64,000 bases of DNA, from NCBI RefSeq assembly GCF_036347055.1, contig NZ_CP108882.1, forward strand, positions 1,674,001 to 1,738,000, read 5' to 3'. The translations under genes and the position numbers were made by a program. The DNA comes from Streptomyces sp. NBC_00820 (GTDB taxonomy: Bacteria; Actinomycetota; Actinomycetes; Streptomycetales; Streptomycetaceae). Each line of letters starts with the position of its first letter. The first letter of the stretch is position 1. Below the pieces are notes generated by a model. It saw only the letters and a list, made by a program, of their open reading frames with translations, had not been told where the DNA came from and searched no databases. Of this stretch, positions 1 through 64,000 are shown piece after piece.

Positions 1-2
1 GG

Positions 3-794
3 GTGGCGGAGCCGGCCGAAGCCCCTGCCGCGGTGCGTCACGCGGAGGATGTCATGGGGACGGTCTTCTCCTTCGACGTCCGCGGCGGGGAGCCCTCTGC
101 GGTGCGGCGGGCCCTGGACGACGCGGTCGCGGGCCTGCACCGCGTCGACGCCCTGTTCAGCACCTACCGCGAGGACAGCGAGGTGTCACGGCTGGCCCGG
201 GGCGAGCTGACGCCGGAGGGGTGCGCCCCCGAGGTGGCCGAGGTGCTCGAGCTGGCGGCGGAGGCCGAGCGGGTGAGCGAGGGATGGTTCAGCACGCGGT
301 ACCGGGGCGCGCTGGACCCGACCGGGATCGTCAAGGGCTGGTCCGCCGAGCGGGCCGCGCGGTCACTGGCCCGGGTCGAGGGAGTGTGCGGGGTCAGCGT
401 GAACGGAGGCGGGGACGTCCAGTTGCTGGGCGTACCGGAGCCGCAGCGGGCGTGGCGGGTGGGCGTGGCCGACCCCCTGCGTCCGGGCGGACTGGCGGCC
501 GTGATCTCGGCGGCGGGGCTCGACGGGCTGTCCGTGGCCACGTCCGGCACGGCGGAGCGGGGCGACCACATCGTCGATCCGCGCACCGGCAGGTCCGCGG
601 TGACGGACCTGGTGGCGGTGACGGTGGTCGGTCCCCGGCTGACCTGGGTGGACTGCTGGGCCACGGCCGCGTTCGCGATGGGTTCGCGGGCGGGGCTGGC
701 CTGGCTGGAGTCGCTGCCGGACGTGGAGGCGCTGCTGATCACGGCCGGGGACGAGGTGCGGTGCACCGGGGGGCTCGCGGCGCGACTGGGCTGA
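3..794 (+). CDS. FAD:protein FMN transferase (ApbE family), 5' end at window edge
   Basis: ApbE enzymes transfer FMN from FAD onto Ser/Thr of extracytoplasmic flavoproteins, using Mg2+. The 263 visible residues show the family signatures: MGTVFSFDV near the N-terminus, LDPTGIVKGWSAE (the usual LDLGGIAKGYA box), NGGGDV, TSGTAERGDHIVDPRTG and a C-terminal WATAAFAMG. No signal peptide is visible. The GTG at position 3 gives a reasonable length, but the true start may lie outside the window, so the gene is treated as possibly partial. The gene precedes the Gly/His peptide cassette in the same direction with a 183-base gap. In Streptomyces such genes usually follow FMN-binding or ferric-reductase-like genes, which would lie to the left and cannot be seen. 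Confidence 0.85.
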   Translation: MAEPAEAPAAVRHAEDVMGTVFSFDVRGGEPSAVRRALDDAVAGLHRVDALFSTYREDSEVSRLARGELTPEGCAPEVAEVLELAAEAERVSEGWFSTRYRGALDPTGIVKGWSAERAARSLARVEGVCGVSVNGGGDVQLLGVPEPQRAWRVGVADPLRPGGLAAVISAAGLDGLSVATSGTAERGDHIVDPRTGRSAVTDLVAVTVVGPRLTWVDCWATAAFAMGSRAGLAWLESLPDVEALLITAGDEVRCTGGLAARLG

Positions 795-977
795 CCGTCG
801 GTCCCGTGCGTGGCCCTTCGCCCGCCGCCCTTCACCTTCGACCTCCGACCTTCACCGTTCGCCCTTCCGCCGGAAGGCACGGGCTTCGCCGCGAAGTGGG
901 GGACTTTTTCCCCGGAACGCCATCCAAGTCCGCTCCTGAGACGTATCCCAGGTACAGCGAGTTTCGGGAGGAACACA

Positions 978-1178
978 ATGGCGATCTTCAGCAGTCTCTT
1001 CCCCGCGAACCATCGCGACCGCGGGGACTTCACGTCACGTGACGGCGGCCACCACGGTCACGGCCACGGACACGGCGGCCACGGAAACGGTCACGGACAC
1101 GGTCACGGGCACGGCGGCCACGGACACGGTCACGGCGGCCACGGACATGGCGGCCACGGCGGCCACGGCGGCTACTGA
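978..1178 (+). CDS. 66-residue Gly/His-repeat peptide
   Basis: I recognise no named family. The ATG at 978 follows GGGAGGAACACA, a good ribosome-binding site. Residues 1-22 form an ordinary-looking N-terminal segment beginning MAIFSSLFPANHRDRGD. Residues 23-66 contain only glycine (25), histidine (17), one Asn and a final Tyr, in GH and GGH units. There is no Cys, no Ser/Thr in the tail and no clear signal peptide. A His-rich tail of this kind can bind Ni, Zn, Cu or Co; that is inference. An ABC half-exporter starts 77 bases downstream on the same strand and a kinase follows it, so this could be an exported or modified peptide with a leader-plus-tail layout, or a cytosolic metal sink. The tandem DNA repeats might make its length vary between strains. 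Confidence 0.7.
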   Translation: MAIFSSLFPANHRDRGDFTSRDGGHHGHGHGHGGHGNGHGHGHGHGGHGHGHGGHGHGGHGGHGGY

Positions 1179-1196
1179 CCACCCCCTAGGACTGAG

Positions 1197-1224
1197 CGGA
1201 CCGGGGACCGGAGGACCCGGTCCG
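1197..1224 (+). terminator. Hairpin between the Gly/His peptide gene and the exporter gene
   Basis: CGGACCGGG and CCCGGTCCG form a perfect 9-bp stem around a 10-base loop, 19 bases after the peptide stop codon and 32 bases before the exporter start. There is no U-tract. It could act as a partial terminator or mRNA stabiliser giving more peptide than transporter; that role is inferred. Confidence 0.5.
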
Positions 1225-1255
1225 CCCGGCCACCGCTGCACGAGGAACCGATGCC

Positions 1256-3124
1256 ATGGTGCAGGTCCTGCGGCGCCTTCTGTCGGTGCGCGGGGCATCC
1301 GACGCCGTAGTGGCCGCCGCTCCCGCGGTTTCCCCCCGTGAGGTGTTCCGGCGGTTCTGGCCCTACACCCGCGGTGGCCGGCGCTGGCTGGTGCCCGTCG
1401 TCGTGTTCAGCCTGATCGGGCCCGTCGTCGACGGCGCCGAGATCTGGCTGTTCAAGATCGTCGTGGACGACGTGCTCGTCCCCCGGGACCTGGGGCCGTT
1501 CCTCTGGATCGCCCCGGCCTATCTGGGGCTCTTCCTCTGCTCCGGCCTGGTCGGATTCGCCGACGACGTGACCGGCACCTGGGTCGGCGAACGCTTCCTG
1601 CTCTCGCTCCGCTCCGATGTCTACCGGCACGTCCAGGGCCTGTCGCTCGGCTTCTTCGAGCGCCGCCGGCTCGGGGACGTGCTGTCCCGTGTCACGGGGG
1701 ACGTGGACGCGGTCGAGACGTTCCTGCTCTCCGGGGTGGCCGACGCGCTCTACTACGTGATCCGGCTGGGCGTCTTCCTCGGCCTGCTGTTCTGGCTGCG
1801 CTGGGACCTGACCCTGCTCACGCTCGTCGTCGTGCCGCTGTTCTGGGGGGCGGCACGGCACTTCTCGGGGCTGATCAAGGAGGCGTCGCGGGAGCGCCGG
1901 CGCCGCAGCGGCTCGATCAGCGCGATCGCCGAGGAGTCGCTCGGCAATGTCGCCCTGGTGCAGGCGTACAACCGGCAGGGGTGGGAGCAGCGCCGGTTCG
2001 ACGAGGAGAACACCGGCCGGTTCCGGGCGGCGATGGCCTCGGCGCGGATCGGCGCCCTGTACGCACCCGTCGTCGAGTTCATCGAGGTGGCCGGGGCTCT
2101 CGCGGTGATGGGGATGGGCACCTGGGAACTGACGCGGGGCCGGCTCACGCTCGGCGGGCTGCTGGTCTTCCTGGCGCTGATCGGCAACCTCTACGGTCCC
2201 GTCCGCGACCTGTCCCACCTCGGCACCACGTTCTACGCGGCCTCCGCCTCGGCGGAACGCATCATCGAGCTGCTGGACCAGCGGCCCTCGGTGGCCGAGA
2301 CCCCGGGCGCCCGGCGGACCGGCCGGGCGCGGGGCGACGTGCGGTTCGACGGCGTCTGGTTCCGCTATCCCGGCGGGGAGCCCGCGCGGGCGAAGCCGGG
2401 TGCGGTTCAGGCGCCCTGGGCGCTGTCGGACGTGTCGTTCCATGTGGCACCCGGCCAGACACTGGCGCTGGTCGGGGCCAGCGGCGCCGGCAAGTCGACC
2501 GTCGCGAAGCTGCAGCTGCGCTTCTACGACCCCGACCGGGGGGCGATCCTCCTCGACGGGACCGACCTGCGCGAGCTGCGCCTGGCCGACGTACGGGAGA
2601 ACGTCGCGGTGGTGCTCCAGGAGACCCTGGTCTTCCACGGCACCGTGCGGGAGAACATCGCCTACGGCCGGCCGGAGGCGACCCAGGCGCAGATCGTCGC
2701 GGCGGCCCGCGCGGCGGACGCGCACGCGTTCGTCGAGCGGCTCCCGGACGGTTACGACACGCTGGTCGGCCAGCGCGGCCGTACGCTCTCCGGCGGGCAG
2801 TGCCAGCGCCTCGCGATCGCCCGGGCGATGGTCCGCGACGCGCCCGTGCTCCTGCTCGACGAGCCGACCACGGGGCTGGACGTGCGGTCGGGCAGGCGGA
2901 TCATGGAGCCGCTGCGGCGGCTGATGGCCGGGCGGACGACCGTCGTGATCTCGCACAACCTGCTGACCGTGCGCGAGGCCTCCCGGATCGTGGTCCTCGA
3001 CCGCGGCCGGGTCGTCGAGGACGGCACCCACGACGAACTGCTGGCGCGCGACGGGACGTACGCCCGCCTCCACCGCCTGAACGGCACCCCCGGTCCGAGG
3101 GCGCCGGGAAAGGTGCCGCCATGA
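1256..3124 (+). CDS. ABC exporter half-transporter (fused permease and ATPase)
   Basis: This 622-residue protein has an N-terminal six-helix exporter domain (about residues 35-320, with the typical LSLGFFERRRLGDVLSR coupling segment) and a C-terminal ATPase. The ATPase has Walker A GASGAGKST, signature LSGGQ, Walker B VLLLDEP and a switch His in VVISHNL. No peptidase C39 domain is present, so it would not cleave a leader itself. The ATG at 1256 has GAGGAA eight bases upstream; the ATG at 1251 is out of frame. The stop overlaps the kinase start as ATGA, which implies translational coupling. As a half-transporter it should dimerise. The substrate is unknown; the Gly/His peptide just upstream is the obvious candidate by position only. 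Confidence 0.92.
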   Translation: MVQVLRRLLSVRGASDAVVAAAPAVSPREVFRRFWPYTRGGRRWLVPVVVFSLIGPVVDGAEIWLFKIVVDDVLVPRDLGPFLWIAPAYLGLFLCSGLVGFADDVTGTWVGERFLLSLRSDVYRHVQGLSLGFFERRRLGDVLSRVTGDVDAVETFLLSGVADALYYVIRLGVFLGLLFWLRWDLTLLTLVVVPLFWGAARHFSGLIKEASRERRRRSGSISAIAEESLGNVALVQAYNRQGWEQRRFDEENTGRFRAAMASARIGALYAPVVEFIEVAGALAVMGMGTWELTRGRLTLGGLLVFLALIGNLYGPVRDLSHLGTTFYAASASAERIIELLDQRPSVAETPGARRTGRARGDVRFDGVWFRYPGGEPARAKPGAVQAPWALSDVSFHVAPGQTLALVGASGAGKSTVAKLQLRFYDPDRGAILLDGTDLRELRLADVRENVAVVLQETLVFHGTVRENIAYGRPEATQAQIVAAARAADAHAFVERLPDGYDTLVGQRGRTLSGGQCQRLAIARAMVRDAPVLLLDEPTTGLDVRSGRRIMEPLRRLMAGRTTVVISHNLLTVREASRIVVLDRGRVVEDGTHDELLARDGTYARLHRLNGTPGPRAPGKVPP

Positions 3125-4188
3125 GCGAGGCACCGCCCCTGCCGCCGGGCGCGCGACCGGTCCGCGGGTACGAGGTCCTGGTGCATCTGACGCGGACCGG
3201 CTGGCTGGACGTGTACGACACCTGGAGCGAGGAGCGCCGCTGCCGTTGTGTGCTCAAGGTGGTGCGTCCCGGCCGGCGCGGGGAGGCGCGGCTGGGCGAG
3301 CGACTGCTGCGGGAGGGCCGGTGGCTGCGGGAGTTCACGCATCCCCATCTGGTCCGCGCGTACGAGGTGTTCGAGGTGCCCGAGCCGTCGGTGGTCCTGG
3401 AGACGCTGACCGGTGAGACGCTGGCCCGTCTGATCGGCCGGCTCCGCCGCCGCCCGGCCGCGGCCGACGTGGCACTGCTCGGGGTCCAGCTGTGCTCGGC
3501 GGTCCACTACCTGCACCGCCGGGGCCTGCTGCACCTGGACCTCAAGCCGTCCAACGTGGTGGTGGAGCGCGGGCACGCGAAGGTGCTGGACCTGAGCGTC
3601 GCGCGGCCTCCGGGACCGGCGCCCGCGGGTGTCGGCACGTGGCGTTACCGGGCGCCGGAGCAGGAACGCGGCGCGACGCTCACGGCCGCCGCCGACGTCT
3701 GGGGCATCGGCGTCACCCTCTTCGAGTTCGCCTGTGGTGACACGCCGTTCGGGCGGGGCGCGGGCACGGCGGAATCGTGCGGGGCAGACGCGGCGGAATC
3801 GTGCAGGGGAGGCACCGTGGGTTCCTGCACCGGGGGCACTGAGGGTTCCTGCTGCACCGCGGGCAGTGCGGAGTCCCGCGCCCGTGACCCGAAGGGGACA
3901 GGCGCCGGCGGTACGGAGGAGTCCTGCGAGTCGTGCGAGTCGTGCGAGTCCTGCGAGTCGTGCGAGTCGTGCGAGTCCTGCGGCGGTGATCCGGGCGGCC
4001 GGTGGCCGTGTGCGGCGCTTCCCGCCCCGCCGGTCGCCTCCCGCAGACGTCTCGCGCCCGCCCTCGCCGCCGCCGTCGACAGCTGCCTGCGCGCCGACCC
4101 GTCCGACCGGCCGGCCGTCGCCGAGCTGGCCGCCGCCCTGGACGCGGCGCTGCCGGAGCCGTACCGCGCGTCCCAGGCCCACGCCTGA
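3121..4188 (+). CDS. Ser/Thr protein kinase with a Cys-rich insert
   Basis: This is a 355-residue Hanks-type kinase with no transmembrane segment, so it is probably cytosolic. Visible motifs are the ATP Lys in CVLKVVRP, a C-helix Glu, catalytic loop HLDLKPSN, DLS in place of DFG, and RAPEQE for the APE motif; it therefore looks catalytically competent. Between the F-helix region (FEFACGDTPFG) and the final helices lies an insert of about 85 residues (about 212-298) rich in Ser, Gly, Glu and Cys. It includes seven tandem ESC units encoded at 3919-3981. The insert is unlike the usual kinase fold and may bind metal or form disulfides; that is inference. The ATG at 3121 overlaps the exporter stop, so kinase and exporter are probably made together. 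Confidence 0.88.
   Translation: MSEAPPLPPGARPVRGYEVLVHLTRTGWLDVYDTWSEERRCRCVLKVVRPGRRGEARLGERLLREGRWLREFTHPHLVRAYEVFEVPEPSVVLETLTGETLARLIGRLRRRPAAADVALLGVQLCSAVHYLHRRGLLHLDLKPSNVVVERGHAKVLDLSVARPPGPAPAGVGTWRYRAPEQERGATLTAAADVWGIGVTLFEFACGDTPFGRGAGTAESCGADAAESCRGGTVGSCTGGTEGSCCTAGSAESRARDPKGTGAGGTEESCESCESCESCESCESCESCGGDPGGRWPCAALPAPPVASRRRLAPALAAAVDSCLRADPSDRPAVAELAAALDAALPEPYRASQAHA
3919..3981 (+). repeat. Seven tandem 9-bp units GAGTCSTGC inside the kinase gene
   Basis: The unit GAG-TC(C/G)-TGC is repeated seven times in frame and encodes (Glu-Ser-Cys)7. The third-position C/G alternation shows slight divergence. Slipped-strand length change would keep frame. Confidence 0.95.
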
Positions 4189-4201
4189 GCCGTACGCGAG
4201 T

Positions 4202-4241
4202 GGCCGGACGGCACAGGACCCGACCCGACCCGCGTCCGGCC
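4202..4241. terminator. Shared terminator between convergent kinase and anti-sigma genes
   Basis: GGCCGGACG and CGTCCGGCC pair as a 9-bp stem with a 22-base loop in the 79-base gap between two convergent genes. It could serve both directions. There is no T-run. Confidence 0.45.
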
Positions 4242-4267
4242 GTTCGCGCCCGTGCCCCTCCCCCGGC

Positions 4268-5044
4268 TCACGCCTCCCGGGTCTGCACCTGTCCGATCTC
4301 CAGCTCGGCGGTGGCGAGGACGGTGCCCCCGGGGGACGTCAGGCGGACTCCGGTGACCGACGACGGGGCGACGGAGACCGCGACACCCCAGCTGCCGCGC
4401 CCGTCGCGCACGGCGAAGTCACCGGCCCGGACGGCCGTGCCGTCGGAGCGTTCGAGGTAGCACCTGACCTTGCCGGTGTACGAGGAGTGGGGACCGGTGA
4501 GGCCGACGGTCACGAACATCCAGCCGGGGTTCCCGGGGTGGGCGTAGACCTCGCCGACGGCCCGGGCTCCGCCGGAGGCCGGGGCCAGCAGGTCCCCGAC
4601 CAGCACGGGCTCGGTCTCCACGGCGGGGGCCGGCGAGGCCGTGATCTCCTGGACCGCGGTGCTGATCCCCCAGCCGGCCAGCCCGCAGCCGATGGCGAAC
4701 GCGGCCACGACGGACGCCAGCCGCACCCGGGCCCGGCGGACCCTGCCGTACGGGCTCCGGTGGGCCGCCGGGCGCGTCTGCGCACGGCCCTCGTGCGCGG
4801 TCGCGGTCGCCGTCCTGACCAGCCGGCGGGTCACCCGGGACTCGAACCCGGGCGGTGGCTCGCGGTCCGGGAGCAGGCCGATCAGCCGGTCGCCGGCCAG
4901 GGTCAGCTGCTCGACGTACTCCCGGCAGTCCGCGCACCGCTCCAGGTGTGCGACGGCTTCGGCCCGCTCCCGCCCGGGGAGCACGCCGAGCGCCAGTTCG
5001 GCGCCGTTCTCCCGCAGCTTCGCGCAGGTGACGTCATCGGCCAT
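4268..5044 (-). CDS. Zinc-finger anti-sigma factor (ZAS/RskA-like)
   Basis: This 258-residue protein should hold the adjacent ECF sigma factor at the membrane. The N-terminal domain has an early Cys (VTCAKL) and the HLERCADC motif (HxxxCxxC) typical of zinc-containing anti-sigma domains. One transmembrane helix lies at about residues 108-127 (LASVVAAFAIGCGLAGWGIS). The C-terminal 130 residues would be extracytoplasmic and look like the RskA-type sensor domain. The ATG at 5044 lies inside the end of the sigma gene (11-base overlap), so the pair is translated together. The signal sensed is not evident from the sequence. Confidence 0.88.
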   Translation of the reverse strand: MADDVTCAKLRENGAELALGVLPGRERAEAVAHLERCADCREYVEQLTLAGDRLIGLLPDREPPPGFESRVTRRLVRTATATAHEGRAQTRPAAHRSPYGRVRRARVRLASVVAAFAIGCGLAGWGISTAVQEITASPAPAVETEPVLVGDLLAPASGGARAVGEVYAHPGNPGWMFVTVGLTGPHSSYTGKVRCYLERSDGTAVRAGDFAVRDGRGSWGVAVSVAPSSVTGVRLTSPGGTVLATAELEIGQVQTREA

Positions 5045-5621
5045 GGTCGCCTCGCTTCGGAGACGTGAGCGTGGCGCGCAGCTTGGCCATCGCGGTCCTG
5101 ATGCGCGTCTTGGCGGTACCGAGCGGGATGTTCTCCCGGTCGGCGATCTGCTGGGCCGTCATGCCGTAGATGCCGGCCATCACCAGGGCCCGGCCCTGTT
5201 CCCGGGGCAGCCGGGCCACGGCTGCCCGTACCCGGGCGGAGGCCTCGTCGGCCAGCGCCCACTGCTCGGGGGTGTCGCTGACGGCGTCGAGGAGCGCGTC
5301 GAGTTCCTCCGGGGCGACCGGCTCGGTCCGCCGGGAGCGGAGGGCGTCGACGGCGAGGTTGTGCGCGATGGTCGTCAGCCAGGTCGCCACCGAACCGCGG
5401 CGCGGGTCGTAGACCTGGGCATGGCGCCACGCTCGCTCGAACGTCTGCTGGGCGATGTCCTCGGCGAGCTGCGGGTCTCCGGTGACGGCGATGGCGACAC
5501 CGAAGACCTTGTGCTGGAACCTCCGTACGAAGCCTGCCGCGAGTTCCGGGTCGCCGGTGGCGAGTCCGGACAGCAGAGCCTCGTCCGGGAGGCGGCCCAC
5601 CGGGAACCGGATCCCCTGCAT
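5034..5621 (-). CDS. ECF-type RNA polymerase sigma factor
   Basis: Region 2 is visible at about residues 15-85 (QQTFERAWRHAQVYDPRRGS and WLTTIAHNLAVDALRSRR). Region 4 is at about residues 125-185, with the helix-turn-helix GMTAQQIADRENIPLGTAKTR. The length of 195 residues is normal for an ECF factor. I chose the ATG at 5621 because translation upstream of it (up to 5711) does not resemble a sigma factor; its ribosome-binding site is weak and close (GAAGGT just before ATG). The gene is followed, with overlap, by its likely anti-sigma factor. Its regulon cannot be read from this window. Confidence 0.88.
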   Translation of the reverse strand: MQGIRFPVGRLPDEALLSGLATGDPELAAGFVRRFQHKVFGVAIAVTGDPQLAEDIAQQTFERAWRHAQVYDPRRGSVATWLTTIAHNLAVDALRSRRTEPVAPEELDALLDAVSDTPEQWALADEASARVRAAVARLPREQGRALVMAGIYGMTAQQIADRENIPLGTAKTRIRTAMAKLRATLTSPKRGDHGR

Positions 5622-5718
5622 ACCTTCATATACGGTGCGCCCCCGCCCAGAGATTGCCCGGTCACCGCGGCGGAAGATCACCTTCCCATTGTCCGCCCGC
5701 CCGGCCGGCACCGCCCGT

Positions 5719-5772
5719 CAGTGGCCGTGCCGGGCCCAGTGGCCGTACCGGGACCAGTGGCCGTGCCGGGCT
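5719..5772. repeat. Three tandem 18-bp repeats downstream of argR
   Basis: The unit CAGTGGCCGTGCCGGGCC occurs three times (5719, 5737, 5755) with one to three changes and ends at the argR stop codon. It fills the gap between argR and the sigma gene start region. I see no hairpin; it may be neutral slippage. Confidence 0.75.
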
Positions 5773-6317
5773 CAGTGGGTGTTCTGGGCCAGTCGCAGCA
5801 GGTGGTCGGCCAGCGCCTGGCCGCCGACCGGGTCCCGGCTGATCAGCAGCAGCGTGTCGTCGCCGGCGATCGTGCCGAGGATGTCGTGCAGTTCGGCCTG
5901 GTCGATGGCCGAGGCGAGGAACTGCGCGGCCCCGGGCGGAGTGCGCAGGACCACCAGGTTGGCGGAGGCCTCCGCGGAGATCAGCAGCTCCTGGGACAGG
6001 CGCCGCATCCGCTCCTCCTTCGCCGACCCCCCGAGCGGTGCGCGGGGCGTGCGGAAGCCGCCCTCGCTCGGCACCGCGTAGATCAGGTCGCCGTCGGTGT
6101 TGCGGATCTTGACCGCGTTCAGCTCGTCGAGGTCCCGGGAGAGCGTCGCCTGGGTGACGTTCAGCCCGTCGTCGGCGAGCAGCTTCGCCAGCTGGCTCTG
6201 CGACCGCACCGGCTGCCGGTTGAGGATGTCCACGATCCGCCGGTGGCGCGCGGTGCGGGTCTGCGGCACGGCGGGCCCGGCGCCCGCGGCCTGCTCATGG
6301 TCCTGCGCCTGGCTCAT
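5772..6317 (-). CDS. argR: Arginine repressor ArgR
   Basis: ArgR is a hexameric, arginine-dependent DNA-binding protein that represses arginine synthesis genes. The 181-residue product has an N-terminal winged helix ([20 protein letters not shown], then [13 protein letters not shown]) and a C-terminal arginine-binding and oligomerisation domain containing [13 protein letters not shown] chose the ATG at 6317 (MSQAQDHEQ), as upstream residues are non-conserved in character. It lies only 7 bases past the argD stop, so it is probably the last gene of the argCJBDR transcript. Autoregulation would follow from the ARG boxes at about 10.8 kb. Confidence 0.95.
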
Positions 6318-6324
6318 CGTCGTC

Positions 6325-7533
6325 TCATTCTCCGGCTCGTCCGTCCCCACCGCTTGTCTCGAGGATGCCGGGCAGCGCCTGGAGGAACGCACCGGCCTCG
6401 TCGTCGCGGAGGTTGAGCGGCGGCATGAGCCGTACGACGTCGGGGGCGGGCGCGTTCACCAGGAATCCGGCCTCCTGGGCCGCCTGCTGCACCTCGGCTG
6501 CGTGCGGTCCGGTAAGCACGATACCCAGCAGCAGGCCCGCGCCCCTGACGTGGTCGATCATCGGGTGGCCCAGAGCCTCGATTCCCTCGCGCAGCCGCTC
6601 GCTCTGCCGCTTGACGTTCTCGAGCAGCTGCTCGTCCGCGAGGGTGTCGAGGACGGCGAGGCCGGCCGCGCAGGCGACCGGGTTGCCGCCGAAGGTGGTG
6701 CCGTGCTGACCGGGCTCCAGCAGCTCGGCGGCGCGGCCGAAGGCGACGGTGGCGCCGAGCGGCAGACCGCCGCCGAGCCCCTTGGCGAGGGTGACGACGT
6801 CGGGCAGCACGCCTTCGTGGGCCTGGTACTCGAACCAGTTGCCGGTGCGGCCGACGCCGGTCTGCACCTCGTCCAGGACCAGCAGGGCACCGGTCGCGGC
6901 GGTGATCGCGCGGGCCGCCTTGAGATAGCCGGGCGGGGGAACGACGACGCCGTTCTCGCCCTGGATCGGCTCGATGATCACCATGGCCGTGTCGGGGGTG
7001 ACCGCTGCGGCCAGCGCCTTGGCGTCGCCGTAGGGCACGTGGGTGACGTCGCCGGGCAGCGGCCGGAACGGCTCCTGCTTGCCGGGCTGGCCGGTGAGGG
7101 CGAGCGCGCCCATGGTCCGGCCGTGGAAGCCGCCGGTGGCCGCCACCATGTGGCCGCGCCCGGTCAGCCGGCCGATCTTGAAGGCGCCCTCGTTGGCCTC
7201 GGCGCCCGAGTTGCAGAAGTAGACCTTGCCGTCGCGGCCGAAGAGCTGGAGCAGCCGTTCGGCGAGGGCGACGGGGGGTTCGGCGATGAAGAGGTTGGAG
7301 ACGTGGCCGAGGGAGGCGATCTGGGTGCTGACGGCCTCGACGATCGCCGGGTGGGCGTGGCCGAGGGCGTTGACCGCGATGCCGCCGACGAAGTCCAGGT
7401 ACTCGTTGCCGTCGGCGTCCCACAGCCGGGCGCCCGCGCCGCGGACGAGGGGCAGGCGCGGGGTGCCGTAGTTGTTCATGAGGGCGCCCTGCCAGCGCGC
7501 GGTCAGCTCTGCGTTGGTCGCGGTCCCCGTCAT
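6325..7533 (-). CDS. argD: Acetylornithine aminotransferase
   Basis: ArgD converts N-acetylglutamate semialdehyde and glutamate to N-acetylornithine and 2-oxoglutarate, with PLP. The 402-residue product is the usual length for this class III aminotransferase. Visible features include [18 protein letters not shown], the PLP-phosphate region [30 protein letters not shown] and the PLP lysine in [14 protein letters not shown]. The start overlaps the argB stop as ATGA. It could also act on succinyldiaminopimelate, as in other bacteria, but context points to arginine. Confidence 0.96.
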
Positions 7534-8480
7534 GCCACGTTCCCCTTCTGCTCGTCGGGCTTCTGCTCGTCGGACTTCTGCTCGTCGGGCACGACCATCG
7601 TGCCGATGCCTTCGTCGGTGAAGATCTCCAGCAGGATCGAGTGCTGCACCCGGCCGTCGATGACGCGGGCGGTGCGCACGCCGTTGCGCACGGCGAACAG
7701 GCAGCCCTCCATCTTCGGCACCATGCCCGAGGACAGGTCCGGCAGCAGTTTCTCCAGCTGGGAGGCGGTGAGGCGGCTGATCACCTCGTCGCTGTGCGGC
7801 CAGTCCTCGTAGAGTCCCTCGACGTCGGTGAGGACCATGAGGGTCTCGGCGCCCAGCGCAGCAGCGAGTGCCGCAGCCGCCGTATCAGCATTGACGTTGT
7901 AGACATGCCCCGAATCACCCTCGTCCTTGCTCCGGGCGACGGAGGAGACGACCGGGATGCGGCCGTCGGCGAGCAGGGCCTCGATCGCGCCCGTGTCGAT
8001 CTCGGTGATCTCGCCCACCCGCCCGATGTCGACGCGTTCGCCGTCGATCTCGGGCCGGTGCCTGGTGGCGGTGATGGTGTGCGCGTCCTCGCCGGTGAGG
8101 CCGACGGCGAGCGGGCCGTGCTGGTTGAGCAGCCCGACCAGCTCCCGCTGGACCTGTCCGGCGAGCACCATCCGTACGACGTTCATGGCGTCCTCGGTGG
8201 TGACGCGCAGGCCCGCCTTGAACTCGCTGACGATGCCGTACCGGTCGAGGGCCGCGCTGATCTGCGGGCCGCCGCCGTGCACGACGACCGGCTTGAGCCC
8301 GGCGTGCCGCAGGAAGACGACGTCCTGGGCGAAGGCTGCCTTGAGGTCCTCGTCCACCATGGCGTTGCCGCCGAACTTGATGACGACGGTCTTGCCGTGG
8401 TGGCGGGTCAGCCAGGGCAGCGCCTCGACGAGGATCTGCGCCTTGGGCAGCGCGGTGTGCTTCCGCGTCGGGGTGCTCAT
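7530..8480 (-). CDS. argB: Acetylglutamate kinase
   Basis: ArgB phosphorylates N-acetylglutamate, the second step of arginine synthesis and usually the arginine-inhibited one. The 316-residue protein has the amino acid kinase fold: [10 protein letters not shown] (phosphate loop), [27 protein letters not shown] and [11 protein letters not shown] short repeat of DEQK units lies at the C-terminus. The ATG at 8480 overlaps the argJ stop (ATGA) and the stop overlaps argD (ATGA), so the three genes are tightly coupled. Confidence 0.96.
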
Positions 8481-9628
8481 GAGCTGTACGCGCTGTTCTC
8501 GTGGACGTAGTCCGCGGTCAGGTCGTTGGTCCAGACGGTGGCGGTCTCGGCGCCGGCCGCGAGGTCGGCGACGACGTGCACCTCGCGGTAGCGCATGTCG
8601 ACGAGGTCGCGGTCCTCGCCGACGCTGCCGTCCTTGCAGACCCACACACCGTTGATGGCCACGTTGAGCCGGTCGGGCTCGAAGACGGCGGACGTGGTGC
8701 CGATCGCGGACAGCACGCGGCCCCAGTTGGGGTCCTCGCCGTGGATCGCGCACTTGAGGAGGTTGTTGCGGGCGATGGAGCGGGCGACCTCGACGGCGTC
8801 CTCCTCGCTCGCGGCGTTGATCACCTCGACCTTGATGTCCTTGCTTGCGCCCTCGGCGTCGCCGATGATCTGCCGGCCGAGGTCGGCGCAGACCTCCCGC
8901 ACGGCCTCGGCGAAGTCGTCGTGGACGGGCGTGACGCCGGAGGCGCCGGAGGCGAGCAGCAGGACGGTGTCGTTGGTGGACATGCAGCCGTCGGAGTCGA
9001 CCCGGTCGAAGGTGACGCGGGTGGCGGCGCGCAGGGCCTTGTCCAGGTCCGCGTCGCCGAGGTCGGCGTCGGTGGTGAGCACGACCAGCATGGTGGCGAG
9101 GCCCGGTGCGAGCATGCCGGCGCCCTTGGCCATGCCGCCGACGGTCCAGCCGTCGCGGCTCACGACGGCCGTCTTGTGCACGGTGTCGGTGGTCATGATG
9201 GCGAGGGCGGCCTTCTCGCCGCCGTGCTCGGAGAGCAGACCCGCGGCCTTCTCCACGCCGGGGAGCAGCTTGTCCATGGGGAGGGTGACGCCGATGAGGC
9301 CGGTGGAGCAGACGGCGACCTCGATGGCGCCGCGCCCGAGGGCCTCGGCGGCCTTCTCGGCGGTGGCGTGGGTGTCCTGGAAGCCCTGGGGGCCCGTACA
9401 GGCGTTGGCACCGCCGGAGTTGAGGACGACCGCCGACACCTGGCCGCTCTTGAGGACCTGCTCGGACCAGAGCACGGGAGCGGCCTTGACGCGGTTGGTC
9501 GTGAAGACGCCCGCGGCGGCACGGCGCGGTCCGTTGTTGACCACGAGGGCCAGGTCGGGATTGCCGTTCTGCTTGATCCCGGCGGCGATGCCCGCCGCCG
9601 CGAATCCCTTGGCTGCCGTGACACTCAC
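8477..9628 (-). CDS. argJ: Bifunctional ornithine acetyltransferase/N-acetylglutamate synthase
   Basis: ArgJ moves the acetyl group from acetylornithine to glutamate, making the pathway cyclic. The 383-residue proprotein contains the autocleavage site: [21 protein letters not shown], where cleavage before the Thr of ATML leaves the catalytic N-terminal Thr of the beta chain. The GTG at 9628 follows GAGGAGACGCA and begins [14 protein letters not shown] 115-base gap separates it from argC, the only sizeable gap in the operon, and a hairpin repeat lies in it. The next gene argB overlaps as ATGA. Confidence 0.96.
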
Positions 9629-9705
9629 TGCGTCTCCTCGTTCGCTTCTCCGCCCGTGCAGCGCACCGGTGCGGCTTTCATGGTTGTCTGCGGCCCGGTG
9701 GCTGC

Positions 9706-10826
<1,121 letters not shown>

Positions 10827-11483
10827 GCCTGGTTGTGTGCCGCCCTGGACCGCGCCCCACCCGCACCCGGTTCCGGGGCGCCCCGGCGTCGTCGGCGCGC
10901 ATGATCCGGCGGGGCGAGACGGCTCCCGGCGTGCGGCAGTCCGATGATCACCCGCACGCCCGCAGCGAGAACAGTGGTAATTCCGCAGGGTCTGTCGGCC
11001 GCGCCCGGCAGGCGAAGTGCGCGTTCAGGAAAAGGAGCCGGTCACGCGGAACTGAAAGGCGATGACATGGGCGGCAGGAGAAGGAAACCAGTTCAGTAGC
11101 AGCAGGTAAAGGGTGCCGCGACGGGCGCGGGCGAATTGCCACCAGACGCCGGCCACTGGCCACCAGCGGCGGCCCGTCCTGCCGCCGGGACACGGCGACC
11201 GCGGCGGAGGCGCCCCTCAAGCGGTGGCGTACGGTGCGCATGTTTCTCTGCTTCCATCGACCCTGCCGAAGCGCGTCGCGTTTCCGGTTCCGGATTCTGG
11301 AATCGGGCGATCGATTTTCCCCACCTCGGGAAACCCGGCATTTCCGGTGAGCGATTTCAAGGCGAAGCACTTCGCGGTGGCGTGGCCAAGGGGCGAGGCC
11401 GACAGGAGACCGCGGCCGCCCCCGTGCGTGCGAGGCCCGGGGCAGGGCACCTGCGCGACACGGGCCCCCGTAAGCTCGACGCC
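10827..11483. other. About 660-base stretch without a supported gene
   Basis: No frame shows convincing third-position GC bias with a ribosome-binding site. The part at 11270-11380 is less GC-rich than its surroundings. A 54-codon minus-strand frame (11093-11257, starting MEAEKHAHRTPP and ending TCCY) is open but lacks a good ribosome-binding site, so I do not call it. The left end carries the argC promoter region. The right end holds TAAGCT seven bases before the next ATG, which suits a leaderless promoter. Confidence 0.5.
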
Positions 11484-11972
11484 ATGGATGCGCCGACCCC
11501 CTTTCCGGCGGTCCGGGAAGGGGCGGTGATGGGCGAGTTCTGGCCGGTGGCCGACGTGCTGGCCCATCTGGCCGGCCGATGGCGGGTGACCCGGGAGGTA
11601 CGGGACCTGGCGGGCGACGACGCGGGGCGCTTCGAGGGCGTCACCGACTTCGTCCCGCTGCCCGACGGCGGACTGCTGCACGAGGAGTCCGGGACGTTCA
11701 CCTGGCAGGGCGTGTCGCGGCCCGCGACCCGGACCCTTCGGTTCCTGCCCGGGGCGACGCCCGGCACGGCGGACGTACGGTTCGCGGACGGGCGGCCCTT
11801 CCACGACCTGGACCTGACCACGGGCCACTGCCTCGCCGGCCATCCGTGCGCGGCCGACTTCTACCGGGGCGAGTTCACCGTCCGGGACGCCGACCACTGG
11901 CGTACGGTCTGGCGGGTCGGCGGCCCGGCGAAGGACCTGGTGCTGACCACCGACTACGTGCGCGAGACCTGA
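11484..11972 (+). CDS. DUF6314 family protein
   Basis: The 162-residue product has the family look of a small lipocalin-like beta barrel: LAGRWRVTREVRDL near the start, DGGLLHEESGTF, ADVRFADGRPFHDLDL, and a conserved C-terminal HCLAGHPCAADFYRGEF and WRTVWRVGGPAKD. I know this family only as a domain of unknown function. The ATG at 11484 may be leaderless because TAAGCT sits seven bases before it; an alternative start is the ATG at 11529 (MGEFWPV) behind AAGGGGCGG. The last 19 bases overlap the convergent phosphatase-like gene. Confidence 0.75.
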   Translation: MDAPTPFPAVREGAVMGEFWPVADVLAHLAGRWRVTREVRDLAGDDAGRFEGVTDFVPLPDGGLLHEESGTFTWQGVSRPATRTLRFLPGATPGTADVRFADGRPFHDLDLTTGHCLAGHPCAADFYRGEFTVRDADHWRTVWRVGGPAKDLVLTTDYVRET

Positions 11973-12547
11973 GGGGACATCCCGTCGAGGCGGAGGCTCC
12001 AGCGGCCCGGGCGGCCCGTCACCGTGGTCGTCGACAGCGGGAGCACGTCTATGTTCCAGTAGCTGACGGGCGGCGCCTTCAGCGCGTACACCAGTGCCGC
12101 GCGGATCACCGAGGGCTCGGCGACCGCGACGATCCGGCCGCCGTCGCCCACCGGGCGGGTGTCGAGCCAGCCGCCGACCCGGGAGATGAAGGCCAGCAGC
12201 GGTTCACCGCCGTGCGGGCTGGAGCGCGGGTCGGCGAGCCAGGCGTCCACCGCCTCCGGCTCGCGGGCCATCGCCTCACCCAGCGTCAGACCGCGCCAGC
12301 GGCCCATGTCGCAGTCCCGCAGGGCGAGTTGGAGCAGCGGGGCGTAGCCGAGCGCGTCGCCGGTGGCGCGGCTGCGTGGCGTCGGGGAGCAGTAGCGCAG
12401 TTCGGCCGCCGCCAGTGGCAGCAGATACCCGGCGACGTACTGCACCTCGTCCCAGCCCGCCTGGTCCAGCGGCCGGTCGTCCTCGAAACGTTCCGCGAGC
12501 AGCGAGGAGCCGCGTGCGGCGGCGACGAACGTCACCCGAAGTGGCAT
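11954..12547 (-). CDS. Histidine phosphatase-fold protein lacking both catalytic histidines
   Basis: Overall layout (197 residues, phosphoglycerate-mutase-like) follows the histidine phosphatase superfamily: the N-terminal strand, CSPTPRSRATGDALG (the usual T/SxxxRAxxTA region), CDMGRWRGLTLGE, and the C-terminal IVAVAEPSVIRAAL. However, the RHG motif reads AARGSS and the second catalytic SHG reads AEP, so both histidines appear to be missing. It is probably a non-catalytic or altered-function relative; I recall similar degenerate versions in Streptomyces. It starts at the ATG at 12547 and overlaps the convergent DUF6314 gene by 19 bases. Confidence 0.7.
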   Translation of the reverse strand: MPLRVTFVAAARGSSLLAERFEDDRPLDQAGWDEVQYVAGYLLPLAAAELRYCSPTPRSRATGDALGYAPLLQLALRDCDMGRWRGLTLGEAMAREPEAVDAWLADPRSSPHGGEPLLAFISRVGGWLDTRPVGDGGRIVAVAEPSVIRAALVYALKAPPVSYWNIDVLPLSTTTVTGRPGRWSLRLDGMSPQVSRT

Positions 12548-12654
12548 GCCGTGATGGTGTGCCCCGGATGTGGGCGGGTCAAGAGCTGTTACCGGGCAGT
12601 TACTTGGGGTGTACGGACGCTCACTGTGGGCGCCCGGTCACCATCGGCGGGCCG

Positions 12655-13092
12655 TCACTGGAAGAGGTGCACCATCCACTGGTCAGGCCGCTCCAGCGGT
12701 GTGAAGCCCAGCTTCTCGTACACCCCGTGCGCGTCTTCCGTGGCGAGCAGGAAGCGCCGCAGCCCGTAGGGCCGCATGTGGTCCCGGACGAGGCCGACGA
12801 ACGCCGTGCCGACGCCCTTGCCGCGCACCGAGGGGTCGACGTACACGTCGGCGAGCCAGGCGAACAGCGCCTGGTCGGTCACGACGCGCGCGTACGCCAC
12901 CTGCTCGCCCGAGGCGGTGGCGTACACGCCGAAGTTCAGCGAGGACTCCATCGCCCGCTCATGTGTCTCGCGAGGGCGGTCGATCGCCCAGTACGCGCTG
13001 GTCGACAGCCAGCGGTGGACGCGGTCGACGTCGACGCGGGCGGTGTCGGCGGAGAACTCGTAGCCCTCGGGCAGGGCGGGCGCATCGCTCAT
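12655..13092 (-). CDS. GNAT family N-acetyltransferase
   Basis: This 145-residue protein is a single GNAT domain. Motif A is visible as LADVYVDPSVRGKGVGTAFV, with the acetyl-CoA pyrophosphate loop RGKGVG, and the C-terminal FLLATEDAHGVYEKLGF is the usual beta6/beta7 region. The N-terminal VHRWLSTSAYWAIDRP resembles GNATs annotated in Streptomyces as acting on small molecules, but the substrate is not evident. It stands alone, 107 bases from the phosphatase-like gene. Confidence 0.85.
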   Translation of the reverse strand: MSDAPALPEGYEFSADTARVDVDRVHRWLSTSAYWAIDRPRETHERAMESSLNFGVYATASGEQVAYARVVTDQALFAWLADVYVDPSVRGKGVGTAFVGLVRDHMRPYGLRRFLLATEDAHGVYEKLGFTPLERPDQWMVHLFQ

Positions 13093-13276
13093 GACGGGAT
13101 CCTCGCAGGCGGGAGGGCCGCGGTCGAACCAATTCCCCCGCCGGTCACAGGCGTTGACGCGTCACCCGGTGCTGCCCGGCACGACTCGGTGCGGCACGGC
13201 CCGGCGCTGCCCCGCGCTGCCCGGCCTTGACACGTTTCCCACTCCGCCGTGTTGCCGACGTCGCCCGCGCCGGCCG

Positions 13277-14722
13277 TCAGCGCAGGTCCCGGAACACCTC
13301 GCCGCAGGCCGTCCGCAGCCGTCGTACCCCCTCCGCGATCTCTCCGGTGCCCGCCACCGCCGCGAAGCTCAACCGGATGTGGGCGGCGGGGGGTTCGGCG
13401 CTGAAGTAGGGGCGGCCGGGGGTGAGGGAGACGCCCGCGCGCAGCGCCGCGGCCGTCAGGGCCGTCTCGTCGGCGCCGTCGGGCAGGCGCAGCCAGAGGT
13501 GGTAGCCGCCGGACGGGATGTGCGGCAGGGCGAGTTCGGGCAGGTGTTGCGCGAGCGCGCCGGTCATGGCATCGCGGCGGGTCTTCAACTCCGACGACAG
13601 GGACCGCAGATGGCGTGGCCAGGCCGGGGAGCCGACGAGTTCGAGGGCGGCCTCCTGGAGCGGCCGGGGCACGAAGAAGGTGTCGACGATCTGAATGGCG
13701 CGCAGGCGTTCCAGCACCGGCCCGCGCGCGGCCAGCGCGCTCACCCGGAAACTGGGCGAGGTCGCCTTGGTCAGCGAGCCGACGTACACGACGACGCCGT
13801 CGGGGTCGTCGGCGGCCAGCGGGCGGGGCAGCGGGGCCGCGTCCGCGTGCACGAGATGGCGTACGAAGTCGTCCTCGACGACGAAGGCGCCCGCCGACCG
13901 TGCGATGCGCAGCACTTCGGCGCGGCGGCCGGGGGCCAGCACGGCACCGGTCGGGTTCTGGAACAGCGGCTGGCAGACGAACACCCTGGCGCCGCTGGCC
14001 CGGAAGGCGTCGGCGAGCAGGTCCGGGCGCACGCCGTCGGGGTCCACCGGGACCGGGACCGGGCGCAGGCCCGCCGCGCGGGCGATGGCCAGCATGCCCG
14101 GATAGGTGGGCGACTCGACCAGGACCGGGGCGCCGGGCGGGGCGAGCGCGCGCAGGGAGGTGGCGAGCGCGGACTGGCCGCCGGCCGCGATCAGCACCTC
14201 GGCGGCCGTGACGGCCCCGCCGATGCCGCGCGCGAACCACTCCCGCAGCTCCGGCAGCCCCTCCAGCGGGGGCCTGCCCCAGGCGCCCGGCCGCCGGCCG
14301 GCGCGGGCGAGCGCCGCGGCCATGGCCCGCTCGGGCTGCAGGGTGGGGTGCGGATAGCCGCCGTTGAACTCCAGGACGCCGGGCGGCGGCGCGGCGAGGC
14401 AGACGGTGACTCCGGAGGCGTCGACCGTACGCGGTACGAGGTCGGCGGTTCCGTCCGCGCTGAGGGCGACCTCCTGCCAGGAGGTGTCCCCGGCGGGCTC
14501 GGCGGTGGTGCGTGGCCGGGCCCGGAAGGCACCGGCCCCGGGCCGGGTCACCACCAGCCCCTCGGCGGCCAGCTGGGCGAGCGCCCGGGAGACCGTCACC
14601 GGACTCACCCGGAACCGCTCGACCAGGGCCCTGCTCGACGGCAGCTTTCCACCTGGCGAGTAGCGGTCCAGCTCTCTCCGCAGCTGTTCCGCCAACTCAC
14701 CCACGCTGCTACGCTCTTGCAT
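13277..14722 (-). CDS. MocR/PdxR-type regulator (GntR HTH fused to aminotransferase fold)
   Basis: The 481-residue protein joins an N-terminal GntR winged helix (residues 8-70: LPSSRALVERFRVSPVTVSRAL) to a class I aminotransferase-like domain. The PLP residues are kept: QNPTGAV, VVEDDF and the Schiff-base lysine in GSLTKATSPSFRVS. Such regulators sense PLP or an amino compound. The ATG at 14722 shares the palindromic CATG with the ATG of the divergent EamA gene; a GTG at 14704 is an alternative start. The minus-strand box TACTCT ends 8 bases before this ATG, which fits a leaderless mRNA. It probably controls itself and the neighbouring exporter. Confidence 0.88.
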   Translation of the reverse strand: MQERSSVGELAEQLRRELDRYSPGGKLPSSRALVERFRVSPVTVSRALAQLAAEGLVVTRPGAGAFRARPRTTAEPAGDTSWQEVALSADGTADLVPRTVDASGVTVCLAAPPPGVLEFNGGYPHPTLQPERAMAAALARAGRRPGAWGRPPLEGLPELREWFARGIGGAVTAAEVLIAAGGQSALATSLRALAPPGAPVLVESPTYPGMLAIARAAGLRPVPVPVDPDGVRPDLLADAFRASGARVFVCQPLFQNPTGAVLAPGRRAEVLRIARSAGAFVVEDDFVRHLVHADAAPLPRPLAADDPDGVVVYVGSLTKATSPSFRVSALAARGPVLERLRAIQIVDTFFVPRPLQEAALELVGSPAWPRHLRSLSSELKTRRDAMTGALAQHLPELALPHIPSGGYHLWLRLPDGADETALTAAALRAGVSLTPGRPYFSAEPPAAHIRLSFAAVAGTGEIAEGVRRLRTACGEVFRDLR

Positions 14723-14744
14723 GAGAGCACAGAGTAGCGCTACT
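14708..14744. promoter_or_regulatory. Divergent promoters and 12-bp palindrome between mocR-like and EamA genes
   Basis: AGTAGCGCTACT at 14733-14744 is a perfect palindrome lying over the proposed -10 of the MocR gene (TACTCT on the minus strand, from AGAGTA 14731-14736). A related half, GCTACGCTCT (14709-14718), overlaps the proposed EamA -10 TACGCT at 14710-14715. The likely operator therefore lies within the first codons of EamA. Confidence 0.6.
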
Positions 14745-15701
14745 ACGACCAGGCCGATAGCGGTCACCGCCGTCGAGCGCCGCGGTCTCGGTACCGCGCA
14801 GGCCGCCCTCGGCGTCGCCGCCTTCTCCCTCACCTTTCCCGCCACCGCCTGGGGCCTGGAGAGTTTCGGCCCCTGGTCGCTGGTGGCCCTCCGCAGCGTG
14901 CTCGCCGCGCTGGTCGCGGGCGGCTGTCTGCTGGCCGCGGGGACGTTACCGGCGGGCGGGTGCGGCCCCGGTCGGCGGGGGACGCTCCCCCGGCGCCGCG
15001 GGGCGGGGCTCCGGTCGGTACTGCCCGCCCGCCGGCATCTGCCGGGTCTCGCCGTCGTCGCGGCCGGGGTGGTGGTCGGCTTCCCGCTGCTGACCACGCT
15101 CGCGCTCCAGACGTCCACCACCGCGCACGCCGCGGTCGTGGTGGGCCTGCTGCCGCTGACCACCGCCGCCCTGTCCGCCCTGCGCATGGGCACCCGCCCC
15201 TCGCGCCGGTTCTGGACGGCGGCTCTGGCGGGCGCGGCTGCGGTGCTCGCCTTCACCGTCGCGCAGAGCGGCGGCGCCCTCACGGCCGCCGACGGCTACC
15301 TGTTCGGCGCGCTGCTGGTGTGCGCGGCCGGCTACACCGAGGGCGGCAGGCTCGCCAAGGTGATGCCCGGCTGGCAGGTCATCGGCTGGGCACTGGTGCT
15401 GTGCCTGCCGCTGAGCGTGCCGGGTGCCGTGCTGGCGCTGTCGTACGAGCCGGTGCGTCTGACGGGGTACGGGGTGGCCGGTCTGCTGTGGGTGGCGCTC
15501 GGCTCGCAGTTCCTCGGGCTGGTCGTCTGGTACCGGGGGATGGCGGCCGTCGGCATCCCCCGGGCCAGCCAGTTGCAGTTGGCTCAGCCGCTGCTCACAC
15601 TGGTGTGGTCGGCGTTGCTATTGGGTGAGCACCTCACGGCGGCCGCTCCGCTGACCGCCGTCGCCGTGCTCGTCTGCATCGCCGTCACGCAACGGTCGTG
15701 A
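14721..15701 (+). CDS. EamA/DMT-family transporter, possibly bldA-dependent
   Basis: The 326-residue protein has about ten hydrophobic helices in two EamA repeats (for example AVVVGLLPLTTAALSAL, GYLFGALLVCAAGYTEG and GLVVWYRGMAAVGIPRASQL). DMT proteins export metabolites or amino acids. A charged, Gly/Arg-rich loop follows the second helix (about residues 80-102). A rare TTA codon encodes Leu at residue 76 (14946-14948), so translation may depend on the bldA tRNA and hence on development. The gene has no leader and diverges from the MocR-type regulator with overlapping start codons. An amino compound sensed by the regulator may be the substrate. Confidence 0.85.
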   Translation: MRAQSSATTTRPIAVTAVERRGLGTAQAALGVAAFSLTFPATAWGLESFGPWSLVALRSVLAALVAGGCLLAAGTLPAGGCGPGRRGTLPRRRGAGLRSVLPARRHLPGLAVVAAGVVVGFPLLTTLALQTSTTAHAAVVVGLLPLTTAALSALRMGTRPSRRFWTAALAGAAAVLAFTVAQSGGALTAADGYLFGALLVCAAGYTEGGRLAKVMPGWQVIGWALVLCLPLSVPGAVLALSYEPVRLTGYGVAGLLWVALGSQFLGLVVWYRGMAAVGIPRASQLQLAQPLLTLVWSALLLGEHLTAAAPLTAVAVLVCIAVTQRS

Positions 15702-15721
15702 CCGTGAGGAGGGCCTGACAG

Positions 15722-15928
15722 ATGCGCGCATCCAAGGGCGATCACCTTGTTCAGCACGGCAGGGTGGTCGGCCAACACGACCAGGTCTCTGAAGTAGTCG
15801 AAGTGATGGGCACCGAGGGCAATCCGCCGTACCGCGTCCGTTTCGAGGACGGGCACGAGGCCGTGATGTCTCCCGGACCCGACTGTGAGGTCCGGCACGA
15901 GGAACATCACCAGGAAGACCAGAAGTAA
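15722..15928 (+). CDS. DUF1918 domain protein
   Basis: The 68-residue product matches the DUF1918 pattern: MRASKGDHLVQHGRVVG at the start, then GNPPYRVRFEDGHEAVMSPGPDCEV. The fold is a small SH3-like barrel of unknown role. The ATG at 15722 follows GAGGAGG. It lies 20 bases after the EamA gene, so co-transcription is possible, and it ends 25 bases from a convergent gene. Confidence 0.85.
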   Translation: MRASKGDHLVQHGRVVGQHDQVSEVVEVMGTEGNPPYRVRFEDGHEAVMSPGPDCEVRHEEHHQEDQK

Positions 15929-15953
15929 CCGACGGCGGGCAACCGACAGCGGT

Positions 15954-17213
15954 TCAGCGCGGTGGCCTCGCCGGCCTGCGGTAGTGGTCGGCGACCACCC
16001 GCGCCATCGCGCCGACGGGGTCCCTCGCCACGTCCCCGGCGGCGAAGAACACGTGCCCGCGCACCTGTGGATACCGGGCGGCGAGGGTGAGGTGCCGGGA
16101 CAGCTCGGCCGGGTCCTGCCAGGCCGGCGGCTGCCCGGCGGCTCCCGCCTTGTACAGGGCCTCGCCGGCGTACAGGTGTGTCCGGGTCCCCTTGGCCACC
16201 GCCGCCCACCAGGCGAGGAGTACGGCGTAGTCGGCGGCGGCGAAGCCGATGTTCCAGTAGATCTGCGGGACGACGTAGTCGATCCAGTGCTCGCGGACCC
16301 ACTTGCGGGTGTCCGCGTACAGGTCGTCGTACGTCTGCACGCCCGCCCGCGTGTCCGAGCCGCGGGGGTCGGTGACGGCGTTGCGCCACACCCCGAAGGG
16401 GCTGATCCCGAACCGGGTGCCGGGCCGGACCCGTCCGATGCCCGCAGCCATCTCCCTGACCAGCTTGTCGATGTTGTCGCGGCGCCACGCGGCCCGGCCG
16501 GCGAAGGCGCCGCCGTAGCGGTCGTAGGCGGCGTCGTCGTCGAAGGTCTGGCCGGCGACCGGGTAGGGGTAGAAGTAGTCGTCGAAGTGGACGGCGTCGA
16601 CGGGGTACCGGGCGACCGCGTCGAGCATCGCCCGCCGTACGAAGGCGCGGACCTCGGGCAGGCCGGGGTTGTAGTAGAGCTTCCCGCCGTAGGTCACCAC
16701 CCAGTCCGGGTGCCTGCGCGCGGGGTGCGCGGGGGTCAGGCGGCCAGGGTCGGCGTGGTTGGCGATCCGGTACGGGTTGAACCAGGCGTGCAATTCCAGG
16801 CCCCGGGCGTGGGCCTCCTCTACCGCGGTGCCGAGCGGGTCCCAGCCGGGGTCCTTGCCCTGCGTGCCGGTGAGGTACTCGGACCAGGGCTCGTACGGCG
16901 AGGGCCACAGGGCGTCCGCCGTGGGCCGCACCTGGAGGATCACCGTGTTGAGCCGGTCCCGGACCGCTCTGTCGAGGTGGTCGGTCAGTTCCCGGCGCTG
17001 CGCGGCGGCGTCGAGGCCCGGCCGCGACGGCCAGTCCCGGTTGTCCACCGTCGCCAGCCACACGCCCCGCATCCGCGCCGCCGCGCGCGGACGCGGGCCC
17101 CGCGGACCGTCCTGCGGTGCCGCCACCGCCTCCTGGGCCGCCACCGCCCCCTGGACCATCGCCGGCGTGGACAGCGCCGCCAGCGTGAACGCCCGCCGTG
17201 ACATCCGCCTCAT
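15954..17213 (-). CDS. Secreted glycoside hydrolase-like protein (GHL10/DUF187 family)
   Basis: The 419-residue product carries a Tat-type signal (MRRMSRRAFTLAALST). It then shows the GHL10 TIM-barrel signatures: MRGVWLATVDNRDWPS, TVILQVRPTADALWPSPYEPWSEYLTG, GLELHAWFNPYRIAN, DAVHFDDYFYPYP and VPQIYWNIGF. The Asp pair in HFDDYFYPYP may be catalytic. Such proteins are thought to act on cell-surface or peptidoglycan glycans; the substrate is unknown. I chose the ATG at 17213 because it places the twin-arginine motif at the N-terminus and follows GGGGGTGTGCG. Confidence 0.88.
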   Translation of the reverse strand: MRRMSRRAFTLAALSTPAMVQGAVAAQEAVAAPQDGPRGPRPRAAARMRGVWLATVDNRDWPSRPGLDAAAQRRELTDHLDRAVRDRLNTVILQVRPTADALWPSPYEPWSEYLTGTQGKDPGWDPLGTAVEEAHARGLELHAWFNPYRIANHADPGRLTPAHPARRHPDWVVTYGGKLYYNPGLPEVRAFVRRAMLDAVARYPVDAVHFDDYFYPYPVAGQTFDDDAAYDRYGGAFAGRAAWRRDNIDKLVREMAAGIGRVRPGTRFGISPFGVWRNAVTDPRGSDTRAGVQTYDDLYADTRKWVREHWIDYVVPQIYWNIGFAAADYAVLLAWWAAVAKGTRTHLYAGEALYKAGAAGQPPAWQDPAELSRHLTLAARYPQVRGHVFFAAGDVARDPVGAMARVVADHYRRPARPPR

Positions 17214-17380
17214 CGCACACCCCCATACGCTCCGGATCCGCGCCGTCACGGATCGTCCCGCGCATTAGGATGCCCCCCACCCGCCCGATCGATCATCGAT
17301 ACTTGGCGGTAACGTGCGAGCGGAGGCGGACGCCGAACCCGGTGTCCCGCCGATGCCGGAGAACCAGCGAAGGGAACGAT

Positions 17381-18250
17381 GTGACGGGCAGCACGGACAT
17401 TGCACGCGTCGGGGTCGTCGGCTGTGGTCAGATGGGCGCGGGCATCGCCGAGGTGTGCGCTCGTGCGGGGCTGGACGTGAAGGTCGCCGAGACCACCGGC
17501 GAGGCCCTGGAGATCGGCCGTACCCGGCTGTTCAACTCCCTGGCCAAGGCCGCCGAACGCGGCAAGATCAGCGAGGAGGAGCGGGACGCCTCGCAGGCGC
17601 GGCTGAGCTTCACCACCGACCTCGGCGAGTTCGCCGACCGCGACCTGGTCATCGAGGCCGTCGTGGAGAACGAGCAGGTGAAGACCGAGATCTTCCAGGT
17701 GCTCGACCAGGTGGTGACCCGCCCGGACGCGATCCTCGCCTCCAACACCTCCTCCATCCCGCTGGTGAAGCTGGCGGTCACGACCTCGCGCCCCGACCAC
17801 GTCGTCGGCATCCACTTCTTCAACCCGGCCCCGGTGCAGAACCTGGTCGAGCTGATCCCGGCCCTCACCACCTCCGAGGGCACCCTGAGCCGGGCCCAGA
17901 TCTTCGCCGAGAAGGTGCTGGGCAAGCACGCCATCCGCGCCCAGGACCGCTCCGGGTTCGTCGTCAACGCGCTGCTGGTGCCCTACCTGCTGTCCGCGAT
18001 CCGCATGTTCGAGTCGGGCATCGCGAGCCGCGAGGACATCGACAACGGCATGGAGATGGGCTGCGCCCACCCGATGGGCCCGCTGCGGCTGGCCGACCTG
18101 ATCGGCCTGGACACCATCGTCTCCATCGCCAACTCCATGTATACGGAGTACAAGGAGCCGCTGTACGCCGCTCCCCCGCTGCTCCAGCGCATGGTCGAGG
18201 CGGGACGGCTGGGCCGCAAGTCCGGCTCCGGGTTCTACAACTACGGCTGA
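17381..18250 (+). CDS. 3-hydroxyacyl-CoA (3-hydroxybutyryl-CoA) dehydrogenase
   Basis: The 289-residue enzyme oxidises L-3-hydroxyacyl-CoA with NAD+. The Rossmann motif GVVGCGQMGAGIAEVCARAG is at the N-terminus. ASNTSSIP, the catalytic His in GIHFFNPAPVQNLVE, and DRSGFVVNALLVPYLLSAIRM follow, ending GRKSGSGFYNYG. The GTG at 17381 has AAGGGA upstream and gives the normal length for stand-alone enzymes (FadB2/Hbd type). It is monocistronic, with a strong hairpin 46 bases after the stop. Roles in fatty acid degradation or butyryl-CoA supply are both possible. Confidence 0.94.
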   Translation: MTGSTDIARVGVVGCGQMGAGIAEVCARAGLDVKVAETTGEALEIGRTRLFNSLAKAAERGKISEEERDASQARLSFTTDLGEFADRDLVIEAVVENEQVKTEIFQVLDQVVTRPDAILASNTSSIPLVKLAVTTSRPDHVVGIHFFNPAPVQNLVELIPALTTSEGTLSRAQIFAEKVLGKHAIRAQDRSGFVVNALLVPYLLSAIRMFESGIASREDIDNGMEMGCAHPMGPLRLADLIGLDTIVSIANSMYTEYKEPLYAAPPLLQRMVEAGRLGRKSGSGFYNYG

Positions 18251-18296
18251 TGACAGGCTTTCGCGATCGCGGCTGACTACCGGCTGCGACGACTGC

Positions 18297-18327
18297 GGGC
18301 CCGGCACCGGACTTCGGTGCCGGGCCC
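18297..18327 (+). terminator. Hairpin terminator after the hydroxyacyl-CoA dehydrogenase gene
   Basis: GGGCCCGGCACCG and CGGTGCCGGGCCC form a perfect 13-bp stem with loop GACTT. No T-run follows beyond CGTCCGTTTC. Confidence 0.75.
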
Positions 18328-18469
18328 GTCCGTTTCACACACCGTGTGCGCGCCGGGCCCGCATATGCCCCTCGCACACGCTCCCCACGCGCCCACCAGG
18401 CGAGTTGACTCTCCATGCACATGCAAGGGATGCGGAACCCGTGCATCCGACCATGGAAAGGAGTGGACC

Positions 18470-18727
18470 GTGACCATCGACCCGGAGCATCCCGTGGTTC
18501 ACGGAGAACTCGCAGAGTTACGCCGCCGCCTCGACGTCGCCTACGCGCGTGTCGAGGGAGGGCTGGCCCTGCTCAGCCATCGCACCGAGGAGAGCGCCAA
18601 GGAACTGGACGAGCTGAACTCCCGCATGACGTCCCTGGAGCACACACGCTGGCCGCTCCCCTCGGTCGCCGCGCTCACCGCCTTGGGAGCGCTCGCCGTG
18701 GCCGTCTGGCAGGCCCTGGCCCGCTAG
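18470..18727 (+). CDS. Small membrane-anchored coiled-coil protein
   Basis: I recognise no named family. The 85-residue product starts at a GTG with AAAGGAG seven bases upstream. Residues 10-58 are charged and heptad-like (ELAELRRRLDVAYARVE, LALLSHRTEESAKELDELNSRMTSLE), so a coiled coil is likely. Residues 62-83 form one hydrophobic helix (PSVAALTALGALAVAVWQAL), so this is a C-tail-anchored protein. Its TAG stop lies in the left terminal repeat of the neighbouring MITE-like element, so the last codons may have been set by that insertion. Confidence 0.7.
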   Translation: MTIDPEHPVVHGELAELRRRLDVAYARVEGGLALLSHRTEESAKELDELNSRMTSLEHTRWPLPSVAALTALGALAVAVWQALAR

Positions 18728-18981
18728 GGCCTCTCTTCCGGATCTTGCCGGGGTCGCGGGGTCTGGCACGCACTCCCCCAAGCTCTGCGAGCAGGGGGTA
18801 CCCCCAGCGGCGTTGTCGTCACTCTCCCCCAAGCTCTCGGCTTCGCTCGAGCAGGGAGGGACCCCCATCGCGCCGCGTCGACTCCCTCCCCCGCCTTGCA
18901 GCCGCACGCACCAGACCCCGCTCGGGCCGGCCAGAAGGCACCGCAGACCGGAGCCGGCCTGATCCGGAAGAAAGACCCTAG
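18724..18981. mobile_element. MITE-like element with 21-bp terminal inverted repeats
   Basis: The 21 bases at each end (18724-18744 and 18961-18981) are inverted repeats matching at 19 of 21 positions; both read CTAGGG-C/T-CT outside and TCTTCCGGATC inside. CTAG occurs at both outer ends and may be a 4-bp target duplication. There is no transposase ORF in the 258 bp. The interior carries two related C-rich blocks (about 18773-18812 and 18824-18872) built around TCCCCCAAGCTCT and a G-rich counterpart, a common Streptomyces repeat type. The outer TAG and CTA supply the stop codons of both flanking genes. Confidence 0.75.
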
Positions 18982-19532
18982 CCCCGCGCGGGCCTGTCCT
19001 CTTCGGCGAGCCTGAGGTGGTGCAGCAGGAGTAACGCGGCCGCCATGTTGGCGGCCGGCACCTCCCCACGGGCGATCAGGTCGGGGACGACTTTGAGCGG
19101 GACCCATTCCCGGCGGTCCGACTCGAAGTCGTCCACGGGGTGACCGACGTACTCGCCGCGGTCCGACCAGTAGATGTGGTGCCGGGCGTCGGTGAGGCCG
19201 TTGGACGGCTCCACCGTCATCAGGTGGTGCAGGGGCCCCGGCCGCCAGCCGGTCTCCTCCTCCATCTCCCTGGCGGCCGCGCTCGCGATGTCCTCGCCGT
19301 CCTCCACGACCCCCGCGGCCAGTTCCCAGCCCCAGCTGTCGGTGATGAACCGGTGGCGCCACAGGAGCAGGACCTCGTCCGACTCGTTGACCACCGTGGC
19401 GACGGCGACCGGGCGCAGCCGGATGAGGAAGTGATCCAGGTGCCGGCCGTCCGGGAGCTCGACATCCGCGAGATTGACGCTGAACCAGCGGTTTGCGTAC
19501 ACAGTTTGTTCGTTCTGTTTCGTCCACTGCAC
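18978..19532 (-). CDS. NUDIX hydrolase
   Basis: The 184-residue protein has a complete Nudix box at about residues 74-96 (GVVEDGEDIASAAAREMEEETGW; GX5EX7REUXEEXGU), so it should hydrolyse a nucleoside diphosphate derivative with Mg2+. It resembles ADP-ribose pyrophosphatase-type members (VYANRWFSVNLADVELPDG and LIRLRPVAVATVV). The ATG at 19532 is 57 bases from the stop of the XRE regulator read in the same direction, so the two may be co-transcribed. Its TAG stop lies in the right end of the MITE-like element. Confidence 0.9.
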   Translation of the reverse strand: MQWTKQNEQTVYANRWFSVNLADVELPDGRHLDHFLIRLRPVAVATVVNESDEVLLLWRHRFITDSWGWELAAGVVEDGEDIASAAAREMEEETGWRPGPLHHLMTVEPSNGLTDARHHIYWSDRGEYVGHPVDDFESDRREWVPLKVVPDLIARGEVPAANMAAALLLLHHLRLAEEDRPARG

Positions 19533-19589
19533 GGTTCTGCCACCTTCCGACGAGTAAGTGGCAATATCGCAGCAGGGACTTCTTCGGGC

Positions 19590-20948
19590 CTACAGGGCGC
19601 GTGGACCTTGGAGGGGTACGCGCAGTGCTCCGTCGATGAGTTCGGCGGCTTCGGCGGTGCCGGCCGAGCCGCAGCGGGCCAGGTGCTCGCGTACCGCGCG
19701 GAGTCTGTCGCGCAGCCGCTGCGACTCCATCCCCCGGGCCTGCTCGGCCATCTGTACGGCCGTGGCCACCGCGTTCTCGGCGTTGCCCTGGCGCAGTTCG
19801 ATCGTGCTGAGCATGGCGAGCCGGTGCACCCGGCCGCGGTCGTGCGCGGGGTTGTCGACCGCGGCGGCCGCGTGCTCCCGGGCCGCGGCGAGCTCCCCGA
19901 GGCTGAGTAGCGCCTCGGCCACCTGGACGTTGACCAGGCCCGGTTGGACGTATCCGGTTTCGTCGGGCTCGTGTCCGCGCCGGATGCGTTCGGCGGCCGT
20001 CTCCGCACGCCGGATGCAGGACAGCGCGCTGCCCGAATCGCCTAGGTGGGCGTACGCCTTGGCCTGCATCGCGTACAGGTCGGAGGCGAGGGCCGGGGTG
20101 ATGTGCCGGCCGGCGGCGCGCAGCGCGGCCTCGGCGAAGGCGACGGCCTGCCGGTACTGCCGCATGAACAGCGACTGGTTGACCAGCAGGGCGATGACGT
20201 AGGCCCCCAGTCCCCTGTCCCCGCTGGCCTTTGCCAGTCTGAGCGCCTGGTGGAAGTAGCGCTGGGCGAGTCCGTGCGCGTCGGAGTCGTAGGCGCAGAT
20301 GCCCGCGATGGCGACCAACCCGCCGGTGGCACGGTGCAGTTGACGGCCCGTCGCGTCGGTGTAGCTGCCGCGCAGCAGGGGGGCCGCCTCGGTGTTGAGG
20401 AAGCCGACGATCCGGGTGCGGGTCGCTATGCCGCCGGCCTTGCGGTACATCTGCTCGTAGTGGGCGCGGGCGGCGCGCAGCATCTCGATGTCGGCCGGGG
20501 TGACCCGGTTCCGGCCGCCGCGCGAGACGTCCACGTCCTCGGGCGGGTTCTCCCACTCCCACACCGGCATCACGGCGGGCGTGCCGGTCACGGCCGGCGC
20601 GCCGAGCACATGCGGGCGCTGCTGTTCGTCGGAACGCCACAGCGCGGTGGCCCGTTCCACGAAGCCGGACAGCGAACCGGCGAGCGCGGTGGCCGGCTCG
20701 CCGGGCACCCCCAGGCCGATGTCGTCCAGGGTGACCGGTCGTTGCAGGCGCGCGGCGAGCACCTCGCAGATCAGGTCGGGCACCTGGCCACGGGGCCGCT
20801 GGCCCTTCAACCAGCGGGCCACGGCGGTGTGTTCGTACCGGAGCGCGAGGCCGCGTCTGCGGCCCGCCTGGTTGACGTGGGCCGCGAGACCGGCGTGCGA
20901 GATCCCCGCCTCGTCCAGGATCGCGTCGAGCAGAGTGTTGGGCTGCAT
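19590..20948 (-). CDS. XRE-type regulator with TPR-like C-terminal domain (NsdA-like)
   Basis: The 452-residue product has an N-terminal helix-turn-helix of the kind found in Streptomyces regulators (LDEAGISHAGLAAHVNQAG, then YEHTAVARWLKGQRP). The C-terminal two thirds are helical and resemble tetratricopeptide repeats (for example AHLGDSGSALSCIRRAETAAERI, SLGELAAAREHAAAAV). The architecture is that of NsdA and paralogs, which repress sporulation and antibiotic production; that relationship is inferred. The ATG at 20948 begins MQPNTLLDAILDEAG. The following NUDIX gene may share the transcript. Confidence 0.8.
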   Translation of the reverse strand: MQPNTLLDAILDEAGISHAGLAAHVNQAGRRRGLALRYEHTAVARWLKGQRPRGQVPDLICEVLAARLQRPVTLDDIGLGVPGEPATALAGSLSGFVERATALWRSDEQQRPHVLGAPAVTGTPAVMPVWEWENPPEDVDVSRGGRNRVTPADIEMLRAARAHYEQMYRKAGGIATRTRIVGFLNTEAAPLLRGSYTDATGRQLHRATGGLVAIAGICAYDSDAHGLAQRYFHQALRLAKASGDRGLGAYVIALLVNQSLFMRQYRQAVAFAEAALRAAGRHITPALASDLYAMQAKAYAHLGDSGSALSCIRRAETAAERIRRGHEPDETGYVQPGLVNVQVAEALLSLGELAAAREHAAAAVDNPAHDRGRVHRLAMLSTIELRQGNAENAVATAVQMAEQARGMESQRLRDRLRAVREHLARCGSAGTAEAAELIDGALRVPLQGPRAL

Positions 20949-21090
20949 GAGTGGCCCCCGAGTGGCTTGGTGTCGCCAGCGTAGTGACTCCGGGTTCACA
21001 CGGGGTGTGAACGGAATGCGCGCATCCGGAGCGTGCGCGCGCTGTCGCGGAACGTGGTGTGCCGGTTGACTGAGGTGCCTCGCGAGAGGA

Positions 21091-21134
21091 CGGCCAAGCC
21101 GCCGGCTCCCCCTCCTGAAGCGGCGGCTTGGCCG
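21091..21134 (-). terminator. Terminator after the SpoIIE-like phosphatase gene
   Basis: A perfect 14-bp stem (CGGCCAAGCCGCCG with CGGCGGCTTGGCCG) encloses a 16-base loop, 60 bases downstream of the phosphatase stop on the minus strand. Between it and the stop, the four-fold CTGCCCGATGTG-like tandem motif occupies 21136-21190. Confidence 0.75.
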
Positions 21135-21193
21135 GGCGCGGCTGCCCGATGTGACTGCCCGACATGGCTGCCCGGCGCGGCTGCCCGATGTGG

Positions 21194-22303
21194 TCAGCCG
21201 CGCGTCGCGGACCGGGGACCGGTGGGAGCCGGTCGTGCCCGCGCGGCGGAGTCGTACACGTCGCCGTCCCGTGCCTCCGGGCCCGGGGCCTGCCTTCGGT
21301 CGTTGCGCAGGACCAGGACGGCGACGTCGTCCGTGGGACGGCGGCCGCCCGTATGGCCCGACAGAGCCTCGAAGACCGCCCGGAGCACCGTCTGCGGCGT
21401 CTGCGGCGTCTGCGGTGTGGCCGGCTGCCCGCTTACGATCTCGCGCAGCGCTGCGGGCAGCGAGAAGAACCGCCCCCTGGAATCCCTCGCGTCCTCCGCG
21501 CCGTCCGTGAAGAGCACCAGCGACTCGCCGGGCAGCAGGTGACCGCAGCGGTCGGGCCGCAGATCCGCCGGCAGCGGGAACGGGCCCAGGGGCGGCAGCG
21601 GTTCGGCGTCGGTGAGGGGCTCCACGCGGGTGCCACTGAGCAGGTACGGCCAGGGGTGGCCGCAGTTGAGCGCGCGCACCTCGCCGTCGTGGGCGATCTC
21701 CAGGAGCAGGAGGGTGACGAACTCCTCGGCGACCGGCGGCCCGGGGTCCCGGCCGTTCGCCGGATGGTCGGCGCGGGATCGCTCGCGCAGATGGCGGGCG
21801 TGGGCCCGCTCCAACCGCCCCAGCACGCGCCCGAGTTCGGGCTCGTCGTGGGCGGCCTCGCGGAAGCTGCCCAGCACGGCGGCGACGGTACCGAGGGCCG
21901 CGAGTCCATGGCCGCGTACGTCACCCATGATCACGCGGACGCCGTACTCGGTGGCCACGGCCTCGTACAGATCACCGCCGATGCTCGCACCCCGCTCGGC
22001 CGACAACTGGGCGGCGGCCACGTGCAGTCCGTCGAGACGGGGCGGCGGGGGCCGCAGCAGCACGCTCTGGGCGGCGCCAGCGACCCTGCGGGCCTGCCGG
22101 AGTTCCCGCAGCAGGGCGCGGCGGACCTGGCATATGAGACCCGTACCGACCACGAAGAACACGGTGCTGGTGACGACGCGCGCACCGAGCCCCTGCTGCT
22201 GGGCGAGCGGGCAGCCCACCGGATAGGCGACCGCCACACCACCCCAGACCAGGGGCAGTACGGCGCTCCGTGCGGTGGGTGTCTGTGCCGTGATGCGGAT
22301 CAT
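21194..22303 (-). CDS. Membrane PP2C/SpoIIE-type Ser/Thr phosphatase
   Basis: The 369-residue protein begins with two hydrophobic helices (about residues 12-30 and 38-60). A PP2C SpoIIE domain follows with the metal-binding aspartates in GGDLYEAV and MGDVRGHGLAALG, then LNCGHPWPYLL and LVLFTDGAEDARDSRGRFF, and the C-terminal PTDDVAVLVLR. It should dephosphorylate an anti-anti-sigma-type protein, none of which lies nearby. A repeat of TPQ units (QPATPQTPQTPQT) precedes the last helix. The ATG at 22303 follows GGGGGA; an in-frame ATG at 22333 is an alternative. Confidence 0.88.
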   Translation of the reverse strand: MIRITAQTPTARSAVLPLVWGGVAVAYPVGCPLAQQQGLGARVVTSTVFFVVGTGLICQVRRALLRELRQARRVAGAAQSVLLRPPPPRLDGLHVAAAQLSAERGASIGGDLYEAVATEYGVRVIMGDVRGHGLAALGTVAAVLGSFREAAHDEPELGRVLGRLERAHARHLRERSRADHPANGRDPGPPVAEEFVTLLLLEIAHDGEVRALNCGHPWPYLLSGTRVEPLTDAEPLPPLGPFPLPADLRPDRCGHLLPGESLVLFTDGAEDARDSRGRFFSLPAALREIVSGQPATPQTPQTPQTVLRAVFEALSGHTGGRRPTDDVAVLVLRNDRRQAPGPEARDGDVYDSAARARPAPTGPRSATRG

Positions 22304-22340
22304 GCCACTGGTCCCCCATGTGGACGCCGGCAATGCAGAC

Positions 22341-22364
22341 GGACCGGCCCCGAAAGGCCGGTCC
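22341..22364 (-). terminator. Second hairpin downstream of pheT
   Basis: GGACCGGCC and GGCCGGTCC form a perfect 9-bp stem with a 6-base loop, 188 bases past the pheT stop and upstream of the phosphatase gene. It could be a back-up terminator or lie in the phosphatase leader. Confidence 0.5.
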
Positions 22365-22498
22365 GATTCTGTTCACACGCGTGGCCGGAAAGAGCCGGAT
22401 CACGCCCGACTCCCACCCGATCGAGTGATCTCCGGCGGGCCGGACCGCATTTATGCGGCGCACGGCGGCGGCAGCCCGCCGGAGGCCGGGAAACCGTG

Positions 22499-22529
22499 CG
22501 GCCGGCCGCGGAGAACCCGCGGCCGGCCG
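22499..22529 (-). terminator. Terminator of the pheST operon
   Basis: A perfect 13-bp stem (CGGCCGGCCGCGG with CCGCGGCCGGCCG) and a 5-base AGAAC loop begin 22 bases after the pheT stop. Confidence 0.75.
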
Positions 22530-22551
22530 ACGAACGCGAACCCGGGGGCGA

Positions 22552-25064
22552 TCAGCCCCGGAGCACGGCCCCGGTCCGCTCACCCGCGAGCGCCACGGCG
22601 GCGTCCCGGGCGGCCGACGCCTCGTCGACGGTCAGCGTCCGGTCGGCCGCGCGGAAGCGCAGCGCGTACGCCAGCGACTTCTTCCCGTCGCCCAGCTGCG
22701 CGGCGTTCTCGTACACGTCGAACAGCCGGATGGACTCCAGGAGTTCACCCGCGCCCTCACGCAGCGCGGCCTCGACCTCCACGGCCGGCACCGGCTTGTC
22801 CACCACGAGGGCGACGTCCTGCGTCGCGACCGGGAAGGAGGAGATGGACGGCGCCTGCGGGGTGCCGTCACCGGCGACCTCCAGCGCGTCCAGGTCCAGC
22901 TCCATCGCGCAGGTGCGCTCGGGCAGGCCCAGCGCCTTGACGACCCGCGGGTGCAGCTCGCCGGCATGGCCGACGACCTTCTCCGCGCCGTCGGCGACGA
23001 CCGCGAACTCGGCGCAGCGGCCCGGGTGCCAGGGACCGTACTGGCCCTTGCGCACGATCAGGTCGGCACCGGCCTCACGCGCGACGGCACGCGCCGCCTC
23101 GATCGCGTCGGCCCAGTCGGCCGGGCGGCCCTTGCCCCACCAGCCGGCCTGCTCGCGGGCGCCCGCGAGGACGGCCGCGACGTGGCGCGGCTGCTCGGGC
23201 AGCGCGGCGTTCAGCTCGGCGATCTCCTCGTCGGTGGGACGCCGGTCGACCGTGAGGTGCACGCCGGCACGCTGCTCCTCGCGGGGCTGGAAGACCAGGC
23301 CCGTCTCGAACAGTGCCAGGTCGTGCGAGCCGCGGCCGTCGTTGCGCCGCAGAGCGCCGAGCAGGCCCGGCAGCAGCGTCGTACGGAGCGCGGGCTCCTC
23401 GTCGTTGAGCGGGTTGGCCAGCTTGACGACACGCCGGGCGGGGTCGTCCTTCTCCAGGCCGAGCTGGTCGAAGACCTGCTCCCCGACGAACGGGTAGCTC
23501 GGCGCCTCGATGTAGCCCGCGCCGGCCAGCGCCCGGCCCACCCGGCGGTGCAGCCGCTGGTGGCGGGTCAGGCCACGCCCCGAGGGGAGCTTGGGCAGCG
23601 TGGAGGGCAGGTTCTCGTAGCCCTCCAGCCGGATGACCTCTTCGGCGAGGTCGTTCGGCTCGGTCAGGTCGGGCCGCCAGGACGGGACGGTGACGGTGAG
23701 CTCGTCCTGCCCGATGACGTCGCAGCCGATCTCCTGGAGGCGGCGGACGACGGTCTCACGGCCGTAGACGACGCCCGCGACCTGGTCCGGGTGACCGGCC
23801 GGCATGACGATCGTGCGGGGCGCGGAGGCCGCGAGGACCTCGGTGACGCCCGCCTCGGCCGTGCCGCCCGCGAGCAGGACCAGCAGGTCCACGGTCCGCT
23901 GGGCGGCGGCCGCGGCGGCCCGCGGGTCGACGCCGCGCTCGAAGCGGCGGGACGCCTCCGAGGACAGCTTGTGACGGCGGGCCGTACGGGCGATCGAGAC
24001 GGCGTCGAAGTGGGCGGCCTCGATGACCACGTCCGTGGTCGAGTGCGCCTCGTCGTCGTGGTCGGCGATCTCCGTGTCGGCGCCGCCCATGACACCGGCG
24101 AGGCCGATCGGGCCGCGCTCGTCGGTGATGACCAGGTCCTCGGCGTGCAGCTTGCGCTCGACGCCGTCGAGGGTGACGAGCTTCTCGCCCTCCGCGGCCC
24201 GGCGCACGCCGATCGTGCCCTCGACCAGCTTGCGGTCGTAGGCGTGCAGGGGCTGGCCCAGCTCCATCATCACGTAGTTCGTGACGTCGACGGCGAGCGA
24301 GACCGGGCGCATGCCGACCTTCTGCAGCCGGCGCCGGAGCCAGATCGGGGAGCGTGCCTCGGGGCTCAGACCGGTGACGGTGCGCGCGGTGAAGCGGTCG
24401 CAGCCGACGGGGTCGGAGACCTGGACCGGGTGGCCGAAGGCGTTCGGGGCCGGTACGTCGATCAGGGCAGGGTCGCGCAGCGGCAGGCCGTAGGCGATGG
24501 CGAGCTCGCGGGCGACGCCGCGCAGGGACAGGCAGTCGCCGCGGTTGGCGGTGACGGCGATGTCCAGGACCTCGTCGACCAGCTCCAGCAGCTCGATGGC
24601 GTCGCGGCCGGTCTCGGTCTCCGGCGGCAGCACGATGATGCCGTGGCTGCCGTCGTCGCCCATGCCCAGCTCGTCGCCCGAGCAGATCATGCCGTGGGAG
24701 GTCCTGCCGTACGTCTTGCGCGCGGCGATCGCGAAGCCGCCGGGCAGCTCGGCGCCGGGGAGGACCACGACGACCTTGTCGCCGACGGAGAAGTTGCGGG
24801 CGCCGCAGACGATCTCCTGGGGCTCACCGGTGCCGTTGGCGGTGCCGACGTCGACGGTGCAGAAGCGGATCGGCTTCTTGAAGCCCTCCAGCTCCTCGAT
24901 GGTCAGCACCTGGCCGACGACGAGCGGCCCCTTGAGGTCGGCGCCGAGCTGCTCGACGGTCTCGACCTCGAGGCCTGACGAAATGAGCTTGGCCTGGACG
25001 TCGCGCCCGGTCTCCGTCGCCGGCAGGTCGACGTACTCCCGCAGCCAAGAAAGCGGGACCCGCA

Positions 25065-25065
<1 letters not shown>
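22552..25065 (-). CDS. pheT: Phenylalanyl-tRNA synthetase beta subunit
   Basis: PheT pairs with PheS in the (alpha-beta)2 enzyme charging tRNA-Phe and carries the editing site. The 837-residue protein shows the N-terminal B1 ([15 protein letters not shown]), the tRNA-binding EMAP-like domain (about 40-150, [13 protein letters not shown] and [19 protein letters not shown]), the B3/B4 editing domain ([19 protein letters not shown]), the B5 domain, the catalytic-like core ([11 protein letters not shown]) and the C-terminal ferredoxin-fold anticodon-binding domain ([15 protein letters not shown]). Its ATG overlaps the last base of the pheS stop (TGATG). Confidence 0.97.
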
Positions 25066-26225
<1,160 letters not shown>

Positions 26226-26344
26226 TCACGGCTCGTGGGCGGAACCCGTCTGGTCCGTCCGGTCCGTCCGGCGTCAGTGGGACACAAAGGTGCCAAAGGC
26301 CGAGTCTAACGGGGTTGGAGAACGCGAATGCGCCCGCGAGCGCC

Positions 26345-27490
26345 TCAGGCCATGAAGGCAGGGACGCTCACGGGCAACGTAAATCGGAACTCGGCACCAC
26401 CGCCCGCGGCGCGGCCGACCATGATGGTGCCGCCGTGGGCCTCGACGATGCCCTTGACGATGTACAGCCCGAGGCCGGTGCCGCCGCGCTTGCTGCCCCG
26501 CCAGAAGCGGGTGAAGACGCGGTTCATGGACTCCTCCGGGATGCCGGGCCCCTCGTCGCTCACCGTGACCGACGTGCCGGTTTCCTCTCCCTCACGGGGG
26601 GAAGCCGAGGGCGTGATGCCAATGGTGACGGTTCCCTCGCCGTGCCGCACGGCATTTTCCAGCAGGTTGCTCAGCACCTGGTCGACCTTGTCGGGGTCGG
26701 CCCACAGGACGGGCAGCGGCTGCTCGATGCGCAGCAGGAAGCGGTCGGCGGGCTGTCCCGCGGCCACGTAGGCCTGGATGTGCCGGCCGACGGCCGCGCC
26801 GATGTCGACGGGCTGGCGGCGTACCTCGAGGCGGCCGGAGTCGATCCGGGAGATGTCGAGCAGTTCGGCGATGAGCCGGGTGACGCGGTCGGCGTCGGCG
26901 TCCACGGTCTCCAGCATCAGCCGCTTCTGGTCGTCGGTGAACCGCTCCCACTTGGCGAGCAGCGTGGCGGTGAAGCCCTTCACGGAGGTCAGCGGGGAGC
27001 GCAGCTCGTGGGCGACGGTGGCGATCAGCTCGGCGTGGCTGCGCTCGGTGCGGCGGCGGGCCTCGGTGTCGCGGAGGGTGACGACGACGCGCCGCACGGG
27101 TCCGAGGGGTTCGGCGCGCACGTACCGGGCGCTGGCGAGCACCTCCCGGCCGCCGGGCAGCAGCAGGTTGCGCTCGGGCTGCCGTACCCGGATGGCGAGG
27201 CCGCCGTAGGGGTCGGTGAGCTGCCACCAGCGCCGGCCCTCCAGGTCCTCCAGGGGCAGGGCCTTCTCCAGAGGTTCACCGAGGGCGTCGGCGGCGGGGA
27301 CGGCGGTGATGCGCGCGGCGGCGGAGTTGAAGCAGATCACCCGGCCGTGCTCGTCGGCGACGACGAGGCCGTCGGGCAGCTGGTCGGGGTCGACGCCGAG
27401 TCCGGCTCCGGTGGGGTCGTCGGGCCGGGGCGCGGGTGTGCGGCGCACGTCCCGCCCGTCCGGCGCAGTGCTCGTGCCGACCACACTCAT
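26345..27490 (-). CDS. Orphan PAS-domain sensor histidine kinase
   Basis: The 381-residue protein has a PAS domain (about 35-140, LPDGLVVADEHGRVICFNSAAARI) followed by a histidine kinase core. The H box is HAELIATVAHELRSPLTS; the N box is VLSNLLENAVRHGEG; G1 is DEGPGIP; G2 is RGGTGLGLYIVK. There is no transmembrane helix, so it is probably cytosolic. No response regulator gene is adjacent, which makes it an orphan here. I recall a similar gene beside pheS in S. coelicolor. Confidence 0.9.
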   Translation of the reverse strand: MSVVGTSTAPDGRDVRRTPAPRPDDPTGAGLGVDPDQLPDGLVVADEHGRVICFNSAAARITAVPAADALGEPLEKALPLEDLEGRRWWQLTDPYGGLAIRVRQPERNLLLPGGREVLASARYVRAEPLGPVRRVVVTLRDTEARRRTERSHAELIATVAHELRSPLTSVKGFTATLLAKWERFTDDQKRLMLETVDADADRVTRLIAELLDISRIDSGRLEVRRQPVDIGAAVGRHIQAYVAAGQPADRFLLRIEQPLPVLWADPDKVDQVLSNLLENAVRHGEGTVTIGITPSASPREGEETGTSVTVSDEGPGIPEESMNRVFTRFWRGSKRGGTGLGLYIVKGIVEAHGGTIMVGRAAGGGAEFRFTLPVSVPAFMA

Positions 27491-27540
27491 CCCCGTACCC
27501 CACCTCTCAGCCGGCGCAGGGCCCCGAGTTCGTCACCCTA

Positions 27541-28401
27541 CTAGCTCGCGGTGACGGAGCGGCACCCTCCGGAGGCGCGCTGTGCACGCGCCGACGCGTA
27601 GAGACATACGGCGGCGGCCGTGGCGAGGTTCAGGCTCTCGGCCTTCCCGTGGATGGGCACGCGTACGACGGAGTCGGCGAGGACGCGGGTCTCCTCGGGC
27701 AGCCCCCAGGCCTCGTTGCCGAACACCCAGGCGGTCGGGCCGCCCATCGTGCCCCGGTCCAGCTCCTCGTCGAGGTCGCGGTCGCCGGCCCCGTCGGCGG
27801 CGAGGATGCGCACCCCGGCCTTCCTGAGCTCGTCCACGGCCTCCTCGACGGGCACGCCCACGGCGACGGGCAGGTGGAAGAGGGAGCCCACGGAGGCGCG
27901 GACGGACTTGGGGTTGTACAGGTCGACGGAGGCGTCGGTGAGGATGACGGCCTCGGCGCCGGCGGCGTCGGCGCAGCGCAGCACGGTTCCGGCGTTGCCG
28001 GGGTCGCGGACGTTGGCGAGGACCGCGACGAGCTTGGGGCGGGCGGCGAGGATGGCCTCGAACGGGGTGTCCAGGAACCGGCAGACCCCGACGAGACCCT
28101 GCGGGGTGACGGTGGTGGAGATGTCCGCGATGACCTCTTCGGAGGCGAGGTGCACCCGGGCGCCGGCCTCACGGGCCGCGCCGATGATCTCGGCGTAGCG
28201 CTCGGCGGCCTCGACGGTGGAGAACAGCTCCACGAGCGTCGCCTGCCCGTCGGACCGGTGCGCGGCGGCCTCCCGCACGGCCTGCGGCCCCTCGGCCAGG
28301 AACAGCCGGTCCTTGCCCCGGAAGTTCCGCTTGGCGAGCCGCCGTGCGGCGCTCACGCGGACGGAGCGGGGGGAAATCAGCTCGGGGCTGACGGGGGGCA
28401 T
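27541..28401 (-). CDS. SpoU/TrmH-family rRNA or tRNA 2'-O-methyltransferase
   Basis: The 286-residue protein has an N-terminal L30e-like RNA-binding domain (AKRNFRGKDRLFLAEGPQAVREA) and a C-terminal SPOUT domain with the three motifs VLANVRDPGNAGTVLRCADAAG, FGNEAWGLP and ESLNLATAAAV. Placement next to rplT and pheST fits 23S rRNA modification, as in most actinobacteria. The C-terminal tail after LYASARA may be non-conserved. The target base cannot be read from the sequence. Confidence 0.92.
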   Translation of the reverse strand: MPPVSPELISPRSVRVSAARRLAKRNFRGKDRLFLAEGPQAVREAAAHRSDGQATLVELFSTVEAAERYAEIIGAAREAGARVHLASEEVIADISTTVTPQGLVGVCRFLDTPFEAILAARPKLVAVLANVRDPGNAGTVLRCADAAGAEAVILTDASVDLYNPKSVRASVGSLFHLPVAVGVPVEEAVDELRKAGVRILAADGAGDRDLDEELDRGTMGGPTAWVFGNEAWGLPEETRVLADSVVRVPIHGKAESLNLATAAAVCLYASARAQRASGGCRSVTAS

Positions 28402-28597
28402 CTGAAAGTCACCTCAACTTCGGAACGCGCAGCGGGTCTCGGGCTGCGACACCAGTTTCGCTCACCGGCGCTCGCCGGGTGCCGTGAAGCCGACGGCGCC
28501 GCGGCTCCGTCAGGGGCGCGGGCCGGAATCCGCCGCGTGGGAGGAGCCGGCCCCCACCGGCCCGCGGGCCGGAAGGAAAGGCGAGGCCCCAACAGCA

Positions 28598-28628
28598 GGA
28601 CCCGCAGGCCATGACAGCCTGCGGGTCC
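28598..28628 (-). terminator. Terminator of the infC-rpmI-rplT operon
   Basis: GGACCCGCAGGC and GCCTGCGGGTCC form a perfect 12-bp stem with a 7-base loop, 34 bases after the rplT stop. Confidence 0.8.
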
Positions 28629-28661
28629 ATACAGTCACATCGGCCTGGAGCCGGTGCGGCG

Positions 28662-29045
28662 TCAGGCAGCCTTGGGGGCGTTGACGTCCGCCGGCAGCGC
28701 CTTCTGCGCGGCCTCGACCAGCGCCGCGAAGGCGTTGATGTCGTTGACGGCCAGCTCGGCCAGGATCTTGCGGTCGACCTCGATGTTCGCGGCCTTCAGA
28801 CCCTGGATGAAGCGGTTGTAGGTGATGCCGTTGGCGCGGGCAGCGGCGTTGATGCGCTGGATCCACAGCTGACGGAAGTCGCCCTTGCGCTTCTTGCGGT
28901 CGTTGTAGTTGTAGACCAGCGAGTGGGTGACCTGCTCCTTGGCCTTGCGGTACAGGCGCGAACGCTGACCACGGTAGCCGGAGGCCGCCTCGAGGATCGC
29001 CCGGCGCTTCTTGTGGGCGTTGACTGCCCGCTTGACGCGTGCCAC
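28662..29045 (-). CDS. rplT: 50S ribosomal protein L20
   Basis: L20 binds 23S rRNA early in 50S assembly. The 127-residue sequence begins [19 protein letters not shown] and contains [35 protein letters not shown] and [18 protein letters not shown], all diagnostic. The gene is third after infC and rpmI, with a 108-base gap to rpmI. In some bacteria L20 represses its own operon by binding the infC-rpmI leader; whether that holds here is not shown by the sequence. Confidence 0.98.
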
Positions 29046-29153
29046 TTTTTAACTCCTTGTAGCGGGGCCGTGGAGTGGACTCAGACTCGCACGACCCGGA
29101 AATGTTTGGGTCCCGGTGCTGACGTACGACGCTCGGTGTGAGCGCCGCTCACG

Positions 29154-29348
29154 TCACTTGCCGAGAAGCTTCTTGATCTTCGCGGCGTCGCCCGGGGCCA
29201 TCTCGGCGGTGCCGGTGAGGCGGCGCGTCACGCGAGACGACTTGTGCTCGAGCAGGTGGCGCTTGCCGGCGCGCTCGCGGAGCACCTTGCCGGAGCCGGT
29301 GATCTTGAAGCGCTTGCTGGCACCGCTGTGCGACTTGTTCTTCGGCAT
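29154..29348 (-). CDS. rpmI: 50S ribosomal protein L35
   Basis: The 64-residue protein begins [20 protein letters not shown] and contains [20 protein letters not shown], diagnostic of L35. The start is preceded by GACGAGGAGATAACGGCGCT. It lies 112 bases after infC and 108 bases before rplT. Confidence 0.98.
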
Positions 29349-29460
29349 AGCGCCGTTATCTCCTCGTCGGTGGCGCTCCGGTGCCCGGTCGTGAAACCGG
29401 GCACGGTGGAGCGTCGCTCTTGTATCGGTTACATCCTCTGGGGACTCGCGTCCCCCGGGA

Positions 29461-30162
29461 TCACGCCTCGGCGGAAGCCTCGGCGGAAGCCTCGGCAGGG
29501 GCCTCGGTGGAAACCTCGGCAGGGGCCTCGGCGACCTCGGACTCCTCGACGTCGTCGGTGTCCGCGGCGTTCTGCGAGCGGCCGGGGTTGGCCTTCGCGT
29601 CAGCCTTGCGGGCTTCCTGCGCCTGACGAGCCTCGGCCATCGCCTCGGTCTTCTTCTTGTGCGGACCGAGGACCATGATCATGTTGCGGCCGTCCTGCTT
29701 CGGGTTCGACTCCACGAAACCGAGGTCCTGGACGTCCTCCGCGAGACGCTGCAGCAGTCGGTAGCCCAGCTCGGGGCGGGACTGCTCACGACCGCGGAAC
29801 ATGATCGTGATCTTGACCTTGTCGCCCTGCTTGAGGAACCGGACGACGTGACCCTTCTTGGTGTCATAGTCGTGCGGGTCGATCTTCGGCCGGAGCTTCA
29901 TCTCCTTGATGACCGTGTGCGCCTGGTTCTTGCGCGCCTCACGGGCCTTCATGGCCGACTCGTACTTGAACTTCCCGTAGTCCATGAGCTTGCACACGGG
30001 CGGACGGGCTGTCGCCGCCACCTCGACCAGGTCAAGGTCGTACTCCTGCGCAAGCTCCAGTGCCTTGGCCAGGGGGACGATGCCCACCTGCTCGCCACTG
30101 GGACCGACAAGTCGCACCTCGGGAACGCGAATCCGGTCGTTGATGCGGGGCTCGGCGCTGAT
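29461..30162 (-). CDS. infC: Translation initiation factor IF-3 with non-canonical ATC start
   Basis: IF-3 prevents premature 70S assembly and favours canonical start codons. Conserved sequence begins [20 protein letters not shown] and continues through the linker and C-terminal domain ([18 protein letters not shown] region, [18 protein letters not shown]). No in-frame ATG, GTG or TTG lies close upstream. The only start with a good ribosome-binding site is ATC at 30162, four bases after CCGAGGAGG. Non-canonical infC starts (AUU in E. coli) allow IF-3 to repress its own synthesis. The product would be 233 residues, with an Ala/Glu-rich repetitive tail (about residues 208-233) encoded by 12-bp DNA repeats. 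Confidence 0.93.
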
Positions 30163-30247
30163 GGATCCTCCTCGGTTAGCACCACACGGCGGTCTGGCGG
30201 ACAGCCGCGTAACGTCTGTGTTCGTAAGACCTAACCGCGCCGACGCA

Positions 30248-30279
30248 TAAAAAATGCCCCGGACGATCACAGGCGGGGT
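30248..30279 (-). terminator. Intrinsic terminator/attenuator in the infC leader
   Basis: On the minus strand CCCCG (30274-30278), a 12-base loop and CGGGG (30257-30261) are followed by CATTTTTT, a true U-tract, which is rare in this GC-rich sequence. It lies about 90 bases before the infC start codon. Confidence 0.65.
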
Positions 30280-30287
30280 TCCTCGAA

Positions 30288-30341
30288 CTACCGGACCACC
30301 GCCGCGATGACCGCGGGGCGTACTTTCGGACGGATCTCCAT
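30288..30341 (-). CDS. Candidate 17-residue leader peptide of infC
   Basis: The frame reads [17 protein letters not shown] and stops 9 bases before the terminator stem. Its ATG lies inside a 12-bp-like hairpin and no clear ribosome-binding site is visible. It has no obvious run of one regulatory codon. If translated, ribosome position could control the terminator. The call rests on position alone. Confidence 0.3.
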
Positions 30342-30550
30342 CGCCTGAGGCGACGGATCCGTCTGACCGGTGACCCGCCGCCCCGGAAGGCAGTCAGGTG
30401 GGAGTTCGAAGCCTCCACTTGTGGGCCGGATCGCTCGCCGTGAGGCATACGTGTCCGGCCGGTCGTCACACAAGGTTAGCAGCTCCGGGCGGGAACGGCT
30501 AACCGAGGCCAACTGGGGCCCGGACCCGCTCGGCGCCTATCGTGTGGGGC

Positions 30551-30907
30551 ATGAGTGAAACCCCTCCCGAGAACGCCGATTTCGACGCGATGACCCGGGA
30601 CATCGCCGAGGTCCCCGCCGTCGAGGTGATCGTCACGGTCGCCGTCAACCTGATGAGCGCCGCCGCCGTGAAGCTCGGGCTGAGCGAGGAGGGCGAGAAG
30701 TACAAGGACCTGGACGAGGCCCGCAAGCTGATCACCGCGCTCGCCGGCCTGCTGGACGCGAGCACGACGGAGATCAGCTCCTTCCACGCGGCCCCGCTGC
30801 GCGACGGCCTGAAGTCGCTCCAGCTGGCCTTCCGCGAGGCCTCCCTCGTCCCCGACGACCCGGGCCACGGCCCCGGCGAGAAGTACACCGGCCCGGTCTA
30901 CGGCTAG
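30551..30907 (+). CDS. DUF1844 family protein
   Basis: The 118-residue protein matches the DUF1844 pattern of actinobacteria: a short acidic N-terminus, then DIAEVPAVEVIVTVAVNLMSAAAVKLGLSE, and a helical middle ARKLITALAGLLDAS. The family has no assigned function. The ATG at 30551 is probably leaderless: TATCGT ends seven bases before it. It diverges from infC, and I recall the same neighbour in S. coelicolor. Confidence 0.88.
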   Translation: MSETPPENADFDAMTRDIAEVPAVEVIVTVAVNLMSAAAVKLGLSEEGEKYKDLDEARKLITALAGLLDASTTEISSFHAAPLRDGLKSLQLAFREASLVPDDPGHGPGEKYTGPVYG

Positions 30908-31004
30908 CGGGGCCCGCCTTCCGGGCGGGCGTGCCGGACCCCGTGACCCCGGCACCGTCCGGAAGGCACACCCTCGCCGGTTCCCACGGGTCACCGCGAC
31001 AGCT

Positions 31005-31736
31005 TCACCCTCGTACGAACAAGGGCTCGCCCGGAGGCGTGGTCCCGGCCGGCAGCAGTGCCAGGTCGAGGCCGCGCACCAGGCGGGCCCTCAGCGTTTC
31101 GTCGGCGGCCAGCCGCTCGGCGACCGCGCGGGCGGCCTCGGCGGGCACGGTGGACGGATCGAGGACGAGGGCGAGGGTGCCGTCGGCCTGGCCGGGCCCG
31201 AGGTGGGCGCGCAGTACGGCGGGCTCGGCGGCCACGGCGGCACGGACCGCGGCCAGGACGGCCGGGTCGGTGAGCGGGTCGGTGCTGGTGCGGCCCTCGG
31301 CGAGCGCGAGCAGTGCCGGACCGGTCAGCTCGAAGGGCACCGGGCCCGCGAGGTCCAGCACCACGGTGTCCGCCTTCTCGTGCGCGGCGGCCTGCAGGGC
31401 CTGGTGCAGCGGAACGGCGACGGGCCGGGCCTCCGGGTCCCAGCGGGCCAGCGACTCGGTGGAGGTGAAAGCGGGCAGCGCGACGCGGCCGGCGGCCTTC
31501 AGCGTGGGTACGGCCATGTCGCTCGTCTTCTCGCGGCGCAGTCCGTTCTCGTCCTCCTCGACCTCGCCCAGGACGGCGACGACGGGGACGAGCAGCCGTG
31601 CGCCCTTCAGCGCCTCCAGGACGGGGCCCAGGGCGCCGCGGTCCTCGGCCCAGGCGGCGAGCGCGGCGCTCAGCCGGGGGTCGGCGGAGCCGTCGTCGTC
31701 GGAGAAGCCGGGGTCTGGAATGTTCTTGTTCGCCAC
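31005..31736 (-). CDS. SseB family protein
   Basis: The 243-residue product has two SseB-like regions (GALGPVLEALKGARLLVPVVAVLGE and ARPVAVPLHQALQAAAHEKADTVVLDLAG). SseB proteins are widespread and poorly understood. The GTG at 31736 (reading ANKNIPDPGFSDDDG) is my choice because the minus-strand box TAGGGT ends 8 bases upstream, suggesting a leaderless mRNA; a second GTG six bases further upstream is in frame. It lies convergent to the DUF1844 gene. Confidence 0.85.
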   Translation of the reverse strand: MANKNIPDPGFSDDDGSADPRLSAALAAWAEDRGALGPVLEALKGARLLVPVVAVLGEVEEDENGLRREKTSDMAVPTLKAAGRVALPAFTSTESLARWDPEARPVAVPLHQALQAAAHEKADTVVLDLAGPVPFELTGPALLALAEGRTSTDPLTDPAVLAAVRAAVAAEPAVLRAHLGPGQADGTLALVLDPSTVPAEAARAVAERLAADETLRARLVRGLDLALLPAGTTPPGEPLFVRG

Positions 31737-31886
31737 GGTCACCGACCCTATAGGGGGGTGGCCACCGGGCTGGTCCGGGGCCGGGAACCCGGCGCTCACC
31801 GCCCTCACGGGAATCTCAGCATTCCCTGACGCGGATCTCACGCGGGACCGACGGTACGCACAGGCGGCGCCCCGAGCATCGCGGGC

Positions 31887-32897
31887 ATGGAGCCCTCCGA
31901 GACCCTCCCCCGGCGCCGCGCCCGTCCCCACGCCCGCCCTGCCCGGTGCCGTCCCGTCCTGCGCGCCGCGCTCGCCGTCGCCGCCATGGGCGCGGTCACG
32001 GCCGGCGGCACGGTCTGCGTGAGGGCGCGGGCGCACTCCGACGCGGGCGCCGTATCGTCGGCGGCGTCACCGGCGGCCTCCTCCTCGGCCCCGGCGCGCG
32101 AGGAGGGGACGGTGGTACCCGTGAGCGAGCCCCCGGCGGTGGACCGGAAGGCGGTGCTGCGCCAGGCGGTGCGGTCGGTGCGGGTGCCGTCCGGTGCGCA
32201 GGTGTCGGCGGCGGTGCTGGACCTGGACTCCGGTGCCGGCGCGGTGTCCGGGGACACGGCCTTCGACACGGCGAGCATCGTCAAGGTCGACATCCTGGCG
32301 GCGCTGCTGCTCCAGGCCCAGGACGCGGGCCGGCGGCTGACGGCGGCCGAGCGGTCGTACGCCGCGAAGATGATCGAGAACAGCGACAACGCCTCCGCCA
32401 CGGCGCTGTGGCACACGATCGGGCGGTCGGCGGGGCTGGACGCGGCGAACGCGCGGTTCGGACTGCGGGGGACCTCCGGCGGTCAGGGCGAGCTGTGGGG
32501 GCTGACGCAGACGACCGCCGCGGACCAGCTGACGCTGCTGCGGCAGGTGTTCGGCGAGAAGGAGCGGAGCGGGGGAAAGGGGCGGAAGGCCTGGCGGCCG
32601 GAGCTGAGTGCCGCGTCGCGGAAGTATGTGCGCGCCTTGATGGCGTCCGTCGAACCCGATCAGCGGTGGGGTGTCTCGGCCGCTGCCACGGGGGGCTCCC
32701 CGGCGCTGAAGAACGGATGGCTGCCGCGGAGTACGACCGGGCTGTGGGTGGTGAACAGCATCGGGCGGGTGCCGGTGGACGGGGGCGCCTACCTGGTGGC
32801 GGTGCTGTCCCGGGGAACATCGAGCCAGGCGGAGGGGGTCGCGCTGGTGGAGGCCACCGCGAAGGCGGCGGTGTCGGGGTTCACCTCGGGGTCGTAG
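31887..32897 (+). CDS. Membrane-anchored beta-lactamase-fold serine hydrolase
   Basis: The 336-residue protein has an Arg-rich N-terminus and a hydrophobic signal-anchor (about residues 26-48), then a class A beta-lactamase-like domain. The active-site motifs are SIVK (SxxK), SDN in MIENSDNASATALWH, and KNG in place of KTG. It is more like the secreted serine hydrolases of actinobacteria than a true resistance enzyme; substrate is unknown. The following mycosin-like gene is convergent, with stops 15 bases apart. Confidence 0.82.
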   Translation: MEPSETLPRRRARPHARPARCRPVLRAALAVAAMGAVTAGGTVCVRARAHSDAGAVSSAASPAASSSAPAREEGTVVPVSEPPAVDRKAVLRQAVRSVRVPSGAQVSAAVLDLDSGAGAVSGDTAFDTASIVKVDILAALLLQAQDAGRRLTAAERSYAAKMIENSDNASATALWHTIGRSAGLDAANARFGLRGTSGGQGELWGLTQTTAADQLTLLRQVFGEKERSGGKGRKAWRPELSAASRKYVRALMASVEPDQRWGVSAAATGGSPALKNGWLPRSTTGLWVVNSIGRVPVDGGAYLVAVLSRGTSSQAEGVALVEATAKAAVSGFTSGS

Positions 32898-32911
32898 CGG
32901 GCGGGGTGTCC

Positions 32912-34099
32912 CTAGGCGCGGGTTCTGCGGTTTCTCCAGAGGATCACCGCTGCCACCAGGAGCACGCCGCCGATGCCGCCGGCCAGGGGGCCCGCCCAGG
33001 CCGAGGCGCCGGTGCCGGGCTTGGCCGTGTCAGGGCCCGGTCCGAAGTAGCGGTCGCCGTACGCCGCCGGGCGCAGGTTCTCCGGTTCGAGGCGGCCGGC
33101 CGCCTCGAGGGCGGCCGCCGGGTCGATCATGCCGAAGCCCCGGGAGTCGTCGCGGCCGCCGACGGGGGCGTCGCGGGCCGTGTCCTCCAGGAGCGTCCTG
33201 ACCTGGGCCGGGGCCAGATCGGGATGGGCCGCCTTGATCAGCGCCGCCGCTCCGGAGACGAAGGCGGCGGCGGCCGAGGTGCCCCAGCCCTCGTAGTACT
33301 TGTGGTCGGGGTCGGCGATGACGACGTCCACGCCGGGCGCGCTGACCGCGGAGTACCAGCGGCGGGTGGAGAAGGCGGCGTGGGTGCCGTACTTGTCCAC
33401 GGCGGCGGCCGCGATGACGCCGGGGTACGCGGCCGGGAAGGAGACGTGGTCGCCCTTGTCGCCGCCGTTGCCCGCCGAGGCCACGACGACCACGCCCTTC
33501 TTCAGGGCGTACTGCACGGCCTCGTCCTCGCTGGGCTCGGGGTGCGCGGAGTCGGAGTCGTCGCCGAGGGAGAGGTTGATGACGTCGGCGCCGTGGTCGG
33601 CGGCCCAGCGGATGCCCTCGGCGAGGGCGTTGCCGCGGGTGGTGCGGGCCTTGGAGCGGGCGGGGTCGCCGTCCTCCAGGATGACCCGCACGGGCAGGAT
33701 CTTCGCCTCGGGCGCGACACCCATGACGCCGGCGGTGTCGCCGGGTCCGTGGCCGTGTCCGGCGATGACGCTCGCCATGGCGGTGCCGTGCCGGGCCCAG
33801 GTGCGGTCTCCGGGCCGGGCGCCGAAGCCGATCATGTCGTGGGTGGGCAGCACGTTCCCGGCCAGGTCCGGGTGGTCGGCCTCGACTCCGGTGTCCAGGA
33901 CGGCGACGGTGACGCCGCGCCCCTTGGTGGTGCGCCAGGCCTCGGTCAGGTGGAGCGCTGACAGGCCCCACTGCTGGGCGCGGATGCCGTCGGCGTGGGC
34001 GGCGGTGGACGGCAGCAGGACGAGGGCGCCGGTGAGCAGGAGGGTCACGGCCGAGCCGGTCGCGCCCACGCGGTGGTGGCCGCGCGTCGATGGCCTCAT
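32912..34099 (-). CDS. Mycosin-like membrane serine protease (S8 subtilisin)
   Basis: The 395-residue protein has a signal peptide, a subtilisin domain, and a C-terminal transmembrane helix (LAGGIGGVLLVAAVILW) with a short Arg-rich tail. The catalytic triad is visible: Asp in VAVLDTGVEADHPDLAG, His in RHGTAMASVIAG and Ser in GTSAAAAFVSGAAAL; the oxyanion Asn is in ASAGNGGDKG. This is the layout of MycP of type VII secretion, but no EccB-E or Esx genes lie in the window. The ATG at 34099 overlaps the stop of the upstream Pro-rich gene (ATGA), so the two are co-translated. Confidence 0.9.
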   Translation of the reverse strand: MRPSTRGHHRVGATGSAVTLLLTGALVLLPSTAAHADGIRAQQWGLSALHLTEAWRTTKGRGVTVAVLDTGVEADHPDLAGNVLPTHDMIGFGARPGDRTWARHGTAMASVIAGHGHGPGDTAGVMGVAPEAKILPVRVILEDGDPARSKARTTRGNALAEGIRWAADHGADVINLSLGDDSDSAHPEPSEDEAVQYALKKGVVVVASAGNGGDKGDHVSFPAAYPGVIAAAAVDKYGTHAAFSTRRWYSAVSAPGVDVVIADPDHKYYEGWGTSAAAAFVSGAAALIKAAHPDLAPAQVRTLLEDTARDAPVGGRDDSRGFGMIDPAAALEAAGRLEPENLRPAAYGDRYFGPGPDTAKPGTGASAWAGPLAGGIGGVLLVAAVILWRNRRTRA

Positions 34100-36000
34100 G
34101 GGGTCTTCTCCGTGGCCGAGCTGACGGTCTTGCGCAGGCGTCGTACGAAACGGTCCGCCAGGCCCTGGGCCTCGTTGCCGAGGCCGGCCTGGGCGGGTGC
34201 GGAGGTGGCGCCGGGGCCGGCGGCCTCCGCGGCGGGCTGGGGGGTGTCGACGGTACGGCCGTCGGCCCAGCCGGAGACGGCGTAGACGACGACGGGGGCG
34301 TCCACGAGGACCCTGACCGTCCAGGCGGCGCGCTGCTCGTCGCCGAAGCCGGCCGCCGCCGTGCCCTTGGCGGCGTACGGCCGGGGCATGAGGTCCGCCC
34401 GGCGGTCCAGGTGCTCGTCCCGGAAGCGGGCGGCGAGCGCCGCCGAGGCGGTGGCGTCGGCCTTGGTGAACAGCAGGCCGACGGTGGTGACGTAGGTCTG
34501 GGTGGCGTCGGTGTAGGTGGCGCGCAGGAGCCGGCGACAGCCGACGGGGGCGAGGGCCTCGCGCAGCAGCGGGTCGAACGCGTCGGCGCAGCCGCTGTCC
34601 GGGGCCACGGCGATCCTGGTCCAGGTCCGGTCGGCACCGCCGCGTCCGGCGCCGGTCCCCTGGACGGTGGGCGGGAACAGCTGGTCGACCGGCACGTTGT
34701 GCCACATCGGGCCGGCCGCGCCGAATCCGCTCGCGGCGACGCCCTCCCCGCCGTCCCCGGTGAGCCAACTGCCGGTCACCGCACCGCCGATGAGCCCGAG
34801 TCCGAGCACGAGACACGCGGCGGCGGCACCGGTACGGCTGCGCACCCACACCGCCACCGGCCACACCCGCGCCCGCTCGCCGTACGCCTCCGGGACCCCG
34901 AAGGACGCGACGGGCCGCTCGGTGGAGACCGCGGTCCAGGAGTGGGCGGGGTCAGGGGACGGACCGGAGTCGGCGACAGGGCCGGTGCGGCCGGTGGGAC
35001 CAGGGGCGCCGGTGAGGCCGGTGGGACCAGTAGGGGCGGTGGGGCCGGCGGCGTGGCCGGGCTGCCAGGCCGTGGGCGTCTCCTGGGCGCCCGGCCGGGG
35101 CGCGGGCATGGAGCGTGCGGTGCCGGCGGCCGGTCGGCCGGGGGCGGGGAAGGCCGGTCTCGCGGGCGCGGGCGCCGGGCCGCCCGCGGTGGACGCCGAC
35201 GGGGCACCGGGCGCCGGCGGGATCGGGCGGAGCCGGGTCGTGGTCTCGGACGCGGATTCCGCGGGGACACCGGGACGACGGGGCGGCGAGGAGGGCCCGT
35301 CCGCGCGGGGTCCCGGTGCCGCCGGGATCGGGCGGAGCCGGGTCGTCGTCTCCGACGGCGACTCCTCCGGGACTCCGGCGCGGCGGGGCTGCGCCGGCCG
35401 GGACTCCCCCGGCGCGGCGGGCCGGCGCGGCTGCGTCACCGAGCCGGGGGCCGGGCGCGACGGCACGGCCGTGCGCGTGCCGCCGGCGTCCGCGCGGGCG
35501 GCGCGGCCCGCGTTCGGCGGGGCGTCGGGGAAGCGGGCGGAGGCGGGGGGCGGGGGCGGGCCCACGGGGTCCGCGGGAGCCGCGGGCACGGCGGAGGAGG
35601 GCGCGTGTGAGGCACGGCCCACGGGGTCCGTGGGGGCGGCGCCACCGGGCCGCTCCGTTCCCGCGCTCTCGCTCGCGGGCAGGCCTGGCTCGCCTCGGGG
35701 GGCGCGCGGGGTGAACACGGAGGGCTCGTCCTCGAGGTGGTCGTCGGCCGCCGGGACCGCCGCTCCGGGCGGGGTGCGCCGCGGTCCCGGGTCGCTCCCG
35801 TGCGCGGCCGGGCCGGCCTCGGTCCCGTGTCCCGGCGCCGACGGCGCCCCCGGCTCGCGGCCGGTGCCGGACGCCGAGCCGGGCGGTGTCGCGGGGTGCG
35901 GTGCCGTCGGACCGGACGGAGTCGCGGGATGCGGTGCCGTCGGACCGGGCGGTGTCGTGGGGCGCGGAGGGACGGGGGCGCGGCGCGCTTCCGTGCTCAT
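34096..36000 (-). CDS. Large Pro/Thr-rich single-pass membrane protein with C-terminal extracellular domain
   Basis: I recognise no named family. The 634-residue protein has a long disordered N-terminal part (about residues 1-375) rich in Pro, Ala, Gly and Thr, with two copies of a motif around GVP-ES-SETTTRLRPIP (residues about 210-265). A single transmembrane helix follows (about 400-422, ACLVLGLGLIGGAVTGSWL). The roughly 210-residue C-terminal domain has two Cys (SGCADAF and PVGCRRL), which may pair outside the cell. It is translationally coupled to the mycosin-like protease, so it may be its partner or substrate; that is inference. Confidence 0.7.
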   Translation of the reverse strand: MSTEARRAPVPPRPTTPPGPTAPHPATPSGPTAPHPATPPGSASGTGREPGAPSAPGHGTEAGPAAHGSDPGPRRTPPGAAVPAADDHLEDEPSVFTPRAPRGEPGLPASESAGTERPGGAAPTDPVGRASHAPSSAVPAAPADPVGPPPPPASARFPDAPPNAGRAARADAGGTRTAVPSRPAPGSVTQPRRPAAPGESRPAQPRRAGVPEESPSETTTRLRPIPAAPGPRADGPSSPPRRPGVPAESASETTTRLRPIPPAPGAPSASTAGGPAPAPARPAFPAPGRPAAGTARSMPAPRPGAQETPTAWQPGHAAGPTAPTGPTGLTGAPGPTGRTGPVADSGPSPDPAHSWTAVSTERPVASFGVPEAYGERARVWPVAVWVRSRTGAAAACLVLGLGLIGGAVTGSWLTGDGGEGVAASGFGAAGPMWHNVPVDQLFPPTVQGTGAGRGGADRTWTRIAVAPDSGCADAFDPLLREALAPVGCRRLLRATYTDATQTYVTTVGLLFTKADATASAALAARFRDEHLDRRADLMPRPYAAKGTAAAGFGDEQRAAWTVRVLVDAPVVVYAVSGWADGRTVDTPQPAAEAAGPGATSAPAQAGLGNEAQGLADRFVRRLRKTVSSATEKTP

Positions 36001-36269
36001 GCACCCCCCGTTTCCTCGTGCCCGGGCCGACTCGTACGTGGGCCGTGCTGCTCGCCGGCCGGGCCCGGTGCGAAAGGTCTGTCCGGGCACGCATACCCGT
36101 ACGGCTGGACCGGCATCCCGGTTCAGATGAGTGCCCAGGTGTCTTCCGCCGTACGTGCGCGTCACTCTACGGGTTGTCCCTGAGCGGGGGAGAACCGGTC
36201 CGCGAGGGCGCGGTATCTGCCCGGAACGTCCCCCTACCCTGCGGTAATCGCGTCTGGCAGGCTGCCGTC

Positions 36270-37472
36270 ATGACTGCGCGCGCCGCTGACCGTGCCCGCT
36301 ACGACCGGGCCACCGCCCATCTCGACGCCCCTCTCGCGATCGTGGACCTGGCCGCCTTCGACGCCAACGCGGCCGATCTGGTCCGCCGGGCCGCCGGCAA
36401 GCCGGTCCGGGTCGCCAGCAAGTCGGTCCGCTGCCGGGCCCTGTTGGAGCGGGTGCTGGCCATGGACGGTTTCCAGGGGGTGATGTCGTTCACCCTGGCC
36501 GAGTCGCTGTGGCTCGCGCGCTCGGGGTTCGACGACGTGCTGCTCGCCTATCCGTCCGCCGACCGGGCGGGGTTCGCGGAGCTGGCCGCCGATCCCAAGC
36601 TCGCCGCCGCCGTCACCGTGCTGGTCGACGACGTCGCGCAGCTCGACCTCATCGACGCGGCCCGCGGCGGCGGGCGTGAAGTGGTGCGGGTGTGCCTGGA
36701 GTTGGACACCTCGCTGAAGCTGCTGGGCGGCCGGGTGCGGGTCGGCGCGCGCCGCTCCCCGCTGCACTCCCCCGGCCAACTGGCCTCGCTGGCGCGGGTG
36801 GTGGCCGAACGGCCCGGGTTCCGGCTGGTGGGGATCATGGCGTACGAGGGTCATGTCGCCGGTGTCGGGGACGCGGTGGCCGGGCGGCCGCTGCGGTCGC
36901 GGGCGATCCGGCTGATGCAGGCCGCCGCCCGCCGGGAACTGGCCGAGCGGCGCGGTGCGGCGGTGCGGGCCGTACGGGCCGTGGCGCCCGGCCTGGAGTT
37001 CGTCAACGGCGGTGGCACGGGGAGTGTGCAGCACACGGCCGCCGAGGACGCGGTCACCGAGATCGCGGCCGGTTCGGGGTTGTACGTGCCCCGGCTCTTC
37101 GACAACTACACGTCCTTCAGCGGCCGTCCGGCCGCCCTGTTCGCGCAGCCGGTGGTGCGGCGGCCGGGCGTGGGGGTCGTCACGGTGCTGGGCGGCGGCT
37201 ATCCGGCCTCGGGTGCGGCGGGCCCGGACAGGCTGCCGGTGCCGTACCTGCCGGAGGGGCTGGTGTACGACCCGCAGGAGGGCGCCGGCGAGGTGCAGAC
37301 CCCGCTGCTCGGCTCGCCCGCCGACGACCTGCTGATCGGCGACCGGGTGTGGTTCCGGCACGCCAAGGCGGGCGAGCTGTGCGAGCGGTTCGACGCGCTG
37401 CACCTGGTGGAGGTGGGCACGGTCACGGCGACCGTGCCCACCTACCGGGGCGAGGGGCGCACGTTCCTCTGA
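36270..37472 (+). CDS. PLP enzyme of the alanine racemase/D-threonine aldolase-like family
   Basis: The 400-residue protein shows the N-terminal alanine racemase barrel: LDAPLAIVDLAAFDANAADLVRRA, the PLP lysine in VRVASKSVRCR, DTSLKLLGGRVRVG, and FVNGGGTGS. The C-terminal D-serine dehydratase-like domain follows (VVTVLGGGYPASG and HAKAGELCERFDALHLVE). It is often annotated as amino acid deaminase/aldolase. I chose the ATG at 36270. It stands alone, convergent with the HAD phosphatase gene. The actual substrate (D-threonine, D-serine or another 3-hydroxy amino acid) cannot be read. Confidence 0.85.
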   Translation: MTARAADRARYDRATAHLDAPLAIVDLAAFDANAADLVRRAAGKPVRVASKSVRCRALLERVLAMDGFQGVMSFTLAESLWLARSGFDDVLLAYPSADRAGFAELAADPKLAAAVTVLVDDVAQLDLIDAARGGGREVVRVCLELDTSLKLLGGRVRVGARRSPLHSPGQLASLARVVAERPGFRLVGIMAYEGHVAGVGDAVAGRPLRSRAIRLMQAAARRELAERRGAAVRAVRAVAPGLEFVNGGGTGSVQHTAAEDAVTEIAAGSGLYVPRLFDNYTSFSGRPAALFAQPVVRRPGVGVVTVLGGGYPASGAAGPDRLPVPYLPEGLVYDPQEGAGEVQTPLLGSPADDLLIGDRVWFRHAKAGELCERFDALHLVEVGTVTATVPTYRGEGRTFL

Positions 37473-37491
37473 CGACTCCTCGGCAAAGGCT

Positions 37492-38739
37492 TCAGTACAC
37501 GGTGTCGGCCTGGTCCGGCACCACCGAGCCGTCCGGCCGGCGCACCGGGGCGCGGCTGCCGTCGGGGGCGTTGTAGGCGGTGGTGGAGCAGGGGTACGGC
37601 TCGGGCTTGCGGGGCAGGGGCTCGATGAACATCGGGTTGATCAGCCAGCGGCCGTCCGCGTCGTCGTGGGCCCGGCACATCAGCTCGGCCTTGTTGCGGT
37701 CGAGGACCAGGTGGGCGCCGGTGGCGTCGGAGACGAAGGTGACGTCGGTGTCCGCGTCGCCGCCGCCGACGGCGATCCGATTCCTCCAGGGCTGCTTCCG
37801 CCAGGCCGCGGGGCCGCGAATCCCGTAGATGTCCTGGTTGATCCAGCACCGCTTGCCGTCGATGTACGGGATCACCTCGCCCTTGTTCTCCCCGACGCCG
37901 CCGCAGCCCTCGTTGCGGGTGGTGATGCGGCCTTGGTGGTCGAGGACCGAGCGGATGGCGATGGTGTGCGCGGCGTCGACGCCGACCCCGCGCGACCAGA
38001 CCTCGGTGACCGGCTCGGAGCCGGCCGAGACGATGTAGACCCGGAATCCGGCCCGCTGGAGGGTGCGGATGAGGTCGCGCTGCTGGTCGTAGTAGCGGAC
38101 GTAGGCGGGGACGGTGTGGGTGCCCAGGGTGCGGGTGGCGCCGACGGGGGCGGCCAGCGCCTCGGTGCGGGCGGCGGCCGCGTAGGAGGAGAGCCGGGCC
38201 GGGGTGCGGCCCGCGAAGAGCTGGGGCACCCAGGCGTACTGCGGGACGGTGTGCCGGTGGTTCCAGGTGCCCGCGAAGGCGGCGGCGCCGCTCGTCGTGG
38301 TGCCCTTCTCCCGGATCTCCACGATCTCGTCCGTGCAGCGGGGCCGGTCGGAGGTGCGCAGGGAGCCGCCCGCGCCGGTGCCGCCCGCGCCGGTGCCGCA
38401 GGCGGCGGTGAGCGCGCGGTCCCCGGCGTCGGTGAGCCAGGCGCTGGTGTCCTTCCAGCGGGCCGGGCGCGGGAGGACGTCGTGGCGCAGGGCCCAGGAG
38501 AGGGTCGCGTCGGTGACGTCGTTCTTGGTGACGGTGTTGTCCCAGTCGAAGGCGGCGACCGCGCCGCGGTGCCCGGAGCAGGTGCCGTAGGTGTCGATGA
38601 CGTGTTGCAGGCGATCGCGGTTGTCACCGTGCCAACGGGACGTCAGCCGGGGGCAGTCGGGCTCGGTCGCCGTCGGTGCGGCGGGTGCGGCCGCCAGGGC
38701 GGCGGCCGCTGCCAGGGTCCACGCGAGAAGCTGTCGCAT
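37492..38739 (-). CDS. Secreted HAD-superfamily phosphatase
   Basis: The 415-residue protein has a cleavable signal peptide ([19 protein letters not shown]). The HAD motif I FDWDNTV is at about residues 65-71, motif II is in RVYIVSAGSEPV, and motif III/IV is AVGGGDADTDVTFV. The core resembles phosphoserine/phosphocholine-type phosphatases (PHOSPHO-like). A Gly-rich insert with three GTGAGG-like units (about residues 114-124) lies after motif I. TACGGT ends 8 bases before the ATG, so the mRNA may be leaderless. Confidence 0.85.
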   Translation of the reverse strand: MRQLLAWTLAAAAALAAAPAAPTATEPDCPRLTSRWHGDNRDRLQHVIDTYGTCSGHRGAVAAFDWDNTVTKNDVTDATLSWALRHDVLPRPARWKDTSAWLTDAGDRALTAACGTGAGGTGAGGSLRTSDRPRCTDEIVEIREKGTTTSGAAAFAGTWNHRHTVPQYAWVPQLFAGRTPARLSSYAAAARTEALAAPVGATRTLGTHTVPAYVRYYDQQRDLIRTLQRAGFRVYIVSAGSEPVTEVWSRGVGVDAAHTIAIRSVLDHQGRITTRNEGCGGVGENKGEVIPYIDGKRCWINQDIYGIRGPAAWRKQPWRNRIAVGGGDADTDVTFVSDATGAHLVLDRNKAELMCRAHDDADGRWLINPMFIEPLPRKPEPYPCSTTAYNAPDGSRAPVRRPDGSVVPDQADTVY

Positions 38740-38765
38740 ACGCGCGGACCGTACACCTTTCGTCC

Positions 38766-39548
38766 CTACAGGGGCGTGACGTACGCGCCCGAGATGCCGC
38801 CGTCCACCAGGAAGTCGGTGGCGTTGACGAAGGAGGAGTCGTCGCTGGCGAGGAAGGCGACGGCGGCGGCGATCTCGTCCGCGTCGGCGAACCGGCCCAC
38901 CGGGATGTGCACGAGCCGGCGCGCGGCCCGCTCCGGGTCCTTGGCGAACAGCTCCCGCAGCAGCGGGGTGTCGACCGGGCCCGGGCACAGGGCGTTGACC
39001 CGGATCCCCTCCCGGGCGAACTGCACGCCCAGCTCACGGGACATGGCGAGCACGCCGCCCTTGGACGCGGTGTACGAGATCTGGGACGTGGCCGCTCCCA
39101 TCCTCGCCACGAAGGACGCGGTGTTGATGACGGAGCCCTTGCCCTGACGGCGCATGTAGGGGATGGCGGCCTTGCAGCACAGGTAGACGGAGGTGAGGTT
39201 GACCTCCTGGACGCGCTTCCAGGCCTCCAGTCCCGTCTCCAGGATGGAGTCGTCCTCGGGCGGGGAGATGCCGGCGTTGTTGAAGGCGACGTCGACGCTG
39301 CCGTAGGTGTCGTACGCCGTCTTGAACAGCGCCTCGACCTGCTCGGGGTCGGTGACGTCGACCTTGACGAAGAGTCCGCCGACCGCGTCGGCGGCGGCCT
39401 TCCCGGCCCTCTCGTCGATGTCGGCGCAGACGACGTTCGCGCCCTCGGAGGCGAGGCGGCGCGCGGTGGCGAGGCCGATGCCGCTGCCGGCTCCGGTGAC
39501 GACGGCGGTACGGCCGACCAGGCGGCGGCAAACGGTGGTGTCGGTCAC
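38766..39548 (-). CDS. SDR-family oxidoreductase (3-oxoacyl-ACP reductase-like)
   Basis: The 260-residue enzyme has the NAD(P) motif VVTGAGSGIGLATARRL, NNAGIS, the catalytic Ser in SVINTASFVARMG and YTASKGG (YxxxK). The start overlaps the ALDH stop as ATGA, so it is the third enzyme of the glutamylated-amine cluster. It may reduce or oxidise an alcohol/aldehyde intermediate of that pathway; the substrate is inferred from context only. Confidence 0.9.
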   Translation of the reverse strand: MTDTTVCRRLVGRTAVVTGAGSGIGLATARRLASEGANVVCADIDERAGKAAADAVGGLFVKVDVTDPEQVEALFKTAYDTYGSVDVAFNNAGISPPEDDSILETGLEAWKRVQEVNLTSVYLCCKAAIPYMRRQGKGSVINTASFVARMGAATSQISYTASKGGVLAMSRELGVQFAREGIRVNALCPGPVDTPLLRELFAKDPERAARRLVHIPVGRFADADEIAAAVAFLASDDSSFVNATDFLVDGGISGAYVTPL

Positions 39549-40918
39549 TGTGCTGGGCCCTCCGTGCTGATGAAGACGTTCTTGGTCTCGGTGAAGGCGG
39601 TCAGGGCGTCGGGGCCGAGTTCACGGCCGAGGCCGGACTGCTTGAAGCCGCCGAACGGGGTCCAGTAGCGGACGCTGGAGTGGGAGTTGACGGACAGGTT
39701 GCCGGCGCGGACGGCCTGGGAGACGCGCAGGGCGCGGCCGATGTCCCGGGTCCACAGGGAGCCGGACAGGCCGTAGGGGGTGTCGTTGGCGAGGCGGATC
39801 GCGTCCGCCTCGTCGGTGAAGGGCAGCAGGACGGCGACCGGGCCGAAGATCTCCTCGCGGGCCGCCGGGCTGTCCGGCCGCTCGCCGGTGAGCACGGTCG
39901 GCGGGAACCAGAAGCCGGGCCCGTCGGGGGCGGCGCCGCTCAGGGCCTGGGCGTCCTCGGGGACGTACGACCGTACGCGGTCCAGCTGCCGGCGGGAGAT
40001 CAGCGGCCCCATCTGCGTCTTCTCGTCGGCCGGGTCGCCGACCACGACGGCGGCCAGCGCGTCCGCGAGGAACGCGCGGGCCTCCTCGAACAGCGGCTCC
40101 TGGACCAGGATCCGGGTGCGGGCGCAGCAGTCCTGGCCGGCGTTGTCGAGGAAGGAGAAGGGGTCGAGGGCGGCCTTGAGGTCGGCGTCGGCGAAGACGA
40201 TGTTGGGGCTCTTGCCGCCGAGTTCGAGGGTGACGGGCTTGACCTGCCGGGCGCAGCGCTCCATGACCTCGCGGCCGGTGCGGGTGGCGCCCGTGAACAC
40301 GATCTTGGCGACGTCGGGATGGTCGACCAGCGCGCGGCCCGCGATGTCGCCGTAGCCGGGGAGCACCTGGAAGAGGTGCTCGGGCAGGCCGGCCTCCAGG
40401 GCGAGTTCGGCCAGGCGCAGGGCGGTGAGCGGGGTGGTCTCGGCGGGCTTGAGGACGACGGCGTTGCCCGCGGCGAGCGCCGGGAAGGAGCCCCAGGCGG
40501 CGATCGGCATGGGGAAGTTCCAGGGGGCGATCACGCCCACGACGCCCAGGGGTTCGTGGAAGGTGACGTCCCAGCCGCCGGGGACGGGGATCTGCCGGCC
40601 GAGGAGGCGTTCGGCGCCGCCGGCCGCGTAGAGGAGGAGGTCGCGGGCGTTGCCTGCCTCCCAGCGGGCGTTGCCGAGGGTGTGGCCGGCCTCGCGGACC
40701 TCCAGCAGGGCCAGTTCCTCCACGTGGGCGTCGACGGTGTCGGCGAAGCGGCGCAGCAGCCGGGCGCGGTCGGCGGGCGGGAGCGCGGCCCAGGCGGTCC
40801 GGGCCCGCGTGGCCCGTACGACGGCGGCGTCCACATCGGCCGCGTCGGCGGCGGGGACGGTGGCGACGACCTGCTCGGTGGCGGGGTTGAGGACCTTCAG
40901 CTCGTGCGGGTCGGACAC
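39545..40918 (-). CDS. Aldehyde dehydrogenase of the glutamylated-amine cluster
   Basis: The 457-residue enzyme shows ALDH signatures: IAPWNFPMPIAAWGSFPALAAGNAVVLKPAE, VTLELGGKSPNIVF (catalytic Glu) and NAGQDCCARTRI (catalytic Cys). It likely oxidises a gamma-glutamyl aldehyde (from glutamyl-ethanolamine or a glutamyl-polyamine) to an acid. The GTG at 40918 has AAAGGT upstream. It lies 11 bases after glnA4 and overlaps the SDR gene (ATGA), so all three are one transcript. Confidence 0.92.
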   Translation of the reverse strand: MSDPHELKVLNPATEQVVATVPAADAADVDAAVVRATRARTAWAALPPADRARLLRRFADTVDAHVEELALLEVREAGHTLGNARWEAGNARDLLLYAAGGAERLLGRQIPVPGGWDVTFHEPLGVVGVIAPWNFPMPIAAWGSFPALAAGNAVVLKPAETTPLTALRLAELALEAGLPEHLFQVLPGYGDIAGRALVDHPDVAKIVFTGATRTGREVMERCARQVKPVTLELGGKSPNIVFADADLKAALDPFSFLDNAGQDCCARTRILVQEPLFEEARAFLADALAAVVVGDPADEKTQMGPLISRRQLDRVRSYVPEDAQALSGAAPDGPGFWFPPTVLTGERPDSPAAREEIFGPVAVLLPFTDEADAIRLANDTPYGLSGSLWTRDIGRALRVSQAVRAGNLSVNSHSSVRYWTPFGGFKQSGLGRELGPDALTAFTETKNVFISTEGPAQ

Positions 40919-40929
40919 GTGATGACCTT

Positions 40930-42294
40930 TCACAGGCGTTCGAAGGAGCGGCGCAGCTCCCAGTCGGTGACCGCGGCGTCGAAGGCCTCCAGTTCGACGC
41001 GCGCCATGTTGCGGTAGTGGGCCACCACCTCGTCGCCGAAGGCTGCCTTGGCCAGGGGGCTGTCCTCCCAGAGCGCGGCGGCCTCCCGCAGGGTGGCCGG
41101 GACGTGCGCGAAGCCCGCGGCGTAGGCGTTGCCGGGGCAGGGTTCGGGCAGTTCCAGCTTCTGCTCGATGCCGTACAGGCCGGCCGCGACCAGTCCGGCG
41201 ACGGCGAGGTAGGGGTTGACGTCGCCGCCGGGCAGGCGGTTCTCGAAGCGCAGGGAGCGGCCGTGGCCGACGACGCGCAGGGCGCAGGTGCGGTTGTCGT
41301 GGCCCCAGGCGACGGCGGTGGGGGCGAAGGAGCCGGGCTGGAACCGCTTGTAGGAGTTGATGTTCGGGGCGTAGAGCAGGGAGAAGTCGCGCAGGGCCGC
41401 GAGCTGTCCGGCGAGGAAGTGCCGCATGACCTCGGACATGCCGTCCGGGCCGTCCCCGGCCATGGCGTTGGTGCCGTCCGCGTCGGCGAGCGAGAGGTGG
41501 ATGTGGCAGGAGTTGCCCTCGCGCTCGTTGTACTTGGCCATGAAGGTGAGCGAGACGCCCTCCTGGGCGGCGATCTCCTTGGCGCCTGTCTTGTACAGGG
41601 CGTGCTGGTCGCAGGTGACGAGGGCCTCGTCGTAGCGGAAGGCGATCTCGTGCTGGCCGGGGTTGCACTCGCCCTTGGCGGACTCGACGGTGAGGCCGGC
41701 GCCGGCCATCTCGTTGCGGATGCGGCGCAGCAGGGGCTCGACGCGGCCGGTGCCGAGGACGGAGTAGTCGATGTTGTACTGGTTGGCCGGGGTCAGGCCC
41801 CGGTAGTTCGCGTCCCAGGCCTGCTCGTAGCTGTCCTTGAAGACGATGAACTCCAGCTCGGTGCCGACCTGGGCGGTGTAGCCGAGCGCGGCGAGGCGCT
41901 CCAGCTGGCGGCGCAGGATCTGGCGCGGGGCGGCGGCGACCGGGGAGCCGTCGTCCCAGGCGAGGTCGGCGACGAGCAGGGCGGTGCCTGGGTGCCAGGG
42001 GACGTGGCGCAGGGTGGACAGGTCGGGGCGCATGGCGAAGTCGCCGTAGCCGCGGTCCCAGGAGGACATGGCGTAGCCGTCGACGGTGTTCATCTCGGTG
42101 TCGACGGCGAGGAGGTAGTTGCAGCCCTCGGTGCCGTGCTGGAGGACCTCGTCGAGGAAGAAGCGGGCGGCGAACCGCTTGCCCTGCAGCCGCCCTTGCA
42201 TGTCGGGGAAGGCCAGGACGACAGTGTCGATCTCACCGTCGGCGACGAGGGCGCGCAGTTCCTCGACGCTCAGCGGGGGCGTGCGGTCTGCCAC
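40930..42294 (-). CDS. glnA4: Glutamine synthetase-like gamma-glutamylamine ligase (GlnA4 type)
   Basis: The 454-residue protein keeps the GS fold: NQYNIDYSVL region, VGTELEFIVF, AKGECNPGQHEI, GNSCHIHLSL, NSYKRFQPGSFAPTAVAWG and RFENRLPGGDVNPYLAVA. It lacks the adenylylation region of true GlnA. In S. coelicolor the syntenic gene SCO1613 (GlnA4) was described as a gamma-glutamylethanolamide synthetase that starts ethanolamine use; this is from memory. The GTG at 42294 has AAGGAGG upstream. It leads the operon with ALDH and SDR. A 165-bp near-palindrome lies 43 bases upstream of its start. Confidence 0.88.
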   Translation of the reverse strand: MADRTPPLSVEELRALVADGEIDTVVLAFPDMQGRLQGKRFAARFFLDEVLQHGTEGCNYLLAVDTEMNTVDGYAMSSWDRGYGDFAMRPDLSTLRHVPWHPGTALLVADLAWDDGSPVAAAPRQILRRQLERLAALGYTAQVGTELEFIVFKDSYEQAWDANYRGLTPANQYNIDYSVLGTGRVEPLLRRIRNEMAGAGLTVESAKGECNPGQHEIAFRYDEALVTCDQHALYKTGAKEIAAQEGVSLTFMAKYNEREGNSCHIHLSLADADGTNAMAGDGPDGMSEVMRHFLAGQLAALRDFSLLYAPNINSYKRFQPGSFAPTAVAWGHDNRTCALRVVGHGRSLRFENRLPGGDVNPYLAVAGLVAAGLYGIEQKLELPEPCPGNAYAAGFAHVPATLREAAALWEDSPLAKAAFGDEVVAHYRNMARVELEAFDAAVTDWELRRSFERL

Positions 42295-42337
42295 GGGAGG
42301 GCCTCCTTCGGCGTCTTCGCTTTTTTCGGCCGGGCCG

Positions 42338-42502
42338 AGGGGGCGTCTCCCCGATCTTCGTGGATCAGGCCGCGGCGTCCGGTGCGGTGCCTCGGCGTGC
42401 GGCCGGATCGCCCTCGTACTGGGCGTACGTGGGCGATTCGGCCGTGCGGCGAGGTGCCGTGCCGGGCGTCGCGGACCCACGAAGATCGGGGAGACGCCCC
42501 CT
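42338..42502. repeat. 165-bp near-palindromic element between glnA4 and gntR
   Basis: The outer 26 bases (42338-42363 and 42477-42502) are perfect inverted repeats, beginning AGGGGGCGTCTCCCC outside. The inside continues as an imperfect inverted repeat around a centre near 42420. The element can fold as one long hairpin. I recall similar copies in many Streptomyces genomes. No transposase is encoded. It separates the glnA4 start (43 bp) from the operator-like site next to gntR. Confidence 0.8.
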
Positions 42503-42508
42503 AGGGCC

Positions 42509-42532
42509 ATAAGGTATTGCGGAGAACCATTG
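42509..42532. promoter_or_regulatory. Candidate GntR operator upstream of gntR
   Basis: ATAAGGTAT and AACCATTG halves lie 22 bp before the gntR ATG. They resemble the second site at 43303-43326 at 14 of 24 positions, chiefly in the half-sites (AAGGTAT and ACC-TTG). Confidence 0.5.
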
Positions 42533-42554
42533 CTTGGGAAGGGGATACGTCCGG

Positions 42555-43292
42555 ATGTCGCGGGACGAGGGTCCGAACGGGCCGGACGAGCGGCTCACCG
42601 CGGTGTTGCGGCCGGTGCGGGCCGGCAACGGCTTCGAGGAGGCGCTGGAGCAGATCCTCCAGGTCGTACGGCTCGGCCTGGTGCCGGGCGGCGAGCGGCT
42701 GCCCGCCGAGCGGGAGCTGGCGGACCGGCTCGGGATCAGCCGGGTCACGCTGCGCGAGGTGCTGAAGGTCCTCCAGGACCAGGGCCTGGTGGAGTCGCGG
42801 CGCGGGCGGTACGGCGGAACGTTCGTGCTGGCGCGCGCGGACGCGGGCGGCGAGGACGAGCTGCGCCGGCGGGTCGCCGAGGTCGACATCGAGGACGTGC
42901 TGCGCTTCCGGGAGGTGCTGGAGGTGGGGGCGGCCGGGCTGTGCGCGGCGCACCGGCTCACGGCGGAGCAGGGCGACCGGCTGCGGGAGGCGCTGCACCG
43001 CACCCGCGAGGCCCCGCTCGCCGACTACCGGCGGCTCGACACGCTGCTTCATCTGACCCTGGCCGAGCTGTGCGGCTCGCCGTCGCTGACCGCCCAGTAC
43101 GCGGCGGTGCGGGCGCGGGTCAACGACCTCCTCGACTGCATCCCGCTGCTGGTGCGCAACCTGGAGCACTCGCAGCGCCAGCACACCGCGCTGGTGGAGG
43201 CGGTGCTGGACGGGGATGCCGACGGGGCGCGGGAGATGATGCGGGAGCACTGCGCGGGCACGGCGGCGCTGCTGCGGGGCTTCCTGGCGTGA
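42555..43292 (+). CDS. GntR-family regulator with FCD domain
   Basis: The 245-residue protein has an N-terminal winged helix (LPAERELADRLGISRVTLREVLKVLQDQG) and a C-terminal FCD ligand domain with the usual histidines (LLHLTLAELCGSP and AMREHC-type positions). FadR-like regulators respond to acids or amine-derived metabolites. The ATG at 42555 follows GAAGGGGA. It diverges from glnA4 and is followed by the C26 hydrolase gene, so it likely governs this cluster. I recall SCO1614 in the same place. Confidence 0.9.
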   Translation: MSRDEGPNGPDERLTAVLRPVRAGNGFEEALEQILQVVRLGLVPGGERLPAERELADRLGISRVTLREVLKVLQDQGLVESRRGRYGGTFVLARADAGGEDELRRRVAEVDIEDVLRFREVLEVGAAGLCAAHRLTAEQGDRLREALHRTREAPLADYRRLDTLLHLTLAELCGSPSLTAQYAAVRARVNDLLDCIPLLVRNLEHSQRQHTALVEAVLDGDADGAREMMREHCAGTAALLRGFLA

Positions 43293-43302
43293 GCGCGCTC
43301 TG

Positions 43303-43326
43303 CAAAGGTATGCACGGACACCTTTG
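43303..43326. promoter_or_regulatory. Candidate GntR operator between gntR and the C26 hydrolase gene
   Basis: CAAAGGT-N10-ACCTTTG is a perfect 7-bp inverted repeat 22 bp before the GTG of the hydrolase gene and 10 bp after the gntR stop. A similar site lies upstream of gntR. Confidence 0.55.
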
Positions 43327-43348
43327 AGGGCACTGGGAGAGTGACGGC

Positions 43349-44047
43349 GTGGGCGACGGCGCGAGCGGACGACCGCTGATCGGTGTGAGCACGTACCTGG
43401 AGAGCAGCGCGCGCTGGGGCGTGTGGGACATGGCGGCGGTCCTGCTGCCCGCCGCGTATCCGCGCCATGTGCAGCGCGCGGGCGGGGTGGCCGCCCTGCT
43501 GCCGCCGGACGAGCCGGAGCGGGCCGCCGCCGCGGTGGCCCGGCTGGACGGGCTGGTCGTCGCGGGCGGACCCGACGTCGATCCGGGACGGTACGGCGCC
43601 GAGCGCTCCGCGCTGACCGGACCGCCCGCGCCGGAGCGGGACGCGTGGGAGCTGGCGCTGATCGGGGCGGCGCTGGCGGCCCGGGTGCCGCTGCTGGGGG
43701 TCTGCCGGGGGATGCAGCTGCTGAACGTCGCCCTCGGGGGGACGCTGGTGCAGCACCTGGACGGCCACGCGGAGATCGTCGGCGCGTACGGCCGGCATCC
43801 GGTGAAGCCGGTGCCGGGGACCCTGTACGCCGCGATCGCGCCGGAGGAGACGTCGGTGCCGACCTATCACCACCAGGCGGTGGAGCGGCTCGGGGAGGGA
43901 CTGGTGCCGAGCGCGTACGCGGTGGACGGGACCGTGGAGGCGGTGGAGCTGCCGCCGGAGCGGGGATGGGTGCTCGGGGTGCAGTGGCATCCGGAGCTGG
44001 GTGAGGATCTGCGAGTGATGCGGGCGCTGGTCACGGCGGCGTCCTGA
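43349..44047 (+). CDS. Class I glutamine amidotransferase-like gamma-glutamyl hydrolase (peptidase C26, PuuD-like)
   Basis: The 232-residue enzyme has the nucleophile Cys in LLGVCRGMQLLNVALGG, and the His-Glu of the triad in VLGVQWHPELGE. PuuD-like enzymes release the gamma-glutamyl group from glutamylated amine products. That is the last step of the pathway opened by GlnA4. The GTG at 43349 has GGGAGA upstream. The gene directly follows its candidate operator and is transcribed like gntR. Confidence 0.9.
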   Translation: MGDGASGRPLIGVSTYLESSARWGVWDMAAVLLPAAYPRHVQRAGGVAALLPPDEPERAAAAVARLDGLVVAGGPDVDPGRYGAERSALTGPPAPERDAWELALIGAALAARVPLLGVCRGMQLLNVALGGTLVQHLDGHAEIVGAYGRHPVKPVPGTLYAAIAPEETSVPTYHHQAVERLGEGLVPSAYAVDGTVEAVELPPERGWVLGVQWHPELGEDLRVMRALVTAAS

Positions 44048-44086
44048 AACCGGGCTGCGGCCTCCTGGCTCCCCGGCTCCCCGACT

Positions 44087-44173
44087 CCGGCCCACCGGCT
44101 CTCCGGCCCCCGGCTACGGCTCCTCGGCCGGGCGGGGCTACGGCTCCACGGCCGGGCCGGGCTACGGCTCCTC
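44087..44173. repeat. Imperfect 24-bp direct repeats after the C26 hydrolase gene
   Basis: The unit GCTACGGCTCC-TCGGCCGGGC occurs about three times with small changes. It covers the gap before the VOC gene stop. No function is evident. Confidence 0.5.
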
Positions 44174-44554
44174 GTGGTCGCCGTACGGCCGGGTGAGGAT
44201 CTCCATGGCGTGACCGACCGGGTCCTGGAAGTACAGGCCGCGTCCTCCGTAGCGGTGGTTGATCTCTCCGGCCTGTTTCATGTGGGGATCGGCGTAGTAG
44301 GTGATCCCGTCCTGCTGGATGCGCCCGAAGGCCGCGTCGAACTCGTCGTCGGAGACGAGGAAGGCGTAGTGCTCGGAGACGATCGACTCGGCGGGGACGG
44401 TGGCGAAGTCGAGGGTGACCCCGTTGCTGGTGGCCATCGGTATGAACGGGCCCCACTCGTCCCCGGGCTCGAGCCCCAGTACGCGGCCCAGGAACTCGGC
44501 CGATTCCCGCTTGTCCCGGGCGTGGACGATGGTGTGGTTCAACTGGACGGACAT
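44162..44554 (-). CDS. VOC/glyoxalase-fold protein
   Basis: The 130-residue product has a single VOC fold: VQLNHTIVHARDKRESAEFLGRVLG at the start, then VTLDFATVPA, YAFLVSDDEFDAAFGRIQQDG, and the C-terminal GRGLYFQDPVGHAMEILTRPYG with a metal-type Glu. Its role may be dioxygenase, resistance or isomerase; context does not decide. The IS lies 46 bases upstream of its start, so the promoter may have been disrupted or replaced. Confidence 0.85.
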   Translation of the reverse strand: MSVQLNHTIVHARDKRESAEFLGRVLGLEPGDEWGPFIPMATSNGVTLDFATVPAESIVSEHYAFLVSDDEFDAAFGRIQQDGITYYADPHMKQAGEINHRYGGRGLYFQDPVGHAMEILTRPYGDHEEP

Positions 44555-44675
44555 GTGCGAACCCTTCCGTAAGACAACCTCACGGACATCTCCATGCTAG
44601 CTTGATCTTTAACGTGCCGCGTCGAATGGCGCGTCGAACTTGATCACTCGGTCCGGTAATCGCCGTACGTCAAAG

Positions 44676-44734
44676 CGGCCTTCGTCTGAACATGTGCTCC
44701 GACCAAGGAACACACACGTCCAGCACGAAGGCCG
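44676..44734 (+). promoter_or_regulatory. Hairpin covering the transposase ribosome-binding site
   Basis: CGGCCTTCGT (44676-44685) and ACGAAGGCCG (44725-44734) can pair perfectly over 10 bp. The right arm contains GAAGG, the likely ribosome-binding site before the ATG at 44740, so translation would be reduced. Confidence 0.5.
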
Positions 44735-44739
44735 TGAAG

Positions 44740-46197
44740 ATGAGTCTGCTGCATCGTGGTGCCCGACAAGAACCGCTGACGCAACTGTCATGCTTCCGGG
44801 GCGAGTTCTACTCCTGCCTGACCGCTCGTTCGGATGCGCTGTTCGAGCTGGCCGACGCTGTTCTGTGCGGTGACGGACCGGTGAGGTCGCTGGCCGAGCT
44901 GTCACTGGTGGGCGAACACCGCCGCGGACACGGAGGGCTCTATGCAGCAGTTTCCCGGGGAGGCATCGATGCCGACCGGCTGCGGCAGGCGCTGGCCGCG
45001 GTGCCGCTGCCGCGTGCTGCCGACGGCCGGCTCGTCCTGGCTGTCGATGTCACCTGCTGGCTGCGGCCCGATGCCCACACCTCACCGCAGCGGATCCTGT
45101 GTCACACCTATGGCCGGGGCAAGGACCAGCACATCCCGATCCCCGGCTGGCCGTACTCGATCATCTGCGCGCTCGAGCCCGGCCGCAGCTCATGGACTGC
45201 ACCCCTGGACGCGTTGCGACTGGCACCCGGCGACGACACCGCCACCGTCACCGCCCGACAACTGCGTGACCTGGTCCAGCGACTGATCACAGCCGGGCAG
45301 TGGCACGCGGGCTCGCCGGACATCCTCATCGTCGCGGACGCCGGATACGACGCGCCCCGCCTGGCCTTCCTGCTGAGAGACCTGCCGGTCCAGGTGCTGG
45401 CCCGGATGCGCTCGGACCGGGTTCTGCGCCGGGCCGTCCCGCAGCGCCAGCCTCACATCCTGGGCCGCCCGCCCCGACACGGCAGCGAGTTCGTCTTCGG
45501 CCAGCCCGACACCTGGGGCACCCCGGACACCAAAACCGTCACCGACACACGCCTCTACGGCCAGGCCACCGCCCGCTCCTGGGACCGACTGCACCCCAAG
45601 CTGACTCACCGTTCCTCCTGGGCCGCAGCCGACGGCACGCTCCCCATCGTCGAGGGCAGCGTGATCCGCCTGGACATCGACCAACTGCCCAGCGGCGCAA
45701 CTCCCAAGCCGGTCTGGCTCTGGTGGTCAGGCACCGACGCCACCCCGGCGGACACCGACCGTCTCTGGCAGACCTACCTGCGGCGATTCGATATCGAGCA
45801 CACGTTCCGCCTGTTCAAGCAGACTCTCGGCTGGACCTGTCCGAAGATCCGCACCCCCGAGGCGGCGGACCGATGGACCTGGTTGATCCTCGCCGCCTAC
45901 GCGCAACTCCGTCTCGCTCGCCCGCTCGCAGCCGACCTGCGTCGTCCCTGGGAGAAACCCAGTTCTCCAGACCGACTCACACCCGCCCGCGTCCGCCGCG
46001 ACTTCCGGCACATCCGCCCACAAGCCGCCTGCCCAGCCCAAGCACCGAAATCCTCCCGACCCGGTCCCGGACGACCACCGGGCCGAAAGAACACCCGGCC
46101 CACACCCCGCCACGACGTGCACACACCCCGCAAAACACAGCCAGCGAAACGGCAAACGAAGAAGTTAACCACCCCACGACCACGCCGCACAGGTTAA
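44740..46197 (+). CDS. DDE transposase (IS4/IS701-like)
   Basis: The 485-residue protein has the DDE core: first Asp in LVLAVDVTCWLRP, second in ILIVADAGYDAPRLAFLL, and Glu in FDIEHTFRLFKQTLGWTCPKIRTP (the YREK-type segment RFDIEHTFRLFKQ). The C-terminus is basic and Pro/Arg-rich. I chose the ATG at 44740 (MSLLHRGARQEP) because it fits the usual N-terminus; an in-frame ATG at 44692 is possible. A rare TTA codon is near the end (46165-46167). The gene is intact within the IS. Confidence 0.9.
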   Translation: MSLLHRGARQEPLTQLSCFRGEFYSCLTARSDALFELADAVLCGDGPVRSLAELSLVGEHRRGHGGLYAAVSRGGIDADRLRQALAAVPLPRAADGRLVLAVDVTCWLRPDAHTSPQRILCHTYGRGKDQHIPIPGWPYSIICALEPGRSSWTAPLDALRLAPGDDTATVTARQLRDLVQRLITAGQWHAGSPDILIVADAGYDAPRLAFLLRDLPVQVLARMRSDRVLRRAVPQRQPHILGRPPRHGSEFVFGQPDTWGTPDTKTVTDTRLYGQATARSWDRLHPKLTHRSSWAAADGTLPIVEGSVIRLDIDQLPSGATPKPVWLWWSGTDATPADTDRLWQTYLRRFDIEHTFRLFKQTLGWTCPKIRTPEAADRWTWLILAAYAQLRLARPLAADLRRPWEKPSSPDRLTPARVRRDFRHIRPQAACPAQAPKSSRPGPGRPPGRKNTRPTPRHDVHTPRKTQPAKRQTKKLTTPRPRRTG

Positions 46198-46218
46198 AGA
46201 TCAAGCTAGGGCCTGTCG

Positions 46219-46950
46219 TCAAAGTCCCGTCGTCCGCCCGGAGGGCCGCAGCGCCTCGCCCAGCACCCGGGGCGCTTCGGCCAGCGACGGGCCGTACCAG
46301 GTCAGGTGCCGTCCGCCGACCAGGGCGCAGGGCAGGCCGGGGAAGGCCTCCGGGCCGTCGTCGGCGGTGAAGCGGTAGGGCTCGTCGGGGAGGACGACCA
46401 GGTCCGGGGCGGCCGCGCGCAGTTCGTCCAGGGGGACGCGGGGGTAGCGGTCGGGGTGGGCGGCGTAGAGGTGGTGGACGCCGAGGCGGGCCAGGACGTC
46501 GCCCGCGAAGGTGTCCCGGCCGAGCACCATCCAGGGGCGGCGCCAGACGGGCACGACGGCCGTGACGGGTTCCGCGGGGGCCGGGAGCGCCGTCCAGGCC
46601 GCCTGCGCCTCGTCCAGCCAGCGGGGCCGTGTCCTCGCGCCGGACGCGGTCAGTACCCGGTCCAGTTCCAAGAAGGCCTGCGGGAGGGTGCGCACCTCGG
46701 TGACCAGCACCTCCAGGCCGGCGGCCCGCAGGGCGTCCAGGTCGGGGGCGCGGTTCTCCTCCTCGTTGGCGATCACCAGGTCGGGGGCGAGGGCGATGAT
46801 CCGGTCGGTGTCCGGGTTCTTGGTGCCACCGACGCGGGTGACGTCGAGGCCCGCCGGATGGGTGCACCAGTCCGTGGCACCCACGAGGGCACCCGGCAGG
46901 GTGACGGCCACGGCCTCCGTCAGGGACGGGACGAGCGAGACGACCCGCAC
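46219..46950 (-). CDS. BtuF-like periplasmic-binding-fold protein without a signal peptide
   Basis: The 243-residue product has the helical-backbone metal receptor fold: VRVVSLVPSLTEAV at the very start, TDWCTHPAG, DRIIALAPDLVIANEEENR, and VVLPDEPYRFTADD. The start GTG at 46950 begins at the first beta strand, and no signal peptide or lipobox is present, so it appears cytosolic. BtuF-like proteins bind cobalamin or haem outside the cell. The GTG overlaps the XRE stop by one base (TAGTG), so both genes are co-translated. No ABC permease lies next to it. Confidence 0.8.
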   Translation of the reverse strand: MRVVSLVPSLTEAVAVTLPGALVGATDWCTHPAGLDVTRVGGTKNPDTDRIIALAPDLVIANEEENRAPDLDALRAAGLEVLVTEVRTLPQAFLELDRVLTASGARTRPRWLDEAQAAWTALPAPAEPVTAVVPVWRRPWMVLGRDTFAGDVLARLGVHHLYAAHPDRYPRVPLDELRAAAPDLVVLPDEPYRFTADDGPEAFPGLPCALVGGRHLTWYGPSLAEAPRVLGEALRPSGRTTGL

Positions 46951-47522
46951 TAACGGGACCGGTCCTGGACCGCCTCGATGTGCTCGGCGACCGCGACCAC
47001 GATCACCCGGGTGTCCGGGACCGTGGCCCGCCAGCGGTGGCGCACCCCGCCGGTCAGGTAGAGGGTGTCGCCCCGGCCGAGGCGGTAGGCGCGGCCCTCG
47101 GCCTCGATCTCCACCGCGCCGTCGGCGACGTACATCAGCTCGTCGTTGCGGTGACGGAACTCGCGGCCGGCGTCGTGGTCGCCGGTGAACTCGGAGGCGT
47201 GCAGCTGGTGATGGCCGCGCACCAGGGAGCGGGTGCGCGGGTCGAAGTCGCCGTCGGCGACGGGCGCGGCGCGTACGACGTCCACACTGCACGCGGGGTC
47301 GGCGGCGGCGAGGAGCTCCACGGCCGTGGTGCGCAGCGCGTCGGCCAGTTTCTCCAGGGAGGTGGGGCTCGGGCGGGCCTTGTCGTTCTCGACCTGGCTG
47401 AGGAAGGGCACGGAGAGTCCGCTGCGCTCGGCGACGACCGCGAGGGTGAGTTCCAGCGTGCGACGGCGCCGCCGCACGGCCGCGCCCACCCGCACGGACT
47501 GCTGCTCCTTGTGGTCGCCCAT
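46950..47522 (-). CDS. XRE-cupin transcriptional regulator
   Basis: The 190-residue protein has an N-terminal helix-turn-helix (LTLAVVAERSGLSVPFLSQVENDKARPSPTSLEKLA) and a C-terminal cupin (FRHRNDELMYVADGAVEIEAEG, RLGRGDTLYLTGGVRHRWRA). Such proteins sense small molecules through the cupin. The ATG at 47522 follows AAGGAGGGAGCCGG. It is translationally coupled to the BtuF-like gene. Confidence 0.9.
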   Translation of the reverse strand: MGDHKEQQSVRVGAAVRRRRRTLELTLAVVAERSGLSVPFLSQVENDKARPSPTSLEKLADALRTTAVELLAAADPACSVDVVRAAPVADGDFDPRTRSLVRGHHQLHASEFTGDHDAGREFRHRNDELMYVADGAVEIEAEGRAYRLGRGDTLYLTGGVRHRWRATVPDTRVIVVAVAEHIEAVQDRSR

Positions 47523-47956
47523 CGCTCCGGCTCCCTCCTTCGCGCGTTCGTGCCGCTGCTGTCCGGGTGCCCCTCGGCGGGCGCACCTCCTCTGATGAGT
47601 TGTGTGCACCCTACGCATGTTCGGCAAACCGCCGCATGCGCCTGTCACATCCCTGCCACGCCCGCGGCCCGTACCCTCACGGTTCACGCCAGGGCACCGG
47701 GCCGCCGGGTGAAGGACGTGTCTCCTGCTTCAAGGCGCGAACGTGCTCAGGTGTTCCCCCGGGGCCGCTCTCGTCGCGCTCTGTGGTTGGCCGGATCCCT
47801 CCTGTCGCGAGGAGGCCGCCGGATCCCGTCCTTCTCGGCGGCCCCGCCGGGTCCCGCTCCGACGGGGACACCACGAGGGGCGGGCGGCGGCGACGCGTCC
47901 GGTCGGACGTGCGGCCGCGGCCCGCCCCTCGTGGCGGCCGTCCGGACGGGGTCAGG
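47523..47956. other. 434-base region between the XRE-cupin gene and the betaine ABC operon
   Basis: No gene is supported. The left part is upstream of the regulator and contains an inverted repeat CGCATG-N15-CATGCG (47614-47640), a possible binding site. The right part holds the terminator at 47871-47934. A smaller hairpin, CTCCT-N6-AGGAG, lies near 47796-47811. Confidence 0.5.
47871..47934 (-). terminator. Terminator of the betaine ABC operon
   Basis: CCACGAGGGGCGGGC and GCCCGCCCCTCGTGG form a perfect 15-bp stem around a 34-base loop, 22 bases after the permease-binding fusion stop. Confidence 0.65.
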
Positions 47957-49771
47957 TCACCCGGAAGCCTGGCTCTTTCCCTGCGTGCGGGCGACGGGCG
48001 CCCACTTGTCGGCGAGGCCCGGGTTCTCGCGCAGCCAGGCGCGGACGGCGCCCTGCTCGTTGCCCTTGCCCGCCTTCTGGATCCGCGCCTCCAGGCCGGT
48101 GAGCTGCTTCTCGGTCATGGAGAAGTTCTCGAGCCACCTGCCGACCCGGGGGTTGTCGGCGGCGAAGCCCTTGCGGGCCAGGGTGTGCACTCCGTCGCCG
48201 CTGCCCCAGGCGCCCTTGGGGTCCTTCAGCTTCTTCAGGCCGTAGTCGCTGTACGCCCAGTGCGGCGACCACAGGGTGACGACGACCGGCTGCTTCTTGG
48301 CGTAGGCGCGCTTCAGCTCGGCGAGCATGGCCGGGGTGGAGCCGTCGACGACGTCGTACGAGCCCTTGAGGCCGTACGCGTCGAGGACCTTGTCCTTGAG
48401 CAGGCCCATCATGCCGGCGCTGGGCTCGATGCCGACGATCCTGCCGTCGAACTCGGAGGCGTGGGCCTTCAGGTCCGCCAGGGAGTCGACGCCCTTGACG
48501 TACGAGGGGACGCTCAGCTCCAGGGAGGTGGGGCCGTACCACTTGCCGATGTCGTCCAGCCGGTCGCCGAACTTCTTCCAGTACTCGGCGTGCGTGGTGG
48601 GCAGCCAGGAGTCGGTCTCGAAGTCGAGCTGGCCGGTGGCGAGGCCGGTGTAGAGGGGGCCGGCGGCGTACTGGGTGACGGTCACCTTGAAGCCGCGTTC
48701 CTCCAGCAGTTCCTTCCACAGGAAGGTGGAGGCGATGCCCTCGTCCCAGGGGATGTAGCCGATCCTGATCTCCTTGCCCTTGCCGACGTCGGTGCCGGAG
48801 GCCGCGGAGGTCTCGGAGGGGGAGCCGAAGATCCCGATGCCGCCGGCGGCCAGCGCGAGGACGACCACGCCGATGACGGCGACGCGCGGGCGCGGCCGGT
48901 ACGACCAGACGCTCGGCCGGGTCTTCGCGGCGGCCCTGCGGCCCAGCGGGGAGAGCTGGGTGCCGAGCGCGCTGGTCATCCGGTCCAGGTAGATGGCGAG
49001 GACGACGATGCCGACGCCGGCCTCGAAGCCGAAGCCGATGTCGAGCTGTCCGATGGCCTCGTTGACGGCGCCGCCGAGTCCGCCGGTGCCGACCATGCCG
49101 GCGATGACGACCATGGACAGGCCGAGCATGATCACCTGGTTGACGCCGGCCATGATGGTCGGCAGGGCGAGCGGCAGCTGCACCCGCAGCAGGGTGGCGC
49201 GCGGAGTGGTGCCGAACGCGTCGGCGGCCTCGACCAGTTCGGGGTCGACCTGACGGATGCCCAGCTCGGTCATGCGGACGCCGGGGGCGAGCGCGAAGAT
49301 CAGGGTGGCGATGACGCCGGCCGCGGTGCCCAGCCCGAAGAAGAGGATGGCCGGGATCAGCAGGACCATCGACGGCATGGTCTGGAGCAGGTCGAGCACG
49401 GGCCGCACGGCGGCGCTGACCGCCTTGGAGCGGGCCGCCCAGATGCCGAGCGGGATCGAGATCACCAGGGCGATGACGGTGGCGACGAGGACCAGGGACA
49501 GCGTCGACATGGCCCGGTCCCACAGGTCGAGCGAGTCGACGAGGGCGAACCCGGCGAAGGCGAGGACACCCGCGACCAGGCCGCGCAGCCACCAGGCGAG
49601 CACGGCGAGGATGCCGGCCAGCAGCAGCGGCGCGGGCGCGGTGAGGACGGCGTCGATGCCGTCGTACATGCCCTCCACGACCGCGCGGATCGCGTCGAAG
49701 AGCCAGGCCAGATGGGCGACGAGCCAGTCGACGCCGGAGTCGACCCAGTCGCCGAGGTGCAGCCTAGGCAC
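47957..49771 (-). CDS. Fused ABC permease and substrate-binding protein (OpuA/ProWX type)
   Basis: The 604-residue protein joins a permease (about residues 1-275) to a substrate-binding domain (about 315-604). The permease has the EAA-like loop ELVEAADAFGTTPRATLLRVQLPLALPTIM and IPAILFFGLGTAAG. The binding domain starts after a hydrophobic helix (VAVIGVVVLALAAGGIGIF) and includes IRIGYIPWDEGIASTFLWKELLEERG and WLPTTHAEYWKKFGDRLDD. It should bind glycine betaine or a related quaternary amine and deliver it in osmoprotection. The GTG start overlaps the ATPase stop by 8 bases. Confidence 0.92.
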   Translation of the reverse strand: MPRLHLGDWVDSGVDWLVAHLAWLFDAIRAVVEGMYDGIDAVLTAPAPLLLAGILAVLAWWLRGLVAGVLAFAGFALVDSLDLWDRAMSTLSLVLVATVIALVISIPLGIWAARSKAVSAAVRPVLDLLQTMPSMVLLIPAILFFGLGTAAGVIATLIFALAPGVRMTELGIRQVDPELVEAADAFGTTPRATLLRVQLPLALPTIMAGVNQVIMLGLSMVVIAGMVGTGGLGGAVNEAIGQLDIGFGFEAGVGIVVLAIYLDRMTSALGTQLSPLGRRAAAKTRPSVWSYRPRPRVAVIGVVVLALAAGGIGIFGSPSETSAASGTDVGKGKEIRIGYIPWDEGIASTFLWKELLEERGFKVTVTQYAAGPLYTGLATGQLDFETDSWLPTTHAEYWKKFGDRLDDIGKWYGPTSLELSVPSYVKGVDSLADLKAHASEFDGRIVGIEPSAGMMGLLKDKVLDAYGLKGSYDVVDGSTPAMLAELKRAYAKKQPVVVTLWSPHWAYSDYGLKKLKDPKGAWGSGDGVHTLARKGFAADNPRVGRWLENFSMTEKQLTGLEARIQKAGKGNEQGAVRAWLRENPGLADKWAPVARTQGKSQASG

Positions 49772-50849
49772 GGGCGGTCACCTTCTTCCCGCCGTCGCGG
49801 TCGTTGTCGCAGGCCCTGGGCTCGCCCGTCTCGTCGCCGAGGAAGCCGACCAGACGCCTGCGGGGTACGACGCCCACGAGCGCGCGGTCGCCGTCGAGGA
49901 CGGCCACGGGGTGGCTGAGCCGGGCGCTGAGGGCGCACAGGTCGGTGAACGGCGTGTCCGGGGCCGCGGTCTCGCAGGCGCAGTCGGCCTCGTCGCCGCG
50001 CACGTCGGTGTCCATGACGGCGGCGGCGGTCAGGACGCGGGAGCGGTCGACGTCCTGGATGAAGGAGGCGACGTAGTCGTTCGCCGGGCGCAGCAGGATG
50101 TCCTCGGCGGTGCCGTTCTGGACGATGCGGCCGTCGCGCATGACGGCGATGCGGTCGCCCAGGCGCATGGCCTCGTTGAGGTCGTGGGTGATGAACACGA
50201 TGGTCTTCTTCAGGGACTTCTGCAGTTCCAGGAGCTGGTCCTGCATGTCGCGGCGGATCAGCGGATCCAGGGCGCTGAAGGACTCGTCCATCAGCAGCAG
50301 CTCGGCGTCGGTGGCGAGGGCGCGGGCGAGGCCGACGCGCTGCTGCATGCCGCCGGACAGCTCGTCGGGCCAGGAGTCCTCCCAGCCGGCCAGGCCGCAC
50401 AGGGCGAGCGCCTCGTCGGCGCGGCGTTCGCGCTCGGCGCGGGGCACGCCCTGCACGGCGAGGCCGTAGGCGGCGTTGTCGCGGACACTGCGGTGCGGGA
50501 AGAGCGCGAAGTGCTGGAAGACCATGCTGATCTTCCTGGCGCGGACCTCGCGCAGCTCGCGGTCGGTGAGCGCGGTCAGCTCCTGGCCGTCGAACAGCAC
50601 CCGGCCGGCCGTCGGTTCCAGCAGGCCGTTGAGCATGCGCAGCAGGGTGGACTTGCCGGAGCCGGACAGGCCCATGACCACGAAGATCTGGCCCGGTTCG
50701 ACGGTGAAGGACGCGTCGATCACGGCCGCGGTGCTGCCGTCGGCCCGCAGCTCGTCCCGCTCGGCCCCCTGCCGCAGCCGCTCCACCGCCTGGTCCGGTC
50801 GTCTGCCGAACACCTTGAACAGGTGCTCGGCCTCAAGGCTGGATGACAC
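49764..50849 (-). CDS. Glycine betaine/proline ABC transporter ATPase (ProV/OpuAA type)
   Basis: The 361-residue protein has Walker A MGLSGSGKST, LSGGMQQRVGLARAL, Walker B LLLMDESFSALDPL and the H-loop FITHDLNEAMRLGD. The C-terminal 90 residues are CBS-like (DTPFTDLCALSARLSHPVAVLD) and could sense salt or nucleotide. The GTG at 50849 follows GAGAGGT and begins SSSLEAEHLFKVFG. The gene is first in the operon. Confidence 0.94.
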   Translation of the reverse strand: MSSSLEAEHLFKVFGRRPDQAVERLRQGAERDELRADGSTAAVIDASFTVEPGQIFVVMGLSGSGKSTLLRMLNGLLEPTAGRVLFDGQELTALTDRELREVRARKISMVFQHFALFPHRSVRDNAAYGLAVQGVPRAERERRADEALALCGLAGWEDSWPDELSGGMQQRVGLARALATDAELLLMDESFSALDPLIRRDMQDQLLELQKSLKKTIVFITHDLNEAMRLGDRIAVMRDGRIVQNGTAEDILLRPANDYVASFIQDVDRSRVLTAAAVMDTDVRGDEADCACETAAPDTPFTDLCALSARLSHPVAVLDGDRALVGVVPRRRLVGFLGDETGEPRACDNDRDGGKKVTARA

Positions 50850-51108
50850 GCGTACCTCTCGTCTCGGCCGGCAGAAACGGAGCGGCGGGCCGGTGGCCCA
50901 GGAACAGTTGAACGGGCAACCGGCAGCGCTCCGAGGCCGCGTCTGCCCTCCTTCCACAAGGGCAAACGCACAAGTGGCCCGCTTCACGGCGATGCGCACA
51001 CCGCAACGCGTTCCGCCACGGGAACGGGCGCTCCGGCGCGACGGCCCGGTGCCGGTGCCATGCGGCGCGACGCGACCCGGTGTCGGTGCCGTACGGCATG
51101 ATGCGAGC

Positions 51109-52029
51109 GTGACCGGACGACTCATGCTTCTCGACACCGCCTCGCTCTACTTCCGCGCCTACTTCGGCGTGCCGGACTCGGTGCGAGCACCGGACGGCAC
51201 GCCGGTGAACGCCGTGCGCGGGCTGCTGGACTTCATCGACCGGCTGGTCAAGGACCACCGGCCGGACCGGCTCGTGGCCTGTATGGACGCCGACTGGCGG
51301 CCCCAGTGGCGGGTGGACCTCATCCCGTCCTACAAGGCGCACCGGGTCGCCGAGGAGCACGAGAGCGGGCCGGACGCGGAGGAGGTCCCGGACACCCTGG
51401 CCCCGCAGGTCCCGGTCATCGAGGACGTGCTGGACGCGGTCGGCATCGCCCGGGTCGGGGTCGCGGGGTACGAGGCGGACGACGTGATCGGCACGTTCAC
51501 GGCGCGCGCGGACGGCCCGGTGGACATCGTCACCGGCGACCGCGACCTGTACCAACTGGTGGACGACCGGCGCGGGATCCGCGTGCTGTACCCGCTGAAG
51601 GGCGTCGGCACGCTGCAGCTGACCGACGAGGCGGTGCTGCGCGAGAAGTACGGGGTCGGCGGGCCGGGGTACGCGGATCTGGCGCTGCTGCGCGGCGACC
51701 CGAGCGACGGTCTGCCGGGGGTGCCCGGCGTCGGCGAGAAGACGGCCGCCAAGCTGCTGGCGGAGTTCGGTGACCTGGCCGGGATCATCGCGGCCGTCGA
51801 CGACCCGAAGGCGAAGCTCACGCCGACGCAGCGCAAGCGGCTCACGGAGGCGGCGCCGTATCTCGCGGTCGCGCCGAAGGTGGTCCGGGTGGCCGGTGAC
51901 GTACCCCTGCCCGACGTCGACACCGCGCTGCCGCACGCCCCGCGCGACCCCGCCGGGCTGGACGCGCTGGCGGCCCGCTGGGGGCTGGGCGGCTCCCTGC
52001 ACCGCCTGCTGACGACGCTCGCGCAGTGA
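51109..52029 (+). CDS. 5'-3' exonuclease (PolA N-terminal-like)
   Basis: The 306-residue protein resembles the isolated 5' nuclease domain of DNA polymerase I. Conserved acidic motifs are LMLLDTASLYFRAYFG, VACMDADWRPQWR, AGYEADDVIGTF, DIVTGDRDLYQL and RGDPSDGLPGVPGVGEKTAAKLL (helix-hairpin-helix). It should degrade RNA primers or flap DNA. The GTG at 51109 begins TGRLMLLDTAS and is the best start. It diverges from the betaine ABC operon. Confidence 0.93.
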   Translation: MTGRLMLLDTASLYFRAYFGVPDSVRAPDGTPVNAVRGLLDFIDRLVKDHRPDRLVACMDADWRPQWRVDLIPSYKAHRVAEEHESGPDAEEVPDTLAPQVPVIEDVLDAVGIARVGVAGYEADDVIGTFTARADGPVDIVTGDRDLYQLVDDRRGIRVLYPLKGVGTLQLTDEAVLREKYGVGGPGYADLALLRGDPSDGLPGVPGVGEKTAAKLLAEFGDLAGIIAAVDDPKAKLTPTQRKRLTEAAPYLAVAPKVVRVAGDVPLPDVDTALPHAPRDPAGLDALAARWGLGGSLHRLLTTLAQ

Positions 52030-52104
52030 TTCCAAGGGAATTTTCCGGCAAAGGGATCACCGGCGATCCCCGGAAAGAGGTGCCACTCGGGGCAGGATGC
52101 TAAC

Positions 52105-52118
52105 TTAGGTATACCTAA
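52105..52118. promoter_or_regulatory. Iron-box-like palindrome upstream of the siderophore-interacting protein gene
   Basis: TTAGGTATACCTAA is a perfect palindrome 21 bp before the ATG. It resembles the DmdR/IdeR operator (TTAGGTTAGGCTAACCTAA), consistent with iron repression. Confidence 0.65.
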
Positions 52119-52139
52119 CCAGTGTTGCAGGAGGTCGTC

Positions 52140-52982
52140 ATGGCGGAGCGTCCGGCACGAAAGCCGCGCAAGCCTCATACCGCCCAGGTCGTGCGCACCG
52201 AGCGGCTCACCCCGCACATGCAGCGTGTGGTGCTCGGCGGCGACGGCCTCGCCGGCTTCACGGCGGACACCTGCACCGACCACTACGTGAAACTGCTCTT
52301 CGGCCCCGAGGGCGTGACCTACCCGGAACCCTTCGACCTGGACCGGATCCGCGCCGAGTTCCCCCGTGACCAGTGGCCGGTGACCCGGACCTACACGGTC
52401 CGCGGCTGGGATCCCCAACACCGCGAACTGACCCTGGACTTCGTCCTCCACGGCGACGCGGGCCTGGCCGGGCCCTGGGCCACCCGGGTCAGGCCCGGCG
52501 AGAGCGTGCGCTTCATGGGCCCCGGCGGCGCCTACGCGCCCGATCCGGACGCCGACTGGCATCTGCTCGTCGGCGACGAGAGCGCGCTGCCCGCGATCGC
52601 CCGCGCCCTGGAGACCCTGCCGGCCGGCGCCCGCGCGCACGCCTTCCTGGAGGTCTCCGGACCCGAGGAGGAGCAGAAGATCGACTCCGACGTGGAGGTC
52701 GTCTGGCTGCACCGCGGCGACCGTCCGGTCGGCGCGGCCCTGCTCGACGCCGTACGTTCCCTGGAGTTCCCCGAGGGCCGGCTGCACGCCTTCGTGCACG
52801 GCGAGGCGGGCTTCGTGAAGGAGCTGCGCCGCATGCTCCGCGTCGACCTCCAGATCCCGCGCGAGGACCTCTCCGTCTCCGGCTACTGGCGCCTCGGCCA
52901 CGACGAGGACGGCTGGCAGGCCTCCAAGCGCGACTGGAACGCCCGTATCGAGGCCGAGCAGGAGGGCGACGCGGCCGCGTGA
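52140..52982 (+). CDS. Siderophore-interacting protein (FAD-dependent ferric siderophore reductase)
   Basis: The 280-residue protein has the SIP family signatures: RTYTVR (FAD binding), DFVLHGDAGLAGPWA, GDESALPAIARALE and C-terminal GYWRLGHDEDGW. Such enzymes reduce ferric siderophores in the cytosol with NAD(P)H to release iron. The ATG at 52140 has GGAGG five bases upstream, and the iron box just before it supports iron control. No siderophore transporter gene is adjacent. Confidence 0.94.
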   Translation: MAERPARKPRKPHTAQVVRTERLTPHMQRVVLGGDGLAGFTADTCTDHYVKLLFGPEGVTYPEPFDLDRIRAEFPRDQWPVTRTYTVRGWDPQHRELTLDFVLHGDAGLAGPWATRVRPGESVRFMGPGGAYAPDPDADWHLLVGDESALPAIARALETLPAGARAHAFLEVSGPEEEQKIDSDVEVVWLHRGDRPVGAALLDAVRSLEFPEGRLHAFVHGEAGFVKELRRMLRVDLQIPREDLSVSGYWRLGHDEDGWQASKRDWNARIEAEQEGDAAA

Positions 52983-53046
52983 GGGGCCGGGGGCCCACGC
53001 GCCGAGCGTGTGGCCGCCGACCGGCTTGGCGAGTGTGCGGGGTGGT

Positions 53047-53628
53047 TCAGTCGCTCCGGAGGCGGGCGTGGAAGTGCATGTCGTGCCAGCCGTCCGGATG
53101 CTGCAGAGCGCTGCGCTTGGTGCCCTCCAGTGCGAAGCCGGTCTTCGCCGCGACACGGCAGGACGCCGGGTTGGCGGTGGAGTGGAAGAGTTCGAGGCGG
53201 TGCAGACCGACCTCCTCGAACGCCCACCGCGTCACGGCGGTGGTGGAACGGGCGGCGACCCCCTGACCCCGGGCGCGGGCCACCGTCCAGTACGCGACCT
53301 CGGCCACGCCCTCGCCGAGCAGCATCTCCCGCAGCGCGACCCGGCCCCGCAGCTCGTCCGTGTCCTCGTCGACCACGGCCCACTGGGCGCCCCGTTCCTC
53401 CCTCCACATCGTGTGCCATTCCTCGATCCAGCCGGCGACCTCCTCCTCGGAGTCGGCGGACTTGATGTGCCACTGAAGGATGACCGGGTCCTGGAAGGCC
53501 GCGTGGATGGCGGACGCGTCCTCGGCCCGCCAGGGGCGGAGCAGCAGACCGTCACCGGTCGGGAGGGCGGGCTGCGGGTTGCGGGCGACGGTTCCGGCGG
53601 CCACCACCGGGCGGGTGAGAACAGGCAT
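53047..53628 (-). CDS. GNAT acetyltransferase (RimJ/RimL-like)
   Basis: The 193-residue protein belongs to the larger RimJ/RimL class: LLLRPWRAEDASAIHAAFQDP near the N-terminus, VAEVAYWTVARARGQGVAARSTTAVTRWAFEEVGLHRLEL with the acetyl-CoA loop RGQGVA, and STANPASCRVAAKTGFALEGTKRSA. It may acetylate ribosomal proteins or a small molecule. The ATG at 53628 starts MPVLTRPV. It lies convergent to the SIP gene. Confidence 0.88.
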   Translation of the reverse strand: MPVLTRPVVAAGTVARNPQPALPTGDGLLLRPWRAEDASAIHAAFQDPVILQWHIKSADSEEEVAGWIEEWHTMWREERGAQWAVVDEDTDELRGRVALREMLLGEGVAEVAYWTVARARGQGVAARSTTAVTRWAFEEVGLHRLELFHSTANPASCRVAAKTGFALEGTKRSALQHPDGWHDMHFHARLRSD

Positions 53629-53734
53629 GCCGGAATCCTGCCAAGGCATCGGCCCGCGCCCCAGCCGTTTTCCGCGAACGGCTCCCCCGCTCACCCGTCA
53701 GGGCGCCGACAGGCCGCCGTACCCTTGGGTCCTG

Positions 53735-54685
53735 ATGAGACGCCGTACGCCACCCCCGCCCGCCCCACTCCCCCAGCGCGACGGGGTCGACCCGGTGCGG
53801 GTGCGGCTGCCGTTCGACGGGACGTGGGCCACGGTGCGCGAGCACCTCGTGGAGCGGCTGACGGGGGCGGGCCCCGGCGTGATCGAGTCGATGCTCGGCG
53901 CGGGGCTGATCGTGGACGCCGACGGGCGCGCGGTGGCACCGGATGCGCCGTACGAGCCGGGGATGTTCGTGTGGTTCCACCGGGACCCGCCGCCGGAGGT
54001 CCCGGTGCCGTTCCCGGTCGAGGTGGTGTACCGCGACGCCCACATCGTCGTCGCCGACAAACCGCACTTCCTCGCCACCACCCCGCGCGGCAGCCATGTC
54101 ACCCAGACCGCGCTGGCCCGGCTGCGGCACGGACTGGACCTCCCGGAGCTGACCGCCGCGCACCGCCTGGACCGGCTCACCGCCGGACTGGTGCTGTTCA
54201 TCGTGCGGCCCGGGGAACGGGGCACCTATCAGACGCTGTTCCGTGACCGCCGGGTGCGCAAGGAGTACGAGGCCCTCGCGCCGTACGACCCCACGCTCCC
54301 CCTGCCCACGACCGTACGCAGCCGGATCGTGAAGGAACGCGGGGTGCACGCCGCGCGGGAGGTCGAGGGCGAGCCGAACGCGGTGACCCGGGTGGAACTG
54401 GTCGAGCGCCGCGAGGGGCTGGGCCGGTACCGGCTGACCCCGGAGACCGGCCAGACCCATCAGCTCCGGGTGCACCTCACCACGCTCGGCATTCCCATCC
54501 TCGGTGACCCCCTGTATCCGCAGGAACTCGCGCCCGCGCCGGTGAACGACTTCCGGCGCCCGCTGCAACTACTGGCCCGGAGGCTGGAGTTCACCGACCC
54601 GGTCACCGGGGCGGAGCACGCCTTCGTCAGCGCGCGCACGCTCGAGGCGTGGTCCGCCCCGGACCGGTGGGCCGACGGGGAGTAG
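53735..54685 (+). CDS. RluA-family pseudouridine synthase
   Basis: The 316-residue enzyme has the RluA motif AHRLDRLTAGLVLF with the catalytic Asp, plus ETGQTHQLRVHL and GDPLYP. An N-terminal S4-like domain is visible (VREHLVERL, AGLIVDADGRAV). The ATG at 53735 may be leaderless, as TACCCT ends nine bases upstream. It converts uridine to pseudouridine in 23S rRNA or tRNA; which site is not clear. Confidence 0.9.
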   Translation: MRRRTPPPPAPLPQRDGVDPVRVRLPFDGTWATVREHLVERLTGAGPGVIESMLGAGLIVDADGRAVAPDAPYEPGMFVWFHRDPPPEVPVPFPVEVVYRDAHIVVADKPHFLATTPRGSHVTQTALARLRHGLDLPELTAAHRLDRLTAGLVLFIVRPGERGTYQTLFRDRRVRKEYEALAPYDPTLPLPTTVRSRIVKERGVHAAREVEGEPNAVTRVELVERREGLGRYRLTPETGQTHQLRVHLTTLGIPILGDPLYPQELAPAPVNDFRRPLQLLARRLEFTDPVTGAEHAFVSARTLEAWSAPDRWADGE

Positions 54686-54697
54686 CCCCCTCCCGGC

Positions 54698-56206
54698 TCA
54701 CTCCCCCCACCACCACCGCAACATCCGCCGCCACACGCTCTCCCGCGGGGACGGCTCCGGGACCTGCGAAGTCACCGGCGGCCCCCCGGCAGCCGGCGGG
54801 TACGGGGGCCGGGGCAGCGGACGGGGCTCCGCCCCGGGCGCGGGAGGCGTCCGCAGGGCGCCGGTCTGCTGCCACGTGCCGCGCGGGGGCGGGACCGGCG
54901 AGGAACTCGGCGCCAGCTTCACGTCCTGCTGGGGCTTGGGATCGAAGCGCACCGGAAGGGCCACCAGGTGCCGGGAGGCGATCGACGAACGCCAGGCCAG
55001 CTCCGACTCCGCGCAGGCCAGCTGGACATCCGGCAGCCTGGTCAGCAGGGCGTCCACACCGACGTCGGCGACGGCACGGCCGATGTCCTGACCCGGGCAC
55101 TCGTGCGGGCCGCCGCCGAAGGCGAGGTGGGAGCGGTTGCCCATCATGTTGGCCCGGGGTTCGGGCCGGACGCGCGGGTCGGCGTTGCCCGGGGCGGGCG
55201 CGAAGAGCAGCCCGTCGCCCTTGCGGATGCGCTGGCCTCCCAGCTCCGCGTCCTGCTTGGCGTAGTAGCCGAGGACGGTGCTGAACGGCGGTTCGTCCCA
55301 CAGGGACTGCTCGATCGCCTCCGGCACGGTCATCTGCCCGCCGTTGAGCTGGGCGCGGAAGCCCGGCTCGGTGAGCACCATGCGCAGCGCGTTGGCGAGC
55401 AGGTTGGCGGTGGCCTCGTACGCCGCGAAGAGGACGAGGCGCAGGTGTTCGCGGACCTCGTCGTCACTGAGGCCGGCCGGGTGGGTGACGAGGTGCGAGG
55501 TGAAGTCGTCCTCGGGCCGGGCGCGGCGGCGGGTGGTGAGCCGGCTCAGCGCGTCCATCACGTACGCGTGGCTCTCGATGGCGGTCTCGGTGCCCTTGAG
55601 CGCGTCGCGGGCGGCCTGCACCATCCGGTCGTTGTACTCCTCGGGCATGCCGAGGATCTCGCACATGACCGCCATCGGCAGGTGCTCGGCGAACTGGGAG
55701 ACCAGATCGGCCCGGCCCTGCTCGCAGAAGCCGTTGACCAGCCCCTGGGTGTAGCGGCCGATGTGCCGGCGCAGGCCCCGGTGGTCGATGGTCGCCATGG
55801 CGGCGGTGACCGCCGCGCGCAGCCGCTGGTGCTCGTCGCCCTCGGCGTGCGAGCAGATGGGCTGCCAGGCGATGTGCGGCATCAGCGGGTGGTCGGGCTT
55901 GACCATGCCCTCCAGCAGCGGTGTCCAGACCCTGCTGTCGCGCGTGTACTGGGAGGGGCTGCGGACGAGCTGGAGGTTCTCGGCGTGCCCGAGGACGACC
56001 CACATCGGTACGTCGTCGTGCAGGAGCACGGGCGCCACCGGGCCGTACCGCTCGCGCAGCCGCTCGTAGAGGTCGCCCAGGTCCTCCGCCTCGGCGCCGT
56101 AGAGCCGGTGGAGTCCGCCGGGGCCGAGGCCGTGCGCCGGGCAGCCCGGCGGCGGTCCGGGCGCGGGGTCGTGGGTTCCGGTCAGGGAGGGAGATTCAGG
56201 CGTCAC
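54698..56206 (-). CDS. rarE: Conservon cytochrome P450 (CYP157-type, RarE-like)
   Basis: The 502-residue protein has the haem-binding loop HLAFGGGPHECPGQDIGRA and a P450 I-helix region AAYEATANLL. The usual ExxR of the K-helix is replaced: the segment reads EQSLWDEPPF. I recall this EQSLW variation for CYP157 members of S. coelicolor. The C-terminal 80 residues are an added Pro-rich tail ending RMLRWWWGE. As the last gene of the conservon it should work with the preceding RarABCD proteins. The reaction is unknown. Confidence 0.9.
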   Translation of the reverse strand: MTPESPSLTGTHDPAPGPPPGCPAHGLGPGGLHRLYGAEAEDLGDLYERLRERYGPVAPVLLHDDVPMWVVLGHAENLQLVRSPSQYTRDSRVWTPLLEGMVKPDHPLMPHIAWQPICSHAEGDEHQRLRAAVTAAMATIDHRGLRRHIGRYTQGLVNGFCEQGRADLVSQFAEHLPMAVMCEILGMPEEYNDRMVQAARDALKGTETAIESHAYVMDALSRLTTRRRARPEDDFTSHLVTHPAGLSDDEVREHLRLVLFAAYEATANLLANALRMVLTEPGFRAQLNGGQMTVPEAIEQSLWDEPPFSTVLGYYAKQDAELGGQRIRKGDGLLFAPAPGNADPRVRPEPRANMMGNRSHLAFGGGPHECPGQDIGRAVADVGVDALLTRLPDVQLACAESELAWRSSIASRHLVALPVRFDPKPQQDVKLAPSSSPVPPPRGTWQQTGALRTPPAPGAEPRPLPRPPYPPAAGGPPVTSQVPEPSPRESVWRRMLRWWWGE

Positions 56207-56276
56207 AGTGGTCGCTCCGGAACGAAGGAACGGATGGGACGGACGGGATGGACGGCATCGACGTCATGGACGGGGC

Positions 56277-56897
56277 TCAGGTGAGGGCGCCGGACAGCGC
56301 GAGCGAGTGCAGAAAGTGCATGAGGGTCATCAGCGCCTCCTTGCTGGAGGCGCGCCGCCGTACGTCGCACTCGACGATCGGGATCTCCGGGGCCAGGTCC
56401 AGCGCGGTACGCAGTTCCTCGACCGGGTAACGGGGCGCGTCCGGGAAGGAGTTGGTGGCGACGATGAAGGGCACGCCGCGTTCCTCCAGGCGGCCCATGA
56501 CGTCGAAGCTCACCTCCAGGCGCCGGGTGTCCACCAGGACCACCGCACCGAGCGCGCCCTCGAACAGGCCGTTCCACAGGAACCAGAAGCGCTCCTGGCC
56601 CGGGGTGCCGAACAGGTAGAGCACCAGCTTGTCGGTGATGCCGATGCGGCCGAAGTCCATGGCGACGGTGGTGGCCGTCTTGGATTCGGAGCCGTAGTTG
56701 TCGTCGACCCCGATGCCGGCCTGGGTCATGGTCTCCTCGGTGGTCAGCGGTCTGATGTCGCTGACGGACCCGACCATGGTGGTCTTGCCGACGCCGAAGC
56801 CGCCCACGATCACGATCTTCACGGCGGCCTGGGCCGTGTGCGGGAGCTGGTCCTCGGTGCGTGGGCCGGGGATGGTGTCAGAGCCGTTGAAGTCCAT
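56277..56897 (-). CDS. rarD: Conservon GTPase (CvnD/RarD)
   Basis: The 206-residue Ras-like protein has the P-loop VGGFGVGKTTMVGS, G2-like TEETMTQAG, G3 FGTPGQERF, and a modified G4 (VATNSFPDAP instead of NKxD). It should bind GTP and be part of a membrane-associated complex with a histidine-kinase-like partner. Its start overlaps the end of the DUF742 gene by 20 bases. Confidence 0.92.
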   Translation of the reverse strand: MDFNGSDTIPGPRTEDQLPHTAQAAVKIVIVGGFGVGKTTMVGSVSDIRPLTTEETMTQAGIGVDDNYGSESKTATTVAMDFGRIGITDKLVLYLFGTPGQERFWFLWNGLFEGALGAVVLVDTRRLEVSFDVMGRLEERGVPFIVATNSFPDAPRYPVEELRTALDLAPEIPIVECDVRRRASSKEALMTLMHFLHSLALSGALT

Positions 56898-57291
56898 GCA
56901 TCACCGCTTCGAGGAGAGAACGGTCGGGGAGCGTCTGCCGCACGATCGGCGCGCGCGCCTGCACCAGTTCGGCCGTGATCAGCTCGGTGATCAGTACGGT
57001 CATCGCACTGAAGGGCAGGTTCAGATAGGCCGACAGCTCGGCCACGGACAGCGGGGCGGCGCAGAGCCGGAGCACGGCCGCCTGCTCGGGGGTGCCGGAC
57101 GGCGGCGGCGTGGAGCGCGCCACGATCAGGGTCACCAGGTCGAGTTCCGCCCGTGCGCCGTCGGCGAGGCCCGTGATGGCGTACAGCCGCTCGGGGTTCC
57201 TGGGTTCCGGGTCGCCGTCGCCCTGCCGGAGGGCCGGTGGTGGCGGTGCCGGCTCCTTCGGCGGGCGCCGTTTGCGTCGGGGCGGGGTCAT
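56878..57291 (-). CDS. rarC: DUF742 protein of the conservon (CvnC/RarC)
   Basis: The 137-residue protein begins with a basic Pro-rich stretch (MTPPRRKRRPPKEPAPPPP) and has the DUF742 winged-helix-like core: LYAITGLADGARAELDLVTLIVAR, LCAAPLSVAELSAYLNLPFSAMTVLI, and the C-terminal LLEAVMHGLQRL. It is thought to be a scaffold in the complex. The start overlaps the roadblock gene stop (ATGA). Confidence 0.92.
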   Translation of the reverse strand: MTPPRRKRRPPKEPAPPPPALRQGDGDPEPRNPERLYAITGLADGARAELDLVTLIVARSTPPPSGTPEQAAVLRLCAAPLSVAELSAYLNLPFSAMTVLITELITAELVQARAPIVRQTLPDRSLLEAVMHGLQRL

Positions 57292-57692
57292 ACGGTCTGC
57301 CCGTTCCGCCGGGGCGGACTGGTGAGGTGGGCGCCGATCCGGACGACGAGGTCGCGCATCATGCCGCTCATCCGGCCCGGTTCGCACGTCACGTCGGCGA
57401 GCACCGCCAGGTAGGCGTTGGCGCCGGCGGACATGAGGTAGAAGTAGCCGCCGTCGATCTCGATGACGACGAGTTTCATCTCCCCGGTGCCCGGGATCTC
57501 CTGGGCGACCGCGCCGGCCAGGCTCTGCACGCCCGCGCAGGCGGCGGCCACCCGGTCGGCGGCGTCGGGGTCGCCGCCGTAGCGGGCGATGCGCAGCCCG
57601 TCGGCGGACAGGACCACGATCATCTGGATACCCGGCACTCCGTCGTTGAGCTGCTTGAGCATCCAGTCGAAGTTGCCTCGCTGCTGGATCAC
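57288..57692 (-). CDS. rarB: Roadblock/LC7 protein of the conservon (CvnB/RarB)
   Basis: The 134-residue protein has the roadblock/LC7 domain typical of MglB-like GTPase regulators: NFDWMLKQLNDGVPGIQMIVVLSADGLRIA, AAACAGVQSLAGAVA and VVIEIDGGYFYLMSAG. It likely regulates the conservon GTPase. The GTG at 57692 overlaps the RarA stop (GTGA). Confidence 0.92.
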   Translation of the reverse strand: MIQQRGNFDWMLKQLNDGVPGIQMIVVLSADGLRIARYGGDPDAADRVAAACAGVQSLAGAVAQEIPGTGEMKLVVIEIDGGYFYLMSAGANAYLAVLADVTCEPGRMSGMMRDLVVRIGAHLTSPPRRNGQTV

Positions 57693-59335
57693 TTGAGATC
57701 CCCCTCGTCGCCGGCCTCCGTGTCGGCCGAGTCGTTGATCAGGTGCAGGTACGCTGTCGGGTTGCGGGTGAAGTCGGTCGGTGAGACGTCCTCGGGCATG
57801 CCCTTCTTCAGGCCCTCCCAGAACGCGTCGACCCACAGTCCCGGCTCCCGGTCCATCAGCTTCTGGCGCTCGGGGTCGACCTCGGGCTCCGGCTCGGGTT
57901 CCGGCTTGTACTGGGACCAGACGGTCGGGTTGCCCTCGCGTTCGGCGCGCTCGATGGCGGCCTGTTCGGCGTAGCGCTGGCTGAGCGGGGTCTTCACCCG
58001 GCTGCGGCGCTGCGGCAGACCTCCGGCCGTCCACTCGGTGACCTCGGGGACGTCGTCCTCCATGGAGATCCCGGCTGGGATGCGGGGGCTGGTGGGGCGG
58101 CGCTTCTTGGGCGGGCGCTTGGGGCCTTCCACCGCGCCGAGTTCGGGGATCGGCACGGCGGTGGCACCGATGCCGTGGGCGGCGCCGACACCCGGCTCGG
58201 TGGTGGTCATGACGCGCGGCACGATGAGGATCGCGCGCACGCCGCCGTAGGCGGAGGCGCGCAGCGAGACCTCCATGTCGAAGGAGGAGCACAGCCGGCC
58301 GACGACGGCGAGGCCGAGGCGCGGGTTCTCACCGAGGTTCTGCGCGTCGTCGCCCGCCTTGGCGTCCTCGATCATCTTCTCGATGCGGGCGCGGGACTCC
58401 TCGTTGAGGCTGACGCCGGCGTCCTCGATCTCGATGGCGATGCCGGTCTGCACCTCGACGGCGGTGACGTGCACCTTGGTCGAGGGCGGGGAGTAGCGCG
58501 TGGCGTTGTCGAGGAGTTCGGCCGCCGCGTGGATGACCGGTTCGACGGCGGTGCCCTTGATGTTGATGTTGACGATGGAGCTGAGGTCGATGCGCCGGTA
58601 CTCCAGGATCCGGGACATCGCGCCGCGCAGCACGCTGTACAGGGAGACGGGCAGCGGCCACTGACGGCCGGGGCGGCCGCCGCCGAGGACGGAGATGGAG
58701 TCGGCGAGGCGGCCGATCAGCGCGGTGCCGTGGTCGATGCGCAGCAGGTCGTCGAAGACCTCGGGGTTGCGCCCGTGGTCCTCCTCCATCTCGCGGAGTT
58801 CCTTGGCCTGCTGGTGGACGATGGCCTGGACGCGGCGGGCGATGCTGACGAAGGACCGCTCGGTGGCGTCGCGCATCGAGATCTCGTGGTCCACACCGCG
58901 CAGCGCGGTGCGCAGCAGGTCACGCTGGGAGTCGGGGAGATGGCACAGCTCGGGGTCCCGGTCGAGGACGTTCAGCATCACCTCTCTGAGCGATTCCCCG
59001 GCGCGCAGCCGGAACAGCGCGGTGGGCAGGATCTCGGTGCCGAGACGGACGATCTCCGCATCGTGGGCAGCGAGGCGGTGCTCCAGATACGCGGTGTGCC
59101 GGGCGTGCTCGGTCCGGACCTCGCGCAGCCGGCGGCCGCGGCGGGCGGTCTCGGCCGCCGTGACGAGGACCAGCAGCGTGGCGACGGCCCCGCAGCAGCC
59201 GACGGCGACCCGGGCGGGCCCCGCCACGAGGGCGACGGCCACCCCGGTCGCCGCGGCCATCAATATGGCAGGGGGCAACAACACACGCGCATAGGGACGT
59301 TCACGGCCACCGGGAGGCTTTTGAACACTCACCAT
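57689..59335 (-). CDS. rarA: Conservon histidine-kinase-like membrane protein (CvnA/RarA)
   Basis: The 548-residue protein starts with two transmembrane helices (VLLPPAILMAAATGVAVALVA and AVGCCGAVATLLVLVTA). A helical segment and an HATPase_c domain follow, with AAELLDNATRYSPP, EDAGVSLNEESRARI and LGLAVVGRLCSSFDMEV. The C-terminal 150 residues are charged and Pro-rich, with the tail NPTVWSQYKPEPEPEPEVD. I recall the syntenic set as rarABCDE (cvn9) of S. coelicolor, linked to morphological control. The ATG at 59335 has GAAGG upstream. Confidence 0.93.
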   Translation of the reverse strand: MVSVQKPPGGRERPYARVLLPPAILMAAATGVAVALVAGPARVAVGCCGAVATLLVLVTAAETARRGRRLREVRTEHARHTAYLEHRLAAHDAEIVRLGTEILPTALFRLRAGESLREVMLNVLDRDPELCHLPDSQRDLLRTALRGVDHEISMRDATERSFVSIARRVQAIVHQQAKELREMEEDHGRNPEVFDDLLRIDHGTALIGRLADSISVLGGGRPGRQWPLPVSLYSVLRGAMSRILEYRRIDLSSIVNINIKGTAVEPVIHAAAELLDNATRYSPPSTKVHVTAVEVQTGIAIEIEDAGVSLNEESRARIEKMIEDAKAGDDAQNLGENPRLGLAVVGRLCSSFDMEVSLRASAYGGVRAILIVPRVMTTTEPGVGAAHGIGATAVPIPELGAVEGPKRPPKKRRPTSPRIPAGISMEDDVPEVTEWTAGGLPQRRSRVKTPLSQRYAEQAAIERAEREGNPTVWSQYKPEPEPEPEVDPERQKLMDREPGLWVDAFWEGLKKGMPEDVSPTDFTRNPTAYLHLINDSADTEAGDEGDLK

Positions 59336-59579
59336 GGATGCCTTCTGAGACGAAATCGGCTGGGTGTCGGCGGATCTTCCGCCCGTTTGGGAACAGACGC
59401 ACGAATTCACCTCAACTCGGTGCGTCGCGGGCGAGCTTAGTCCGACCGGATCAACGTCATGTCACATTCGGCAACCCTCTGAAATCGCCCCAACAACAGG
59501 AGTACCCTCAACTCCATTTACACGCAGGGCACTTGCTCGAACACGTCAAGTAGCGACGAGCGGGCAGACGAAAGACCGA

Positions 59580-59608
59580 CGGCCCTCCCCCGACAAGGAG
59601 AAGGGCCG
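59580..59608 (-). terminator. Terminator after the Ski2-like helicase gene
   Basis: CGGCCCT and AGGGCCG form a 7-bp stem with a 15-base loop, 16 bases past the helicase stop. The rest of the 288-base gap (59336-59623) precedes rarA; its middle, about 59480-59560, is unusually AT-rich and could hold the rarA promoter. Confidence 0.6.
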
Positions 59609-59623
59609 CCGGTCCTGAAACCG

Positions 59624-62434
59624 TCACCCCACCGACGAGTAGGCGACAACACCCCGCAGCAACTGGGCAACAGCCTTACGGGCGTTCTTCGCCACGGTCG
59701 AACCCTCCGTGACCGGCGCCGCCGCCGCGATCTGCCCGAGTACGTCGATCACCTGCTTGGTCCACCGCACGAAGTCGCCCGCGGGCATCTCCGCCTCGCG
59801 CAGCACCTCGTCGAGCCCCTTGCCGGAGGCCCACTCGTACGCGGCCCAGGCGAACCCGAGATCCGGCTCCCGCTGACCCACGCCCTCGGTCTGGTTGATA
59901 CGGAAGTCCTCCTCCAGGGCGTCGAGACGACCCCAGATCCGCACCATCTCGCCGAGCGCCGCCTTCGCGTTGCCCGAGGGCAGCTTGGGCGCCATCGCGT
60001 CGTCGCTGACCCGGGCCTCGTACACCAGCGCCGAGACACAGGCGGCGAGTTCGGCCGGGCCGAGTCCCTCCCAGACACCCTCGCGCAGGCATTCGCTGGC
60101 GAGCAGGTCGAGTTCGCCGTAGAGCCGGGCGAGCCGCTTGCCGTGCTCGGTGACCTCGTCGCCGCGCAGGTAGTCCAGCTCGGTCAGCAGGGCGACGATA
60201 CGGTCGAAGGTCCGCGCGATGGTGTTGGTACGGCCCTCGATCCGCCGCTCCAGCTGCGAGGTGTCGCGCATCAGCCGGTGGTAGCGCTCGGCCCAGCGGG
60301 CGTGGTCCTCGCGGTCGTCGCAGCCGTGGCAGGGGTGGGCGCGGATCTCGGTGCGCAGCCGGGAGATCTCGCGGTCGTCGGCCGCCTGCGACCGCTTCTT
60401 GCGGGCCCGCTCGGGCGGGATGTGCCCGGCCTTGGTGCGCAGCGCGGAGGCGAGGTCCCGGCGGGACTGCGGCGAGCGCGGGTTGAAGGCCTTCGGGATC
60501 CGCATCCGGTCCAGCGGCTCGACCGGGACGGGGAAGTCGATGGCCGCCAGCCGCTTGACCTGCCGGTCGGCGGTGAGCACCAGGGGGCGCGGCCCGTCGT
60601 GGTGGTCGAAGCCGCGGTGGCCGTCGGAACGGCCGGCGGACAGCCCGGGGTCGAGGACGAGGGCGAGGCCCGCGTACTTGCCGGCCGGCACGTGGATGAC
60701 GTCGCCCGGCTTGAGCTTCTCCAGCGCGACGGCGGACTCCGCGCGGCGCTCGGAGGCGCCCTGCCGGGCCAGCTCGGTCTCCCGGTCCTTCAGCTCGCGG
60801 CGCAGCCGCGCGTACTCCTCGAAATCGCCGAGGTGGCAGGTCATGGAGGCCTTGTAGCCCTCCAGGCCCTCCTCGTTGCGCTGCACCTGCCGGGAGATCC
60901 CGACGACCGACTTGTCGGCCTGGAACTGCGCGAAGGAGGTCTCCAGCAGCTCGCGCGAGCGGTGCCGCCCGAACTGCTCGGTCAGGTTGACCGCCATGTT
61001 GTACGACGGCTTGAAGCTGGAGCGCAGCGGATACGTGCGCGTACCCGCCAGTCCGGCCAGGTGCTCCGGGCTCATGCCCCGCTGCCACAGCACGACCGCG
61101 TGGCCCTCGACGTCGATGCCGCGCCGCCCCGCACGGCCGGTGAGCTGCGTGTACTCGCCGGGGGTGACGTCGGCGTGCTGCTCGCCGTTCCACTTGACGA
61201 GCTTTTCCATCACGACCGAGCGGGCGGGCATGTTGATGCCGAGCGCGAGCGTCTCGGTGGCGAAGACGGCCTTCACCAGGCCGCGCACGAACAGCTCCTC
61301 GACGACCTCCTTGAAGGTGGGGAGCATGCCGGCGTGGTGGGAGGCGATGCCGCGCTCCAGGCCCTCCAGCCACTCGTAGTAACCGAGGACGTGCAGGTCC
61401 TCGGTCGGGATGGAGGCGGTGCGCTCCTCGACCAGGGCGCGGACCTGCTCGCGCTCGTCCTCGTCGTTGAGCCGCAGGCCCGCGTACATGCACTGCTGGA
61501 CGGCGGCCTCGCAGCCGGCGCGGCTGAAGATGAAGGTGATCGCGGGCAGCAGGCCCTCGGCGTCGAGGCGCTCGATGACCTCGGGCCGGCTGGGCGTCCA
61601 CACGCGCGAGCGCTGCCGGCGCTCACGCTCACGGTCGGCCTCACGCATGGCGCGGCCGCGCCGGCGGTCCTGGTACGACGGCCGGGTGGCCTCCATGCGG
61701 GCGAGCCGGGCGAGGTCGGGGTTGACGGCCTTCTTGTGGCCCTCGCCCTCCTCGAACAGGTCGTACATCCGGCGCCCGGCGAGCACGTGCTGGAACAGCG
61801 GCACGGGCCGGTGCTCGGAGACGATCACCTCGGTGTCACCGCGGACGGTGTCCAGCCAGTCGCCGAACTCCTCGGCGTTGGACACGGTCGCGGACAGTGA
61901 CACCAGGGTCACCGACTCGGGCAGATGGATGATCACTTCCTCCCAGACCGCGCCCCGGAAGCGGTCGGAGAGGTAGTGCACCTCGTCCATGACCACGTAG
62001 CCGAGGCCGAGGAGGGTCTGGGAACCGGCGTAGAGCATGTTCCGCAGCACCTCGGTGGTCATCACGACCACCGGGGCGTCGGCGTTCACACTGTTGTCGC
62101 CGGTGAGGAGGCCGACCTTGTCGGCGCCGTAGCGGCGGCACAGGTCGGCGTACTTCTGGTTCGACAGCGCCTTGATGGGTGTCGTGTAGAAGCACTTCTT
62201 GCCCTGTTCCAGGGCCAGGTGGACGGCGAACTCGCCCACGATCGTCTTGCCGGAACCGGTGGGGGCGGCCACCAGCACGCCCTTCCCGCCCTCGAGTGCC
62301 TTACAGGCTTCGACCTGGAAGTCGTCGAGGCCGAAGTCGTACATCTCGCGGAAGGGCGCGAGCGCCGTGGCCTGCTCGGCTGCCCGCGCACGGGACGCCG
62401 CGTACCGCTCGGCCGGTGAGAGGTCCTCTGTCAT
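59624..62434 (-). CDS. helY: Ski2-like DEAD/DEAH RNA helicase (HelY-like)
   Basis: The 936-residue protein has helicase motifs I (LVAAPTGSGKTIVGEF), Ia (PIKALSNQKY), II (DEVHYL, in place of DEAH), III (LSATVSN) and VI (QLTGRAGRRGID). A Ski2-type C-terminal region follows: the arch-like segment (residues about 560-720) and a C-terminal helical domain (AYEWASGKGLDEVLREAEMPAGDFVRWTKQ, a DSHCT-like region). It probably unwinds RNA in decay or ribosome-related turnover. The ATG at 62434 begins MTEDLSPAERY. I recall HelY as the mycobacterial name. Confidence 0.93.
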   Translation of the reverse strand: MTEDLSPAERYAASRARAAEQATALAPFREMYDFGLDDFQVEACKALEGGKGVLVAAPTGSGKTIVGEFAVHLALEQGKKCFYTTPIKALSNQKYADLCRRYGADKVGLLTGDNSVNADAPVVVMTTEVLRNMLYAGSQTLLGLGYVVMDEVHYLSDRFRGAVWEEVIIHLPESVTLVSLSATVSNAEEFGDWLDTVRGDTEVIVSEHRPVPLFQHVLAGRRMYDLFEEGEGHKKAVNPDLARLARMEATRPSYQDRRRGRAMREADRERERRQRSRVWTPSRPEVIERLDAEGLLPAITFIFSRAGCEAAVQQCMYAGLRLNDEDEREQVRALVEERTASIPTEDLHVLGYYEWLEGLERGIASHHAGMLPTFKEVVEELFVRGLVKAVFATETLALGINMPARSVVMEKLVKWNGEQHADVTPGEYTQLTGRAGRRGIDVEGHAVVLWQRGMSPEHLAGLAGTRTYPLRSSFKPSYNMAVNLTEQFGRHRSRELLETSFAQFQADKSVVGISRQVQRNEEGLEGYKASMTCHLGDFEEYARLRRELKDRETELARQGASERRAESAVALEKLKPGDVIHVPAGKYAGLALVLDPGLSAGRSDGHRGFDHHDGPRPLVLTADRQVKRLAAIDFPVPVEPLDRMRIPKAFNPRSPQSRRDLASALRTKAGHIPPERARKKRSQAADDREISRLRTEIRAHPCHGCDDREDHARWAERYHRLMRDTSQLERRIEGRTNTIARTFDRIVALLTELDYLRGDEVTEHGKRLARLYGELDLLASECLREGVWEGLGPAELAACVSALVYEARVSDDAMAPKLPSGNAKAALGEMVRIWGRLDALEEDFRINQTEGVGQREPDLGFAWAAYEWASGKGLDEVLREAEMPAGDFVRWTKQVIDVLGQIAAAAPVTEGSTVAKNARKAVAQLLRGVVAYSSVG

Positions 62435-62510
62435 CGTGCTTTCGAGACTACCGGGCCTCGCCGACATCGGGACGATCATTATCGGGAAGTCGGCTGATCG
62501 GGGAACACGG

Positions 62511-62539
62511 ATGCCCCCTCCCGGGCGGGAGGGGGGCAT
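62511..62539 (-). terminator. Terminator downstream of tatC
   Basis: ATGCCCCCTCCC and GGGAGGGGGGCAT can pair over 12 bp with one bulge around a 4-base GGGC loop, 52 bases past the tatC stop. Confidence 0.6.
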
Positions 62540-62590
62540 CGTGCGCTTTCGGGTGGACCGCGTGCCGACCGGGTGAACGGTCAGGCCGGG

Positions 62591-63538
62591 TCAGGTCACG
62601 TCGTCGAAGTCGTCGACCCGGTCCCCGCTCGCCTGCCCGGGCAGGGCCCGGCTCGCCGAGACGGGCTCGACAGCCCCGACGCCCTCGGGAGTGAGGTCAA
62701 GCTCGGAGGCCTCGTCGTCGTCCAGGGCCGCGTCGTCGCGGCGGCGCCGGCGCTTGTCGTTCAGCAGCGAGAAGGCGACCGCGCCGAAGTACAGCACCCA
62801 GATCGGTCCGGCGAGCGCCAGCATGGACAGCGGGTCCGTGCTCGGCGTGGCGACGGCCGCGAAGACCGTGATGCCGAGGATCATGCCGCGCCACCAGCCG
62901 AGCATCCGCCTGCCGGTCAGCACCCCGGTGAGATTGAGCATGACCAGGAGCAGGGGCAGCTCGAAGGAGAGGCCGAAGACGATCACCATGCGGGTGACCA
63001 GCTGGAGCAGGTCGTCGAGCGGCAGCAGGTTCTTGATGTCGCCGTTCGGCGTGAAGTCGATCAGCACCTTCGCGGTGGTGGGCAGCACCTTGTACGCGAA
63101 GAAGGCACCGGCGAAGAACAGCGGAGCGCCCGTGAAGACGAAGGCGTAGGCGTACTTCTTCTCGTGCCGGTGCAGACCGGGCGCGACGAAGGCCCACAGC
63201 TGGTACAGCCAGATCGGCGACGCGATCACGACGCCCGCCATCAGCGAGACCTGGAGAGCCAGCGTGAACGGGGCGAGGAGACCATTGATCGTGATCTCCG
63301 CGCACTGCTTCTGGTTCGATGACTTCGCCAGCTGCGCGAAGGTCTGCTGGCAACCGACCGAGTCGAGGATCGGCTTGGTCAGGAAGTTGATGATGTCGTT
63401 GTAGAAGAAGGCGGCGACGACCGTCACGACGACGATCGCCAGCATGGCCTTCGCGAGCCGGTTGCGGAGCTCACGAAGGTGATCCGCGAGGGGCATCCGC
63501 CCCTCGGGATCTCTCTCCTGGCGGGCAGGCTTCGGCAA
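62591..63538 (-). CDS. tatC: Twin-arginine translocase subunit TatC
   Basis: TatC binds RR signal peptides and forms the core receptor of the Tat translocase. The 315-residue protein has six transmembrane helices (for example AMLAIVVVTVVAAFFY, VSLMAGVVIASPIWLYQLWAFV) and the conserved ELRNRL N-terminal segment and FGLSFELPLLLVML. The TTG at 63538 is the only start that keeps the full N-terminus in frame (MPKPARQERDPEGRMPL); an internal ATG at about 63496 would shorten it. tatA lies 47 bases upstream. The acidic C-terminal tail is long. Confidence 0.96.
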   Translation of the reverse strand: MPKPARQERDPEGRMPLADHLRELRNRLAKAMLAIVVVTVVAAFFYNDIINFLTKPILDSVGCQQTFAQLAKSSNQKQCAEITINGLLAPFTLALQVSLMAGVVIASPIWLYQLWAFVAPGLHRHEKKYAYAFVFTGAPLFFAGAFFAYKVLPTTAKVLIDFTPNGDIKNLLPLDDLLQLVTRMVIVFGLSFELPLLLVMLNLTGVLTGRRMLGWWRGMILGITVFAAVATPSTDPLSMLALAGPIWVLYFGAVAFSLLNDKRRRRRDDAALDDDEASELDLTPEGVGAVEPVSASRALPGQASGDRVDDFDDVT

Positions 63539-63585
63539 CCCACGTCCTCATCTCATGCGGCAGGCCGGGTCTTCCCGGCCCTGCG

Positions 63586-63864
63586 TCAGCGCTGGGTGGT
63601 GTCCGTCGGCTCGTTGACCGGCCGCGAGCTGGTCACGTCGCCGGGGGCCGCCTGGATGGTGCGCTGGGCCCCGGGCTGCTCGTTGGAGCTGGGGGGCTGG
63701 GCGGAGGAATTGCCCTCTTCCTTCATCGCCTTGGCCTCGCTCTTGAGGATGCGCGCGGACTTGCCGAGCGAGCGGGCCATGTCCGGAAGCTTCTTCGCGC
63801 CGAACAGCAGGATGATGACGACGAGGATGAGAATGATCTCGGGGGCTCCGAGCCTTCCGAACAT
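63586..63864 (-). CDS. tatA: Twin-arginine translocase subunit TatA
   Basis: The 92-residue protein is a typical TatA: N-terminal helix [31 protein letters not shown] with the conserved FG-KLP hinge, an amphipathic helix, then a disordered Ser/Gln/Thr-rich tail. It forms the Tat pore. The ATG at 63864 begins MFGRLGAPE. The window ends 136 bases upstream. Secreted proteins with RR signals nearby (for example the GHL10 hydrolase) would use it. Confidence 0.96.
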
Positions 63865-64000
63865 AAGTCTTTACCTTCTCACCGAAGCGGCTGGGGTGGG
63901 GTGCTGTCCGACCAGTCGGAATGAGGTCCGCCGGTCTTGGTGACTGCGATCGTAACGCTCAGGGGTAAACGTGAGGCAATCCCCTTGCCTACTCCCGGTC

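What the first reader, a model, noticed from the sequence alone, without database searches (positions are those of the whole stretch)
978..4188. Gly/His peptide + ABC exporter + Cys-rich kinase cassette: candidate undescribed system
Seen: three genes in one direction, a 66-residue peptide whose tail is only Gly and His (plus one Asn and a Tyr), a half-exporter without peptidase domain, and a kinase coupled to it by ATGA. An ApbE gene lies just upstream. Known: His-rich and Cys-rich tracts bind soft metals; small peptide plus dedicated exporter plus modifying enzyme is the layout of many exported peptide systems. Inference: the peptide may be a metallophore-like or modified peptide, exported by the ABC protein, with the kinase acting as a controller or modifying enzyme. 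The function is unproven and I know of no named system like it.
Basis: partly seen in the sequence, partly recalled or inferred. Interest (0 to 1): 0.75.

Follow-up and report, generated by a model that had tools for sequence, protein, structure and literature searches.

The report
Kinase-matched exported low-complexity peptide cassette
A small gene set in Streptomyces and distant relatives seems to make a short floppy peptide, add phosphate charges to it with its own kinase and pump it out of the cell, and related peptides lose their phosphate-accepting residues and gain acidic ones when the kinase is lost.

Summary
Peptide (978-1178), ABC half-exporter (1256-3124) and kinase (3121-4188) form a cassette found from Streptomyces to Nocardioides and Rubrobacter. 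What is conserved in the peptide is not Gly/His but a short N-terminal box (MAIFSxLxPA), mostly followed by Ser/Thr and a low-complexity tail: Gly/His, Gly/Arg/Tyr, Asp/Arg, RS-repeat or poly-Arg. In 104 non-redundant loci all 80 kinase-linked tails hold at least 2 Ser/Thr, against 6 of 24 kinase-less ones. With phylogeny controlled, Ser+Thr fall and Asp rises without the kinase, while Gly, His and Arg do not change: a phosphomimetic exchange. An ECF sigma/anti-sigma pair next door belongs to the unit in 72 of 104 loci; one bipartite promoter precedes the peptide in all 72. Best model: a SigK-like sigma factor switches on a peptide that the kinase phosphorylates and the ABC protein exports. 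Metal binding is not the general function; the Cys tract and ApbE look incidental. Kinase-less paralogous exporters carry their own boxed peptides. Phosphorylation, export and outside role are untested at the bench.

The parts
920..948 (+). ECF (SigK-type) promoter CCATCC-N16-CGTATCC, 58 nt before the peptide start codon
   Evidence: Score 11 of 11; score 9-11 in all 72 sigma-bearing loci, spacer 16 in 71; only perfect match to CMATCC-N16-CGTATMC in the own genome
978..1178 (+). Low-complexity peptide, 66 aa (MAIFSSLFPANHRDRGDFTSRDGG + Gly/His tail)
978..1007 (+). N-terminal box MAIFSSLFPA, the conserved part of the peptide family
   Evidence: M, P, A invariant in 24 chosen diverse members; P9 in 88 and A10 in 80 of 99 peptides
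1026..1037 (+). D17-F18-T19-S20: predicted phosphorylation cluster
   Evidence: Ser/Thr in the tail tracks the kinase; first S/T 9 residues after the box in 29 of 80. The site itself is inferred
1044..1175 (+). Gly/His low-complexity tail (25 G, 17 H, 1 N, 1 Y of 44)
1256..3124 (+). ABC half-exporter (MsbA/ABCB type), no peptidase domain
3121..4188 (+). Ser/Thr kinase, ATGA overlap with the ABC gene
   Evidence: K46, E65, H138, D140, N145, D157 invariant in 42 aligned members
3919..3972 (+). Six ESC repeats in the low-confidence insert (about residues 215-290) of the kinase; not part of the conserved system
4268..5044 (-). Membrane anti-sigma factor (RskA-like)
   Evidence: anti-sigma model E 5.3e-16, zf-HC2 E 2.9e-4, both under the curated cut-offs; near 73 of 104 loci; membrane span by eye
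5034..5711 (-). ECF sigma factor (SigK-like); true start probably the ATG at 5621
   Evidence: Sigma70 regions 2 and 4; SigK model second best, E 1.4e-32; near 72 of 104 loci, relocated with the cassette in some; start inferred
5628..5656 (-). Probable promoter of the sigma gene, CAATCT-N16-CGTATAT
   Evidence: motif scores 9 or 10 of 11 before the sigma gene in 72 of 72 loci, no shuffle control run

Best explanation
A stress-controlled peptide-export unit. An RskA-like anti-sigma factor holds a SigK-like ECF sigma factor; on an envelope signal (unknown) the sigma factor transcribes its own gene and the peptide-ABC-kinase operon. The peptide has a 10-residue N-terminal box that serves as recognition element (leader) for the exporter and probably the kinase, and a disordered hydrophilic tail. 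The kinase phosphorylates Ser/Thr after the box, adding negative charge to a tail rich in Arg/Lys/His; the ABC protein exports the peptide, which acts outside at the envelope as a charge-tuned polyampholyte. Where the kinase is lost, the lineage swaps Ser/Thr for Asp. Step confidences: cassette and peptide family real 0.97; sigma control 0.9; kinase acts on the tail 0.75; ABC exports the peptide 0.6; extracellular polyampholyte role 0.25. The figure below is for sigma control, kinase on peptide and ABC export together.
For: Peptide+ABC synteny in 128 of 133 loci. Kinase-linked tails with at least 2 Ser/Thr: 80 of 80; kinase-less: 6 of 24, and 12 of 24 have none. PGLS on the ABC tree: S+T +0.054 (p 5e-4), Asp -0.071 (p 9e-6); Gly, His, Arg, Asn, Tyr no change; Ser/Thr inside the N-box no change. 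Both effects hold in four subsets (p 0.01 or lower). 11 independent pairs: on average 7.2 with and 0 against, median p 0.016. Kinase remnants at L073, L168, L200 point to loss. No orthologue elsewhere in 11 of 12 kinase-less genomes tested; the exception, G580, has a second locus with kinase and Ser-rich peptide while its kinase-remnant locus has a Ser/Thr-free tail. Within kinase-linked tails Ser/Thr density rises with net positive charge, rho 0.70 (uncorrected). Catalytic residues invariant in 42, confident kinase fold. Promoters. Rubrobacter and relatives: ABC gene beside the kinase at 9 of 10 loci, Ser/Thr-rich poly-Arg peptides at 8 of those 9. Kinase-less paralogous ABC genes also carry boxed peptides, Ser/Thr-poor (3 of 22 with 2 or more). 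Among solved structures the ABC protein also matches the yeast a-factor peptide exporter, E 1e-124.
Against: No bench evidence. The P-loop is degenerate (LxRTGWLDxYD for GxGxxG). Controlled for phylogeny the doublet test is only suggestive (median p 0.06) and pairs by Asp alone are not significant (median p 0.25). Lys and Cys also shift weakly in PGLS (p 0.03, 0.05); Tyr, Phe, Lys and Cys differ before correction. 11 of 80 kinase-linked tails have no S/T doublet. 6 of 24 kinase-less tails keep 2 or more Ser/Thr (two are remnant loci). Best matches of the ABC protein are drug and lipid exporters, so the peptide as cargo is inferred from synteny. In ThurKC the isolated kinase domain does not phosphorylate its peptide (PMC10604976, passage), so the lanthipeptide parallel for a lone kinase is weak. 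One kinase locus has no adjacent ABC gene (L272), one no peptide found (L271). Some peptides lack the canonical box (L117, L186, L214 and several Kitasatospora-type ones). The tree has long branches that meet. The promoter motif was defined after seeing the upstream sequences.
Confidence: 0.5

Rival explanations
1. Self-protected antimicrobial: the tails are cationic or metal-activated linear antimicrobial/antifungal peptides; the kinase masks the charge inside the cell, the ABC protein exports and gives immunity, and dephosphorylation outside arms the peptide.
For: The palette of tails (poly-Arg/RS, Pro/Lys in the paralogues, Gly/His, Gly/Tyr) resembles classes of compositionally biased linear antimicrobial peptides (recalled); shepherin I is a Gly/His-rich peptide whose antifungal activity is tied to Zn(II) (PMC10698721, title and start of abstract). 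Kinase-linked tails are net positive before phosphorylation (mean +0.11 per residue), kinase-less ones are not (-0.06).
Against: Kinase-less lineages keep box and exporter with neutral or acidic Asp-rich tails, so function seems compatible with low charge; the paralogues are cationic without a kinase (+0.28). No further gene family recurs in more than 4 of 26 distant loci, as an immunity or activating gene might (clusters not annotated).
Confidence: 0.2
2. Regulatory subunit: the peptide is not cargo but a small subunit that docks on the ABC protein through its N-box, with the tail as charge sensor; the exporter moves a lipid or other molecule and the kinase tunes it through the peptide.
For: The ABC protein's best profile is MsbA and best structures ABCB types; peptide and ABC gene are near-inseparable while the kinase is not.
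Against: A regulatory partner would be expected to keep its tail, yet composition changes almost completely between relatives; tandem different peptides before one ABC gene in L275 and L276 and in four paralogue loci fit cargo better.
Confidence: 0.2
3. Metallophore or metal-storage peptide: His/Asp (and phospho-Ser) tails bind Zn, Ni or Cu and are exported for detoxification or uptake.
For: 54 of 104 tails have at least 20% His; this member has 17 His in 44 tail residues.
Against: 9 of 104 have no His; Nocardioides and Rubrobacter forms are Arg-rich. Could be a derived role in the Gly/His branch.
Confidence: 0.12
4. The kinase signals elsewhere (for example on the ABC protein or the anti-sigma factor) and its link with Ser/Thr in the peptide reflects shared ancestry.
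For: The association is comparative only; many kinase-less loci are related (13 changes of state on the tree).
Against: Phylogenetic regression and independent pairs retain the association; it is strongest for Ser/Thr and Asp in the tail and absent from the N-box. The kinase also occurs without linked sigma (26 of 80 kinase-linked loci).
Confidence: 0.15

Closest known systems
Class III/IV lanthipeptide systems (LanKC/LanL; SapB/RamCSAB of Streptomyces, recalled)
   Same: Short peptide, ABC exporter and a Ser/Thr kinase domain acting on the peptide; kinase profile hit LanL E 2.2e-21, far under its cut-off. In ThurKC the leader binds across the kinase N-lobe as a helix (PMC10604976, passages), a model for the N-box.
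   Different: Kinase domain only by Pfam and NCBIfam, no lyase or cyclase domain; peptide mostly without Cys; kinase nearest PknB in sequence and fold.
Phosphorylated lasso peptides (paeninodin-type kinases)
   Same: A dedicated kinase beside a small peptide and an exporter (recalled; papers seen in listing only).
   Different: Peptide is low complexity; no further gene family recurs with the cassette as a cyclase or leader protease would (clusters not annotated).
SigK/RskA regulons of mycobacteria (ECF18/19)
   Same: SigK-like sigma with membrane anti-sigma, autoregulated; SigK-binding sites are said to be highly conserved between Actinobacteria (PMC7509140, passages); the motif CCATCC-N16-CGTA matches the SigK site as I recall it.
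   Different: Target here is the peptide operon, not MPT70/MPT83-type antigens.
Leaderless peptides with dedicated ABC exporters (phenol-soluble modulins, leaderless bacteriocins; recalled)
   Same: Short peptide starting with a hydrophobic stretch, dedicated ABC exporter without peptidase domain.
   Different: Tail is hydrophilic low complexity, not an amphipathic helix; a kinase is part of the unit.
SR proteins and SRPK, protamines (eukaryotic; recalled)
   Same: RS-repeat or poly-Arg tail with Ser/Thr matched to a kinase; a Nocardioides tail ends NRNRSRSRSRSRTN.
   Different: Bacterial, coupled to an exporter. Analogy only; SRPK was not compared.
Hpn-type His-rich metal-storage peptides (recalled)
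   Same: Small His-rich protein, as in the window's member.
   Different: His is not a family feature; exporter and kinase are.

Membership tests
Class III/IV lanthipeptide system | Synthetase with lyase, kinase and cyclase domains | tested here: not met
   Only a kinase domain by Pfam and NCBIfam
Class III/IV lanthipeptide system | Core peptide with Cys and Ser/Thr for thioether rings | tested here: not met
   Cys is rare in the tails (mean 0.1% kinase-linked, 0.7% kinase-less); none in the window peptide
Class III/IV lanthipeptide system | Leader recognised by the kinase domain | not testable with these tools
   N-box conserved; binding not tested
SigK/RskA-controlled regulon | SigK-like ECF sigma beside membrane anti-sigma | tested here: inconclusive
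   ECF sigma beside anti-sigma is clear; SigK model PRK09646 is second best, E 1.4e-32, under its cut-off; anti-sigma models under cut-off and no C-terminal RskA Pfam domain hit
SigK/RskA-controlled regulon | Shared bipartite promoter before sigma gene and target | tested here: met
   72 of 72 before the peptide, 72 of 72 before sigma at score 9 or more of 11; expression not tested
His-rich metallophore / metal-storage peptide | Conserved metal-ligand residues across the family | tested here: not met
   G+H at least 50% in 35 of 104, no His in 9 of 104; poly-Arg in Rubrobacter and relatives
His-rich metallophore / metal-storage peptide | Metal binding | not testable with these tools
   needs ITC or metal pulldown
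Exported peptide with dedicated ABC exporter | Peptide gene and exporter gene inseparable | tested here: met
   128 of 133 loci; none of 13 unrelated ABC controls
Exported peptide with dedicated ABC exporter | Peptide is the cargo | not testable with these tools
   needs secretome of wild type and exporter deletion
Peptide modified by phosphorylation | Acceptor residues present with the kinase and lost without it | tested here: met
   80 of 80 against 6 of 24; phylogenetic regression
Peptide modified by phosphorylation | Phosphate on the peptide | not testable with these tools
   needs mass spectrometry
Phosphorylated lasso peptide system | Lasso cyclase and leader protease genes | not tested
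   No family search was run on the neighbouring genes; only their recurrence was counted

The most novel reading that the evidence does not exclude
A phylum-wide family of exported, intrinsically disordered peptides whose charge is set by a dedicated, separable Ser/Thr kinase: a bacterial counterpart of the SR-protein/SRPK pairing coupled to an ABC exporter and, in Streptomyces, to a SigK-like envelope-stress switch. Evolution shows repeated phosphomimetic replacement (Ser/Thr to Asp) at kinase loss. It belongs to a still wider superfamily in which paralogous ABC exporters carry boxed peptides with Pro/Lys-rich tails and no kinase.
Probability: 0.45. Interest if true: 0.9.

Novelty: categorically new. 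Interest (0 to 1): 0.8.

Why it matters
If true, bacteria tune the charge of an exported disordered peptide by phosphorylation before secretion: a new use of bacterial Ser/Thr kinases and a peptide family that similarity search hardly sees (one hit at E <= 1e-3 in a database of 5.8 billion proteins, a word-limited search). The natural kinase losses with Asp replacement are a ready-made experiment that predicts substrate, sites and a charge rule. It also gives a SigK-like sigma factor of Streptomyces a defined target and points to a larger family of boxed-peptide/ABC pairs to explore for antimicrobial or envelope functions.

Tried and rejected
Metallophore as general function: rejected because His is not conserved. 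Cys-rich kinase as a functional feature: rejected, private to this kinase. ApbE as part of the system: rejected, near 38 of 104 loci within the stretches fetched. Defence system: PADLOC hits are kinase and ATPase models (best mad6 E 9.6e-42 and PD-T4-6 E 3.1e-35 for the kinase, mad3 1.5e-31 for the ABC protein), which I read as generic; no defence neighbours were sought. Pfam on 24 of the 104 peptides: four families with one member each, best E 0.03, taken as chance. Protein-level search for the peptide: 7 of 150 genomes, own included, and one database hit; two of the seven (G046, G147) show no cassette there. Of 24 genomes with kinase-profile hits at E <= 1e-50, the own and ten at E <= 1e-101 belong to the system's kinase; of the 13 weaker ones two were looked at and have no such ABC gene adjacent (L280, L281), the rest were not followed. 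Paper searches, with what was listed of what was found: (4 of 4; 20 of 51; 12 of 421; 15 of 29; 10 of 1,859; 6 of 9; 7 of 8; 6 of 627; 5 of 108), 87 (6 of 19). Nothing listed describes this cassette by title or start of abstract; unlisted papers were not seen and the library holds open-licence papers only. PMC4821874 was opened for the SigK consensus, not given in the passages shown. Genome-wide sites: one perfect, 17 one-mismatch, against 6 for the reversed pattern; the shorter pattern gave 7 against 3; apart from a quick look at the seven not followed up.

Full report
What is there. The window lies in an 8.1 Mb one-contig chromosome; that it is Streptomyces is inferred from the named relatives. 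At 978-1178 there is a 66-residue peptide with a good ribosome-binding site, MAIFSSLFPANHRDRGDFTSRDGG followed by Gly/His (residues 23-66: 25 Gly, 17 His, 1 Asn, 1 Tyr). It is followed by an ABC half-exporter at 1256-3124 (no peptidase domain) and a kinase at 3121-4188 whose ATGA overlaps the ABC stop. The 4-base overlap recurs in 57 of 80 kinase-bearing loci.

The unit is conserved, and the Gly/His tail is not what is conserved. ABC orthologues at 70% identity or more occur in 17 of 150 genus genomes, own included, with a gap down to 52%. Other draws gave 27 of 293 in the order (E <= 1e-180) and 41 of 392 in the genus (E <= 1e-200). With the named loci from genome contigs (capped at 80; 64 of 79 at 57-84% identity) I examined 133 loci, duplicates included, with one script; 128 have a small low-complexity peptide ORF just upstream of the ABC gene. 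A few distant ones were first read by eye. Most begin with a short box, M-A-I-F-x-x-L-x-P-A (P9 in 88 and A10 in 80 of 99), and often go on to D-[ST]-[ST]; some, such as L117, L186, L214 and Kitasatospora-type ones (L097, L101, L103), depart from it. The tail runs from Gly/His (window) through Gly/Arg/Tyr repeats (L112), Asp/Arg (L094) and Asp-His-Gly (L109) to Arg-rich (L071). A Nocardioides peptide reads MARSSIFTSLRPAVQARRMDDTSDDRRRR...NRNRSRSRSRSRTN. In a search of 296 genomes of the phylum with a kinase profile, ten besides the own match at E <= 1e-101: nine in one family, one of which is Rubrobacter xylanophilus DSM 9941 by a 100% protein match, one in another family. An ABC gene at 53-62% identity lies beside the kinase in 9 of these 10, and 10 peptides were found at 8 of those 9 loci: box, Ser/Thr cluster, Arg tract.

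Control and surprise. The same peptide caller on 13 unrelated ABC loci (31-40% identity) found nothing of the kind. But 12 of 13 Streptomyces paralogues at 48-52% identity, taken as controls, carried a boxed peptide of their own, such as MSFKKLAPLPPKPKAKQLPPPPKPKPKKKHQPKPLPKPLPGHDH. In 20 paralogue loci 17 have such a peptide by pattern and an eighteenth (L285) was seen; four have two in tandem; none has a match to this kinase in the stretch fetched. So this wider group of ABC exporters is paired with boxed low-complexity peptides, and the kinase belongs to one branch.

The kinase and the tail. Of 104 non-redundant loci (7 unusable and 22 duplicates removed from 133), 80 have an intact kinase next to the ABC gene and 24 do not, three of these with remnants. 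All 80 kinase-linked tails contain at least 2 Ser/Thr; 6 of 24 kinase-less ones do, and 12 of 24 contain none. S/T doublets: 69 of 80 against 5 of 24, Fisher p 4e-9 without correction for kinship. On the ABC tree the kinase changes state at least 13 times. Phylogenetic regression: S+T +0.054 of tail residues with the kinase (p 5e-4), Asp -0.071 (p 9e-6); Gly, His, Arg, Asn, Tyr, Phe, Trp, Gln, Glu unchanged; Lys weakly up (p 0.03), Cys weakly down (p 0.05). Seventeen residue tests were run; S+T and Asp survive Bonferroni. Without the tree Tyr, Phe, Lys and Cys also differ. Ser/Thr inside the N-box does not change (p 0.15). Both effects hold without remnants, at ABC identity of at least 65% or 75%, and among sigma-bearing loci (weakest p 0.01). 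Independent pairs on supported branches: 11 pairs, 7.2 in favour and 0 against on average, median p 0.016; with S/T doublets median p 0.06, with Asp below the median p 0.25. Within kinase-linked tails Ser/Thr density correlates with net positive charge (rho 0.70, uncorrected); subtracting one charge per Ser/Thr brings kinase-linked tails (-0.03 per residue) close to kinase-less ones (-0.06, PGLS p 0.69), subtracting two overshoots. Of 12 kinase-less genomes tested (half of the 24 rows, or duplicates of them), 11 show no orthologue anywhere; matches there are kinases at 33-39% identity or none. The twelfth, G580, has a second locus with kinase and the Ser-rich peptide MAIFSKLIPARNDDHRSSRHH... 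beside a broken ABC gene, while its kinase-remnant locus has a Ser/Thr-free Gly/Arg/Tyr tail. Paralogue peptides have median Ser/Thr density 0 (3 of 22 with 2 or more); the ten Rubrobacter-type peptides, with kinase, 0.23 (not corrected for kinship). The simplest reading: the kinase phosphorylates the tail, and its loss is answered by loss of useless acceptors and gain of Asp.

The kinase itself. K46, E65, H138, D140, N145 and D157 and the PEQ and DVW motifs are invariant in 42 aligned members. The P-loop is degenerate. The model is confident (mean pLDDT 83.5) apart from about residues 215-290, where the ESC repeats sit. Nearest structures are PknB and other general kinases. Profile hits include LanL (2.2e-21), far under its cut-off. 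In ThurKC the leader peptide binds the kinase N-lobe as a short helix, but the kinase domain alone does not phosphorylate (PMC10604976, passages). That the N-box docks in a similar way is inference.

Regulation. The convergent neighbours are an ECF sigma factor (SigK model second best, E 1.4e-32) and an anti-sigma factor. They are near 72 and 73 of 104 loci within the stretches fetched, and in L091, L094, L096, L099, L102, L107 and L117 they sit in other orders or orientations beside the cassette. A promoter CCATCC-N16-CGTAT lies mostly 57-62 nt before the peptide start: score 9-11 of 11 in 72 of 72 sigma-bearing loci, spacer 16 in 71, against shuffle means of 6.6-8.2; 13 of 32 loci without linked sigma also reach 9. 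The motif was defined after seeing some of these sequences. A variant, CAATCC-N16-CGTATA, precedes the sigma gene, score 9 or 10 in 72 of 72, without a shuffle control; in the window it is CAATCT-N16-CGTATAT at 5656-5628. In the own genome the perfect pattern occurs once, at 920-948 of the window. SigK sites are reported as highly conserved between Actinobacteria (PMC7509140, passages); that the M. tuberculosis site begins CCATCC is recalled. The sigma factor thus appears to control its own gene and this operon. The signal is unknown.

What does not belong. ApbE, an FMN-binding protein and a ferric-reductase-like protein precede the cassette here (the last two recognised by eye), but ApbE is near only 38 of 104 loci. 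The Cys tract is confined to this kinase. Besides the ABC, kinase, sigma and anti-sigma genes no gene family recurs in more than 4 of 26 distant loci (clusters not annotated).

Mechanism and limits. Shown by computation: conserved unit, kinase-dependent tail composition, shared promoters. Inferred: phosphorylation, N-box as recognition element, export, action at the envelope. The antimicrobial reading is the strongest rival for the final function; the regulatory-subunit reading is the strongest rival for export. Nothing here excludes metal binding by Gly/His-rich members. Novelty: the defining features of lanthipeptide and metal-peptide families that I could test are not met and lasso features were not tested; the general layout (peptide, modifying enzyme, exporter) is familiar, the matched peptide-kinase family is not one I know or found in the paper searches (capped lists).

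Noticed in passing
L282-L301 (paralogue loci): Paralogous ABC exporters (45-51% identity) with boxed Pro/Lys-, Ala/Lys- or Arg-rich peptides, some in tandem pairs; seven of them (L282-L288) share a downstream gene of about 320 residues.
   Followed up: partly
L039:6944-7651: Protein ending HVNGKAATAGCVSVPEDAM..., looks like an L,D-transpeptidase-type domain, upstream of the ferric-reductase-like gene (by eye).
   Followed up: no
L039:9147-9998: FMN-binding-type protein with two SGATYTS motifs, probable substrate of the adjacent ApbE (motif recalled).
   Followed up: no
window 5621-5656: The sigma promoter ends so close to the ATG at 5621 that the sigma mRNA may be leaderless.
   Followed up: no
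L102: A copy of the cassette lies on a 1.07 Mb plasmid of Streptomyces nigrescens HEK616.
   Followed up: no
L114, L122: Pseudonocardia peptides (no kinase found) hold DRDNDGYDD / DRNNDGYDD, like a calcium-binding loop.
   Followed up: no
L275, L276: Loci with two different poly-Arg peptides in tandem before one ABC gene.
   Followed up: partly
L090 and L109; L200 and L223: Two copies of the cassette in one genome (Streptomyces carpinensis; unnamed G580).
   Followed up: partly
L233, L249 (own genome 84943 and 8021418): Identical one-mismatch promoter-like sites equally far from both chromosome ends, probably in terminal inverted repeats.
   Followed up: no
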